A stretch of 49,556 nucleotides of DNA from Bacteroidales bacterium (GTDB taxonomy: Bacteria > Bacteroidota > Bacteroidia > Bacteroidales > TTA-H9), in the NCBI GenBank assembly GCA_030656615.1, contig JAUSOY010000083.1:122966-172521 (forward strand), read 5' to 3'. A program made the position numbers and the translations under genes. Of this stretch, positions 1 through 49,556 are shown one piece after another (position 1 is the stretch's first letter; each line of letters starts with the position of its first letter). The notes below the pieces were generated by a model. The model made no database searches. It saw only the letters and a list, made by a program, of their open reading frames with translations, and had not been told where the DNA came from.

Positions 1-94
1 ATTTGATTCCGAGTGCTGTGGCTATTTCGGCCAATGTAGTTCCCTTAGGAAATTCCTGACGGGTGTTCGTGTTGGTGCAAATAATTTCTATCAT
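1..94 (-). CDS. Nucleoside kinase (uridine kinase-like) with N-terminal TGS-like domain, 5' end only
   Basis: Only the first 31 codons lie in the window; the gene runs off the left edge. Translation starts MIEIICTNTNTRQEFPKGTT and continues LAEIATALGIK. This is the beginning of a TGS/ubiquitin-like fold, as found at the N-terminus of the Bacteroidales nucleoside kinases that fuse a ThrRS-like TGS region to a phosphoribulokinase/uridine kinase domain. The ATG (92-94) overlaps the uvrA TGA in an ATGA arrangement, so the gene is probably translationally coupled to uvrA. No catalytic part is visible, and threonyl-tRNA synthetase also begins with TGS, so the call rests on the short start sequence and family knowledge. 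Confidence 0.55.
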   Translation of the reverse strand, partial: MIEIICTNTNTRQEFPKGTTLAEIATALGIK

Positions 95-2973
95 AAAATG
101 ATTTTTCTTTCAGCGAATAATTCTCTCAAATAATGGGCGGTATATCCGGCCCGGGAAGCAGCTACTTCTTCAGGGGTTCCTGTAGCAATTATATTGCCAC
201 CTTTTTCGCCTCCCTCGGGACCCAAATCTACAATATGATCGGCAACTTTAATAACTTCAAGATTATGTTCTATAACAAGAACGGTATTTCCTTTATTGGT
301 AAGACGTTGCAAAACATCAAGCAAAACTTTAACATCTTCAAAATGAAGACCGGTAGTGGGCTCATCCAGAATATAAAGTGTTTTTCCGGTATCGCGTTTC
401 GATAATTCAGCTGCCAGTTTTACCCTTTGGGCTTCTCCACCGGATAGCGTTGTAGATTGTTGCCCAAGGGTAATATATCCCAATCCAACTTCGTTCAGCA
501 TTTTGATTTTTTGCATGATTGAAGGGAAATTTTCAAAAAACAACAGACCCTGCTCTATAGTCATTTCGAGTACATCATTGATACTCTTGCCTTTGTAACG
601 CACTTCCAGCGTTTCGCGGTTATAACGTTTGCCTCTGCAGGTTTCACATTGAACATACACATCCGGCAGAAAGTTCATCTCTATACTTTTCAATCCGGCG
701 CCGCCACAATCTTCACAGCGCCCACCTTTAACATTGAACGAAAAGCGTCCGGGTTTATATCCTCTGATTTTTGATTCAGGAAGCAATGCGTATAAAGCAC
801 GGATTTCGTCAAATAATTTAGTATAAGTAGCTGGATTTGATCGCGGTGTCCGCCCGATAGGCGATTGGTCGATTTCGATGACTTTATCAATAAGCTTTAG
901 TCCTTCAATGCTGTCGTAAGCCAGCGGTTTTTTTTCTGATTTGTATATTGCCTGATTCAGAATGGGATATAGTGTTTCATTGATAAGGGTAGATTTACCG
1001 CTTCCCGAAACGCCTGTAATGCATATAAGCACGCCGAGAGGTATTTCCAGTGTTACGTTTTTAAGGTTGTTTCCACTGGCACCCTTTAAAATTAAGAGAT
1101 CTCCATTGCCTTTACGTCGATTTGATGGAATGCTTATTTCGCGACTGCCATTAATGTATTGGCAGGTGAGTGTGTTGAACTGCCGTAATTGTGCAGGAGT
1201 TCCTTGTGCTACAATTTTCCCGCCATGTACTCCGGCTCCCGGACCAATATCCAGAACATAATCAGCCGCTAAAATCATGTCTTTATCGTGTTCGACTACA
1301 ATAACCGAATTTCCTAAATCGCGTAAATCCTGAAGGGCTTTGATCAACCTCATATTATCACGTTGATGAAGGCCGATGCTTGGTTCATCCAGAATGTATA
1401 AAACACCCACCAATTGTGAACCTATTTGTGTGGCCAATCGTATGCGTTGACTTTCTCCGCCGGAAAGGCTTTTTGCAGGACGTCCGATGGTTAAATATCC
1501 CAGTCCTACTTCAAGCAAAAAAGATAAGCGGGTTTTTATTTCGCGAAGTATTTCAAAAGCAACATGTTTTTGCTTTTCATCCATTAGGTCGGGGACTTCA
1601 TCAACCCATTTGGCAAGCTTCTCAAGATCAAATTCAGAAAGTTGAGCGATGTTTTTTCCTCCAATGCGAAATTGCAGGGCCTCCCGTTTTAAACGGCTGC
1701 CTCCGCATTGAGGACATTGAATTTTATTCATGAAACCGCTGGCCCATTTCTTTATACTGGCCGAGCTGTTTTCGTCGCCCTGAGTAACAATAAAATTGAC
1801 GATGCCTTCAAAATTGAGAGTGTATGTGCTTACTATACCGTTGTATTCCTTGCGTATTTTGAAATTATCGTTGCTACCATAAAGAATCGTATCAATGGCT
1901 TCTTCGGGAATATCAGAAATGGGCGTGTCGAGTGTGAACTCATATCGAATGGCAATTCCTTCCAACTGATTAAATATCCAGTTATTTTTATACTCACCCA
2001 CCGGGCTGATTCCTCCTTTACGAATGCTTTTTGAAGGATCGGGAAATATTTTTAGAAGGTCGATTTCTGAAATTTGCCCCAGTCCGTTACATTTTTGACA
2101 GGCCCCATAAGGCGAATTGAACGAAAAGGAATTGGGTTCCGGCTCATCATAAGCGATTCCTGTAGTCGGGCACATGAGATTGCGTGAAAGAAAACGTAAT
2201 TGGCCGCTATCTTCATCAAGAATCATTAATATCCCTTTTCCGTATCGTAAAGCGGTTTGAACCGATTGTTTTATTCGCGCTTCCGATTTCTCGCTCACTT
2301 TAATTCTATCGATCATCAATTCAATGTCATGAATTTTATAGCGATCGGTTTGTGTCCCGGCTTCAAGATTTACGATTTCACCATCAATTCGTACTTTGGT
2401 AAAACCCTGTTTGCGGTATTGTTCAAAAAGTTCGCGATAATGACCTTTTCGGCCCTTGATAAGTGGAGCCAGTATCATCAAACGACGCTCATTATGGTCG
2501 GTGTGGATTAATTCCAGAATTTTTTGTTCCGAAAAACGCACCATTTTTTCTCCCGTATTATACGAATGAGCTTCTCCTACACGGGCATACAGAAGCCGTA
2601 TGAAATCGTATACTTCGGTAATGGTTCCTACCGTAGAACGTGGATTATTATTAGTCGATTTTTGTTCGATGGCTATTACAGGACTTAATCCTGTGATTTT
2701 ATCCACATCCGGACGTTCCAGGTTTCCAATAAATTGACGGGCATATGCGCTGAAAGTTTCCATATATCTCCGCTGGCCTTCGGCATAAATGGTGTCAAAA
2801 GCCAGACTGGATTTTCCGGAACCACTCAGTCCTGTAATAACAACTAACTGATTACGTGGAATGACAACATCGATATTTCTAAGGTTATGCACCCGCACAC
2901 CAGAAACCGTTAAAAAGCGGCTGTCGTTCGCGGGGTCATTGGTAATGATTCCGGGCTTTAATTCATCTCTCAT
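91..2973 (-). CDS. uvrA: Excinuclease ABC subunit UvrA
   Basis: Damage-recognition ATPase of nucleotide excision repair; a UvrA dimer loads UvrB at DNA lesions. The 960-aa product has full family length (about 940). It carries two ABC ATPase modules: Walker A GLSGSGKS at residues 48-55, a second GVSGSGKS in the C-terminal half, and signatures LSGGESQ and LSGGEAQ. The C-terminal zinc module is complete (CEDC...CETC). In the first zinc module the usual CxxC is CPTT (Cys268, Thr271), while the partner pair Cys292/Cys295 is intact. The ATG at 2971-2973 lies 14 bp after the lytic transglycosylase stop, and the TGA overlaps the next gene start, so the three genes look like one operon. Bacteroidetes often carry more than one UvrA; which paralogue this is cannot be decided here. 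Confidence 0.97.
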   Translation of the reverse strand: MRDELKPGIITNDPANDSRFLTVSGVRVHNLRNIDVVIPRNQLVVITGLSGSGKSSLAFDTIYAEGQRRYMETFSAYARQFIGNLERPDVDKITGLSPVIAIEQKSTNNNPRSTVGTITEVYDFIRLLYARVGEAHSYNTGEKMVRFSEQKILELIHTDHNERRLMILAPLIKGRKGHYRELFEQYRKQGFTKVRIDGEIVNLEAGTQTDRYKIHDIELMIDRIKVSEKSEARIKQSVQTALRYGKGILMILDEDSGQLRFLSRNLMCPTTGIAYDEPEPNSFSFNSPYGACQKCNGLGQISEIDLLKIFPDPSKSIRKGGISPVGEYKNNWIFNQLEGIAIRYEFTLDTPISDIPEEAIDTILYGSNDNFKIRKEYNGIVSTYTLNFEGIVNFIVTQGDENSSASIKKWASGFMNKIQCPQCGGSRLKREALQFRIGGKNIAQLSEFDLEKLAKWVDEVPDLMDEKQKHVAFEILREIKTRLSFLLEVGLGYLTIGRPAKSLSGGESQRIRLATQIGSQLVGVLYILDEPSIGLHQRDNMRLIKALQDLRDLGNSVIVVEHDKDMILAADYVLDIGPGAGVHGGKIVAQGTPAQLRQFNTLTCQYINGSREISIPSNRRKGNGDLLILKGASGNNLKNVTLEIPLGVLICITGVSGSGKSTLINETLYPILNQAIYKSEKKPLAYDSIEGLKLIDKVIEIDQSPIGRTPRSNPATYTKLFDEIRALYALLPESKIRGYKPGRFSFNVKGGRCEDCGGAGLKSIEMNFLPDVYVQCETCRGKRYNRETLEVRYKGKSINDVLEMTIEQGLLFFENFPSIMQKIKMLNEVGLGYITLGQQSTTLSGGEAQRVKLAAELSKRDTGKTLYILDEPTTGLHFEDVKVLLDVLQRLTNKGNTVLVIEHNLEVIKVADHIVDLGPEGGEKGGNIIATGTPEEVAASRAGYTAHYLRELFAERKIIL

Positions 2974-2987
2974 AGTGCAGGAAAGCC

Positions 2988-3953
2988 TTATGGGGTTGTG
3001 TTTCCGTTAACGCTTTCCCTGATAATTGCATCATAATCGGAGAAATTTCCAGTTGGAATTTTAAGCGTATAAATTCTTCCTGTTGACAAAATAGTGTCTG
3101 AAATCCAAGGATTAACTTCCCGGAGTAAACGGTATGAAATTCCATGTTTTTGAGAAAGTGTGACAAGACTGCCACCCGCAAAATCAATATTTTTAGTTTT
3201 TATCACCGGATACATCTGATCTTTACGGATTTTATAACCGTATTTTTCCGGATTTTCGAAAACAATTTTCATGGCTAAAATGCGGAAAAGGTAGCGCGAT
3301 GTTTCTGCATTCATGAACATCTCGTAATAATTATCCGTTTTCTGACTTTTAACGATGCGATCCATACGCGTGGTACCACCATTAAATGAGGCAGCGGTCA
3401 ATGTCCATGAATTATATCGCATATATGCTTTTTTAAAATATTTACTGGCGGCCTGCGTCGATTTTTCCGGATCATAGCGTTCGTCGATTTGTTCGCTCAC
3501 TTCCAGCTGATATTCCTTGGCCGTTTCTTTTAAAAACTGCCAGTATCCAGCAGCACCGGCAGGTGATACCTGATGAAGGAATCCGCTTTCTACCAGTACT
3601 ATATATTTAAAGTCATCAGGGATACCATTCTTTTTTAAAATGGGTTCAATCATCGAAAAATAACGATGAGCTCTTTTAAACAATAAGATGGATTGCGACT
3701 GCCAGTATGTATTAATCGTTAATTCCCGATCAAGGGCCTCGCGGACGTAAAACAGATTCAAAGGAACAGATTCTCCGGCGAAATCGATTTTCCGGGGAAG
3801 GGGAACAGAAATAGAATTTTCGCCCTGACTTTCAAAAAAACTATCATCAATATTTACGTCACTTTTACTTATTGTGGTGTGGATGAATAGAGCAGCAATC
3901 GTAAAAGCCGAAAAAAGAATAATGATAGGGATATGGAGATTTCTTTTATGCAT
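2988..3953 (-). CDS. Membrane-anchored lytic transglycosylase (MltD/Slt-like, family 1) with LysM-like C-terminus
   Basis: Cleaves the MurNAc-GlcNAc bond of peptidoglycan to give anhydromuropeptides in the periplasm. The 321-aa protein starts with a basic stretch and one hydrophobic segment (about residues 8-26, signal anchor or signal peptide). The SLT domain follows (about 95-240): catalytic Glu122 in VLVESGF, then SPAGAAGYWQF and AASFNGG, the classical family 1 motifs. Residues about 262-308 resemble one LysM peptidoglycan-binding repeat (LVTLSQKHGISYRLLREVNP). It is the first gene of the uvrA transcription unit, starting just after the rfbC terminator. The link with uvrA looks like chromosomal adjacency rather than shared function. 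Confidence 0.88.
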   Translation of the reverse strand: MHKRNLHIPIIILFSAFTIAALFIHTTISKSDVNIDDSFFESQGENSISVPLPRKIDFAGESVPLNLFYVREALDRELTINTYWQSQSILLFKRAHRYFSMIEPILKKNGIPDDFKYIVLVESGFLHQVSPAGAAGYWQFLKETAKEYQLEVSEQIDERYDPEKSTQAASKYFKKAYMRYNSWTLTAASFNGGTTRMDRIVKSQKTDNYYEMFMNAETSRYLFRILAMKIVFENPEKYGYKIRKDQMYPVIKTKNIDFAGGSLVTLSQKHGISYRLLREVNPWISDTILSTGRIYTLKIPTGNFSDYDAIIRESVNGNTTP

Positions 3954-3971
3954 AATCCTGATTTTGATTAA

Positions 3972-4006
3972 ATAAAAACGGCTGCAAAGTTAAGTATTTA
4001 CAGCCG
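3972..4006 (-). terminator. Intrinsic terminator after rfbC
   Basis: On the minus strand CGGCTG (4006-4001) pairs with CAGCCG (3984-3979). An inner AAA/TTT extension follows after one mismatch, and then comes a T-run (TTTTTATT, 3978-3971). It lies between the rfbC stop and the transglycosylase start, and separates the two units. Confidence 0.7.
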
Positions 4007-4032
4007 GATAAATATTTTAGAGATGAGAGTTT

Positions 4033-4578
4033 TTATAAAAACGGACTCACAAAATCATTGAATAAGGGTGATATTTTGTCTTTGTCACTTAAAATCGGAT
4101 GATTGTTGTTCCAGTTTATATTCAATTCAGAATCGTTCCATCGTATACTTCCTTCCGATTCTTTATTATACACATTCGTGCATTTGTAAAAAAACACCGT
4201 TTCGTCTTCCAGGGTCAAGAAACCATGAGCCATACCTTCAGGAATCCAGTACATGAATTTATTGGATTCGCTTAAAACAATGGATGCCCACCTTCCGTAC
4301 GTTTTACTGCTTTTGCGTAAATCGACGGCAACATCTAAAACGGCTCCCTTCATCACCCTCACTAGTTTCCCCTGAGCAAAAGGCGGTTTCTGAAAATGCA
4401 ATCCCCTGAGTACATTTTTCTGACTTTTAGATTCATTATCCTGTACGAAATGTACATCAACCCCTGCATTGATGAATTTATCCTGATTAAAAGATTCGAA
4501 AAAATATCCGCGTTCATCTTCAAAAACCTGAGGTTTTATAATTAATAGGCCGGGTATTTCAGTTTCTATAATTTCCAT
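4033..4578 (-). CDS. rfbC: dTDP-4-dehydrorhamnose 3,5-epimerase
   Basis: Epimerises dTDP-4-keto-6-deoxyglucose at C3 and C5 in dTDP-L-rhamnose synthesis, supplying rhamnose for surface polysaccharide. The 181-aa cupin matches family length. Visible family motifs are ERGYFFESF, VLRGLHFQ with catalytic His61, and the MYWIPEGMAHGFL barrel strand. The open frame extends 7 codons upstream to a TTG, but ATG at 4576-4578 is preferred because MEIIETEIPG is the usual family start. It has its own terminator. rfbA, rfbB and rfbD are not in the window, so the rhamnose pathway is split or another deoxysugar is made. Confidence 0.95.
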   Translation of the reverse strand: MEIIETEIPGLLIIKPQVFEDERGYFFESFNQDKFINAGVDVHFVQDNESKSQKNVLRGLHFQKPPFAQGKLVRVMKGAVLDVAVDLRKSSKTYGRWASIVLSESNKFMYWIPEGMAHGFLTLEDETVFFYKCTNVYNKESEGSIRWNDSELNINWNNNHPILSDKDKISPLFNDFVSPFL

Positions 4579-4635
4579 GCATTCCAAATTTGGAGTCAAA
4601 AATATGAATAATTACGGAGGCTATTGGAGACTTAG

Positions 4636-4672
4636 CGTTAAAAATCGAAATAAGAATCGCTATTTTTAAACG
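4636..4672. repeat. AT-rich imperfect inverted repeat between ccmF and rfbC
   Basis: CGTTAAAAAT (4636-4645) pairs with ATTTTTAAACG (4662-4672) with one bulged A. An inner CGA/TCG pair can extend the stem. It lies 66 bp beyond the ccmF stop and could end the ccmF transcript, but no T-run follows on the minus strand. The function is unproven. Confidence 0.35.
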
Positions 4673-4737
4673 TAGCTGACTATGAAGAAATCATTATGAT
4701 TCTTTTTCAAACAGGCAATGCATTGGAAAAGCAAGGC

Positions 4738-7107
4738 TTACTTTTTACGTCTCTTAATAATGGCTATTATCAGTCCTGTAAATGTTAAAATACATCCCAG
4801 CCAAATCAGATTGATATATGGATTGATAACTGCTTTAACAACGATGTAATCAACCTTTTCTTCAAAAACCGAAATGAAAATATTCCCGGGAGTGTCGCTG
4901 ATTTTTTCAAATCGAACACGGTATTTTTTATCGGCCATTTGCCCATCAATTTGGGTAACTTCCCTGTTTAGAACTTTATAGGTTGGTTTACAATAATATG
5001 TAAGCCCAACATTTCGATCGACCAGTTGAAAATGGGATACGATGGAAATATTATCGGGGTCTGGCTGACTATTCGATGATTCAAGTGATATGCTATCAAA
5101 AATAAGGTAACTCATTCTTACTGGAATCGTATCACCTTTAGATATCTCTGCATTTTCAATGAGGGGTGTTGACGTAGAAGAAGCATCAGCATAGCTTATG
5201 AATGTATAGATATCTCTCAGAAAAAGGCGTTTAGTAGAAGGATTATAAACATATCCCATTCGTTCGTTACGATTTACACTGGGCGTTACTTCAAATTCTT
5301 TTTTATAGCCTGAATTGTTTTTATTAAAGAATTCGAGTGTATAAAAACTTTCTCTTCCCTTGGTTTCTTTGCTCGAGTATGCAACGAAATAACTCCCCAT
5401 AGCAACTGTGTCATTCAGGATTAAAACCTGATTTTCTGAATTTGCTTTGCGGTTGCCCAAATTCATACCAGAAGTATTTTTCGATATAGTGGTTGAATTA
5501 CTAAAGGTAATGATGGTGCCTGTTATAAAAATTGCAAAGCCAAGATGGGTGAGCATACCCGCCGGATTAACGAATTTTTTTAGCATCGAAATCATTAAAT
5601 CTACAGATACAACAGCAGCAAAAACACTGGCGAATACAAAGATTGAATAGTAAAAGCCTTTACTCAAAATGCTGAATGACAATATAATGGTTATAACAAG
5701 AGCAATAATAGCTGCAATACTTATCCTCTTACTAAACACTCTTAAATCATTCGATTTATACCAAAGGTAAGATGCTGCACCAATAAATATTAATACAAGG
5801 AAAGTAAAAGGAAGTTGCCATTTATTATAAAATGCCACAACATTTAAAGGAGGTGCAAAATTGCTGCCAAAGATTCCGTTCCATACAGGAATAGAGGTTA
5901 CAAATATAATTTGGAAGGCTGAAAGTACGAGAATAAGTGCGCCGGCAAACATCCAGAATTCTCTCGTCCACGTATTTTCTGTGAAATTGGATTTTAGATG
6001 ACGATAATTTTTGATAATTAAAATGGCAGGTATCAGGAAAAATGTAGCCAGAATAATGTAAAGCTGAAGTATCATTCCGTTGGCCCCAAAGGAATGGGCA
6101 CTGGTTTCACCGAGTACGCCACTGCGGGTAAGGTATGTAGCATAAATTACCAAGAAATAGGCAAGGGGTGTGAAAATGACAGAAAAAAGGAGAGCATTTT
6201 TTTGTTTTCGGGCAATAAGCATGAAATGCAGGGCTGCAACAATAATCAACCAAGGCACCAAAGATGCATTTTCTACAGGATCCCAGGCCCAGAATCCACC
6301 AAATGTAAGCGAAACATATGCCCATAAGCCACCTAAAATGATGCCAACACCTAATGCTAAAACAGCAAAGGATGTCCATGGAAGGGCGGGTTTTATCCAT
6401 TCAGAATATTTTTTGGACCATAATCCGGCAACGGCAAAACAAAAGGGCACCAATACCGATGCATATCCCAGAAAAAGAGCAGGGGGGTGGGTAACCATCC
6501 AGTAATTTTCGAGCAATGGATTCAGACCATTGCCATCAACAAGTTGGGAAACATAATCAGCATTTTCGAAAATACTGTCTTTAACGGTATCGACGGTTTC
6601 GCGTAATAATAGAAATGGGCTTTGACCGATTTTAATAAACCCGAGATTCAATCCCAAGATGGTACTTGTGAGTAATGCCTGAGCCACTGAATATATTGCC
6701 ATGACATGTCTTTCCCATTCTCTGGCTGTAAAAAGAAGAACCAGTCCAATAAAAGATTGAAGCATTGTCCATATAAGAAATGAACCTTCCTGACCAGCCC
6801 AAAAAGACGAGATTATATATTGTAAGGGCAAATCTCGGGATGAATATTGCCATACATACTGGTATTCAAAATAATGATAATAAAGCATATGTAACATCAC
6901 GGCAGCTGCGCCAGCCAGAGATGCTGTATGGACTATAAATAATAATCGAGCTGTTTTTTTTAGACTTTTACGCTTTGACTCATCTTGCGTTTTCACACTC
7001 TGATAGTATAAGATAAATGCAAGAATGGCGGCAAAGAATGCTGCATAAATAAAAATACGCCCAAGTAAACCGGCGAGTAAGTGTTCTCCTACGTATTGAA
7101 TTTCCAT
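4738..7107 (-). CDS. ccmF: Cytochrome c biogenesis protein, CcmF/CcsA-type haem handling protein
   Basis: Membrane protein of the WWD haem-handling superfamily, which delivers haem to apocytochrome c outside the cytoplasmic membrane. The 789-aa protein is strongly hydrophobic, with about 14-15 segments. It shows FWAGQEGSFLIW (about 102-113), WMVTHPPALFLGY (His207 candidate haem ligand), and the tryptophan-rich WWD motif WAYVSLTF...FWAWDPVEN at 262-280. A soluble region at about 545-760 precedes a last C-terminal helix. System I partners (ccmA, B, C, E, H) are absent nearby, and it follows the flippase gene by 55 bp. Bacteroidetes databases often label this type CcsA; the GQEGS and WWD pattern fits CcmF better. 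Confidence 0.9.
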   Translation of the reverse strand: MEIQYVGEHLLAGLLGRIFIYAAFFAAILAFILYYQSVKTQDESKRKSLKKTARLLFIVHTASLAGAAAVMLHMLYYHYFEYQYVWQYSSRDLPLQYIISSFWAGQEGSFLIWTMLQSFIGLVLLFTAREWERHVMAIYSVAQALLTSTILGLNLGFIKIGQSPFLLLRETVDTVKDSIFENADYVSQLVDGNGLNPLLENYWMVTHPPALFLGYASVLVPFCFAVAGLWSKKYSEWIKPALPWTSFAVLALGVGIILGGLWAYVSLTFGGFWAWDPVENASLVPWLIIVAALHFMLIARKQKNALLFSVIFTPLAYFLVIYATYLTRSGVLGETSAHSFGANGMILQLYIILATFFLIPAILIIKNYRHLKSNFTENTWTREFWMFAGALILVLSAFQIIFVTSIPVWNGIFGSNFAPPLNVVAFYNKWQLPFTFLVLIFIGAASYLWYKSNDLRVFSKRISIAAIIALVITIILSFSILSKGFYYSIFVFASVFAAVVSVDLMISMLKKFVNPAGMLTHLGFAIFITGTIITFSNSTTISKNTSGMNLGNRKANSENQVLILNDTVAMGSYFVAYSSKETKGRESFYTLEFFNKNNSGYKKEFEVTPSVNRNERMGYVYNPSTKRLFLRDIYTFISYADASSTSTPLIENAEISKGDTIPVRMSYLIFDSISLESSNSQPDPDNISIVSHFQLVDRNVGLTYYCKPTYKVLNREVTQIDGQMADKKYRVRFEKISDTPGNIFISVFEEKVDYIVVKAVINPYINLIWLGCILTFTGLIIAIIKRRKK

Positions 7108-7162
7108 GAAAATTTAGCATTTAGTTCACCGCAAAGATATAGATAATACCATACCAAAATGC

Positions 7163-8434
7163 CTATTCTACGCTTTTCGCTTTCAATCGCAACTGCGCAA
7201 TAAACGAAATAAAATCCGCTGAGGTCGGAATAAAATCCGTTACCAGCGTATTTGTAACCCGACAAAAACGACTCATTAAATAAATCAGACTAGCAAGGTA
7301 AGATACGGATGTACACGAGGCGGCGGCTGGTAATCCAAATTTGGGTATAAAATAAATACCTGTTATAGCGATAAAAACTACCCCTATGGCCGAACCTACA
7401 GTATTATAAAAAGGCTTGCCACTTCCCGAAAAGTAATGACTAAAAACCATGCCCGTGGCAATAGCGAGGATTCCAGGGGATAAAAGTATCAGTGATAAAC
7501 GAACCCCTGTAAAACTCGCTCCAAAAACCCAGATTAGCGAACTTTCAGGAATTAGAAGTAATAGTCCAATTCCCAAAATGGTAAATAAAAGGCTGGCTTT
7601 GAAAAAGATAATTGTTATGCGTCTGTTTATCTCCATATCGGTTTGATTTGAGATGCTGGAATATTGGATTAGGGCAATACTTTTGCCAATGAGCCAAAGC
7701 CCTTCTGAGAGTTTTACCCCAACATCAAAACGACCCAAACTGGCCATTCCCCAACTGGCCTTCAGTAGATAATAACTAAGCCGATAGTTTAATGTCTGAA
7801 ACAAGCTTGCCAATTGGATGGAGCCTCCAAATTTCACTAAGTCGCGCAAACAGGATTTTAATTCAATGAATTTACCGAACGATAAATATTGAAGAGTGGT
7901 AAAAATACTGCTTAAAAACCCCAGTCCATATGAAATGTATAATGTATTTACAAAGGCATTTACGGTGGAGTTTTTTAAAATGAAAAAGCTGATGAACAGA
8001 CTGATGGGTAAACTAATCGATTGAATTAAAGTGCTGATATTAAATAAAGTAATGCGCTCGTGTCCTAAAAGAAACATTTGCTGGGTAGAGGTGGTAATTA
8101 ACAAAAGGCTTAAAAGAGCAGTATGTATAATGAATGCTTCTGGCAGCATTCCTAGTAGACTTAAAATCAGTGTACCAATGGATGTTGTTAGAAATCCCCA
8201 AATCAATGAAATGCTGTAAAGAGTGAAGTTATCTCTTTTAGAAGCCAGATAAACGAGGCTACTTCCACCAAAAAAGCCACTTAGGCCATGTAAAATGGCG
8301 ATGCCAATAATTAATAAACCAATTTCGCCAACACCATCAGCACCAAGTTGTCTAGCGTTCAGGATTAATACTGCAAAACCCGCAATAGCGGATAATAACC
8401 TTGTAAAGGCTGTACCTAGTATCTTTTTTAACAT
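7163..8434 (-). CDS. Wzx-like polysaccharide flippase (MOP superfamily)
   Basis: Predicted to flip lipid-linked oligosaccharides across the inner membrane. The 423-aa protein is nearly all hydrophobic helices (about 12), starting MLKKILGTAFTRLLSAIAGF, the usual N-terminus of Wzx/O-antigen translocases, followed by LNARQLGADGVGEIGL. The open frame begins with a TTG one codon upstream; the adjacent ATG (8432-8434) is chosen. It is first in a two-gene unit with ccmF. A TACATTTG -7-like box lies 15 bp upstream on the minus strand. Substrate is unknown. The rfbC and glycosyltransferase genes a few kb away suggest a dispersed surface-polysaccharide pathway. Confidence 0.85.
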   Translation of the reverse strand: MLKKILGTAFTRLLSAIAGFAVLILNARQLGADGVGEIGLLIIGIAILHGLSGFFGGSSLVYLASKRDNFTLYSISLIWGFLTTSIGTLILSLLGMLPEAFIIHTALLSLLLITTSTQQMFLLGHERITLFNISTLIQSISLPISLFISFFILKNSTVNAFVNTLYISYGLGFLSSIFTTLQYLSFGKFIELKSCLRDLVKFGGSIQLASLFQTLNYRLSYYLLKASWGMASLGRFDVGVKLSEGLWLIGKSIALIQYSSISNQTDMEINRRITIIFFKASLLFTILGIGLLLLIPESSLIWVFGASFTGVRLSLILLSPGILAIATGMVFSHYFSGSGKPFYNTVGSAIGVVFIAITGIYFIPKFGLPAAASCTSVSYLASLIYLMSRFCRVTNTLVTDFIPTSADFISFIAQLRLKAKSVE

Positions 8435-8448
8435 CAAAGTCGTTTATG

Positions 8449-8456
8449 CAAATGTA
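8449..8456 (-). promoter_or_regulatory. Candidate -7 box for the flippase-ccmF unit
   Basis: The minus strand reads TACATTTG, a full match to the Bacteroidetes -7 consensus TAnnTTTG. It ends 15 nt before the flippase ATG. No clear TTG -33 element is seen at the expected distance. Confidence 0.4.
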
Positions 8457-8496
8457 TCAATTATTCAGGATTTGGCGCATTTTGTTCAGAATAGGA

Positions 8497-8527
8497 TTGG
8501 TCGTCTAGTATTTGGAAATTATATTTG
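8497..8527 (+). promoter_or_regulatory. Bacteroidetes-type promoter for the lipoprotein gene
   Basis: TTG (8497-8499), a 20-nt gap, then TATATTTG (8520-8527), matching TTG-N(17-23)-TAnnTTTG. The inferred leader is about 84 nt before the GTG start at 8618. Confidence 0.55.
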
Positions 8528-8617
8528 TTATATATATCATAAAACAAAGAAAAACAGACAAATACGATTTTGGCCTTAAAGTTGTTATATTGATAAAAGC
8601 ACATAAATTACCGAATT

Positions 8618-9856
8618 GTGAAAAAATTATTTATACTACCAGTACTCTTTGCTTTCATCCTCGTTTCTTGCGATAGATATGATAGCAACGATTTGAAAAC
8701 CACAAGTTTTTCAATGAATATCAATTCGGATGAATTAACACAAAGACTTACGTATCCGAATGTTCCCATTCATCTTACGTCACAAAAATCAACTCAAACT
8801 TCAAGTTTCGTTCTGGTAGGCGAAGCTGATTCACCCATGCTTAATGGTGAAAAGTTGAGTGCTTCCAGTGTAATTTTTGGTGCTAACAATCGGGTTTATG
8901 TTACTTATCACCATCGTGGCGAGCCTTTTGGCGGAGCTATCGTGGCTTTTAATGTGGTTAATCCATCGCAACCTGTGATTACATCACAAATTATCTTTAA
9001 TGATATAGACATTAATATTGTATCGTTTAAAAACCAAAACGATAATAAAATATATCTCGGTGGTGCTTCTGCTACGAATGGTGCTGTTGTTATTCCAGTG
9101 AATCTTAATGGTGGCACAGGAGATCTTAATACCAATCAGAACCTTCAGATTGCTCCGGTTGGTGGTTCTCCTTCCGTTAATGGAATAGTACATGTTGGTA
9201 ATCGTTTAATCGTAAGTGCTGGTTATACTTCTGGTGGATTATGGTCAATCAATCAGGGAAGTATGCAAATTATGGCCCAGACCTATTTTGATGGCTCTAA
9301 ATCAGTAGCCACCAATGGACTGAGTGGAAGCTCAAATCGTTTTATGTCATTAAAAGGTGGTAGTATGGACAATGCTATCCTGTACGTATACAAGGGCGGA
9401 AACAATCCAAATTTTAATACAGGTTGGCAGTTCAATCTCGGAGTTCCTGCTATTCATCAGAATGTGGAACCCAACTACGAACAGTGGGGCAAGATGTATA
9501 TGTTTATTAAACCCAATACAACAACTTGTTACGTTCCTTTGGGAATGAATGGAATGAAGGCGATTAATTTTTCTCAGGGCAATGGACAACTTGTATATCA
9601 ATCGCCGGCCGGCATGCTTACTACTGGTAACTGCAACGCTGTAGGTGCTGATAATGATTATGTATACATGGCCAATGGTTCAGATGGAGTATGTTTTGCA
9701 ACAGTTCCCACTACTGGCACAACCTTAAATATATTCGGTGTTTGGGATAATACCCAATACCCTGGTTCTGTAAATTTTATTGCAAGTAATAATACACACA
9801 TTTTTGTCGCCAAGGGGAAGGAGGGCGGTTTAAAAATTCTTCTAAAAGTGAATTAA
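8618..9856 (+). CDS. Lipoprotein, predicted beta-propeller-like fold, function unknown
   Basis: Not recognised as a member of a named family. The 412-aa product has a type II signal peptide with a lipobox ending LVSC (Cys18), so it should be lipidated. Asp at +2 and the acidic/Asn run after Cys leave the final membrane uncertain. The rest is beta-rich, with repeated blade-like strands such as VIFGANNRVYVTYH, NGIVHVGNRLIVSAG, NAVGADNDYVYMANG and NFIASNNTHIFVAKG, spaced as in WD40/LVIVD-type propellers. It ends close to the last strand (GGLKILLKVN). Start is GTG (8618-8620), the only sensible start giving the signal peptide. It is a single-gene unit with its own promoter and a strong terminator. 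A surface binding or sensing role is possible, but no catalytic residues can be assigned. Confidence 0.75.
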   Translation: MKKLFILPVLFAFILVSCDRYDSNDLKTTSFSMNINSDELTQRLTYPNVPIHLTSQKSTQTSSFVLVGEADSPMLNGEKLSASSVIFGANNRVYVTYHHRGEPFGGAIVAFNVVNPSQPVITSQIIFNDIDINIVSFKNQNDNKIYLGGASATNGAVVIPVNLNGGTGDLNTNQNLQIAPVGGSPSVNGIVHVGNRLIVSAGYTSGGLWSINQGSMQIMAQTYFDGSKSVATNGLSGSSNRFMSLKGGSMDNAILYVYKGGNNPNFNTGWQFNLGVPAIHQNVEPNYEQWGKMYMFIKPNTTTCYVPLGMNGMKAINFSQGNGQLVYQSPAGMLTTGNCNAVGADNDYVYMANGSDGVCFATVPTTGTTLNIFGVWDNTQYPGSVNFIASNNTHIFVAKGKEGGLKILLKVN

Positions 9857-9883
9857 GTGAGATTCAATTTAACTGTTAAGCAA

Positions 9884-9918
9884 TAAAAGAGGCCGGTTTT
9901 CCGGCCTCTTTTATTTTT
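9884..9918. terminator. Strong, probably bidirectional intrinsic terminator
   Basis: Perfect 13-bp stem TAAAAGAGGCCGG (9884-9896) / CCGGCCTCTTTTA (9901-9913), TTTT loop, followed by TTTTTAT on the plus strand. It lies between the convergent lipoprotein gene and the formyltransferase-like gene, so it can serve both. Confidence 0.9.
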
Positions 9919-9950
9919 ATTCAACAGCTAACTCCTTTGATTTATAAACC

Positions 9951-11537
9951 TTATCGCCCATGTTTCTTACAGTCAAAGGAAACCACATCCTCAAAATGAT
10001 GCCAGGTGTGTATTCCGTCTTTATATTCGTTGTGTAAGTCAGCTCCAATATAATCCTCTGTTTCTTCTTCAAACGAATGTACACTCAATTTATTGACTCG
10101 GTTTATACTGATGCGGTGTCCGGAATATTTGCTGCAATCCTGCGTGGGGCGAAATAAATTCCCATTCATAGAAAACAAGGCACCTGCTGGACGCGACGAA
10201 CGAACATCCGTCTTTACAGGATTTAATAAATGTGGTTGGTATGGGCCCTCAGGAGTATCGGAATACCATATGTGTAAAACAGACGTTGAATGTTGCTTCT
10301 CAGTAAAAAATAACCACCATTTACCGTCGTGATATTGTATAACCGGATCTACGGCAGCAATTCCCTCCAGAATTGTACAATGGAAATCAAAACACTCCAT
10401 TTCAGGATTAAAACGATATAACCGGATAATGTTTTCGGTGCTGCTTTCCGGACAGCAATATACGCTTCCCTGATGCTTAAACGTAAATGGGAAAGCCAGA
10501 TGCCCCTTTTCTTCAATCGCAACTGTTGCATCCCCAATCATATCAAGGTTCTGATCGAATTTCTGCATCATAATTTTTCCCTTAGGGTGGTGGTAATCAT
10601 ATTGCTCAAAGAGAACATAATATTGATCTAAAATCTTAAAAACAAATGCATCAGCCTTGTATTCTGAAGTTCCTCCTTCCGGCAACCAATTGATTTCTTT
10701 TCTGTTAATAAACCGGACTCCTGAAATCCACATCTCTCTCCGGAAAAGGCAACGGTAATGATAATCAATACGGTTGTACAAAAGTAATAATATGAAGTAC
10801 AGCAATTGTCGATTATTGGGGATCCTTTTAAGATTGCCTTTTTTGTAAGGCATTTGTTGGCTAATTTCCTGATCATTCGTGATTTTTCGGCAAACCTGAG
10901 CAGGCCATAGGGCGCTTTGGAAATAAGCCTCGTCCAGATTGTTTTTCCACGAATGGTGTATTACAGGAAACCAAGCCTGCCAAAGAATTTCACCTTGATC
11001 GACTGAATTATTGAGGCGCTGAAGTACTGCTCCGTTCACGATATCGCCATGATATATTTCCCAGAAATTGGATGGAACGCCACGATATACCGAAGGATCA
11101 TCATGATGAAATGACCACACTCCCCATGGGCAGCAATCAAGAATTCTTCCGCGGATAATACTGAATCCGAACCTCAGCAAGAAATCAGGCTTACACTGTT
11201 GAATTTGAACGATGGTTGTATCCGTAAAATAATCTGCTATCCCTTCACGATAAATTTGAGCATAAATGAGAGGTACATCCTTTAATAGTCCCTTTAAATC
11301 TTTTACTTGTTTAGATTCTGGCTGGAAGAAAATTCGGGTATATATTCTAAAAAACAGTGTGCTGAATGGCAGAAGCGGGAAGCGATGCGTTTTTTCTTCT
11401 TTCTTTATGTCTGGCATGATAAGGACACAAATGCGATGATTTTCGGCCAAAAGCTTCTCTATTGCCATCGCTTGCCATTGCTGAAAATGGTAGGAATTGC
11501 ATAAAATTCCGAATGAAAGTCCGGTTTTTGTATTCAT
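9951..11537 (-). CDS. Formyltransferase-like domain fused to a GINT1/GH43-like beta-propeller domain
   Basis: A 528-aa two-domain protein. Residues about 1-230 resemble the formyltransferase fold of Fmt/ArnA: HHDDPSVYRGVPSNFWEIYH followed by the VDQGEI segment. His144 and Asp180 occupy the positions of the catalytic His and Asp of the N-x-H...D triad. The Asn position is Ser142 (WSFHH), so activity may differ. Residues about 290-525 are beta-rich with ADAFVFKILDQYYVLFEQ, GHLAFPFTF and LHIWYSDTPEGPY. These match, from memory, the five-bladed propeller N-terminal domain of the glucosamine inositolphosphorylceramide transferase family, distantly related to GH43. The ATG overlaps the stop of the upstream GT4 gene (ATGA), so both are made together, pointing to a role in modifying a glycan or a sugar nucleotide. 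Substrate is unknown. The domain names are inference from motifs. Confidence 0.7.
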   Translation of the reverse strand: MNTKTGLSFGILCNSYHFQQWQAMAIEKLLAENHRICVLIMPDIKKEEKTHRFPLLPFSTLFFRIYTRIFFQPESKQVKDLKGLLKDVPLIYAQIYREGIADYFTDTTIVQIQQCKPDFLLRFGFSIIRGRILDCCPWGVWSFHHDDPSVYRGVPSNFWEIYHGDIVNGAVLQRLNNSVDQGEILWQAWFPVIHHSWKNNLDEAYFQSALWPAQVCRKITNDQEISQQMPYKKGNLKRIPNNRQLLYFILLLLYNRIDYHYRCLFRREMWISGVRFINRKEINWLPEGGTSEYKADAFVFKILDQYYVLFEQYDYHHPKGKIMMQKFDQNLDMIGDATVAIEEKGHLAFPFTFKHQGSVYCCPESSTENIIRLYRFNPEMECFDFHCTILEGIAAVDPVIQYHDGKWWLFFTEKQHSTSVLHIWYSDTPEGPYQPHLLNPVKTDVRSSRPAGALFSMNGNLFRPTQDCSKYSGHRISINRVNKLSVHSFEEETEDYIGADLHNEYKDGIHTWHHFEDVVSFDCKKHGR

Positions 11538-12709
11538 CGAATAAGTGTATTGTATATTCTGACAAATTCCTGACCAACACTTTCATAGCTGAATTCTTTC
11601 AATGCGTATTTCCGTATGCTTGCCCTGTCAAAATCATGATGATGCGAACACATATATAATAGTGTATGGATCAGGGCATCTTCATCGCCTGGTTTTACCA
11701 GCCTGCCACGGGTGTCATCAACATGTTCCGGGATACCACCAACCGAGGTGGCAATTACCGGCATTCCTAAGGCCATGGCTTCACTGATGACCACAGGCAT
11801 ATTTTCGTAATTACTGAACATCACCATAAAATCCGCTTTTGCCATTTCGGTAATTAGTTCATTACCTTCGAGAAGACCTGTAAATACAATATCCTTATCA
11901 ATCAATCCAAGATTCTGACTTAATGATTTCATGGCGGTGAAGTCTTCTCCATCGCCAATCATTATCATTTGGAACGGGATTTTTTTATTTTTTATTTTTT
12001 CAATAGCTCGTAGTAATCCACTGATATTTTTCGAACGGTCTTCAAAACAGGAAACGTGCACCATCACAGGAATTTTGTTTGTTCCAACTTCTGTTTTTCC
12101 AAAAAATGCGTCGAGTACAACGTTATTGACCCTTGTATAATTGGAATTATGTAAACCATGGGCCTGCATGGCCTTAGCCAGATTGTTGCTAACAGTCGTA
12201 AGTGCACCGGCTTGTCGGACAATAATTCGAGTGATTATTTTCCTGAGGAATCCTTTGTATGTACCAGTAATTTCAAGGTAACGCGACCAATGTTCGGTGA
12301 TTATATATGGAATCCCAAAAATCATTTTAAGGAAGAGGGCGAAAACTCCCAGCCGGCTCAATACATTTACGTGGACTAGCGAAGGCCTGCCATGAAGATG
12401 TTTAATGTTTTGGAATCCTGTCCAGAGGTAATAGTAAAAACGGATTAATCGTAAAGCAGCTGAAATAAATGGAATATTGTTTGCGACGGGCGGGTAATAA
12501 ATGCGGAATACAAAGACCCCGTCCACTTGTTCAATACTCGTTTCAGCCATGCGAATGTTTTCGGAAGATTGTGAGGGCATAACATACAAAAGGCTTACGG
12601 GCAAAAATCTGGCTACGGCAGCAGCATGACGGTGTATAAAAAGACCGGGCATGGGATCGTAGCGGTTGGGATACCAACGAGCAAGAAATAAGACATGTTG
12701 CAGGTTCAT
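11534..12709 (-). CDS. Glycosyltransferase family 4 (group 1), GT-B fold
   Basis: Transfers a sugar from a nucleotide donor, probably in surface-polysaccharide synthesis at the cytoplasmic face. The 391-aa protein has the N-terminal GT4 start HVLFLARWYPNRYDPMPGLF, a middle VHVNVLSRLG acceptor-side strand, and the C-terminal donor domain: VHVSCFEDRSKNISGLL, MIGDGEDF, and the retaining EX7E motif at Glu302/Glu310 (YENMPVVISEAMALGMPVIA). It is the first gene of a two-gene unit and overlaps the formyltransferase-like gene by 4 nt. Length and motifs are complete; donor and acceptor cannot be read from sequence. Confidence 0.92.
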   Translation of the reverse strand: MNLQHVLFLARWYPNRYDPMPGLFIHRHAAAVARFLPVSLLYVMPSQSSENIRMAETSIEQVDGVFVFRIYYPPVANNIPFISAALRLIRFYYYLWTGFQNIKHLHGRPSLVHVNVLSRLGVFALFLKMIFGIPYIITEHWSRYLEITGTYKGFLRKIITRIIVRQAGALTTVSNNLAKAMQAHGLHNSNYTRVNNVVLDAFFGKTEVGTNKIPVMVHVSCFEDRSKNISGLLRAIEKIKNKKIPFQMIMIGDGEDFTAMKSLSQNLGLIDKDIVFTGLLEGNELITEMAKADFMVMFSNYENMPVVISEAMALGMPVIATSVGGIPEHVDDTRGRLVKPGDEDALIHTLLYMCSHHHDFDRASIRKYALKEFSYESVGQEFVRIYNTLIR

Positions 12710-12901
12710 GGAATTAATTCTATTGCGAAAATAGCAAAAAGGAGACTTATGGGAATGTGAAAGTGGAAGGAAAAGAAAATTACCATGATTTTTTCGGTGA
12801 TTTGCCGAAGGTAGTCCGAAAGCTTATTTTGTATTTGGAAGGCATGCTGGCAATGGATTACCAATCAAATCTATTGAAAATCAAAAAAAATGATAAAAGT
12901 T

Positions 12902-12931
12902 CTTGTTTTGTTAAATAAATTTATATCTTTG
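12902..12931 (+). promoter_or_regulatory. Upstream promoter P1 of the str region
   Basis: TTG (12903-12905), an 18-nt gap, then TATCTTTG (12924-12931), an exact TAnnTTTG -7 box followed by C. It would start transcription near 12937, immediately before the hairpin-rich segment and about 320 nt before rpsL. Confidence 0.7.
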
Positions 12932-12937
12932 CACCCG

Positions 12938-13160
12938 CTTTTAAAAGAAGCTAACCCTCTTGAGAGGGGGCTGTTAATCAGCCAAAAGAAAGAAACCTGA
13001 TAAAGCAGACAGATAGAGGTTTCAGGCGTAAATATCTCAGATTCAAATTGATGAATTACGCCCTGTGTCTATAACTCTAGAAACTGCTGTGTTTTTTTCA
13101 ATCCCACCTCAAGTTCCGGTTCTCCTCCGGCGAAGCAGCAGGATACTTCTCAAAATTATT
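12938..13160 (+). ncRNA. Candidate structured RNA (independent ncRNA or long leader) upstream of rpsL
   Basis: The 547-nt interval 12710-13256 holds no credible ORF. Bases 12710-12900 show nothing obvious. From P1 onward, hairpins follow one another: CCCTC/GAGGG (12955-12968, TTGA loop), GGCTG/CAGCC (12969-12983), GAAACCT/AGGTTTC (12992-13023), GGCGTAA/TTACGCC (13025-13062), and CCGG/CCGG with a 7-nt loop (13116-13130). The ends can pair: AGAAGcTAaCC (12946-12956) with GGATACTTCT (13141-13150), giving a closed multibranch shape. A second promoter just downstream means this RNA need not be part of the rpsL mRNA. No family was recognised. AGCAGC at 13134-13139 recalls SRP RNA, but the GGAA tetraloop is missing. 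Confidence 0.45.
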
Positions 13161-13172
13161 TTGAATCATATC

Positions 13173-13202
13173 TTGTTCGTATTGAATTAAGTTGTACTTT
13201 TG
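13173..13202 (+). promoter_or_regulatory. Main promoter P2 of the str-S10-spc-alpha operon
   Basis: TTG (13173-13175), a 19-nt gap, then TACTTTTG (13195-13202) followed by CA: a near-ideal Bacteroidetes promoter. The start would be near 13208, leaving a leader of about 50 nt before the rpsL ATG. Confidence 0.8.
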
Positions 13203-13256
13203 CAGTCCCTTTTTTTAAGGGGTGTAAAAACTTTAAAGAATAACAAAGAATCTGAT

Positions 13257-13664
13257 ATGCCTACGATTCAACAATTGGTCAGAAATGGACGTAACAAGCT
13301 GGTTGACAAGAGCAAGTCACCCGCCTTGGATTCATGTCCGCAGCGCAGAGGCGTTTGCACAAGGGTATATACCACTACCCCTAAAAAGCCAAACTCTGCT
13401 ATGCGTAAAGTTGCCCGTGTACGTCTTACCAACGGCACCGAGGTAACGGCTTACATTCCTGGTGAAGGCCATAACCTACAGGAACACTCGATTGTAATGA
13501 TCAGGGGTGGCAGGGTTAAAGATCTTCCCGGTGTAAGGTACCACATCATCCGCGGAGCCCTCGACACCGCAGGTGTTGAAGGACGTAACCAACGCAGGTC
13601 GAAGTACGGAACCAAGCGTCCCAAAGTTAAAGGCGGTGCAGCTGCTACTGCTAAAAAGAAATAA
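13257..13664 (+). CDS. rpsL: 30S ribosomal protein S12
   Basis: Decoding-centre protein of the small subunit. The 135-aa product starts [12 protein letters not shown] and carries TTPKKPNSA and [10 protein letters not shown] with both lysines (E. coli K43 and K88 positions) as in the streptomycin-sensitive form. Its C-terminus is about 11 aa longer than in E. coli and rich in Lys/Ala. A longer open frame back to 13200 is rejected because it begins inside the P2 -7 box; ATG 13257-13259 gives the family start. First gene of the superoperon, 25 bp before rpsG. Confidence 0.98.
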
Positions 13665-13689
13665 TTAAAAATTATAAGCGCAGGTTACC

Positions 13690-14157
13690 ATGAGGAAATC
13701 AAAGCCTAAAAAAAGAGTCATACTTCCCGACCCGAAGTTCAATGATACACTGGTTACAAAGTTTGTTAACAATCTGATGTACCAGGGAAAGAAAAACCTT
13801 GCTTATAAGGTTTTTTATGATGCCATTGAAACTGTTACTGAAAAGGCTGGTGAAGATGGATTGGAAATTTGGAAAAAAGCCCTTGCAAATGTTACGCCCG
13901 CGGTTGAAGTTCGCAGTCGTAGGATTGGTGGTGCCACATTCCAGATTCCTTCTGAAATTCGTCCCGGTCGCAAACAGTCGATTGGAATGAAGGCTCTCAT
14001 CAATTACGCCCGCAAACGCCACGAAAAATCGATGGCAAACAAACTCGCTTCTGAAATTCTTGCAGCTGCCAAAGAAGAAGGTGCTGCTTTCAAGCGTAAA
14101 GAAGATACTCACCGGATGGCTGAAGCCAATAAGGCTTTCGCTCATTTCAGGTTCTAA
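13690..14157 (+). CDS. rpsG: 30S ribosomal protein S7
   Basis: Primary 16S rRNA 3'-domain binder that nucleates head assembly and contacts E-site tRNA. The 155-aa product matches the usual 155-158. Start [17 protein letters not shown] and motifs [15 protein letters not shown] and [15 protein letters not shown] are typical. It sits between rpsL and fusA in the classical str order. In other bacteria S7 can repress its own mRNA; no such site was identified here. Confidence 0.98.
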
Positions 14158-14188
14158 TTAATCATTCATCAGCGCCCATTGTAATTAA

Positions 14189-16294
14189 ATGTTGGAGAAA
14201 CTTATAAATATCAGGAATATTGGCATTATGGCTCATATCGATGCGGGTAAAACCACAACGACTGAGCGCATATTGTATTATACTGGTATCAATTATAAGA
14301 TGGGCGAAGTTCATAATGGCAATGCTACTATGGACTGGATGATTCAAGAGCAGGAGAGGGGAATAACGATTACCTCTGCTGCCACGACCGTATACTGGAC
14401 ATATAATAGTACCCAGTACAAAATCAATATTATCGATACCCCCGGCCACGTTGACTTTACCGTGGAAGTGGAACGTTCGCTTCGTGTATTAGACGGAGCT
14501 ATCGCCATTTTTTGTGGTGTGGGTGGTGTTGAACCTCAATCGGAGACTGTTTGGAAACAAGCTAATAAGTATCATGTACCCCGCATTTGTTATATTAACA
14601 AACTCGATCGTACTGGTGCTGATTTTTTTAATGTACTCAGCCAGATTCAAAGCAAGCTGGGTGCTAATCCTGTTCCCCTTCAACTTCCTATTGGCGAAGA
14701 AGAAAATTTTAGTGGCATCGTTGATCTCATCACCAAGAAAGCTTACGGATTCGATCATAATAGCTTAGGCATGGAAGTGATAGAGCAAGAGATACCTGCA
14801 GATATGGTCGAAATGGTCGATGAGTACCGTAATCGCCTTATCGAAGGTACTGCTGAAGAAAGCGATGAATTATTTGAAAAATTTCTTGCAGACCCTAATT
14901 CAATTTCGGTGGAAGAAATAAAGGCGGCCATCCGTAAAGCTACAATCGATATGCGTATCGTTCCGGTGCTTTGTGGGTCTTCGTTGCGTAATAAAGGAGT
15001 TCAGCCTTTACTTGATGCTGTAGCCACTTTTTTACCTTGCCCCCTCGATTTACCTCCTGTAAAAGGAATAAATCCGAACACCGAAGCAGAAGAAATACGT
15101 CAGCCCGATCCTACAGCTCCTTTTGCTGCATTGGCTTTTAAAATTGCTACTGATCCTTTCGTGGGACGGATTGCTTTTTTCAGAGTTTATAGCGGAAGCC
15201 TCAAGGCGGGAAATACTGTTTTAAATGTTTCGACGGGTAAGCGTGAACGCATCTCCCGCATTATGCTGATGCATGCGAACAAGCAGACGTCCGTTGAAAA
15301 CATTGAAGCAGGCGAAATTGCTGCCGCTGTTGGATTTAAATCCATACGTACCGGCGACTCCCTCACCGACGAGAAGTATCCAATACTTCTCGAAAACATT
15401 CAGTTTCCCGAACCTGTTATCAGTATGGCAGTGGAACCCAAGACTCAGGAGGATATGGATAAGCTTATCAATGCTTTTACCAAACTTACTGAAGAAGATC
15501 CCACTTTTACACTGCGTTCCGATGATGAAACCGGCCAAACCATTATTAGTGGTATGGGCGAACTTCATCTCGACATAATATTGGATCGATTGAGACGCGA
15601 ATTCAACATCGCATGCAACCATGGAAATCCACAGGTTGCTTATAAAGAAGCACTTACGCTAACCGTAAACCATCGCGAAGTTTATAAAAAGCAGAGCGGT
15701 GGTAAAGGCAGGTTTGCTGATATTCAGTTTGAAATAGGTCCCGCCGATGATGGCATCCGGGGACTGCAGTTCATTAATGATGTAAAAGGCGGAAATATTC
15801 CTAAGGAATTTATTCCAGCTGTGGAAAAAGGATTCAAGAGCTCATTGAGCAATGGAATCCTTGCCGGTTTTCCTATCGAAAGCATGAAAGTCAGGCTTAT
15901 CGATGGATCGACCCATAGTGTGGATTCTGATGCTCTTTCATTTGAAGTGGCTGCCATGGTTGGATTCAGGGAAGCCGTGCGCAGTGCCCGTTGTGTTTTA
16001 CTGGAACCCGTTATGAAACTAGAAGTAGTTACACCCGAAGATTATATCGGAGAAGTAACAGGAGACCTGAATAAACGTCGCGGACAACTGGAGCGTATCG
16101 ACGCCCGCCCCAACTACCAGATCATAGATGCCAAGGTACCCATGGCAGAAATGTTCGGATATGTAACCACATTACGTTCGTTGAGTTCAGGACGTGCCAC
16201 CAGCAGTTTGGAATTTTCTCATTATGCTGAGGTACCCCACGAACAAAGTGAACAGGTTTTATATAAAATCAAAGGCTATTACACTAAGCAGTAA
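14189..16294 (+). CDS. fusA: Elongation factor G
   Basis: GTPase that drives translocation and, with RRF, ribosome recycling. At 701 aa it is full length. All G motifs are present: [10 protein letters not shown] (G1), RGITITSAA (G2), DTPGHVDF (G3), NKLDR (G4) and CGSS (G5). Domain IV has [10 protein letters not shown] with the tip loop, and domain V ends near [19 protein letters not shown]. Some segments differ from the common Bacteroidetes form as I remember it, for example [13 protein letters not shown] and a short start [12 protein letters not shown]. This is nevertheless the str-operon copy, and tuf does not follow it, as is usual in the phylum. Confidence 0.97.
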
Positions 16295-16315
16295 ACGTTC
16301 TAAATCAATACAAAC

Positions 16316-16621
16316 GTGAACCAGAGAATTAGAATAAAGCTGAAGTCTTACGATCATAATCTCGTTGACAAATCTGCCGAGAAAATCGTAAAAACTGTAA
16401 AACTGACCGGTGCAGTGGTGAGTGGACCCATTCCCCTGCCTACCAACAAGAAAATTTTTACAGTTAACAGGTCGACTTTTGTCAACAAGAAATCAAGAGA
16501 ACAGTTCCAGCTTTCATCTTACAAGAGGTTGCTTGACATTTACAGTTCGACCTCCAAAACCATCGACGCCCTCATGAAACTGGAATTACCCAGCGGTGTT
16601 GAAGTTGAGATTAAGGTTTGA
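16316..16621 (+). CDS. rpsJ: 30S ribosomal protein S10
   Basis: Small-subunit head protein and, as NusE, a partner of NusB/NusG in antitermination. The 101-aa product has [20 protein letters not shown] and [17 protein letters not shown]. Translation starts at GTG (16316-16318), which gives the expected N-terminus; no nearer ATG exists. First gene of the S10 block, joined to fusA by a 21-bp gap without promoter or terminator. Confidence 0.98.
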
Positions 16622-16661
16622 CCTTAAATAAAATTAACCCAGGCGAAAAAATTACTGAATT

Positions 16662-17291
16662 ATGTCAGGATTAATAGGTAAGAAAATAGGGATGACCAGC
16701 GTATACGATGCCGATGGCCGTAACGTGCCTTGTACCGTAATACAAGCTGGTCCATGTGTAGTTACTCAGGTCCGTACCCTCGAGAAGGACGGATACGAGT
16801 CAATACAGTTGGCTTTTGATGATATTAGCGAGAAAAAAACTACCAAGGCTTTGCAAGGTCACTTTGCTAAAGCAGGTACGACTCCTAAGCGCATCTTAGC
16901 CGAGTTTTCACGTTTCGAAGCTGAACACCGTAAGGATTTTGGTGAATCGATTAGCACCGATATATTTATTATTGGCGAGTTTATCGATGTATCTGGAACT
17001 TCAAAAGGTAAAGGCTTCCAAGGTGTTGTTAAACGCCACGGATTCAGTGGTGTTGGTGGTGCTACCCACGGACAACATAACCGCTTAAGAGCTCCAGGTT
17101 CTCTTGGTGCCTCTTCATGGCCCTCACGTGTATTCAAAGGAATGCGTATGGCTGGTCGTATGGGCGGAGATAAAGTGAAAGCAATCAACCTCAAAATAAT
17201 GGATATTATCCCCGAGCAAAACCTCGTTGTTGTTAAGGGATCTGTTCCGGGTGCTAACGGTTCTTATGTAAAAATTGAGAGATGGAGCTAA
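16662..17291 (+). CDS. rplC: 50S ribosomal protein L3
   Basis: Early 23S rRNA binder whose extension reaches the peptidyl transferase centre. At 209 aa it is standard length. Typical motifs are [16 protein letters not shown] and the [17 protein letters not shown] loop, whose Gln is the methylation site in some bacteria. The last 10 bp overlap the rplD start, so the two are probably translationally coupled. Confidence 0.98.
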
Positions 17292-17917
17292 CAGTATATA
17301 AATTCAGCGGAGAAGATACCGGACGTAAGGTTATCCTCAACGAAGAGGTGTTCGGTGTAGAGCCCAATGATCATGCTATTTGGCTGGATGTTAAACAGTT
17401 TCAGGCTAATCAACGGCAGGGAACACATAAATCCAAAGATCGATCAGAAATGTCGGGTAGTACCCGCAAACTGAAAAAGCAAAAAGGTACCGGTGGCGCA
17501 CGCGCTGGCGATATCAACAGCCCAGTATTCGTAGGTGGTGGCCGCGCTTTTGGTCCACGTCCCCGCGATTATTCATTCAAGCTGAACAAAAAGGTAAAAC
17601 GTCTGGCACGTAAATCAGCTCTTAGTTACAAAGTGATTGAGCAGCAGATTACCGTACTTGAGGATTTTAATTTCGAAAAACCCCGTACAAAGGATTTTAT
17701 CGAAATTCTGAAAAAATTTGAACTCGAAGGTAAAAGAACATTGCTCGTTTTAGATAAAATGGATCGCTGGATAAGTCTGTCGGCCCGTAATATTCAAAGA
17801 GCACAAGTGGTAGATGCGTTGAGTCTGAATACGCATGATATTCTACATGCAAAATACCTTATTCTTACCGAAGGAGCTTTGTCTCAGATTGATCAGATGT
17901 ATAATTCAGCAGAATAA
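17282..17917 (+). CDS. rplD: 50S ribosomal protein L4
   Basis: Binds 23S rRNA domain I and lines the exit tunnel constriction. The 211-aa product has the tunnel loop region [19 protein letters not shown] and [21 protein letters not shown] at 17282-17284 overlaps the rplC end. In E. coli L4 represses the S10 operon; no equivalent leader precedes rpsJ here, so that control is unlikely to apply. Confidence 0.98.
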
Positions 17918-17946
17918 GTTCAACCTAAACCGTAAATACGATTACA

Positions 17947-18237
17947 ATGGAAATCATTCTGAAGCCGGTAATTACCGAAAAAATGACGGGAATCAGCGAA
18001 AAGCTGAACCGCTACGGTTTTATCGTCAATCGCAGATGCAATAAACTGCAGATTAAACAGGCCATCAAAGATCTGTACGGCGTTGAACCCGTATCTGTTA
18101 ATACGATGATCTGTCCCGGCAAAAACAAAACTCGCCATACCAAATCTGGATTCATTGCTGGCCGTACCGGTGCCGTTAAAAAGGCCATCGTAACGTTAGC
18201 AAAAGGTGATAGTATTGATTTTTACAGCAATATCTAA
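17947..18237 (+). CDS. rplW: 50S ribosomal protein L23
   Basis: Exit-tunnel rim protein, docking site for SRP and trigger factor. The 96-aa product begins MEIILKPVITEKMTGI, the typical L23 start, and has NKLQIKQAIKDLYGVEPVSV. Position between rplD and rplB is the standard S10 order; only 4 bp separate it from rplB. Confidence 0.97.
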   Translation: MEIILKPVITEKMTGISEKLNRYGFIVNRRCNKLQIKQAIKDLYGVEPVSVNTMICPGKNKTRHTKSGFIAGRTGAVKKAIVTLAKGDSIDFYSNI

Positions 18238-18241
18238 GTAA

Positions 18242-19066
18242 ATGGCTTTAAAGAAATATAAACCCGTAACTTCGAGTCAACGCTTCAAAGTAGCAAGCAC
18301 GTTTGACGAGATTACCACCAACACCCCCGAGAAGAGCCTCATGGCTCCCGTAAGGAAGAGCGGTGGCCGTAACAACGAAGGCAAAATGACCATTCGTTAT
18401 ATCGGCGGTGGTCACAAGCGTATGTACAGGATTATCGATTTCAGGCGCGATAAAGAGAATATACCCGCTACTGTTAAGAGTATCGAGTATGATCCCAATC
18501 GTTCAGCCCGTATCGCCCTTCTCAATTACGCTGATGGTGAAAAAAGATATATCATCGCACCCAATGGCCTACAAGTAGGACAGACGGTAGAATCAGGACG
18601 CGTCGTTGCTCCGGAAGTTGGCAACAGCATGTACCTGAGCGAAATCCCTTTAGGATCGGTGATTCATAATATCGAACTGCGTCCAGGACAGGGTGCTAAA
18701 ATGGCCCGTTCGGCCGGTACTTACGCCCAGTTACTATCGCGTGATGGAAAATTCGCAATCCTGAAATTACCATCAAGCGAAACACGCATGATCCTCTTAA
18801 CCTGCAAAGCTACCATCGGTATGGCCAGCAATCCTGATCACTCTCTTGAAGTATCAGGCAAAGCCGGACGTTCACGCTGGTTAGGTCGCAGACCCCGCAC
18901 CCGCGGTGTAGCAATGAACCCGGTTGATCACCCCATGGGTGGTGGAGAAGGACGTTCATCAGGCGGACACCCACGGTCACGTAAAGGATTACCTTCAAAA
19001 GGATACAAAACACGTTATCCTAAAAAGGCGTCCAGTAAATATATCATCGAGAAAAGAAAGAAGTAA
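18242..19066 (+). CDS. rplB: 50S ribosomal protein L2
   Basis: Conserved large-subunit protein near the peptidyl transferase centre, needed for subunit joining. At 274 aa it is full length. Motifs include the RNA-binding [15 protein letters not shown] and the C-terminal block with [20 protein letters not shown]; the His in DHPMGGGEG matches the residue important for activity (E. coli H229). It starts 4 bp after rplW. Confidence 0.98.
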
Positions 19067-19089
19067 ACCATCATTAACAGCCAAGCACA

Positions 19090-19362
19090 ATGAGTCGTTC
19101 GCTTAAAAAAGGACCATACATCCACTTCAAGCTTGAAAAGAAAGTTCTGGAAATGATTGAGTCGAAGAAAAAGGCCGTAATCAAAACATGGTCGCGTGCC
19201 TCGATGATATCACCGGATTTCGTAGGTCAAACCATTGCAGTTCATAACGGCAATAAATTCATCCCTGTATATGTAACCGAAAATATGGTTGGTCATAAAC
19301 TCGGAGAATTTGCACCCACCCGTACATTCCGTGGTCATGCCGGTAATAAAGGCAAAAAATAA
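19090..19362 (+). CDS. rpsS: 30S ribosomal protein S19
   Basis: Head protein that forms a complex with S13 and touches A-site tRNA. The 90-aa product has [39 protein letters not shown] and the C-terminal [14 protein letters not shown]. Gene order rplB-rpsS-rplV is conserved. Confidence 0.98.
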
Positions 19363-19373
19363 TATTACAAGTA

Positions 19374-19802
19374 ATGGGATCAAGAAAACATAATAGCGCT
19401 GAAGCCCGTAAGGAAGCTAGAAAATCTGTTTACTCTGCCACACTGAGAAACTGTCCTACCTCACCACGCAAAATGCGTTTGGTAGCTGATATGATTCGCG
19501 GAATGGATGTAGAGCGCGGTCTTCAAGTCTTAAAACTATCCCCTAAGGAAGCAGCCGGAAGGGTATATAAACTCCTCGCTTCAGCCATTGCCAATTGGCA
19601 GGTGAAAAACGAAGGCAGCCGCGTGGAAGATGCCAGTTTGTTTATCAAGGAAATTAGTGTTGATGGTGGTCGTATGCTTAAACGCTTATCGACTGCACCA
19701 CAGGGTAGAGCTTACCGCGTACGCAAACGCTCTAACCATGTCACGCTAATCTTGGGCAGCAGGCCTCAGAACGAAGTAATTACCAACCATGATAATCAAT
19801 AA
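19374..19802 (+). CDS. rplV: 50S ribosomal protein L22
   Basis: Its beta-hairpin lines the exit tunnel near the macrolide site. The 142-aa product is longer than E. coli L22 (110), with an N-terminal extension of about 20 aa rich in Ala/Arg/Lys and a short tail. The core carries [15 protein letters not shown] and the hairpin [19 protein letters not shown]. It lies 11 bp after rpsS and 15 bp before rpsC. Confidence 0.97.
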
Positions 19803-19817
19803 ATATCTGTAAACTGA

Positions 19818-20549
19818 ATGGGACAGAAAACGAATCCGATTAGCCTTAGGCTAGGAATCATCAAGGGTTGGGATTCCAACTGGTACGGCGGACGCAATTT
19901 CGACCAGAAACTGATTGAAGATTTTCAAATTCGCAAGTATTTGAATGCACGCCTGTCAAAAGCAGGGATCTCTAAGATCGTTATTGAACGTACCCTGAAG
20001 CTTGTAACCGTTACTATCAACACTGCTCGCCCCGGAATTATCATCGGAAAAGGCGGCCAGGAGGTAGACAAACTTAAGGAAGAACTCAAGAAGATTACCA
20101 ATAAAGAAGTTCAGATTAATATCAGCGAAACAAAACGCCCTGAACTTGATGCCGTATTGGTAGCCAGTACTATTGCCCGGCAGATTGAAGGACGTATATC
20201 GTACCGCCGCGCTATGAAAACTGCAATTTCCTCATCAATCCGCATGGGTGCTGAAGGAATTAAGGTTTTAGTAAGCGGTCGATTGGCAGGAGCGGAAATC
20301 GCACGTCGCGAGCAGGCTAAAGAAGGCCGCATCCCCCTGCATACCCTCAGGGCCGATATTGACTACGCCCGTGATGAAGCTCATACTACTTATGGCCGTA
20401 TCGGCATAAAAGTATGGATTTGCAAAGGCGAGATATACGGAAAACCTGAACTCGTACCTGTATCCGGTAGTGCTCCCAAAACCCAGAAACCAATGGGTGG
20501 CGGTGGTGGTAACCGCAACAACAGGTCACGTGGAAGGGGCAGAAAATAA
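19818..20549 (+). CDS. rpsC: 30S ribosomal protein S3
   Basis: Forms the mRNA entry pore with S4 and S5. The 243-aa product has [20 protein letters not shown], a KH-type segment [20 protein letters not shown] and the C-terminal domain with [18 protein letters not shown] Gly/Asn/Arg-rich tail from about residue 223 explains the extra length over E. coli (233). Confidence 0.98.
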
Positions 20550-20581
20550 TAAAATAGTAAACGTAAAATTGTTAATATACA

Positions 20582-21010
20582 ATGTTACAGCCTAAAAAAA
20601 CCAAATACAGAAGGCAGCAGAAGGGCCGGATGAAAGGGAACAGCTACCGCGGTCATGAGATTGCCTTCGGTTCGTTCGCTCTCAAAACCCTTGAGAATGC
20701 CTGGATCACAGGTCGTCAAATCGAGGCTGCCCGTCAGGCCCTTACTCGTTTCATGAAACGTGAAGGTCAGATATGGATTCGAATTTTTCCCGATAAGCCC
20801 GTAACCAAGAAGCCCGCTGAAGTACGTATGGGTAAAGGTAAAGGTGCTCCCGAATATTTCGTGGCGCCCATAACCCCCGGACGTATTATCTTCGAAGCCG
20901 AAGGTGTACCCCTGGAAGTAGCCAAAGAAGCTATGCGCTTAGCAGCTCAAAAACTCCCCGTAGCTACGAAATTCGTTGTAAGAAGAGATTACGTTGAAGA
21001 TAATTCATAA
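20582..21010 (+). CDS. rplP: 50S ribosomal protein L16
   Basis: Late-assembling protein that helps place A-site tRNA. The 142-aa product begins [20 protein letters not shown] and has [19 protein letters not shown] and [17 protein letters not shown], the family hallmark. Standard position between rpsC and rpmC. Confidence 0.98.
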
Positions 21011-21019
21011 TCCTAGAGC

Positions 21020-21229
21020 ATGAAACAGCAAGTTATCAGAGAACTTTCAACGAATGATCTTCTTGAAAGACTCGAAGAGGAAAAGAAACAGTTTACTCGT
21101 GTAAAGTTGAACCATGCCGTTTCTCCTCTTGAAAACCCTCATACCATTACCGAAGCCAGGCATAGCATTGCCCGTATTCATACTGAACTGAGGAAAAGGG
21201 AATTAGATGAAAATAATAAGCAAAAATAA
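21020..21229 (+). CDS. rpmC: 50S ribosomal protein L29
   Basis: Small helical protein at the exit tunnel next to L23. The 69-aa product is a two-helix sequence with [20 protein letters not shown] and [20 protein letters not shown]. Its stop is 4 bp before the chosen rpsQ start. Confidence 0.95.
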
Positions 21230-21233
21230 TACG

Positions 21234-21491
21234 ATGGAGACCAGGAACTTACGCAAGGAAAAGATTGGCGTAGTTGTTAGCGACAAGATGGAGAAATCCA
21301 TCGTAGTCATGGTAGAACGTAAGGTTATGCACCCCAAGTACGGAAAGTTTGTGAAGAAATCTTCCAAATTTACAGCCCATGACGAGCAAAACGAGTGCCA
21401 TGCAGGCGATACCGTGCGTATTGCCGAAACTCGGCCCTTAAGTAAAAATAAGTGCTGGAGATTAGTTGAAATCATTGAAAGAGCTAAGTAA
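21234..21491 (+). CDS. rpsQ: 30S ribosomal protein S17
   Basis: Primary 16S rRNA binder with an OB fold. The 85-aa product starts [20 protein letters not shown] and has [19 protein letters not shown]. The frame is open 9 codons further upstream to an ATG at 21207 inside rpmC, but the second ATG (21234-21236) gives the family N-terminus and a normal 4-bp gap to rpmC. Confidence 0.97.
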
Positions 21492-21493
21492 TT

Positions 21494-21862
21494 ATGATAC
21501 AACAGGAAAGTAGACTGGCTGTTGCCGATAACAGTGGTGCCAAGGAGGTTCTCTGTATCAGGGTTCTTGGCGGTACACGCAAAAAGTATGCATCGGTGGG
21601 TGATCGTATCATCGTAACCGTAAAAAATGCACTCTCATCAGGAAACGTTAAAAAAGGTACCGTCGCAAAAGCCGTGGTTGTTAGAACCAAAAAGGAAATG
21701 CGCCGCGCCGACGGTTCCTATATCCGCTTCGATGACAATGCAGTGGTATTGTTGAATACCGCTGGCGAAATGATGGGAACCCGTATTTTCGGTCCCGTTG
21801 CCCGCGAACTTCGTGAGAAGCAATTTATGAAAATCGTTTCACTTGCACCCGAAGTGTTATAA
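21494..21862 (+). CDS. rplN: 50S ribosomal protein L14
   Basis: Sits at the subunit interface and takes part in bridges B5/B8. The 122-aa product starts [20 protein letters not shown] and contains [20 protein letters not shown] and [14 protein letters not shown]. Begins 2 bp after rpsQ. Confidence 0.98.
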
Positions 21863-21882
21863 CCTCAAAACCCTAAAACAAA

Positions 21883-22206
21883 ATGAACGCAAAACTTCAT
21901 GTAAAAAAAGGTGATACCGTAGTGGTGATTGCCGGCGATTCAAGGGGTCAGCAAGGAAAAGTCCTCGAGGTGATCGTGGATAAGAACCGTGCTATCGTTG
22001 AAGGTGTTAATATGGTATCAAAACATACCAAACCCAATGCGAAACACCCCCAGGGTGGCATCATTAAACAGGAAGCCTCCATCCACATTTCCAATCTTAA
22101 GGTTGTTGATGGAACAGGAAAACCTACCCGTATTGGCCGTAAAATTGACGCCAAAACCGATAAGTTAGTCAGGTATTCAAAAAAATCAGGGGAGGCCATT
22201 AAATAA
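21883..22206 (+). CDS. rplX: 50S ribosomal protein L24
   Basis: Assembly initiator that binds the 5' end of 23S rRNA; contains a KOW motif ([20 protein letters not shown], residues about 9-28). The 107-aa product matches E. coli (104). Its stop codon shares one base with the rplE ATG (TAATG), which suggests coupled translation. Confidence 0.97.
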
Positions 22207-22760
22207 TGAACTACATACCACGCCTTAAAGAAAAATATACCAAGGAAATCATTCCTGCTCTTACCGAGGAGTTTAAATACACCACTGTAATGCAGGTTCC
22301 GAAGCTGACGAAAATAGCAGTTAATCAAGGACTTGGTGATGCTATCGCCGATAAAAAACTTATCGATGTTGGTATTGATGAAATGACCCAAATTACCGGT
22401 CAGAAAGCCGTTGCAACTAAATCCAAAAAGGATATCTCCAATTTCAAATTACGTCGCCAGATGCCAATTGGCGTACGTGTTACCCTCCGTGGTGAGCGCA
22501 TGTACGAATTTCTCGACAGACTTATCGCTGTAGCTGTACCCCGTGTACGTGACTTCCGCGGTATTAACGATAAAGGCTTCGATGGTCGTGGTAATTATAC
22601 CTTCGGTGTTACCGAACAGATTATCTTCCCCGAAATTAATATTGACAAGATCAATAAAATTCAGGGTATGGATATCACTTTCGTAACTACGGCACCTACC
22701 GACAAAGAAGCCCATGCGCTTTTGAAACAGTTCGGATTTCCTTTTAAAAACCAAAAATAA
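22206..22760 (+). CDS. rplE: 50S ribosomal protein L5
   Basis: Binds 5S rRNA and contacts P-site tRNA and S13. The 184-aa product has [17 protein letters not shown], the [19 protein letters not shown] region and [20 protein letters not shown]. Overlaps rplX by 1 nt. A few residues longer than E. coli L5 (179). Confidence 0.98.
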
Positions 22761-22769
22761 TTCGGTGTT

Positions 22770-23039
22770 ATGGCAAAAGAATCAATGAAAGCCAGGGAAG
22801 TTAAAAGGCGTAAGCTCGTTGAAAAATATGCGGCAAAGCGTGCAGCCCTGAAAGAAGCTGGTGATATGATCGGCCTTCAGAAGCTACCCCGCAATGCATC
22901 ACCGGTACGTTTGCACAATCGTTGCAAAATATCCGGTCGCCCAAAAGGATACATGCGTACCTTCGGTCTCTCGCGTATCAACTTCAGGGAAATGGCATCG
23001 AACGGACTAATCCCCGGTGTAAGAAAAGCAAGTTGGTAA
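22770..23039 (+). CDS. rpsN: 30S ribosomal protein S14, zinc-free type
   Basis: Late-binding head protein. The 89-aa product has the C-terminal S14 block [20 protein letters not shown] and ends [11 protein letters not shown]. Only one Cys is present, so the four-Cys zinc ribbon of the short S14 type is missing: this is the long, zinc-independent form, slightly shorter than E. coli (101). Confidence 0.97.
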
Positions 23040-23067
23040 TAATAGAAATTAATAATCATCAAACAAT

Positions 23068-23466
23068 ATGGTAACCGATCCTATTGCAGATTATCTGACC
23101 CGTATAAGGAATGCCATCATGGCAAACCATCGTATCGTTGAAGTGCCTGCTTCTAACATGAAGAAGAGCATTACAAAAATACTATTCGATATGGGTTATA
23201 TCCTCAATTATAAATTCGAGGATGAAACTGCCCCTGGAAGCATCAAAATCGCACTGAAATACCATCCGGTAACTAAAACAAGTGCTATCCGTACAGTTGA
23301 TAGGGTAAGTACCCCAGGGCTGCGCAGATATGTAAAGTCAACCGAGCTTCCCCGGGTTCTTAACGGTCTTGGCATAGCCATCCTCTCTACATCACAGGGG
23401 TTAATGACCGATAAAGAAGCCCGAAAATTAAAGGTTGGCGGCGAAGTTATTTGTTACATCAGTTAA
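23068..23466 (+). CDS. rpsH: 30S ribosomal protein S8
   Basis: Binds the central 16S domain and, in many bacteria, represses the spc operon. The 132-aa product starts [20 protein letters not shown] and ends with [20 protein letters not shown] followed by VICYIS, as usual for S8. No S8-like repressor site was identified near rplE. Confidence 0.98.
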
Positions 23467-23485
23467 TTGAAGGAGACTATTACAA

Positions 23486-24046
23486 ATGTCAAGGATAGGT
23501 AAAAAACCCATTGTCATTCCAGCCGGTACACAGGTTACTGTATCACCCGAAAACGTGGTGACCACTACAGGACCTCTGGGTACTCTTACCCAGGCCGTGG
23601 ATCCGAAACTGGAATTGAAAATTGAGGGCGTTGAGCTTCAAGTAATTAATAATCAGGTAAATGATAATGATGCCAACTCAAAGCATGGTCTGTACCGTTC
23701 GCTTTTAGCTAACATGATTACTGGTGTGAGCGAGGGTTTTACCATCGTTCAGGAACTGGTTGGTGTTGGTTATAAAGCAGTGGCTACTGAGCAGGTTCTT
23801 GAGCTTTCACTTGGTTTTTCGCATAGCCTCTTTATTGATTTGGCTCCCGAAATCAAGGTGGAAACGATTACTGAAAGAGGTAAAAACCCCACCATCATTC
23901 TCAAATCCCACGATAAGCAACTCCTGGGAATGGTAGCATCAAAAATCCGTTCCTACCGCAAACCAGAGCCCTATAAAGGCAAAGGTATTCGCTTTAAAGG
24001 CGAAATTGTCAGGAGAAAAGCCGGTAAGACCGCTTCATCGAAGTAA
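23486..24046 (+). CDS. rplF: 50S ribosomal protein L6
   Basis: Two-fold repeated protein near the factor-binding site. The 186-aa product has [23 protein letters not shown] and [19 protein letters not shown]. Unusually for this genome, a purine-rich GAAGGAGA (23469-23476) lies about 9 nt before the ATG and may act as a Shine-Dalgarno sequence. The tail is about 9 aa longer than in E. coli. Confidence 0.98.
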
Positions 24047-24068
24047 TAAAATTAAAATTATTTGCAGA

Positions 24069-24431
24069 ATGGCAATTAAGAGTAGAAAGGATAAAAGGCG
24101 TTATAAAATCAAACTGAGAATTCGCAAGAAAATCAGTGGTACTTCTGAGCGTCCCCGTTTAACGGTATTCAGAAGTAATAAAGAAATTTACGCCCAGATT
24201 GTTGATGACCTTACAGGCAAAACTATTGTCGGTTCTTCATCAATGATAAAAGAAATAGCTGCCGAAAAGCTAACTAAATCAGAGAAAGCCAAATTAGTGG
24301 GTAAAACCCTCGCCGCGAAGGCAATCGAAGCAGGAGTTAATGCCGTTGTATTCGATAGAAATGGCTATCTTTACCACGGCAGAGTTAAAGCTTTAGCCGA
24401 GGCTGTCAGAGAAGGTGGACTCAAATTCTAA
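24069..24431 (+). CDS. rplR: 50S ribosomal protein L18
   Basis: 5S rRNA-binding protein of the central protuberance. The 120-aa product starts [20 protein letters not shown] and has [20 protein letters not shown] and [20 protein letters not shown]. The frame is open upstream into the end of rplF, but the internal ATG at 24069-24071 gives the family start and a 22-bp gap to rplF. Confidence 0.97.
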
Positions 24432-24439
24432 ATCAGGAT

Positions 24440-24958
24440 ATGACAAACGCGAATATTAAAAGAGTTAAATCGAGCGAGATCGAATTCAAAGACAGGCTCG
24501 TTAGCATAAACAGGGTAACCAAGGTTACCAAAGGTGGACGTACGTTTAGTTTCTCGGCCATCGTTGTTATTGGCAATGAAAATGGTGTTGTAGGATTCGG
24601 ACTTGGTAAATCCAAGGAAGTAACCTCTGCCATCGCCAAAGGCATTGATGATGCTAAGAAAAGTCTCATTAAGGTTCCTATTCATAAAGGTACCATTCCT
24701 CACGAACAGTTAGGCAAATATAGCGGAGCCCTTGTATTCCTGAAACCAGCTGCCCCCGGTACTGGAGTTATTGCAGGTGGTGCTATGCGCGCAGTTCTTG
24801 AAAGTGTTGGAATTAAAGACGTACTGGCCAAATCAAAAGGCTCGTCCAATCCTCACAGTGTAGTGAAAGCTACAATTAACGCACTCACCCAGCTCCGCGA
24901 TCCTTTTACTATCGCTCAGCTCAGAGGTGTAGATATTGAAACGGTATTCAACGGATAA
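24440..24958 (+). CDS. rpsE: 30S ribosomal protein S5
   Basis: Lies at the mRNA entry channel and affects decoding accuracy. The 172-aa product has the dsRNA-binding-like N-domain [19 protein letters not shown] and the C-domain [19 protein letters not shown]. Positions linked to spectinomycin sensitivity lie in the first loop and look ordinary. Confidence 0.98.
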
Positions 24959-24971
24959 AATACGACCAGAG

Positions 24972-25151
24972 ATGAAAAAAATCAGGATCAAACAGATTAA
25001 AAGTAAGATTGGCTGTCCTGACCGCCAGAAAAGGACACTCACCGCACTGGGACTCGGTCGTATCAGTAAGTCGAATGAAATGGAAGCTACTCCTCAGGTT
25101 TTGGGGATGGTAGCCAAGGTTCAGCACCTAATTTCAGTAGAAGAAATTTAA
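24972..25151 (+). CDS. rpmD: 50S ribosomal protein L30
   Basis: Small large-subunit protein. The 59-aa product [20 protein letters not shown]... is exactly the E. coli length. A longer frame from 24936 inside rpsE is rejected in favour of ATG 24972-24974. L30 is missing in some bacteria; here it keeps its place between rpsE and rplO. Confidence 0.95.
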
Positions 25152-25182
25152 TAAGGTATTAACAATATTAAGTTCACAAACA

Positions 25183-25629
25183 ATGGATTTAACCAATCTC
25201 ACACCCGCTGAGGGTTCTATCAAGGCTTGTAAACGTATAGGCCGTGGTCAGGGATCCGGTAGAGGTGGCACTTCTACCCGCGGTCATAAAGGCGCCGGCT
25301 CACGCTCAGGATACTCTCATAAGAGAGGTTTCGAAGGCGGACAGATGCCACTTTACAGGCGTGTACCCAAAGGTGGTTTCAAAAATATTAACCGTGTAGA
25401 ATACACCGGAATTAATTTAGATGTGCTTCAGCACCTTGCTGAAACTAAGGGCATTACGACTTTTGATCATGTTACTTTTGTAAATAATGGTCTGATCTCG
25501 AAGAATGACATCGTGAAAATTCTCGGACGTGGTAAACTTACTGCTAAAATCGACATTCAGGCTCACGCTTTTACTGCTACCGCACAGAAAGCGATTGAAG
25601 AACTTGGTGGCGTAGCATCAAAAATCTGA
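25183..25629 (+). CDS. rplO: 50S ribosomal protein L15
   Basis: Late assembly protein that spans several 23S domains. The 148-aa product has [20 protein letters not shown], the Gly/Arg-rich extension [20 protein letters not shown] and a C-terminal [18 protein letters not shown] globular part. 7 bp before secY. Confidence 0.98.
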
Positions 25630-25636
25630 TATTTAA

Positions 25637-26992
25637 ATGGAACGGATATTTCAGACTATACGCAATATTTACAAAATTGAGGATCTCCGTAAAAGGATAT
25701 TTTATACCATTGGTATAATTCTCATCTATCGCCTCGGTTCGTACATCGTACTTCCAGGTATAGATGCCACTAAACTCGATGCATTACATCAACAATCACA
25801 GGATGGTCTTCTTGGTTTGTTGAATATGTTCTCAGGTGGTGCCTTTTCAAATGCCTCTATTTTTGCGCTGGGTATCATGCCTTACATCTCTGCATCCATT
25901 GTGATACAGTTGCTGGGCATGGCTATTCCTTACTTCCAGAAACTTCAGAAAGAAGGTGAAAGTGGCCGTAAAAAACTTAATCAAATTACGCGTTACCTAA
26001 CCATCATTGTTACCGCCATGCAGGCCCCGGCTTACATTGCCAATGTTATATCTCAACTTCCTCCCGAAGCGATAACTCCCTTTGATTCCACAATGCTTTC
26101 ACCCTCATTATTCTTTTGGGTATCTAGTGTAATTATTCTGGTTTCGGGTACTATGTTTGTGATGTGGCTTGGTGAACGTATTACCGATAAAGGACTTGGA
26201 AACGGTATATCCCTCATCATTATGATAGGTATTATAGCCCGTCTGCCTTTTGCTTTATTCGGAGAGTTTGTCTCCCGTATGGAACAAAAAGGAGGTGGTC
26301 TGGTGTTTTTCGTTCTCGAAATCGCCATTCTTATCGGAGTGATACTTATAACAATACTTCTGGTACAAGGTACCCGACGTATTCCTGTACAATATGCTAA
26401 ACGCATTGTTGGAAACAAGCAATATGGTGGTGTTCGTCAATACATTCCTCTCAAGGTGAATGCAGCTGGCGTTATGCCCATCATTTTCGCTCAGGCCATC
26501 ATGTTCCTGCCTTTAACCGTTGCCGGCTTTACCCGTTCCGAAAGCCTCTCGGGTTTTGCTGCAGCATTTACAGACATTAATGGTTTTTGGTATAACTTTG
26601 TGTTCGCATTGATGATTATTATTTTCACATATTTTTATACAGCCATAACGGTTAACCATAACCAAATGGCAGAAGATATGAAGAAGAACGGAGGATTTAT
26701 CCCCGGAGTAAAACCCGGTAAACGAACAGCTGATTTTATTGATACAGTGATGTCGAGGATAACACTTCCTGGTTCTATGTTCCTTGCGTTTGTAGCCATA
26801 TTGCCTGCGCTGGTATCATTATTGGGTGTAAATACCCAGTTTTCCCAGTTCTACGGCGGTACTTCGCTACTAATTCTTGTAGGTGTTGTGCTTGATACCC
26901 TTCAACAGGTAGAAAGCCATCTGCTCATGCGTCATTACGATGGTTTGATGAAGACTGGCCGTATAAAGGGCCGTTCTTCAATATCCATGTAA
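25637..26992 (+). CDS. secY: Preprotein translocase subunit SecY
   Basis: Channel subunit of SecYEG, moving unfolded proteins across or into the inner membrane; it also feeds the T9SS cargo proteins to the periplasm. The 451-aa protein has about ten membrane segments, MFSGGAFSNASIFALGIMPY (plug/TM2 area), NHNQMAEDMKKNGGFIPGVK in the large cytosolic loop, and a C-terminal SHLLMRHYDGLMKTGRIKGR. Standard place after rplO. Confidence 0.98.
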   Translation: MERIFQTIRNIYKIEDLRKRIFYTIGIILIYRLGSYIVLPGIDATKLDALHQQSQDGLLGLLNMFSGGAFSNASIFALGIMPYISASIVIQLLGMAIPYFQKLQKEGESGRKKLNQITRYLTIIVTAMQAPAYIANVISQLPPEAITPFDSTMLSPSLFFWVSSVIILVSGTMFVMWLGERITDKGLGNGISLIIMIGIIARLPFALFGEFVSRMEQKGGGLVFFVLEIAILIGVILITILLVQGTRRIPVQYAKRIVGNKQYGGVRQYIPLKVNAAGVMPIIFAQAIMFLPLTVAGFTRSESLSGFAAAFTDINGFWYNFVFALMIIIFTYFYTAITVNHNQMAEDMKKNGGFIPGVKPGKRTADFIDTVMSRITLPGSMFLAFVAILPALVSLLGVNTQFSQFYGGTSLLILVGVVLDTLQQVESHLLMRHYDGLMKTGRIKGRSSISM

Positions 26993-27002
26993 TCTTTTAC
27001 GA

Positions 27003-27782
27003 ATGATCCGTTACAAGACCGAGGAAGAAATTGAACTGATCCGGCAGAGTTCTTTGCTTGTTGGAAAAACCTTGGCTGAAGTGGCCAGACATATGAAAGC
27101 GGGTGTTAAAACTAAGACCCTCGATCAAATTGCTGAAAGCTTCATCCGCGATCACAATGCCATACCCGGCTTTAAAGGGTATGGCGGATTTCCGGCTACG
27201 TTGTGCATCTCAGTAAATGAGGTGGTGGTACACGGCATACCTGGCGATTATGTGATTAAGGAAGGCGATTTGGTTTCTATAGACTGCGGTGTTATTATTG
27301 ATGGATATTATGGCGATTCGGCTTATAGTTTCATGATAGAACCCGTGGCCAAAGAGGTAAGACTTCTTGCTCAACGCACAAAGGAATCTTTGTATAAGGG
27401 CATAGAACAGGCTACCGCTGGAAACCGTCTCGGTAATGTAGGTTATGCCGTACAATCATACGTCGAAAGCTTCGGATATTCCGTGGTTCGGGACTTGGTT
27501 GGACACGGAGTAGGTCGCGATTTGCACGAGAAACCTGAGGTACCCAATTATGGACGCCAGGGAATCGGACTCAAGTTGCAGGAAAACCTGGTAATAGCCA
27601 TCGAACCAATGATTAATCTTGGAACGAGGCAAATTTTTCAGGAACGCGATGGCTGGACCATCCGCACCGCCGACCGCCGCCCCTCTGCACACTACGAACA
27701 TACAATTGTGGTACGTAAAGGAAACGCTGAGGTTTTATCTACCTTCGAATACATTGAAGACGTGATCAATAAATCAAACTGA
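27003..27782 (+). CDS. map: Methionine aminopeptidase type I
   Basis: Removes N-terminal Met from nascent proteins in the cytosol using a dinuclear metal site. The 259-aa protein has the substrate His in [11 protein letters not shown]. The five metal ligands are recognisable: two Asp in [19 protein letters not shown], His in [19 protein letters not shown], Glu in AIEPMINLG and Glu in HYEHTIVV. No extra N-terminal extension. The location secY-map-infA is shared by many bacteria. Confidence 0.97.
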
Positions 27783-27786
27783 TTAT

Positions 27787-28005
27787 ATGGCAAAACAAGC
27801 TTCGATTGAACAGGACGGGACTGTAATAGAGTCATTAGGTAACGCAATGTTCAGAGTTGAACTCGAAAATGGGCATCAAATTATTGCTCATATTTCGGGA
27901 AAAATGAGAATGCATTACATTAAAATATTGCCAGGCGACAGGGTTAAAGTCGAAATGACCCCCTACGACCTGTCAAAAGGAAGAATATCATTCAGGTATA
28001 AATAA
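27787..28005 (+). CDS. infA: Translation initiation factor IF-1
   Basis: Binds the A site of the small subunit during initiation. The 72-aa OB-fold protein starts [20 protein letters not shown] and ends [11 protein letters not shown], exactly the usual length. Begins 4 bp after map. Confidence 0.97.
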
Positions 28006-28021
28006 CAATATACTTAGCAAC

Positions 28022-28138
28022 ATGAAAGTTAGAGCATCTGTAAAGAAAAGAACCGCCGATTGCAAGATCGTTAGAAGAAACGGAAAGATCTTTGTAATCA
28101 ACAAGAAAAACCCCAAGTATAAACAAAGGCAAGGTTAA
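28022..28138 (+). CDS. rpmJ: 50S ribosomal protein L36, zinc-free form
   Basis: Smallest large-subunit protein. Read directly from the nucleotides: a 38-codon frame beginning [20 protein letters not shown] and ending [11 protein letters not shown]. Of the C-C-C-H zinc ligands of E. coli L36 (positions 11, 14, 27, 33) only Cys14 remains (Thr11, Asn27, Tyr33), so this copy should not bind zinc. 16 bp after infA. Confidence 0.97.
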
Positions 28139-28166
28139 TCTATCCGAATTAAACTGAAAAACTGAT

Positions 28167-28547
28167 ATGGCACGTATTGCAGGTATTGATTTACCCAAAA
28201 ATAAAAGAGGAGAAGTAGGTTTAACCTACATTTTCGGCATTGGCCAGACCACTGCCAAAAGGATCCTTGCCGAAGCCGGCGTGGATGTTAATAAGAAAGT
28301 AATGGACTGGGACGATGAGGATCAAAACCGCATTCGTACCATCATTAATGACAAGTTTAAAGTGGAAGGTGCCCTACGTTCTGAAGTTCAGCTGAACATC
28401 AAGCGTTTAATGGACATCGGTTGCTATCGCGGAATCAGGCATCGTTTGGGCCTTCCCCTTCGCGGCCAGGCTACCAAGAACAACGCACGCACCCGTAAGG
28501 GTAAGAAAAAGACCGTAGCTAACAAGAAGAAAGCTGCGAAAGGCTAA
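28167..28547 (+). CDS. rpsM: 30S ribosomal protein S13
   Basis: Head protein forming intersubunit bridges with L5. The 126-aa product has [39 protein letters not shown] and the basic tail [20 protein letters not shown]. First gene of the alpha block. Confidence 0.98.
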
Positions 28548-28589
28548 GAATTAATTAAGTAAATAAACTGATAGACAATAATCAGGCTT

Positions 28590-28988
28590 ATGGCTAAAAG
28601 CGCTAAAGGTACAAAAACCACAAAGAAAAGGGTTGTTAAAGTTGAAGCCTTGGGAAAAGCTTTCGTGAGTGCTTCCTTCAACAACATCATCATTTCTCTG
28701 ACCAATAATTCAGGCCAGGTAATATCATGGGCAAGCGCCGGGAAAATGGGCTTCAGGGGTTCTAAAAAGAACACTCCCTATGCAGCTCAAATGGCAGCTC
28801 AAGATTGCACTAAGGTGGCCTACGATCTCGGACTTCGTAAAGTTAAGGTTTTCGTTAAGGGACCTGGTTCGGGCAGAGAATCTGCTATCCGTACCATTCA
28901 TGCCGCAGGTATTGAAGTATTGGAAATCCGCGATATTACCCCCTTGCCCCATAACGGATGTCGTCCGCCAAAACGCAGGAGAGTATAA
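28590..28988 (+). CDS. rpsK: 30S ribosomal protein S11
   Basis: Platform protein at the E site. The 132-aa product has [40 protein letters not shown] and the C-terminal [18 protein letters not shown] with the Asn-Gly that can isomerise in E. coli S11. The N-terminal Lys-rich stretch is slightly extended. Confidence 0.98.
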
Positions 28989-29037
28989 TCGTTAATAATG
29001 TTAAGTTTTAATATTTCGTTGTAAATAATTAATTGGT

Positions 29038-29640
29038 ATGGCAAGATATACTGGTCCCAGAACCAAGATTGCAAGAAAATTCAAAGAAGCCATTTTTGGT
29101 CCCGATAAGGCTTTCGAAAGAAAGAATTATGCTCCGGGAATGCATGGCCAAAGCCGCAGAAGATCCAAGTTGAGTGAGTATGGTATACAGCTTGCTGAGA
29201 AGCAGAAAGCTAAATACACCTACGGCATTTTGGAACGTCAGTTCAGGAATACATTCCAAAAGGCAGCGCACCGCAAAGGTATTACAGGTGAAAACCTTTT
29301 ACAATTGCTCGAAGCCCGTCTTGATAATGTAGTATACAGACTCGGCATTGCTCCTACACGTGCAGGTGCACGTCAGCTCGTAGGACATTGTCACATTACC
29401 CTCAATGGTAAAGTGACTAATATTCCTTCTCTGACCGTTAAACCCGGTGATATTATCGGCGTTCGCGAAAAATCAAAAGCCCTCGAAATAATTACAGAAT
29501 GTGTTATTTCAAGAACCAGCTTTAGCTGGCTCGAGTGGGATTCTTCGCTGATGTCAGGCAAATTCATGAACTTCCCCAGCCGCGAAGATATTCCTGAGAA
29601 TATCAAAGAACAGCTGATCGTTGAATTGTATTCGAAGTAA
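29038..29640 (+). CDS. rpsD: 30S ribosomal protein S4
   Basis: Initiates 5'-domain assembly and acts in decoding accuracy. The 200-aa product has [39 protein letters not shown] and an S4 RNA-binding domain ([20 protein letters not shown]). No zinc-binding Cys cluster is present in the N-terminus. 49-bp gap to rpsK without a recognised promoter. Confidence 0.98.
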
Positions 29641-29680
29641 TAGGCCTTCACCAGCCTCTCATTAACAAGATAAATAGAAT

Positions 29681-30673
29681 ATGGCAGTTTTAGCATTTCA
29701 AAAGCCCGATAAGGTTATCATGGTGCAGTCTGACGAGTTCACTGGAACCTTCGAATTCAGACCGCTTGAACCAGGATTTGGTATTACCATCGGAAATGCC
29801 CTTCGCCGCATATTACTGAGCTCTCTCGAGGGGTATGCCATCACTTCCGTACGCATCGACAGTGTTGAACATGAGTTCTCAAGCATTAAAGGTGTAGTGG
29901 AAGACGTTACCGATATCATCCTCAACCTGAAAAAAATCAGGTTCCGCAGGCAGGTCGACTCAGAAACCAGTGAAAAGGTTCATGTGGTTATTGGCGACCA
30001 GGAAGTATTCACCGCCGGTGATATCAATAAGTTTTTAACAGCATTTCAGGTTCTTAATCCGGATGTTGTTATTTGTCATATGGAGAAAAATGTCAAACTT
30101 TCGATCGAACTTACCCTTCAAAAAGGACGTGGTTATGTTCCCGCGGAAGAGAATAAAGACATGAATGCTCCAATCGGTACCATTTTTATGGACTCCATCC
30201 ACACGCCAATTAAAAACGTGAAATTTGCCGTCGAAAATTACCGTGTAGAACAAAAAACCGATTACGAAAAACTCGTAATGGAAGTTGTTACCGATGGTTC
30301 TGTTCAACCTAAAGATGCTCTAAAAGAAGCTTCTAAAGTGTTGATACATCATTTCATGCTCTTTTCTGACGAAAAAATCACCATCGACCACGAAGCAAAA
30401 TCGGCAAACGATGAATTTGATGAAACCTCCCTCCATATCCGTCAGTTGCTTAAAGCCAAACTCGTTGACCTCGACCTTTCAGTTCGTGCACTCAACTGTC
30501 TTAAAGCCGCCGATATTGAAACTTTGGGCGATCTGGTTTCTTATAACAGAAATGACTTGCTGAAATTCAGAAATTTTGGTAAAAAATCGCTTACCGAACT
30601 CGAAGAACTCGTTGCAAACAAAGGTCTCGAATTCGGAATGAAAGTAGAAAAATACAAATTAGATAAGGAATAA
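29681..30673 (+). CDS. rpoA: RNA polymerase alpha subunit
   Basis: Scaffold for RNAP assembly. The 330-aa protein has the N-terminal dimerisation domain ([20 protein letters not shown]) and the C-terminal domain from about residue 255 ([40 protein letters not shown]), which binds UP elements and activators. Its stop lies 5 bp before rplQ. In the alpha operon its dosage is tied to the ribosomal proteins. Confidence 0.98.
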
Positions 30674-30678
30674 GTAAA

Positions 30679-31197
30679 ATGAGACACGGTAAGAAAATAA
30701 ACCACCTCGGAAGAACCAATACTCATCGTAAGGCAATGTTGTCGAATATGGCTACTTCGCTTATCCTCCATAAAAGGATTACAACCACTATAGCAAAAGC
30801 CAAATCGCTCAGAATCTTCGTTGAACCACTTATAAATCGTTCAAAAGTTGATTCCACCCATAATCGCCGCACAGTTTTCAGTTACCTTCAGCATAAAGAA
30901 GCTGTTACTGAACTTTTCAGAGAAATATCTGTAAAGATTGCTGACCGTCCAGGTGGTTATACCCGCATCCTCAAAACCGGCCATCGTCTTGGCGATAATG
31001 CCGATATGTGTATCATCGAACTGGTTGACTATAACAACCTGATGCTTGCTACCAAAGAGGCTAAGACTGAAAAAATAGGTCGTACACGTCGTGGAAAAAA
31101 GAAAGTTTCTGATGAAGTGGCTCCTCCTAAAGCTGTAAAAGCCGAGGCTGCTGTTGCTCCTGAAGTAACAGAAACCAAAGAAGCCGAACAGGAATAA
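30679..31197 (+). CDS. rplQ: 50S ribosomal protein L17, C-terminally extended
   Basis: Exit-side large-subunit protein. The core [20 protein letters not shown] ... [20 protein letters not shown] is normal, but at 172 aa the protein is about 45 aa longer than in E. coli. A charged, Ala/Glu/Lys/Val-rich tail from about residue 125 looks disordered. Last gene of the superoperon; a terminator follows 20 bp later. Confidence 0.97.
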
Positions 31198-31217
31198 TAC
31201 GCATAATATTTCTATTA

Positions 31218-32573
<1,356 letters not shown>

Positions 32574-32594
32574 TATTTTGTTTTACTGAAATGG

Positions 32595-32629
32595 AAAGCC
32601 GCCTCTGATTAAACGGAGGCGGCTTTTTT
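32595..32629. terminator. Strong intrinsic terminator after eno, probably bidirectional
   Basis: AAAGCCGCCTC (32595-32605) pairs with GAGGCGGCTTT (32616-32626), followed by TTT. The A-run on the left arm gives T residues on the minus strand, so it can also serve the convergent T9SS gene. Confidence 0.9.
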
Positions 32630-32677
32630 AAATTATAGCGCAGTTATATTTTCAGAAATCGTTATTTGAAGTGAAAA

Positions 32678-34198
32678 CTAATTGAAGATTAGTTTTTTGA
32701 TCTCTGTCATGCCATTCAGCGTTTGGATTTTAATGATAAACATCCCGTTTCCAAAATTCTTTTTATATAATGTCAGATTTTGTCCATGGTGTTTAATGGT
32801 TTTTAAAAGCTTTCCATTTGTCGAATAAATAGCCACGGTATAACTACTATTAGTTTCTGAAAATAGGGTGGTATTGTCTCCGGCCGGATTCGGTGATAAA
32901 TGAAACATCGCCACGGGTTTAAGAGTGGATGATATTCCGTTAATCAGACTTTCGCATGAAGGTGCTATTGGTGTTCCCCAGGTTTCATTCCCCTTTTTAT
33001 AATAAAGAAGTTTATGTTCGTTAACTCCTGTAAACCAATTATCCTGATAATAATACGGTCCCCCGCAGCCCTCAATATAGGAATCGGATGCACAGCATGG
33101 GTCAAACATTGAATATGTAAGACAATCGGGAGTATTCCAGAAAGAAAATAAATCACTTACGATTGTTTTTTCCAGACGATTGTTGCTTAATTGACTTAGT
33201 CGGATATCATAATAGCCATTAAATCCACCATAATTATATGGAATGGCTTCCAGAGGTTGTGCATCTAGCGTTGTTTGAGGTTGAACCATCAGAGAATACC
33301 CTTCAGTAATATTACCCTGGAAGAAGGCGGTATCTGGAACACTATTTAAAAAGGTGATGGTACGCTGACAATCGGCATACTGATATACCACCGAATCCGG
33401 ATAATCGACCCGGGTGTTAACCGTTCTCATGCGATGGATGATGGTGCCATTACCAAAATATGTTGTATCAGGCGTAATTATAACCCCGATGTCTTTTGTA
33501 ACGGTATGAAAAACATCACCTGCAGTAAAATTAAAAATTTTATCACGGTTTAATTTCGTTTTTCCCATCATCACAGTCTGATTTTCGAACCCTATAAGAT
33601 TCCATTGAGTAGTGTCTTTTGGGAATACATAAAAATTGTAGCTACGGATAAGTCCATAGTTTTTTGAAAGCCAAATTTCCTTCCCGTTGATGGGGTGATT
33701 TATACTTTGACCCGTGGTCGTGGTCATTTGTAGGTTGATAATATAAACCGAATCACTTGTAGAAAGAATATTCTGAAGGTTGCGTGCTGTAATATTGCCT
33801 TTTATAATCACATGAGGCAAGGGATGCATAAGAGTCCAGGTGGAACCCAGCTTCAGATTGCCTGGGAAATATATCGTATCGCCCTTGTAGTTATAAAAGT
33901 GGCTGCCAGCATCGGCTGATACATCAACGCGTTTTCCTCCCAATAATCCAGCCTGATAATCAAAACACTCTTCGCCCCAGCCCGAGAATAAATTGGCAGT
34001 ATCATAAACCGCATCATAGGCTTTGTAATGGAAAATATTACCCGTAATACCATCGGCTGAGACAGTAATTGGCCATACTTCTGAAAAATGATTAACATAC
34101 CAGGCTTCCGATTGTGGTTTTAATGCCTGATAGTTCTGTGCTATGCAAAAAGTGCTGCTTATTAATGCAAGAGCAAGAAATCTTAGTTGATTTTTCAT
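32678..34198 (-). CDS. Secreted protein with T9SS type A C-terminal sorting domain, function unknown
   Basis: The 506-aa product has a Sec signal peptide (about residues 1-20, ending CIAQ) and a long beta-rich body without a recognised catalytic motif. It has a C-terminal T9SS type A sorting domain at about 432-506: FHLSPNPAGDNTTLF at its start and the FGNGMFIIKIQ...KKLIFN strand at its end. It should therefore cross the outer membrane by the Por secretion system and be released or anchored. The body contains a Cys-rich patch (FDPCCASDSYIEGCGGPYYY) near residue 375 that may form disulfides. It diverges from the 1277-aa T9SS protein across a 503-nt gap. Substrate or partner unknown. Confidence 0.8.
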   Translation of the reverse strand: MKNQLRFLALALISSTFCIAQNYQALKPQSEAWYVNHFSEVWPITVSADGITGNIFHYKAYDAVYDTANLFSGWGEECFDYQAGLLGGKRVDVSADAGSHFYNYKGDTIYFPGNLKLGSTWTLMHPLPHVIIKGNITARNLQNILSTSDSVYIINLQMTTTTGQSINHPINGKEIWLSKNYGLIRSYNFYVFPKDTTQWNLIGFENQTVMMGKTKLNRDKIFNFTAGDVFHTVTKDIGVIITPDTTYFGNGTIIHRMRTVNTRVDYPDSVVYQYADCQRTITFLNSVPDTAFFQGNITEGYSLMVQPQTTLDAQPLEAIPYNYGGFNGYYDIRLSQLSNNRLEKTIVSDLFSFWNTPDCLTYSMFDPCCASDSYIEGCGGPYYYQDNWFTGVNEHKLLYYKKGNETWGTPIAPSCESLINGISSTLKPVAMFHLSPNPAGDNTTLFSETNSSYTVAIYSTNGKLLKTIKHHGQNLTLYKKNFGNGMFIIKIQTLNGMTEIKKLIFN

Positions 34199-34214
34199 GG
34201 TTTTCTGTTTATGA

Positions 34215-34222
34215 CAAATTTA
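34215..34222 (-). promoter_or_regulatory. Candidate -7 box for the 506-aa T9SS gene
   Basis: The minus strand reads TAAATTTG, matching TAnnTTTG, 17 nt before the ATG at 34198. No matching TTG element is seen at the expected distance. Confidence 0.4.
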
Positions 34223-34639
34223 ATATAAAAACAACAGATATCTGTTTGGTGTCTTGATTTTTAAGCAACGAAAAAGAGTGTTCTGAATTTTAGATTGTCA
34301 AAATGGTTCTAAAATGGATTAACTTTCCCAAAAATTGTATAAAAGTGTTTGTGTATGTTTTTTTTAATGATCGATTATTGCAAGTCAATTATTTCTAAGA
34401 GCTGATATTCAGGATAATATTTGGGCTGAAATATGTTTTTATTAGAATTTGAAAATTACTTATTAGATGGTTCGAAATTTGCACCATGAATAATGCGAAA
34501 ATTACGCATGTTAAAATTTGTTACACTGCAATATCCTATTTTAATCAAATTTGGGTGTTTTTGCTGAAATGACAAATAAAATGTTGGTATTAATATCTTG
34601 GCATTGTTTCTGAATATTTTAGCGATGATGCATCTTTTA

Positions 34640-34668
34640 TTGTGTTTACAGCGTATAGCGTAGTTTCG
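34640..34668 (+). promoter_or_regulatory. Candidate promoter of the 1277-aa T9SS gene
   Basis: TTG (34640-34642), 18 nt, TAGTTTCG (34661-34668), one base off the -7 consensus TAnnTTTG. The leader would be about 28 nt. Confidence 0.45.
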
Positions 34669-34701
34669 TTTAGTTCGTTACACTGTTTATAGACCGAAAG
34701 T

Positions 34702-37700
34702 ATGAAAATGACACACGATAGGATCAGGGAAATTTTTGGCATTTGCCTTTTGTTTTTACTGCCTTTTGGCCTTTTTTCACAGAGTATAAGTATTACAAAT
34801 CCCATGGCAGGGCAGGAGGTACTATTAGGTCAGATTATTGGAATAAATGCGCAACCTACAGGAGTGCAGACAATATCGCCTGCCTATATTCAAATTAACA
34901 ATACGCTTACGGGATATCGTAAGGTCAAATTCGGATACAGTCCCACAAATATTTATTCCCCGTCAATAAATGTAATTGCTGGCGGTAATACGCATGTTTC
35001 TATTACATTAAGGAATTTTGGAGGTGCAGTAGACAGGTCCAGAATTAAATTTCGCCCAATGGCAACCGGGAATCTTACATTACAGTCCTATGTAATTGCG
35101 GCCGGGGGGGTTGGCGATGCGTGGAAAACAATAAGTATTCCTTTGTCTGATTTCGACGCAGGTATTGACTTTACTCAAATAGCCTATATTGAATTTCCAT
35201 ATAGTTCAGATGCCGGAAACTTTAACATTGCTTTTTCTGAAATAAAATTTACTGGTGGTAGCATTCCTTTTATGTGGTTTGGTGAGGGAAAAACAGATAA
35301 TAAGCACGACGGAACAGGTGGTACAGGATCCTTGTTAGCTACCTTAATTCCTGCAAGTCTGCCTTCTGTTTATGTTCAGAAAGTTGAGTTTTTTGTTAAT
35401 GGAAATAAAATTGGTGAGGATGCCACGCTGCCATATTCAACAAATTATTTACCCGCCGATACAGGAAATTATTCCTGTCATTCGGTAATGCGAATGAGTG
35501 ATTTAATGGTATATGCCTCGTTACCAAACAGTTTCAGGGTGATTCAGAATACCGGTGGAGGAAATCCCATGCAGGTGGTAATGACATCTCCGGCTCCCAA
35601 CACCACACCTACAGCGCCGGCTCAGGTGATGTTAAAGGCGGAAGTAAGTGGGCTTCCTTCTGCAGCATCGGATTATCTGCGTGTCAGTAATCAGAATAGC
35701 GGGTTTCGAAAATTGAAATTTGGATATAGTGCGACTAATATTTATAATCCTCCGAATAATGTAATTTCAGGAGGAAATACGCATTTAGAAATCACCCTTA
35801 AAAATCTTGGTGGATTTATTGACTGGTCAAGTATTCGCCTGAAACCCATGTCGACAGGCAATCTTTCTCTGCTTAGTTATATCAATGCGGCAGGAGGTGT
35901 AGGAGCTGACTGGAAAACAATTAGTATTCCTCTTGCCGATTTTGATCCCAGCGTTGACTTTACCCAGATTGCATATTTGGAGTTTCCGTATAGTGCCGAT
36001 GCCGGTAATTTCGAGATGGCTGTAAAATCGGTGCGTTTTGTTGGTGGCTCTAATCCTTTCAACTGGTTTGGGGACGGCAAAAACAATAATTCTCACAATG
36101 GAAATGGTGGCCCTGGTGAATTGGTCGCTTCCATCCAAATAGCTTCAAATACAGGCGATTTTGTTCAAAAAGTCGAATTTTATCGGAATGATGTCAAGGT
36201 AAATGAAGACCTGGGATTTCCTTATCAGTACAATATCTCCGGACTGACAGCGGGTAATTATTCTTTTTATGCCAAAGCATATTCTCAATCGGGATTGATT
36301 TCCCAGAGTGAGCCTGTTAATGTGGTTGTTAGTCAACCTGCTGTAGTGCCGTCGCCTATGGGTGTCGCATTTACATCACCAACCAATAATACTCTCGTTT
36401 ATTCACCCACCGATTTACAGATTAAAGTCGCTGTAAATGGTGAAGTTATTGCAGGACCTAATTATCTGAAAGTGATAAATAATCAGACGGGATATCGCAA
36501 ATTGAAAATGGGTTACGATCCGACTTCGATTTATGGATCGTATCAGAATGTAATCGCCGGAGGTAATAACAGCCTGCAAATAGAATTAAAAGATTTTGGC
36601 GGTAATGCAAATTGGAGTTCGATCCGAATCCGTCCCGCGGCGGTTGGTAGTTTGAGTTTACAGGCATACATTAATACCGCAGTGAATCTTGAAAATGGCT
36701 GGAAAAGAATCAGCATTCCATTGAGTGCCTTTGATGCAGGAATTAATTTTTCGGCATTGCAATTCTTCGAATTTCCATATAGTGCAGGTGCTCCAAATTT
36801 TGAGATTGGTGTTCGTTTGATGAAATTCACCGGTGGCTCAACACCTTTTGTATGGTTTGGTGAAGGAAAGATCAATAACGCACATGATGGATTTAATGGT
36901 GCTGGCCAACTATTGGCAACCGTTATAAATGGTTCACAAAGTGTTGTGTCGGCCCAAAAAGTGGAATTGTACAACGGTAGTATAAAAGTGGGTGAGGATA
37001 ATCAGGCTCCATTTGAATTTGTGTTTGTTAATGCAGCAGCCGGCAATCATAAATTCGTTGCAAGATTAACAGACTCAAACGGCGCAATGGCTATTTCTGA
37101 TACGCTTTTTGTCAGTGTACAGCAGAACCTGCCACCCAACTCCATGGTACTGACGGTAACCTTTGCAACTCCACCTACTTACGCAAATGTAAGTAAAGCT
37201 CCCTTACGTTATAATAAAGACTTTGCATACAGCTTGACTTTAGATGATAGTTATCGCTGTGCTTATACATACGCTTATTCTTTGCTAAAGGGGGGGCTGG
37301 GTGTTGGCACTGGCCTTACTTATCCCGGACTGTATTATACCGATGGATGCGGTAATGATATTTCGTTTGCAGCTGCTTCTGCCTGGAATACGGCCAATGC
37401 CTCAGGCAATGATATGCATATAAGTTCTACGAATTATATAAATTGGCCCGAACTTCAATTGATGCTCAATGCAGGATGGAATGTACTTAATCATTCGTAT
37501 CAGCATGAATCGGGTACCGGAACAAACTATACATATCAGGTCCAACAAAATACCAATGCCATTTTCAGTAAAACGGGTGTTAAAACAACGCAGTTCGTAA
37601 TTCCGAGTGGCGATGCCAATTATATCCCTGTAGCTTTTGCGAACGGAATGTATGGGGTTTATGCAAACAACTCATCGTTTTTAGGATGGCCCAATGGCTT

Positions 37701-38535
37701 ACTGATTAATAATGCAATTCCTGCCACTAATTTTAGTTTGTTTAAAAGGCAGCTTTATTCAGAAATTTATAATCCTTCAAACATTACACAACATATTGAT
37801 AATGTCGCCGCTTTAGCAACAAATGGAAATAAATATTGGTACAACGATTTTACGCATCGTGTGCAGCCAATTCCAACCACTGGAAGTCTTGCATATTCTA
37901 CTTTTGAATATTACATGAATTATGTGGCTTCAACCTATGGAAAGAATGGATCTGACCGTGTTTGGATGGCTCCATTGCAGGATGTTTATGAGTATTTGAG
38001 AGTGCGTGACCTGACTACATATACAGTTTCTTTGTATGGTAATACGCTTCGAATTGTTATAAACCGTGATATGCTACCGGCTGATTTTACAAAGTACGCC
38101 CTCAGTTTTGTGCTTCAGTCCGATGCCAGTATTGTCAGCGTTGCTTGTAACCACCCTGCAGTAATAAGCTATAGAGGAAATACTGCGGAAAAATTAATCA
38201 ATATAACGTGGGATGATAATGCATTTAAATCTTCTTCGGAAGTTGTTGAAGAAGAGCAGTTGGAAGGTCCTTTGATCATGACAGAACAACTCAGCGTTTA
38301 TCCGAATCCGGCCAATGATTATCTGACAATCGAAATGCCGGCAACTACTCATCCTGTGCTTATCCAACTCTTAGATTTTTTGGGAAATGTTGCTCTTGAA
38401 CAAAAGGAACACAATACCGAAATCTTGCCCTTCTCTCTTAATATCAGTGGATTAAAAGAGGGAATATACTTCCTGAGAATAATACAGGAGGAAAAGAATA
38501 TAATCAGAATTCGCAAGGTGCTGATTATTCGTTGA
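34702..38535 (+). CDS. Secreted triple-repeat protein with NodB-like polysaccharide deacetylase domain and T9SS sorting domain
   Basis: A 1277-aa exported protein. Signal peptide about 8-27 (ending LFSQ). Three tandem units of about 263 aa follow; their common GYRK/GFRK motif starts near residues 70, 334 and 596. Each unit has a jelly-roll-like half (KFGYS..NIY, TISIPLSDFD, IEFPYS..AGNF, FWFGEGK-like) and an Ig-like half (VQKVEF...GED..LPY). A deacetylase-like domain spans about 830-1090, with LTLDDS (Asp848/Asp849) and HSYQH (His931/His935) matching NodB motifs 1 and 2. After a beta segment comes a T9SS type A domain (1197-1277, LSVYPNPANDYLTIEM). Likely a surface or released enzyme acting on an acetylated glycan; the repeats resemble carbohydrate-binding modules by inference. 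Substrate is unknown. Confidence 0.8.
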   Translation: MKMTHDRIREIFGICLLFLLPFGLFSQSISITNPMAGQEVLLGQIIGINAQPTGVQTISPAYIQINNTLTGYRKVKFGYSPTNIYSPSINVIAGGNTHVSITLRNFGGAVDRSRIKFRPMATGNLTLQSYVIAAGGVGDAWKTISIPLSDFDAGIDFTQIAYIEFPYSSDAGNFNIAFSEIKFTGGSIPFMWFGEGKTDNKHDGTGGTGSLLATLIPASLPSVYVQKVEFFVNGNKIGEDATLPYSTNYLPADTGNYSCHSVMRMSDLMVYASLPNSFRVIQNTGGGNPMQVVMTSPAPNTTPTAPAQVMLKAEVSGLPSAASDYLRVSNQNSGFRKLKFGYSATNIYNPPNNVISGGNTHLEITLKNLGGFIDWSSIRLKPMSTGNLSLLSYINAAGGVGADWKTISIPLADFDPSVDFTQIAYLEFPYSADAGNFEMAVKSVRFVGGSNPFNWFGDGKNNNSHNGNGGPGELVASIQIASNTGDFVQKVEFYRNDVKVNEDLGFPYQYNISGLTAGNYSFYAKAYSQSGLISQSEPVNVVVSQPAVVPSPMGVAFTSPTNNTLVYSPTDLQIKVAVNGEVIAGPNYLKVINNQTGYRKLKMGYDPTSIYGSYQNVIAGGNNSLQIELKDFGGNANWSSIRIRPAAVGSLSLQAYINTAVNLENGWKRISIPLSAFDAGINFSALQFFEFPYSAGAPNFEIGVRLMKFTGGSTPFVWFGEGKINNAHDGFNGAGQLLATVINGSQSVVSAQKVELYNGSIKVGEDNQAPFEFVFVNAAAGNHKFVARLTDSNGAMAISDTLFVSVQQNLPPNSMVLTVTFATPPTYANVSKAPLRYNKDFAYSLTLDDSYRCAYTYAYSLLKGGLGVGTGLTYPGLYYTDGCGNDISFAAASAWNTANASGNDMHISSTNYINWPELQLMLNAGWNVLNHSYQHESGTGTNYTYQVQQNTNAIFSKTGVKTTQFVIPSGDANYIPVAFANGMYGVYANNSSFLGWPNGLLINNAIPATNFSLFKRQLYSEIYNPSNITQHIDNVAALATNGNKYWYNDFTHRVQPIPTTGSLAYSTFEYYMNYVASTYGKNGSDRVWMAPLQDVYEYLRVRDLTTYTVSLYGNTLRIVINRDMLPADFTKYALSFVLQSDASIVSVACNHPAVISYRGNTAEKLINITWDDNAFKSSSEVVEEEQLEGPLIMTEQLSVYPNPANDYLTIEMPATTHPVLIQLLDFLGNVALEQKEHNTEILPFSLNISGLKEGIYFLRIIQEEKNIIRIRKVLIIR

Positions 38536-38550
38536 GTAAATTCTATTCTC

Positions 38551-38582
38551 AAAAAATGCCCCGATTAAGGGGCATTTTTTTT
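38551..38582 (+). terminator. Intrinsic terminator after the triple-repeat gene
   Basis: AAAAAATGCCCC (38551-38562) pairs with GGGGCATTTTTT (38569-38580), loop GATTAA, with further T residues. Confidence 0.9.
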
Positions 38583-38612
38583 GATTGTAAAACCGGATCA
38601 ACTTGGGCTTAA

Positions 38613-38620
38613 TAATTTTG
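38613..38620 (+). promoter_or_regulatory. Candidate -7 box for the EamA transporter gene
   Basis: TAATTTTG matches TAnnTTTG, 16 nt before the ATG. The nearest TTG upstream is too far (25 nt), so the -33 element is uncertain. Confidence 0.35.
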
Positions 38621-38636
38621 TAATTTCACCGGCTCT

Positions 38637-39572
38637 ATGCAGAAAATAAATCCCTTGTATTTTGGCTATATCATTGCTTTCATGTCGGTACTTACCAACA
38701 GTAGCGTCTATATTCTCAGCAAGTTAGCTTTCAGAGAAGTGGATCTGCTCATCTTTGGGTTTTATTGGTTTGGTTTTGGACTTATTTGGAATATGATGAA
38801 TGTGTCGGGAGCGGCTTTTCGTAAGCGACTCAAACCAATGAATAAATCCAACTTCACTATTTTGACCATCATCGTTGTTTTAGAATCCATCGCAACCTAT
38901 TTCTTTTTTACGGCACTAATAAAAACGCCAAACCCTGGGGTAGTTGTTTTTTTAGGAAGCCTTTCGCCGGTTTTTGTTACCATACTTGCTGTAGGTTTGT
39001 TGGGCGAGCGTTTTAATACTGCTGAACTTATAGGCATCCTGCTTTCTCTCGCTGGTGCATTGATTATTAGTGTTGATGGTATTGAAAATCTGCGAACTAT
39101 TTTTGTAAATGGAAATGGACAAATGATTGTTTCAGCCATTTTCTACGCCCTTGCAACCATCATTATTAAAAAGAATATCCGGATCATCGATGTCAGTGTA
39201 GTTACCATGAACCGTAGTCTGGTTCTTTTTTTGATATCGCTTGTAATTATCTTAACACAACATCTCTCCGTTTCGGTTAGTCCATTTACATTTCGGGTTT
39301 TATTAGCCGGTTCTGTTTTGGGGCCATTTTTCACGGTTTATCTACTTTATTCTTCCCTGAGGTATATTGGTGCCAGTAATACTGCGGTTGTCAGTAGTGC
39401 CCGCAATGTGTTTGTATTGTTGGCTGCCTGGATGGTTTTTGGTACGCTTCCCCTAAAGCTTCAACTAATTGGCGGAGCAATCAGCATAACAGGCATTCTT
39501 TTACTTTCTGCAGCAAGGAGTCGATTGGTATGGATAAGACGAATTAATAGCTTGAAATTATCAAAAGGATAG
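38637..39572 (+). CDS. EamA/DMT-family transporter
   Basis: Inner-membrane exporter or exchanger of the drug/metabolite transporter superfamily. The 311-aa protein has about ten hydrophobic helices and two EamA repeats; the first ends with the LGERFNTAELIGILLSLAGA signature, and the second has YSSLRYIGASNTAVVSSARN and the end ITGILLLSAARSR. Substrate cannot be told; relatives export amino acids, purines or other metabolites. Monocistronic between two terminator-bounded units. Confidence 0.85.
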   Translation: MQKINPLYFGYIIAFMSVLTNSSVYILSKLAFREVDLLIFGFYWFGFGLIWNMMNVSGAAFRKRLKPMNKSNFTILTIIVVLESIATYFFFTALIKTPNPGVVVFLGSLSPVFVTILAVGLLGERFNTAELIGILLSLAGALIISVDGIENLRTIFVNGNGQMIVSAIFYALATIIIKKNIRIIDVSVVTMNRSLVLFLISLVIILTQHLSVSVSPFTFRVLLAGSVLGPFFTVYLLYSSLRYIGASNTAVVSSARNVFVLLAAWMVFGTLPLKLQLIGGAISITGILLLSAARSRLVWIRRINSLKLSKG

Positions 39573-39718
39573 TGAATTATTGGAATTTGCCTGCAAGCGA
39601 TTGAGGTGCAAAATTTATTCAACAAATAATTCGCATTATTATTTTCTATTAACTCTCTGAGATTAAACCTATATAATTTCCGGGCATCATAGAAATGTAA
39701 ACTTATAAATAATAAACC

Positions 39719-40114
39719 ATGAAAAAGTTAGTTATTCTGATGATTGGGCTTATTTTTGCCGGCTTTATTAACGCCCAACCGGATAATAAGAATCAGAATC
39801 CCGAAGAAAGAGCGGTCAGTATTTCTACCCGAATGACAAAAAACCTCGATTTGAATAAAGATCAGGAAAAGAAAGTCTTCGATGTATATAAAAAGTTTTT
39901 TGACGATATGAAGATGATGCGCGAAAAAGCCGAAAAGAATCGCGAGTTGATGCAGGAAATGAATAAAAAGCGCGATAACGAACTTAAAGGAATACTTACC
40001 GAAGAACAATTTAAGAGATACGAAGAATTTTTAAACGACCAGCAACGCCCCAACAACAGGGATCGAAGAAAAGAAGGCAGGCGCGATAGAGAATCGTCCG
40101 CACCTGTCAAGTAA
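39719..40114 (+). CDS. Small secreted helical protein, Spy/CpxP-like (LTxxQ-type)
   Basis: The 131-aa protein has a signal peptide ([20 protein letters not shown]), then a charged, helix-rich body with [20 protein letters not shown] and [16 protein letters not shown]. The spacing of LxLxxxQ and LTxEQ segments is that of small periplasmic Spy/CpxP-like chaperones and of related Bacteroidetes proteins. The C-terminus is Arg/Asp-rich. A periplasmic stress or metal-response role is inference. Single gene with its own terminator. Confidence 0.65.
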
Positions 40115-40155
40115 AATATACCTCAGCAATCTGGCTAACCTATTCTATGAGGAGG

Positions 40156-40190
40156 ACCCGCGCTTTAACCGGCGCGGGTTTATTTTTTTT
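40156..40190 (+). terminator. Intrinsic terminator after the Spy-like gene
   Basis: ACCCGCGC (40156-40163) pairs with GCGCGGGT (40172-40179), followed by TTATTTTTTTT. Confidence 0.88.
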
Positions 40191-40244
40191 GGGGTCTGTT
40201 GAAAAAATGCGTTCAATCAACGGATTCCACCGAATCGAAAACTT

Positions 40245-40252
40245 TATCTTTG
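40245..40252 (+). promoter_or_regulatory. -7 promoter box of parE
   Basis: TATCTTTG followed by C, matching the Bacteroidetes -7 consensus, 17 nt before the parE ATG. No TTG at the usual upstream distance. Confidence 0.5.
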
Positions 40253-40269
40253 CAGCAAAATTTTATCCG

Positions 40270-42114
40270 ATGTCAGAAATCATCCCATCAAATAATTATA
40301 CCGACGATAGTATACGTTCGCTCGACTGGAAAGAACATATCCGCCTGAGACCGGGAATGTATATTGGTAAATTGGGCGATGGTGCATCGCATGATGATGG
40401 TATTTATGTTCTGCTGAAAGAGATAACGGATAATTCCATCGATGAGTTTGTGATGGGAAACGGAAGGACAATCGATATACACATCACCGACCGTCAGGTG
40501 CATATACGCGATTATGGCCGCGGAATTCCACTGGGGAAGGTTATCGATTGCGTTTCAAAGATAAATACCGGAGCAAAGTATGATTCCAAGGTTTTTAAAA
40601 AGGCCGTTGGTTTAAATGGCGTAGGTTCCAAAGCTGTAAATGCTCTTTCTGCCCACTTTAGAATACAAAGCATACGGGAAGGCCAAACCAAAGTAGTGGA
40701 ATTTTGCCGGGGCGAAATCATTAATGATTTTCCGGAAGAACCATGTTCCGAACGGTCTGGTACTCAAGTTATTTTTACCCCGGATGAAAAGATATTCGGT
40801 AATTTCCATTTTCTGAGCGAGTACATCGAGAAGCTTTTATGGAATTATGCCTACCTCAATAATGGCTTGACCTTAAATTTTAACGGTCAACGCATGCAGT
40901 CAAAGAATGGTTTACTCGATTTATTAGCGGTTAATATGGATGGTGATCCACTTTATCCCATCATTCATATAAAAGACGATGATTTCGAATGTGCCCTAAC
41001 CCACAGCGCAACTCATTATGGTGAAGAGCACTATAGTTTTGTTAATGGTCAGCACACGACTCAGGGTGGCACACATCAGCAGGCTTTCCGTGAGGCTTTC
41101 GTGAAGACCGTCAGAGAATTTTACAAGAAGGACTTTGATACCAGTGATATTCGTACCGGATTGGTTGCTGCCATAAGTATTAAAGTTCAGGAGCCTGTAT
41201 TTGAAAGCCAGACGAAAACAAAACTTGGGTCTTCTCATCTCGAAGAAAATGGTTTAAGCATCACAAAATACATCACCGATCTTCTCAAAAAACACCTTGA
41301 TAATTATTTGCATATGAATCCGGAAACAGCGGAGAATATGCTACGCAAGATTTTGCAATCAGAAAAGGAGAGGCGTGATATGGCTGGAATTAAAAAGCTG
41401 GCCAAGGAAAGTATTAAAAAAGTAAGCCTTCATAATCGTAAACTTCGCGATTGTCGGATTCATTATAATTCGAATCACGAGCGAAAACTTGATACAACTA
41501 TTTTTATCACGGAGGGTGATTCGGCATCGGGCTCTATCACAAAGAGCCGTGATGTAAATACACAAGCGGTTTTTAGTCTCAAGGGAAAACCTTTGAATTG
41601 TTATGGAATGACTAAAAAAGTAGTTTACGAGAACGACGAGTTTAATTTGCTTCAGGCTGCACTCAATCTCGAAGAGGGCGTCGAAGGGCTTCGGTATAAT
41701 CAGGTGGTAGTAGCCACCGATGCCGATGTGGATGGTATGCATATCCGACTGTTATTGCTAACTTTCTTCCTTCAGTTTTATCCCGATCTGGTGAAAGGCG
41801 GTCATTTGTATATTCTTCAAACGCCTTTATTCAGGGTCAGAAACAAACAAAAGACCATTTATTGCTATAATGAAGACGAAAAAGCGCAGGCTGGTGATCA
41901 GTTGGGGAAGAGTGTCGAGATTACCCGCTTTAAAGGTTTGGGAGAGATTTCTCCCGACGAATTCAAACATTTCATAGGACCTCAAATTCGCCTGGATCCG
42001 GTAATTCTTCGAAAAGATTATTCGATTCAAGAAATGTTGAGTTTCTATATGGGAAAAAACACTCCCGAGCGACAGGAATTTATCGTTCAGAATCTAAGAC
42101 TATTAGACGTTTAA
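40270..42114 (+). CDS. parE: DNA topoisomerase IV subunit B (type IIA topoisomerase, GyrB/ParE family)
   Basis: ATPase subunit that decatenates daughter chromosomes with ParC. The 614-aa protein has the GHKL ATPase motifs ([30 protein letters not shown]), and a TOPRIM domain with ITEGDSASG and [10 protein letters not shown]. The [20 protein letters not shown] segment is the Bacteroidetes ParE pattern rather than GyrB (which has KGKI-N-VEKA). The frame is open 41 codons upstream, through the terminator of the previous gene; ATG 40270-40272 after the -7 box is chosen. parC is not adjacent, although it often is in this phylum. The convergent YitT gene ends 5 bp away. Confidence 0.93.
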
Positions 42115-42119
42115 TTTTA

Positions 42120-43100
42120 TCAGTGCGTGTCGTAGGATCGTTTTTTAATCATACCCCCGACAGCATCTTTAACACTGTGCATCACAAGAAATGCATGAGG
42201 ATCGATGTTCTCTACCTCTTTGCGTAATTTTCCGATCTCGAGTCGCGTTGTTACCGTATAAATGATATCAATTTGCGAGGGTGATTGACCTTGACGGGTG
42301 TATCCTCGTTTACCATTAAATACCGTTACACCTTTTCCCAAATCGTGGGTTATCATATATCGTATTTCGTCAAAATGGCACGAAATAATGGTAACGCCAA
42401 TATATTCTTCTACACCTTCAATAATAAAGTCAACGGTTTTTGATGCCGAAAGATACGTGAGAATGGAGTACAGGGCTGTTTCTATCCCAAGAAAATATGC
42501 TGCTACAGAAAAAATCATAACATTAAAAATCAGAATGATATCTCCAATACTTAATCCTGATTTTCGGGTGATATATACTGCCAGAATTTCTGTACCATCA
42601 ATGACACCTCCGCCTCTGACCGATAATCCGATACCTGCTCCCAGAAAAAAACCTCCAAAAACAGCGATCAATAGTTTGTCGGAGGTGATGACAGGATATT
42701 CCAATAATGCCACACATAATGCCAGTCCAATAATTGCCAAAAAACTTTTGATGGCAAAATTCCGGCTGATTTGAGTATAGCCTAAAAAGATAAAAGGAAT
42801 ATTAATGCCTAAAATAAGCCAGGCAAGTGGTATACCGGTAAGCTCTCTTACCAGCAATGAAATTCCGGTAACACCACCATCAATAAAAGCGTTTGGAAGC
42901 AGAAAACCTTTTAAACCAAATCCGGCTGAAATAATTCCGATTATAATAAATATGGCATCCCGGATAAGGTGAGTGGTTTTATGCTTAAGTAAAATAAACT
43001 CCCTGGCAATAAGATAATTGCTCATGGTTTCAAAATTGCGTATGAAACCACGCCGCCGCCTGTGCGAAAAATAAATGAGTTTTCTGAGTATTGGATTCAT
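42120..43100 (-). CDS. YitT-family membrane protein with C-terminal DUF2179 domain
   Basis: Integral inner-membrane protein of unknown function. The 326-aa product has about five to six helices (residues about 45-235) with GFGLKGFLLPNAFIDGGVTG, the YitT hallmark, and GGGVIDGTEILAVYITRKSG. A soluble C-terminal DUF2179 region (VTIISCHFDEIRYMI... to ...DPHAFLVMHSVKDAVGG) follows. The frame opens at a TTG; the ATG at 43098-43100 is used, and a second ATG at 43023-43025 is also possible because residues before it are unusually Arg-rich (SHRRRRGF). Convergent with parE with no terminator between. Confidence 0.85.
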   Translation of the reverse strand: MNPILRKLIYFSHRRRRGFIRNFETMSNYLIAREFILLKHKTTHLIRDAIFIIIGIISAGFGLKGFLLPNAFIDGGVTGISLLVRELTGIPLAWLILGINIPFIFLGYTQISRNFAIKSFLAIIGLALCVALLEYPVITSDKLLIAVFGGFFLGAGIGLSVRGGGVIDGTEILAVYITRKSGLSIGDIILIFNVMIFSVAAYFLGIETALYSILTYLSASKTVDFIIEGVEEYIGVTIISCHFDEIRYMITHDLGKGVTVFNGKRGYTRQGQSPSQIDIIYTVTTRLEIGKLRKEVENIDPHAFLVMHSVKDAVGGMIKKRSYDTH

Positions 43101-43160
43101 GACTACCAAGATAATGTATTTTTGGTAAAAATCAGTATGAATGGAATAAGAACATTGGCC

Positions 43161-43188
43161 TTGGTTTATGACATATTCTGTATTTTCG
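43161..43188 (+). promoter_or_regulatory. Candidate promoter of tex
   Basis: TTG (43161-43163), 17 nt, TATTTTCG (43181-43188), one base off the -7 consensus TAnnTTTG. Leader about 34 nt. A second possible box TATTTTTG lies at 43117-43124. Confidence 0.5.
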
Positions 43189-43227
43189 CAATACCTTTTC
43201 TGTTTACCATTTTAAATGCATTAATTA

Positions 43228-45375
43228 ATGATTGAGCAGCTTTATATCCGCATAGCCTCTGAACTTGGACTTGCAGCCAGTTTTGTTAAAAGCACCCTGG
43301 AATTGCTCGAATCCGGCGCTACTATTCCTTTCATCGCCAGGTACCGTAAGGAAGTCACCGGTAGTATGGATGAAGTTCAGATAATGCAAATCCGCGACAG
43401 GTTTAAGCAACTGGGCGATCTGGAGAAACGTCGTGAAACGGTAATTGCTTCTATCCGGGAACAGGGAAAGATGACGGATGAATTACTTTCCTTGCTTAAC
43501 GCTGCTGATACGATGTCGCAATTGGAAGATTTATATCTGCCATATCGTCCCAAACGTAAAACACGCGCCGTAATGGCTATTGAAAAAGGATTAGAACCTC
43601 TGGCTTTGTGGCTTATTAAGCAGCGCCCCGGTGATGTTGAAACCGAAGCGGAGAAGTTCATCAATTCAGAAATGGGCGTAGAAAACGAAGCGGATGCTCT
43701 CGCTGGTGCACGCGACATCATCGCTGAGTGGATTAATGAAGATGCTCGTGTACGCGACAGATTACGCCGCCTTTTCGATCGGGAAGCCATTATTTCTTCT
43801 AAAATGGTGAAAGGCAAGGAAGAAGAAGGCAATAAATACAGTGCATGGTTTACCTGGGAAGAAAACGCTCGAAAGGCACCATCACACAGGGTATTGGCAA
43901 TATTCAGGGGAGAGTCGGAAGGTTTTCTTAAAATTTCTATTGAACCATCAGCTTTGGATGCTCTTGAAATTATTGAGAAAGCGTATATCAGAGCTTCCAA
44001 CCCGGCAGCTGAACAAGTAAGTATGGCAGCTTTTGACAGTTATAAACGATTATTACAGCCTTCGCTCGAGACGGAGATACGTCAGGGCATGAAGGAGAAA
44101 GCCGACGAGGAAGCCATTCGTGTATTTTCCGAAAATCTTCGCCAGTTATTGTTGTCGCCACCCTTGCATGGACGTAATGTTTTGGCCCTCGATCCTGGAT
44201 TTCGTACGGGTTGTAAAGTCGTTTGCCTGGATGCTCACGGGAAGCTATTGCATAATGAGACGATTTATCCACATCCGCCACATAACGAAGTTAAGCAAAG
44301 TGCCCAAAAAATAAAATCATTGGTAAATGCTTATAAAATTGATGCTATAGCTGTTGGAAATGGAACGGCTGGCCGCGAAACGGAATCTTTTATTACGCAT
44401 ATCCCTTTCGAACGAAAAATTATTGCCGTTATGGTGAACGAAAGCGGAGCCTCAGTATATTCGGCATCAGCCGTAGCGCGTGAAGAATTTCCTGATTATG
44501 ATGTTACCGTTCGTGGCTCGGTTTCAATTGGCCGACGACTTATCGATCCTTTAGCCGAACTTGTTAAGATTGATCCAAAATCCATAGGTGTGGGACAATA
44601 TCAGCATGATGTAAATCAGAAAGCATTGCAACAAAGTCTGGATGATATTGTACTCAGCTGTGTAAATCTTGTGGGTGTTGATGTAAATACAGCCAGCAAG
44701 GAATTACTAACCAATGTGTCGGGCATAGGTCCGGTATTGGCAAAAAATATTATCGAATACCGTCATTCTAAAGGTACTTTCACCTCCCGTCAGGCCTTAA
44801 AAAAAGTTCCTCGTTTGGGCGAAAAAGCATTTGAACAGGCTGCTGGATTTCTACGGATATCAGAAGCGGTTAACCCACTTGATAGCAGTGCTGTACATCC
44901 CGAGAGTTATCATGTGGTGGACCGTATGGCTGCACATCTGAAATGCAGTGTTTCAGAGCTTATTGCCTCAGAAGAACTTCGTGATCGGATTGATCCAAAA
45001 GACTTTGTCAGCGATAAAGTTGGCTTGCCCACAATAATTGATATTCTTAAAGAATTGGCCAAGCCAGGACGCGATCCCCGCCTGACATTCGAAAAGTTTG
45101 AATTTGATGCGGGTATTCATTCCATCAACGATGTAATCCCGGAAATGATTGTACCGGGCCTTGTTACAAATATTACAAATTTTGGTGCTTTTGTCGATAT
45201 AGGAGTTCATCAGGATGGACTGGTCCATGTTAGTCATCTGGCCGATCGGTTTATAAAGGATCCGAATGAAGTAGTGAAACTAAATCAAAAGGTGATGGTT
45301 CGTGTACTTGAGGTGGACATTGACCGCAAGCGAATTTCTCTATCAATGCGTGGTATTGGCAAGGATGCAAAATAA
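43228..45375 (+). CDS. tex: Tex-family RNA-binding transcription accessory protein
   Basis: Cytosolic nucleic-acid-binding protein related to eukaryotic Spt6. At 715 aa it is close to family length. Order: N-terminal helical region with SGATIPFIARYRKEVTGSMD; YqgF-like domain (about 310-430, LALDPGFRTGCKVVCLD); tandem helix-hairpin-helix region (about 490-560, NVSGIGPVLAKNIIEYRHSK, PRLGEKAFEQAAGFLRI); C-terminal S1 domain (about 635-710, GLVTNITNFGAFVDIGVHQD). Single gene between its own promoter and a small hairpin terminator. Confidence 0.97.
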   Translation: MIEQLYIRIASELGLAASFVKSTLELLESGATIPFIARYRKEVTGSMDEVQIMQIRDRFKQLGDLEKRRETVIASIREQGKMTDELLSLLNAADTMSQLEDLYLPYRPKRKTRAVMAIEKGLEPLALWLIKQRPGDVETEAEKFINSEMGVENEADALAGARDIIAEWINEDARVRDRLRRLFDREAIISSKMVKGKEEEGNKYSAWFTWEENARKAPSHRVLAIFRGESEGFLKISIEPSALDALEIIEKAYIRASNPAAEQVSMAAFDSYKRLLQPSLETEIRQGMKEKADEEAIRVFSENLRQLLLSPPLHGRNVLALDPGFRTGCKVVCLDAHGKLLHNETIYPHPPHNEVKQSAQKIKSLVNAYKIDAIAVGNGTAGRETESFITHIPFERKIIAVMVNESGASVYSASAVAREEFPDYDVTVRGSVSIGRRLIDPLAELVKIDPKSIGVGQYQHDVNQKALQQSLDDIVLSCVNLVGVDVNTASKELLTNVSGIGPVLAKNIIEYRHSKGTFTSRQALKKVPRLGEKAFEQAAGFLRISEAVNPLDSSAVHPESYHVVDRMAAHLKCSVSELIASEELRDRIDPKDFVSDKVGLPTIIDILKELAKPGRDPRLTFEKFEFDAGIHSINDVIPEMIVPGLVTNITNFGAFVDIGVHQDGLVHVSHLADRFIKDPNEVVKLNQKVMVRVLEVDIDRKRISLSMRGIGKDAK

Positions 45376-45378
45376 AAT

Positions 45379-45402
45379 AATCAGGTTTATACCTGTTTTA
45401 TT
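45379..45402 (+). terminator. Probable terminator after tex
   Basis: CAGGT (45382-45386) pairs with ACCTG (45391-45395), loop TTAT, followed by TTTTATT. Flanking A and T runs can extend the pairing. The stem is short. Confidence 0.6.
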
Positions 45403-45433
45403 GATTTGACGTTATTTAAACTCAAAAATTATA

Positions 45434-46129
45434 ATGATGAAGCGATTTTTATTCTTCTTGGTTTTATTTCTGATGATTTTTTCGATGCAAATATCAGCAC
45501 AGGTAATTCAGGGCGCACTGATTGGTGGACTGAATGCATCGCAGGTGGATGGCGATGAAATTTATGGTTTCGACCGTTACGGCGGCGTTATTGGTGCCGC
45601 GGCCATTATTCCTTTCGACCGAAATTGGTCAGTAAGCCTCGAAACCTTATTTTCGCAGAAAGGGAGTTATCAATCAGCGTTTTATACAGCCATATATAAA
45701 GATAGTATCACCGGTGTTGAAACCATTCTTACCGGAGAATATGATTTGCGTTTAAATTACGTGGAAGTTCCATTAATGGTGCATTATACCGATCGCGAAA
45801 GAATTACTGTTGGAACGGGTTTCAGTTATGCACGCATGGTTGGCGTTACTGAAAAGGAGCATGGCAATCTTATTAATACCACTACAACCAATAGTGGAAC
45901 GTATAATAAGAGTGATTTTTTGGTTCATGCAGATATACGATTTCGATTGTATGAGAATCTTAAATTGAATTTTCGCTATTCATATTCAATTCTCAAAATA
46001 CGAACCAGAGAGTTTACTAATCTTTCGGGTAGCAATTCCTGGATACGCGACCAAAGAAATAATGTCTTTGCCATTCGCCTGATTTGGGTGTTTAATGAAA
46101 AGGCAAAGACTTTGGATGAAGTTAAATAG
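45434..46129 (+). CDS. Outer-membrane beta-barrel protein (PorT/OMP_b-brl_2-like)
   Basis: The 231-aa protein has a signal peptide (about 1-22, ending ISAQ) followed by alternating beta strands of an eight-strand-type barrel: GALIGGLNASQVDGDEIYGF, then NWSVSLETLFSQKGS, RLNYVEVPLMVHYTDR, ITVGTGFSYARMVG and KLNFRYSYSILKI, closing with FAIRLIWVF. The LNYVEVPL motif is typical of the PorT/OmpW-like barrels of Bacteroidetes. Role unknown. No operon partner; the next gene is 132 bp away. Confidence 0.8.
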   Translation: MMKRFLFFLVLFLMIFSMQISAQVIQGALIGGLNASQVDGDEIYGFDRYGGVIGAAAIIPFDRNWSVSLETLFSQKGSYQSAFYTAIYKDSITGVETILTGEYDLRLNYVEVPLMVHYTDRERITVGTGFSYARMVGVTEKEHGNLINTTTTNSGTYNKSDFLVHADIRFRLYENLKLNFRYSYSILKIRTREFTNLSGSNSWIRDQRNNVFAIRLIWVFNEKAKTLDEVK

Positions 46130-46261
46130 TCAAAACCTATTCCTTATCTGCTGTACTTTGGTCATAAAGTGATTCAATTACACGTTTATTTGCGATAGCA
46201 TCTGGAAAGTTGCTCAACAATTTACCTAATGCAGTGTTAATTATGAAACTGCTTCTACGAT

Positions 46262-46732
46262 ATGATTATTATCGACATCCCTGGATTTAAAAAATTGCTT
46301 ATCGAGCATCTGGTTATCGATTTCAACGGAACGATCGGTTGCGATGGAAAACTGCTTCCAGGTCTTGCTGAACGATTGAATGCACTGGCTGAACAGGCCG
46401 AAATACATGTTATCAGCGCTGATACGTACGGTACCGTAAGACAGGAAGTGGATGATATTGATTGTAGAATTGTAGTTGTTGCACCGGATAATCAGGACTT
46501 AATCAAGGCCGAATACGTGATTAACCTGAATGGAGAAAAAGTAATAGCCATTGGAAATGGCCGTAACGATAAACTTATGCTGCGTAAAGCAGCTCTCGGA
46601 ATTTCGGTGATGCAGCGCGAAGGTCTGGCGGTGGAGGCATTAATGGCTTCGGATGTTTTGGTGAATGATTTGATTGATGCGCTCGACTTATTGCTTTATC
46701 CCGGTCGCTTGATTTCTACATTACGACAATAA
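46262..46732 (+). CDS. HAD-superfamily soluble P-type-ATPase-like phosphatase (COG4087 type)
   Basis: The 156-aa cytosolic protein has HAD motif I as VIDFNGTI (nucleophile Asp20, Asn22 where most HAD phosphatases have a second Asp), motif II as VISADT (Ser/Thr), and motif III/IV as AIGNGRNDKLML. It lacks any cap domain. The pattern resembles the phosphorylation domain of P-type ATPases without membrane parts, as in COG4087. With Asn in the DxD general-acid position, hydrolysis may be slow or unusual. Stands alone, convergent with the ferritin-like gene. Confidence 0.75.
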   Translation: MIIIDIPGFKKLLIEHLVIDFNGTIGCDGKLLPGLAERLNALAEQAEIHVISADTYGTVRQEVDDIDCRIVVVAPDNQDLIKAEYVINLNGEKVIAIGNGRNDKLMLRKAALGISVMQREGLAVEALMASDVLVNDLIDALDLLLYPGRLISTLRQ

Positions 46733-46733
46733 A

Positions 46734-46776
46734 CCGTAAAAAAACCTGCCAGAAATTAATCTAACAGGTTTCTTTT
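46734..46776. terminator. Bidirectional intrinsic terminator
   Basis: AAACCTG (46742-46748) pairs with CAGGTTT (46765-46771), with an inner AGA/TCT pairing. TTTT follows on plus, and the A-run before the stem gives TTTTTTT on minus. It lies between convergent genes. Confidence 0.8.
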
Positions 46777-46782
46777 GTGCGT

Positions 46783-47289
46783 TTAATATGGCCAAAACTG
46801 ATTATCATTCCAAATCGACTCTTTAATTTCGTCGTTGAGATTTTTTAGCATTTCATGATGGCCTTTTTCCCAATCGGCCAGAATCTGATAAAGCTCTTTT
46901 TCGTGAATATCATCCGATTCTTTTGCCCGATCAGAATATACTTTTACCGCGCGCATTTCGAAATCTAGAGCAGCTGCAATAGCTGCAGCTTCATAACTAG
47001 CGGCATCCACCTGATTTTTAAATTTTTCTGAAAGCACTTTCATGGCTACAGCATCGTGCTCATCATTGATGTTGGTATCAGGTTTAATAAATTCGCCTTT
47101 TTTGGCATAATTAGCGAATTGTACAGAAAGATACTTAATGTGTTCGTCTTCTTCTTCGGCCATCATCCGGAATATTTCTTCTGCGGCTTCACTTTTTGTA
47201 TTATCAGCAGCCTGTAAATAGAAAGCTTTTCCTCTGCGTTCGAGTAAGATGGCTTCTTTCAGTATTTCTAATGCTTTTTGGTTTTGCAT
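46783..47289 (-). CDS. Ferritin-like di-iron protein (rubrerythrin-type, without rubredoxin domain)
   Basis: Four-helix bundle of 168 aa. Candidate di-iron ligands are visible in ILLERRGKAFYLQAA, MAEEEDEHIKYL, ALDFEMRAVKVYSDRA and WEKGHHEML, the E/ExxH-type pairs of rubrerythrins. The C-terminal rubredoxin module (CxxC pairs) is absent; the protein ends NDNQFWPY. A role in peroxide reduction or iron handling is likely for an anaerobe. It is divergent from rseC and shares the bidirectional terminator with the HAD gene. Confidence 0.85.
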   Translation of the reverse strand: MQNQKALEILKEAILLERRGKAFYLQAADNTKSEAAEEIFRMMAEEEDEHIKYLSVQFANYAKKGEFIKPDTNINDEHDAVAMKVLSEKFKNQVDAASYEAAAIAAALDFEMRAVKVYSDRAKESDDIHEKELYQILADWEKGHHEMLKNLNDEIKESIWNDNQFWPY

Positions 47290-47410
47290 ACGATTATAAT
47301 TTTGATGTATGATAGGTGTTTATAAAGATACGTTTTTTCGTTCAGTTCATATAACAGTATTCCCTGTATGATTGTTTACATTAAAGTAAATCCGGAATGA
47401 TATGAATGCT

Positions 47411-47418
47411 TATTTTTG
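47411..47418 (+). promoter_or_regulatory. Candidate -7 box of rseC
   Basis: TATTTTTG matches TAnnTTTG, 17 nt before the rseC ATG. No TTG at the expected -33 position. Confidence 0.4.
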
Positions 47419-47435
47419 TAGAACTATAAAAAAAT

Positions 47436-47855
47436 ATGCATCCATCCGATCAAATATCACATCAGGGAGTCGTAAGAACGATTGAATCTGGCAAGATTAT
47501 CGTTCGTATATTATCTGCCTCTGCCTGCTCTGCTTGTCATGCCAAAGGAGCTTGCGGGCTCTCCGATACCGAAGAAAAACTGGTGGAAGTTGACGAATTG
47601 AGCGCTCCAAATGTAAAACCAGGCGATACGGTAGAAGTTGTTATGAGGAAAGAACTCGGACTTAAAGCTGTTTTATATGCTTATTTTTTGCCCTTTGTTT
47701 TTGTTCTAATAACACTAATAGCTTCATATAGTGTAAGTGGTAGCGAACTTCTTTCGGGCTTATTGTCATTAATTATTCTGGTTCCTTATTATTTTGGTCT
47801 TTATTTTTTTCGCAAAAAACTGGAGACGCGTTTTGTGTTTTATATTTCAAAATAG
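47436..47855 (+). CDS. rseC: RseC/MucC family protein (SoxR-reducing system component)
   Basis: Small inner-membrane protein. The 139-aa product has a cytosolic N-terminal part with the Cys cluster SACSACHAKGACG (three to four Cys typical of RseC), followed by two membrane helices (about 78-98 and 102-122) and a short basic tail. In E. coli RseC works with the Rsx/Rnf complex to keep SoxR reduced. Here it lies 274 bp upstream of rnfB, a common order in Bacteroidetes. Its exact role with Rnf in this phylum is not established. Confidence 0.85.
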   Translation: MHPSDQISHQGVVRTIESGKIIVRILSASACSACHAKGACGLSDTEEKLVEVDELSAPNVKPGDTVEVVMRKELGLKAVLYAYFLPFVFVLITLIASYSVSGSELLSGLLSLIILVPYYFGLYFFRKKLETRFVFYISK

Positions 47856-48074
47856 AGAACAATGCTTTCTCCGGTCAATTTTTGACATTAAATGCTTCGA
47901 TTTCTGTAATTTAGAAGCCCTCTACATTAGGATTGTAATTTTTTGTATTACAGTTCCTTGCATGTATGTAATTGTTTAAATGTGTGAATATGTTTTTAGT
48001 AATAAATTGACTATTAGCTTTTTATAAAGGCAGGTAGTGGGCTATGTTAAAACGATCAATTCGCGGTGGTTTTT

Positions 48075-48082
48075 TACTTTTG
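48075..48082 (+). promoter_or_regulatory. Candidate -7 box of the rnf operon
   Basis: TACTTTTG matches TAnnTTTG and is the same octamer as rpsL P2. It lies 47 nt before the rnfB GTG. No TTG is found at the expected distance, so the -33 element is weak. The rest of the 47856-48129 gap holds only a small TGTAAT/ATTACA hairpin (47934-47952). Confidence 0.5.
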
Positions 48083-48129
48083 TGATCCCGAACAAATTAC
48101 AGATAGAACAAAGTTAAAAACAGAATCCC

Positions 48130-48990
48130 GTGAACGAAACATTTCTTTATGCGGTTATTTCTTTGGTTGCGTTGGGCGCAACATCGGCGGTTATTCTTTT
48201 TTTTGTTGCCCAGAAGTTTAAGGTAATAGAAGATCCCCGCATCGATATTGTCAATGATGCCTTACCCGGTGCCAATTGCGGAGGCTGTGGCTTTGCCGGT
48301 TGTCGCAATTTTGCTGAATCAATTATTAAAGCAGGTAGTCTCGAAGGTTTTAGTTGCCCGGCAGGTGGTAATGCCACCATGACGTCAGTAGCTGAATTAC
48401 TTGGAATGGTAGCTGCTGAAACAGAACCTCAGATTGCTGTTATCCGTTGCAATGGCTCGATGATTAATTCACCTGCCAAGGTTCAGCTCGATGGTGCCGA
48501 TTCCTGCGCATTTGCTCATTATCTTTTTGCTGGTGAAGGCGGCTGTTCTCATGGCTGTCTTGGACTTGCCGATTGTGTAAGATCATGCATTTTCGATGCT
48601 ATTTATATGGATAGTGAAAGCGGATTACCCATTGTCAAGGACAATTGTATAGCTTGCGGAGCCTGTGTAAAAGCATGTCCCAGAGCTATCATCGAATTGC
48701 GTGACAAAGGAAAGAAGGACAGGCGGATTTTCGTCAGTTGTGTAAATCAGGAAAAGGGAGCACCCGCCAAGAAAAATTGTTCTGTGGCATGCATCGGTTG
48801 CGGCAAATGTGTTAAAGTTTGTCCCTTTGAAGCCATTACGATGAATAATAATCTGGCTTATATTGATTATTCTAAATGCAAGCTTTGCAGAAAATGCGTG
48901 CCCGAATGCCCAACGGATGCCATTCATGAACTGAACTTCCCTCCCAGGAAAATTGTCACAACGGAAGAAGCGGCAACCGCTTCAGTATAG
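48130..48990 (+). CDS. rnfB: Rnf electron transport complex subunit B
   Basis: Ferredoxin-like subunit of the Rnf complex, which couples ferredoxin:NAD+ electron transfer to ion pumping across the inner membrane. The 286-aa protein has an N-terminal membrane anchor (about 5-27) and a 4Fe-4S site with Cys50, 53, 58 and 76 (NCGGCGFAGC...C). Cys-rich ferredoxin modules follow (CSHGCLGLADCVRSC, CIACGACVKACP, CIGCGKCVKVCP, CKLCRKCVPECP), more than the 192-aa E. coli form. Translation starts at GTG (48130-48132). rnfC follows 48 bp later; the rest of the operon is outside the window. Confidence 0.95.
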   Translation: MNETFLYAVISLVALGATSAVILFFVAQKFKVIEDPRIDIVNDALPGANCGGCGFAGCRNFAESIIKAGSLEGFSCPAGGNATMTSVAELLGMVAAETEPQIAVIRCNGSMINSPAKVQLDGADSCAFAHYLFAGEGGCSHGCLGLADCVRSCIFDAIYMDSESGLPIVKDNCIACGACVKACPRAIIELRDKGKKDRRIFVSCVNQEKGAPAKKNCSVACIGCGKCVKVCPFEAITMNNNLAYIDYSKCKLCRKCVPECPTDAIHELNFPPRKIVTTEEAATASV

Positions 48991-49023
48991 TATTTGAAAT
49001 ATAGAAATTAACCATAAATTTAC

Positions 49024-49030
49024 AGGAGGT
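49024..49030 (+). promoter_or_regulatory. Shine-Dalgarno sequence of rnfC
   Basis: AGGAGGT, a full anti-SD match, with 8 nt to the TTG start codon. Such sites are rare in this window and decide the start here. Confidence 0.8.
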
Positions 49031-49038
49031 ATTATACC

Positions 49039-49556
49039 TTGAAAACATTTGCATTAGGTGGTGTTCACCCCGAAGAGGCCAAGGTTTCGGCTGCAAAGGC
49101 CGTAGAAATTCTTCCGCTTCCCCAGAAAGTCATTGTTCCCCTCGGACAAAATCTGGGTGCTCCTTCCAAAGCCCTCGTTAAAAAAGGGGATGAAGTAAAA
49201 GTGGGTCAGCTTATTGCTACCGCAGAAGCTTTTATCTCTTCCAACATTCATTCGCCTGTTTCAGGAAAGGTTGAAAAAGTTGACGATTACCTTGATTCAA
49301 CCGGTTATCGCAGGCCGGCTATTTTTATTGATGTTATCGGTGATGATTGGGATTCAACAATCGATACCAGCAAAGAAATTGTTAGCGAAATTTCTCTCAG
49401 CTCGACCGAAATTATTCAGAAAATGAAGGATATGGGCATTGTTGGATTGGGTGGTGCTACTTTTCCGTCCCATGTCAAACTGATGCTGCCCGATGGCAAA
49501 AAAGCAGAATATCTTATTATTAATGGCGTGGAATGTGAACCCTATCTCACCTCCGA
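49039..49556 (+). CDS. rnfC: Rnf electron transport complex subunit C, 5' part
   Basis: NADH-side subunit of Rnf with FMN and 4Fe-4S clusters. Only 172 codons are inside the window; the gene runs off the right edge. The start is TTG (49039-49041) after a perfect AGGAGGT. The protein begins (M)KTFALGGVHPEEAKVSAA and continues with LPQKVIVPLGQNLGAPSKAL and the lipoyl-like segment VKKGDEVKVGQLIA...SPVSGKVEKV. MGIVGLGGATFPSHVKL marks the start of the flavin-binding SLBB/Nqo1-like domain. No truncation other than the window edge. Confidence 0.93.
   Translation, partial: MKTFALGGVHPEEAKVSAAKAVEILPLPQKVIVPLGQNLGAPSKALVKKGDEVKVGQLIATAEAFISSNIHSPVSGKVEKVDDYLDSTGYRRPAIFIDVIGDDWDSTIDTSKEIVSEISLSSTEIIQKMKDMGIVGLGGATFPSHVKLMLPDGKKAEYLIINGVECEPYLTS

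Follow-up and report, generated by a model that had tools for sequence, protein, structure and literature searches.

What does a protein do that joins a formyltransferase-like domain, with a serine in place of the catalytic asparagine, to a β-propeller of the GINT1/GH43 kind? This question is raised by a gene in a 49,556-nucleotide stretch of contig JAUSOY010000083.1 from a Bacteroidales bacterium (assembly GCA_030656615.1), called the window in what follows. An Asn-His-Asp triad is the accepted signature of folate-dependent formyl transfer, and characterised formyltransferases use the catalytic Asn for polarising the formyl group; a clade found in bacteria and archaea, which one branch separates from the Asn-type enzymes and which keeps Ser at this position, offers a direct test of the purpose of the Asn. 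The fusion is also a handle on two orphans, the bacterial GINT1-type propeller and a gene module (GT4, fusion, flippase) that recurs in uncultured Bacteroidales. Since the fusion gene has a sugar transferase and an exporter of glycans among its neighbours, its product probably decorates a cell-surface sugar by a variant of known formyltransferase chemistry.

The original prediction described a single protein made of a formyltransferase-like half and a GINT1/GH43-like propeller half, and named the lack of a formyltransferase fold as the result on which it should be given up. The fusion is borne out (Table 1), and the fold is predicted with high confidence by the combined use of AlphaFold2, Foldseek and VIA. 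The AlphaFold2 model of the whole protein (78 sequences in the input) has a pLDDT of 94.7 and a pTM of 0.92, and that of residues 1–267 alone a pLDDT of 93.8 and a pTM of 0.90; a chance open reading frame is ruled out by this confident model together with the relatives found across genomes. Screening the whole-protein model with Foldseek returned the formyltransferase domain of ArnA (5j63) as the top match (E 1.7e-10), and GH117 and GH43 propellers were among the matches of the propeller half. In the VIA comparisons, the model of residues 1–267 superposes on Met-tRNA formyltransferase (3r8x; Z 18.6, rmsd 4.9, 221 aligned), ArnA (1z7e; Z 17.3, rmsd 4.9, 212 aligned), HypX (Z 15.9) and WbkC (5vyu; Z 15.6, rmsd 3.8, 206 aligned), so that the predicted match to the folate enzymes spans the whole domain. 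The propeller half superposes equally well on GH159 (7zei; Z 20.9, rmsd 2.8 over 234) and on the GH130 phosphorylase 5b0p (Z 20.9, rmsd 3.0 over 238), and several GH43 chains follow at Z 18–19, as expected of a GH43-type propeller fold.

Table 1. Features of the fusion locus (positions are those of the window)
Feature	Position	Strand	Basis
Fusion gene, 528 aa: formyltransferase-like domain and GINT1/GH43-like propeller	9951..11537	-	ORF with ATG start, Pfam, AlphaFold2 model
Formyltransferase-like domain, about residues 1–262	10752..11537	-	Isolated-domain model, VIA, Foldseek
Active-site strand and loop, residues 139–153 (GVWSFHHDDPSVYRG); Ser142 codon 11112–11114, His144 codon 11106–11108	11079..11123	-	ArnA alignment, alignment A2
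Asp180 codon, opposite ArnA residue 140	10998..11000	-	ArnA alignment, alignment A2
GINT1_N/GH43-like propeller, residues 278–528	9954..10706	-	PF24793, VIA
GT4-family glycosyltransferase gene, 391 aa	11534..12709	-	Pfam Glyco_trans_1_4, E 2.7e-27; stop overlaps the fusion start (ATGA)
Flippase (Wzx-like) gene, 424 aa	7163..8437	-	35% identity, E 7.3e-59, to the flippase of locus L069
Lipoprotein-like gene between fusion and flippase	8618..9856	+	ORF, lipoprotein-like signal by eye; no Pfam match
Terminator-like 15-pair hairpin between two convergent genes	9882..9915	.	Pattern scan, reported on the + strand

Family signatures recognise the two halves to a different degree. In Pfam, residues 288–494 match GINT1_N (PF24793) at an E-value of 4.2e-34 with a bit score of 118.4, far over the cut-off of 27, and Glyco_hydro_43 (PF04616) scores 27.7, below its cut-off of 32.2. 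Formyl_trans_N (PF00551) covers residues 108–202 with a score of 23.4 (25.6 when the window protein was searched at genome level) against a cut-off of 26.1 (E 5.8e-5); a standalone sister protein, L140, scores 52.6 with the same model. The matches of the window protein in NCBIfam are solely to formyltransferase models, all far under the cut-off, the best being PRK06988 (E 2.8e-7). A profile built from 20 fused and standalone members matched 70 PDB sequences at E-values up to 0.01, ArnA being the best (7.2e-17), and among the best 60 of these 70 nearly all are named as formyltransferases or formyl-folate enzymes, two being called 'uncharacterized protein'.

The sequence alignment with ArnA places Ser142, His144 and Asp180 opposite residues 102, 104 and 140, which we take to be the catalytic residues of that enzyme. 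The window protein therefore has the His and the Asp of the sugar N-formyltransferases and Ser in the position of their Asn, just as had been read from the sequence at the outset. The SLLP folate motif is gone as well, a different conserved stretch standing in its place. The equivalent triad in glycinamide ribonucleotide transformylase is Asn106/His108/Asp144 (PMC4786211, PMC4887040), and PMC4786211 puts on record formyltransferases of secondary metabolism in which the triad is kept and SLLP is missing. The constancy of the site was assessed in an alignment (A2) of the window protein with the relatives from 77 of 80 scanned loci, L040, L048 and L051 having been omitted as presumed near-copies (the two members differ in each of the three pairs; L040 agrees with L039 to 99% in the core). 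Nine residues, Ser142, His144, His145, Asp147, Arg152, Gly153, Gln173, Asp180 and Gly182, are identical in all 78 rows, and Gly139, Ser142, His144, Arg152, Gly153, Gln173, Asp180 and Gly182 (window numbers) are invariant in the alignment of the 20 fused and standalone members. Mean pairwise identity within A2 amounts to 43% in the formyltransferase half and 41% in the propeller, so that both halves of the close clade are equally constrained, which argues against the formyltransferase half being a vestige there; the idea of its mere decay in this clade finds no support, the active-site positions being unvarying across the 78 rows.

The original prediction was also to stand or fall with the conservation of the replacement, and a Ser peculiar to this one sequence is ruled out, as it is common to the whole sampled clade. 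Among the 103 distinct propeller fusions in which a formyltransferase half can be recognised, 102 carry Ser at position 142, the sole exception being L151, whose domain is decayed. These 103 are what remains of 107 scripted cases after removal of L019 (an ordinary Asn-type protein that had been mislabelled) and of three repeats of the same gene; L132 and L135, in which no formyltransferase motif is recognisable, are omitted, as are L153 and L154. The genome scan, which found 433 stretches encoding a relative and from which 80 loci were kept (L021–L100), is biased for Ser because one of its two patterns demands it; among the 23 distinct fusions from outside this Ser-requiring scan, 22 have Ser. 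So do all 25 rows spanning both halves in a search of the order (own protein included, one row incomplete), the profile of which was itself made from Ser-type sequences. On the Ser side of the tree described below, 19 of 20 standalone relatives carry Ser (L017, the same gene as L157, and L102, a truncated fusion, are left uncounted among the 19 Ser-type loci), and in L189 (2768–3592) Gly replaces it within G-Y-H-H-G-D. For ordinary members of the family, PF00551 was searched in 10 related genomes and gave 26 matches: the 19 PurN- or Fmt-like motifs that were read all have Asn, and the remaining seven comprise three Ser-type fusions, one motif read as Ile and three left unread by the script.

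In a maximum-likelihood tree of 51 rows, calculated after removal of the motif columns, one branch (support 100/98, recovered in 100% of 200 bootstrap trees) divides 38 Ser rows and L189 from 11 Asn rows and L194, which has Gly at the Ser/Asn position; the data by themselves do not fix the root. All fusions fall together (99/95), the nearest group to them being standalone haloarchaeal proteins (98/94 for both jointly), and details around L146 and L150 are unsure owing to long branches. Two haloarchaeal fusions, from Halorussus, are found inside Bacteroidota (100/98 with L013), a nesting that suggests transfer between Bacteroidota and haloarchaea. Judged from these sequences, the Ser-type clade has members in both Bacteroidota and haloarchaea and is marked by Ser in place of Asn.

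The gene neighbourhood gives insight into the pathway in which the protein may act. The fusion gene is the central one of three that recur together as a module, GT4-fusion-flippase. According to mechanical ORF calls, a homologous GT4 is present in 50 of the 74 fusion loci with at least 1.2 kb of upstream sequence (in 45 of them no more than 60 bases away, with a median gap of 2), and a flippase-type gene in 64 of the 75 loci for which 1.3 kb or more of downstream sequence exists (in 61 of them no more than 70 bases away, with a median gap of -3); 36 of 69 loci have both. The expected association with glycosyltransferases is thereby confirmed, the flippase being an addition to it. In the window itself the fusion and the flippase are parted by the opposite-strand lipoprotein-like gene and the terminator-like hairpin, seven such terminator-like sites being found in the region against a mean of 5.2 in shuffles. 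The window flippase (7163–8437) has no Pfam match of its own, and the reference flippase of L069 passes PF01943 narrowly (29.2 vs. 28.2). Where GT4 is lacking (24 loci), an asparagine-synthase-like gene lies upstream in 13 (12 of them on the opposite strand) and a GT2 gene in five, these assignments coming from scans of three of the 13 and of one GT2; an asparagine-synthase-like gene also adjoins the standalone relative L144 (by eye) and lies two genes from L200. Relatives of three other neighbours recur among the 80 loci, namely AAA_28 (nadR-like) in 29, the NMN transporter gene pnuC in 21 and a gyrB/parE-like gene in 39 (representatives scanned), suggesting that the module often sits at a similar chromosomal place. 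Groups of propeller, glycosyltransferase and flippase genes in sphingomonads were considered as orthologues of the module and rejected, since they show general GT4 similarity only and no flippase match.

Taken together, the best reading of the protein is that of a sugar N-formyltransferase with a glycan-binding propeller, i.e., a two-domain surface-glycan enzyme in which a Ser-type amine formyltransferase, or a close variant of one, works with a sugar-holding propeller on a product that is then exported. Judging from its family, the GT4 would add a sugar to a carrier-linked acceptor; the propeller, given its fold and conserved positions, may hold the added sugar or the growing glycan; the Ser-type domain would then formylate an amine from a folate donor, with His144 and Asp180 as the base pair and Ser142, which stands where Asn normally polarises the formyl group, taking over the hydrogen-bonding part of the latter; finally, as adjacency suggests, the flippase of the module could export the lipid-linked product. 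As most doubt attaches to the holding by the propeller and to the formylation, we give this explanation about an even chance. It draws on the likeness to the sugar N-formyltransferases (the N-terminal domain of ArnA, WbkC, FdtF and QdtF), with which the fusion has in common the fold, a collinear active-site region, the His and the Asp as well as a surface-glycan gene context; it differs from them by Ser for Asn, the absence of SLLP, the invariant Gln173 and the attached propeller; ArnA and QdtF have partner domains of another kind. The replaced Asn, the lost SLLP and the Formyl_trans_N score below the cut-off count against it, and so do distant propeller proteins with a damaged, unrecognisable or absent formyltransferase half.

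These distant proteins bear on the strongest competing explanation, according to which the propeller is the working half, active in glycosyl transfer, phosphorolysis or glycan binding, and the formyltransferase-like half a non-catalytic sugar-nucleotide or docking domain. Sixteen diverse propellers were compared, some from fusions, damaged ones included, and others from proteins that lack a formyltransferase half, and they have 16 invariant positions in common (in window numbering A295, D296, E311, H346, P350, P363, E364, D397, H436, P440, R449, G452, R463, E491, H510 and D522), two of which vary slightly in the 78-row set, with H436 kept in 76 rows and R463 in 77. This set looks like a functional pocket, and it persists even where the formyltransferase half is damaged or absent. 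The half appears as if lost stepwise in some lineages, His being changed to Gln in L146 (1783–3435), the Asp missing in L150 (1940–3514) and the whole motif gone from the domain of L151 (1908–3539); in Rhizobium tropici (L132, 11914–13425) and Streptomyces anulatus (L135, 9446–10837), the propeller is preceded by an N-terminal part of about 200 residues in which neither Pfam nor inspection of the motif by eye finds a formyltransferase. Propeller-only proteins are common, which makes the formyltransferase half dispensable for whatever the propeller does, and in three sphingomonads they lie next to glycosyltransferase and flippase-type genes, non-orthologous to those of the window. The nearest folds, moreover, include phosphorylases and a mannoside synthase. 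Against these points stand the active site of the formyltransferase, unvarying in 78 rows in a half that is no less conserved than the propeller, and the standalone Ser-type genes: at 18 of 19 such loci no propeller was found in the examined stretches of about 4 to 17 kb, which indicates that the domain also functions by itself. We therefore regard a working propeller with an idle partner as possible, if rather unlikely.

With plant GINT1 (glucosamine inositolphosphorylceramide transferase), the window protein shares the N-terminal PF24793 propeller, far above the cut-off; in the plant protein a GT64 domain lies behind the propeller, whereas the window protein has no GT64 match in Pfam at E-values up to 1 and carries the formyltransferase-like domain in front. 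The propeller resembles the GH43, GH62, GH117, GH130 and GH159 enzymes in its fold (VIA Z up to 20.9) and is set apart from them by the PF04616 score below the cut-off and by an invariant polar set that is its family's own. A search of the open-licence literature found no paper on a formyltransferase together with GINT1. The propeller-only protein of Sphingomonas paeninsulae (L133, 9908–10846; 312 residues) is annotated as 'formyl transferase', perhaps a label carried over from a fusion, and its gene is flanked by glycosyltransferase and flippase genes.

Independent evidence that the two halves work together, as in the preferred reading of a formyltransferase with a sugar-holding propeller, comes from Haladaptatus caseinilyticus (L136), where they are separate adjacent genes on one strand in the order opposite to that of the fusion: a GT4 gene is followed by a 361-residue propeller ORF (7737–8822) and, 16 bases on, by a Ser-type formyltransferase (8839–9696). 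This propeller ORF is intact and is missing from the gene table of the plasmid.

The standalone genes have also to be weighed for a second alternative, that the Ser-type domain catalyses a different reaction, the transfer or removal of a non-formyl acyl group through Ser-His-Asp. Residues of this kind recall acyl-enzyme triads, and the position of Asn and Ser on opposite sides of a single branch, the other conserved stretch that replaces SLLP and the invariant Gln173 speak for this proposal. A 4'-phosphopantetheinyl transferase gene (Pfam ACPS) adjoins four standalone Ser-type genes, L140, L142, L143 and L157; all four genomes belong to the window's own bacterial family, and this confinement counts against the proposal. 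With the predicted fold match to folate enzymes covering the entire domain, we consider a changed reaction improbable. Equally doubtful is a more far-reaching proposal, in which the Ser-type clade would be a mechanistic branch of the formyltransferase fold, Ser142-His144-Asp180 serving either as a triad of the acyl-enzyme type or as an oxyanion site built anew, while the fusions would act on an already assembled lipid-linked glycan gripped by the propeller and not on a nucleotide sugar.

A possible source of the amine to be formylated is indicated at some loci. A polysaccharide-deacetylase gene directly adjoins five of the 19 standalone Ser-type genes (L144, L186, L187, L188 and L201, the near-copies L186 and L187 included) and none was found immediately beside the other 14, which counts against the preferred reading; in Natronorubrum bangense the two genes overlap at stop and start. 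The free amine left by deacetylation would suit formyl transfer. The Haloarcula halobia formyltransferase L209, which adjoins a deacetylase too, is Asn-type and was left out of this support. Each of the two Halorussus fusions has a DegT-type sugar aminotransferase gene in its cluster, at a distance of about 9 kb in one and 5 kb in the other. Scans of representatives showed neither a deacetylase nor an aminotransferase among the principal clusters of neighbouring genes at the 80 fusion loci. By analogy with arnD beside arnA, NodB-type enzymes that adjoin a formyltransferase can be deformylases. The Arn module (ArnA, ArnC, ArnD, ArnE/F) combines a formyltransferase with a glycosyltransferase and an exporter, as the window module does; the window module differs from it by a GT4 instead of the ArnC family, which is GT2, and by having no deformylase gene beside the fusion. 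Transient formylation as in the Arn pathway, where the formyl group put on an amino sugar for the transfer step would be taken off again by a NodB-type enzyme, is the least probable of the alternatives and very unlikely here. The arnA-arnD layout and the NodB-type genes adjoining standalone Ser-type genes speak for it; against it, the main fusion neighbours include no NodB-type cluster (representatives scanned), and adjacency is silent on the direction of the reaction.

As to how often the fusion occurs, which the original prediction had left to be counted, relatives spanning both halves were found in 15 of the 60 related genomes, a count that includes the window's genome (the copy in G057 breaks off where its contig stops, and that in G004 consists of two aligned pieces in one frame), in 25 of the 247 genomes from its order (own included, G057 again incomplete) and in four of 395 genomes across the phylum (G000, G135, G170 with one stop inside the matched stretch, and G234 in two frame pieces). 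Some match at an E-value of 1e-3 or better was obtained in 221 of these 395 genomes, and among the matches listed most are propeller-only proteins or short matches to the formyltransferase region. In the pair L039/L040, a metagenome-assembled record titled Alphaproteobacteria contains a fusion whose core agrees to 99% with the one in a Bacteroidales record, and is perhaps a mislabelled bin. Plasmid records with a match number 66, and in three of them 80% or more of the query is covered, two being the Halorussus fusions and one the protein of Rhizobium tropici. Finally, as to a phage origin, one phage record holds a partial propeller match, and a PHROG search gave a weak match to a PurN-like family.
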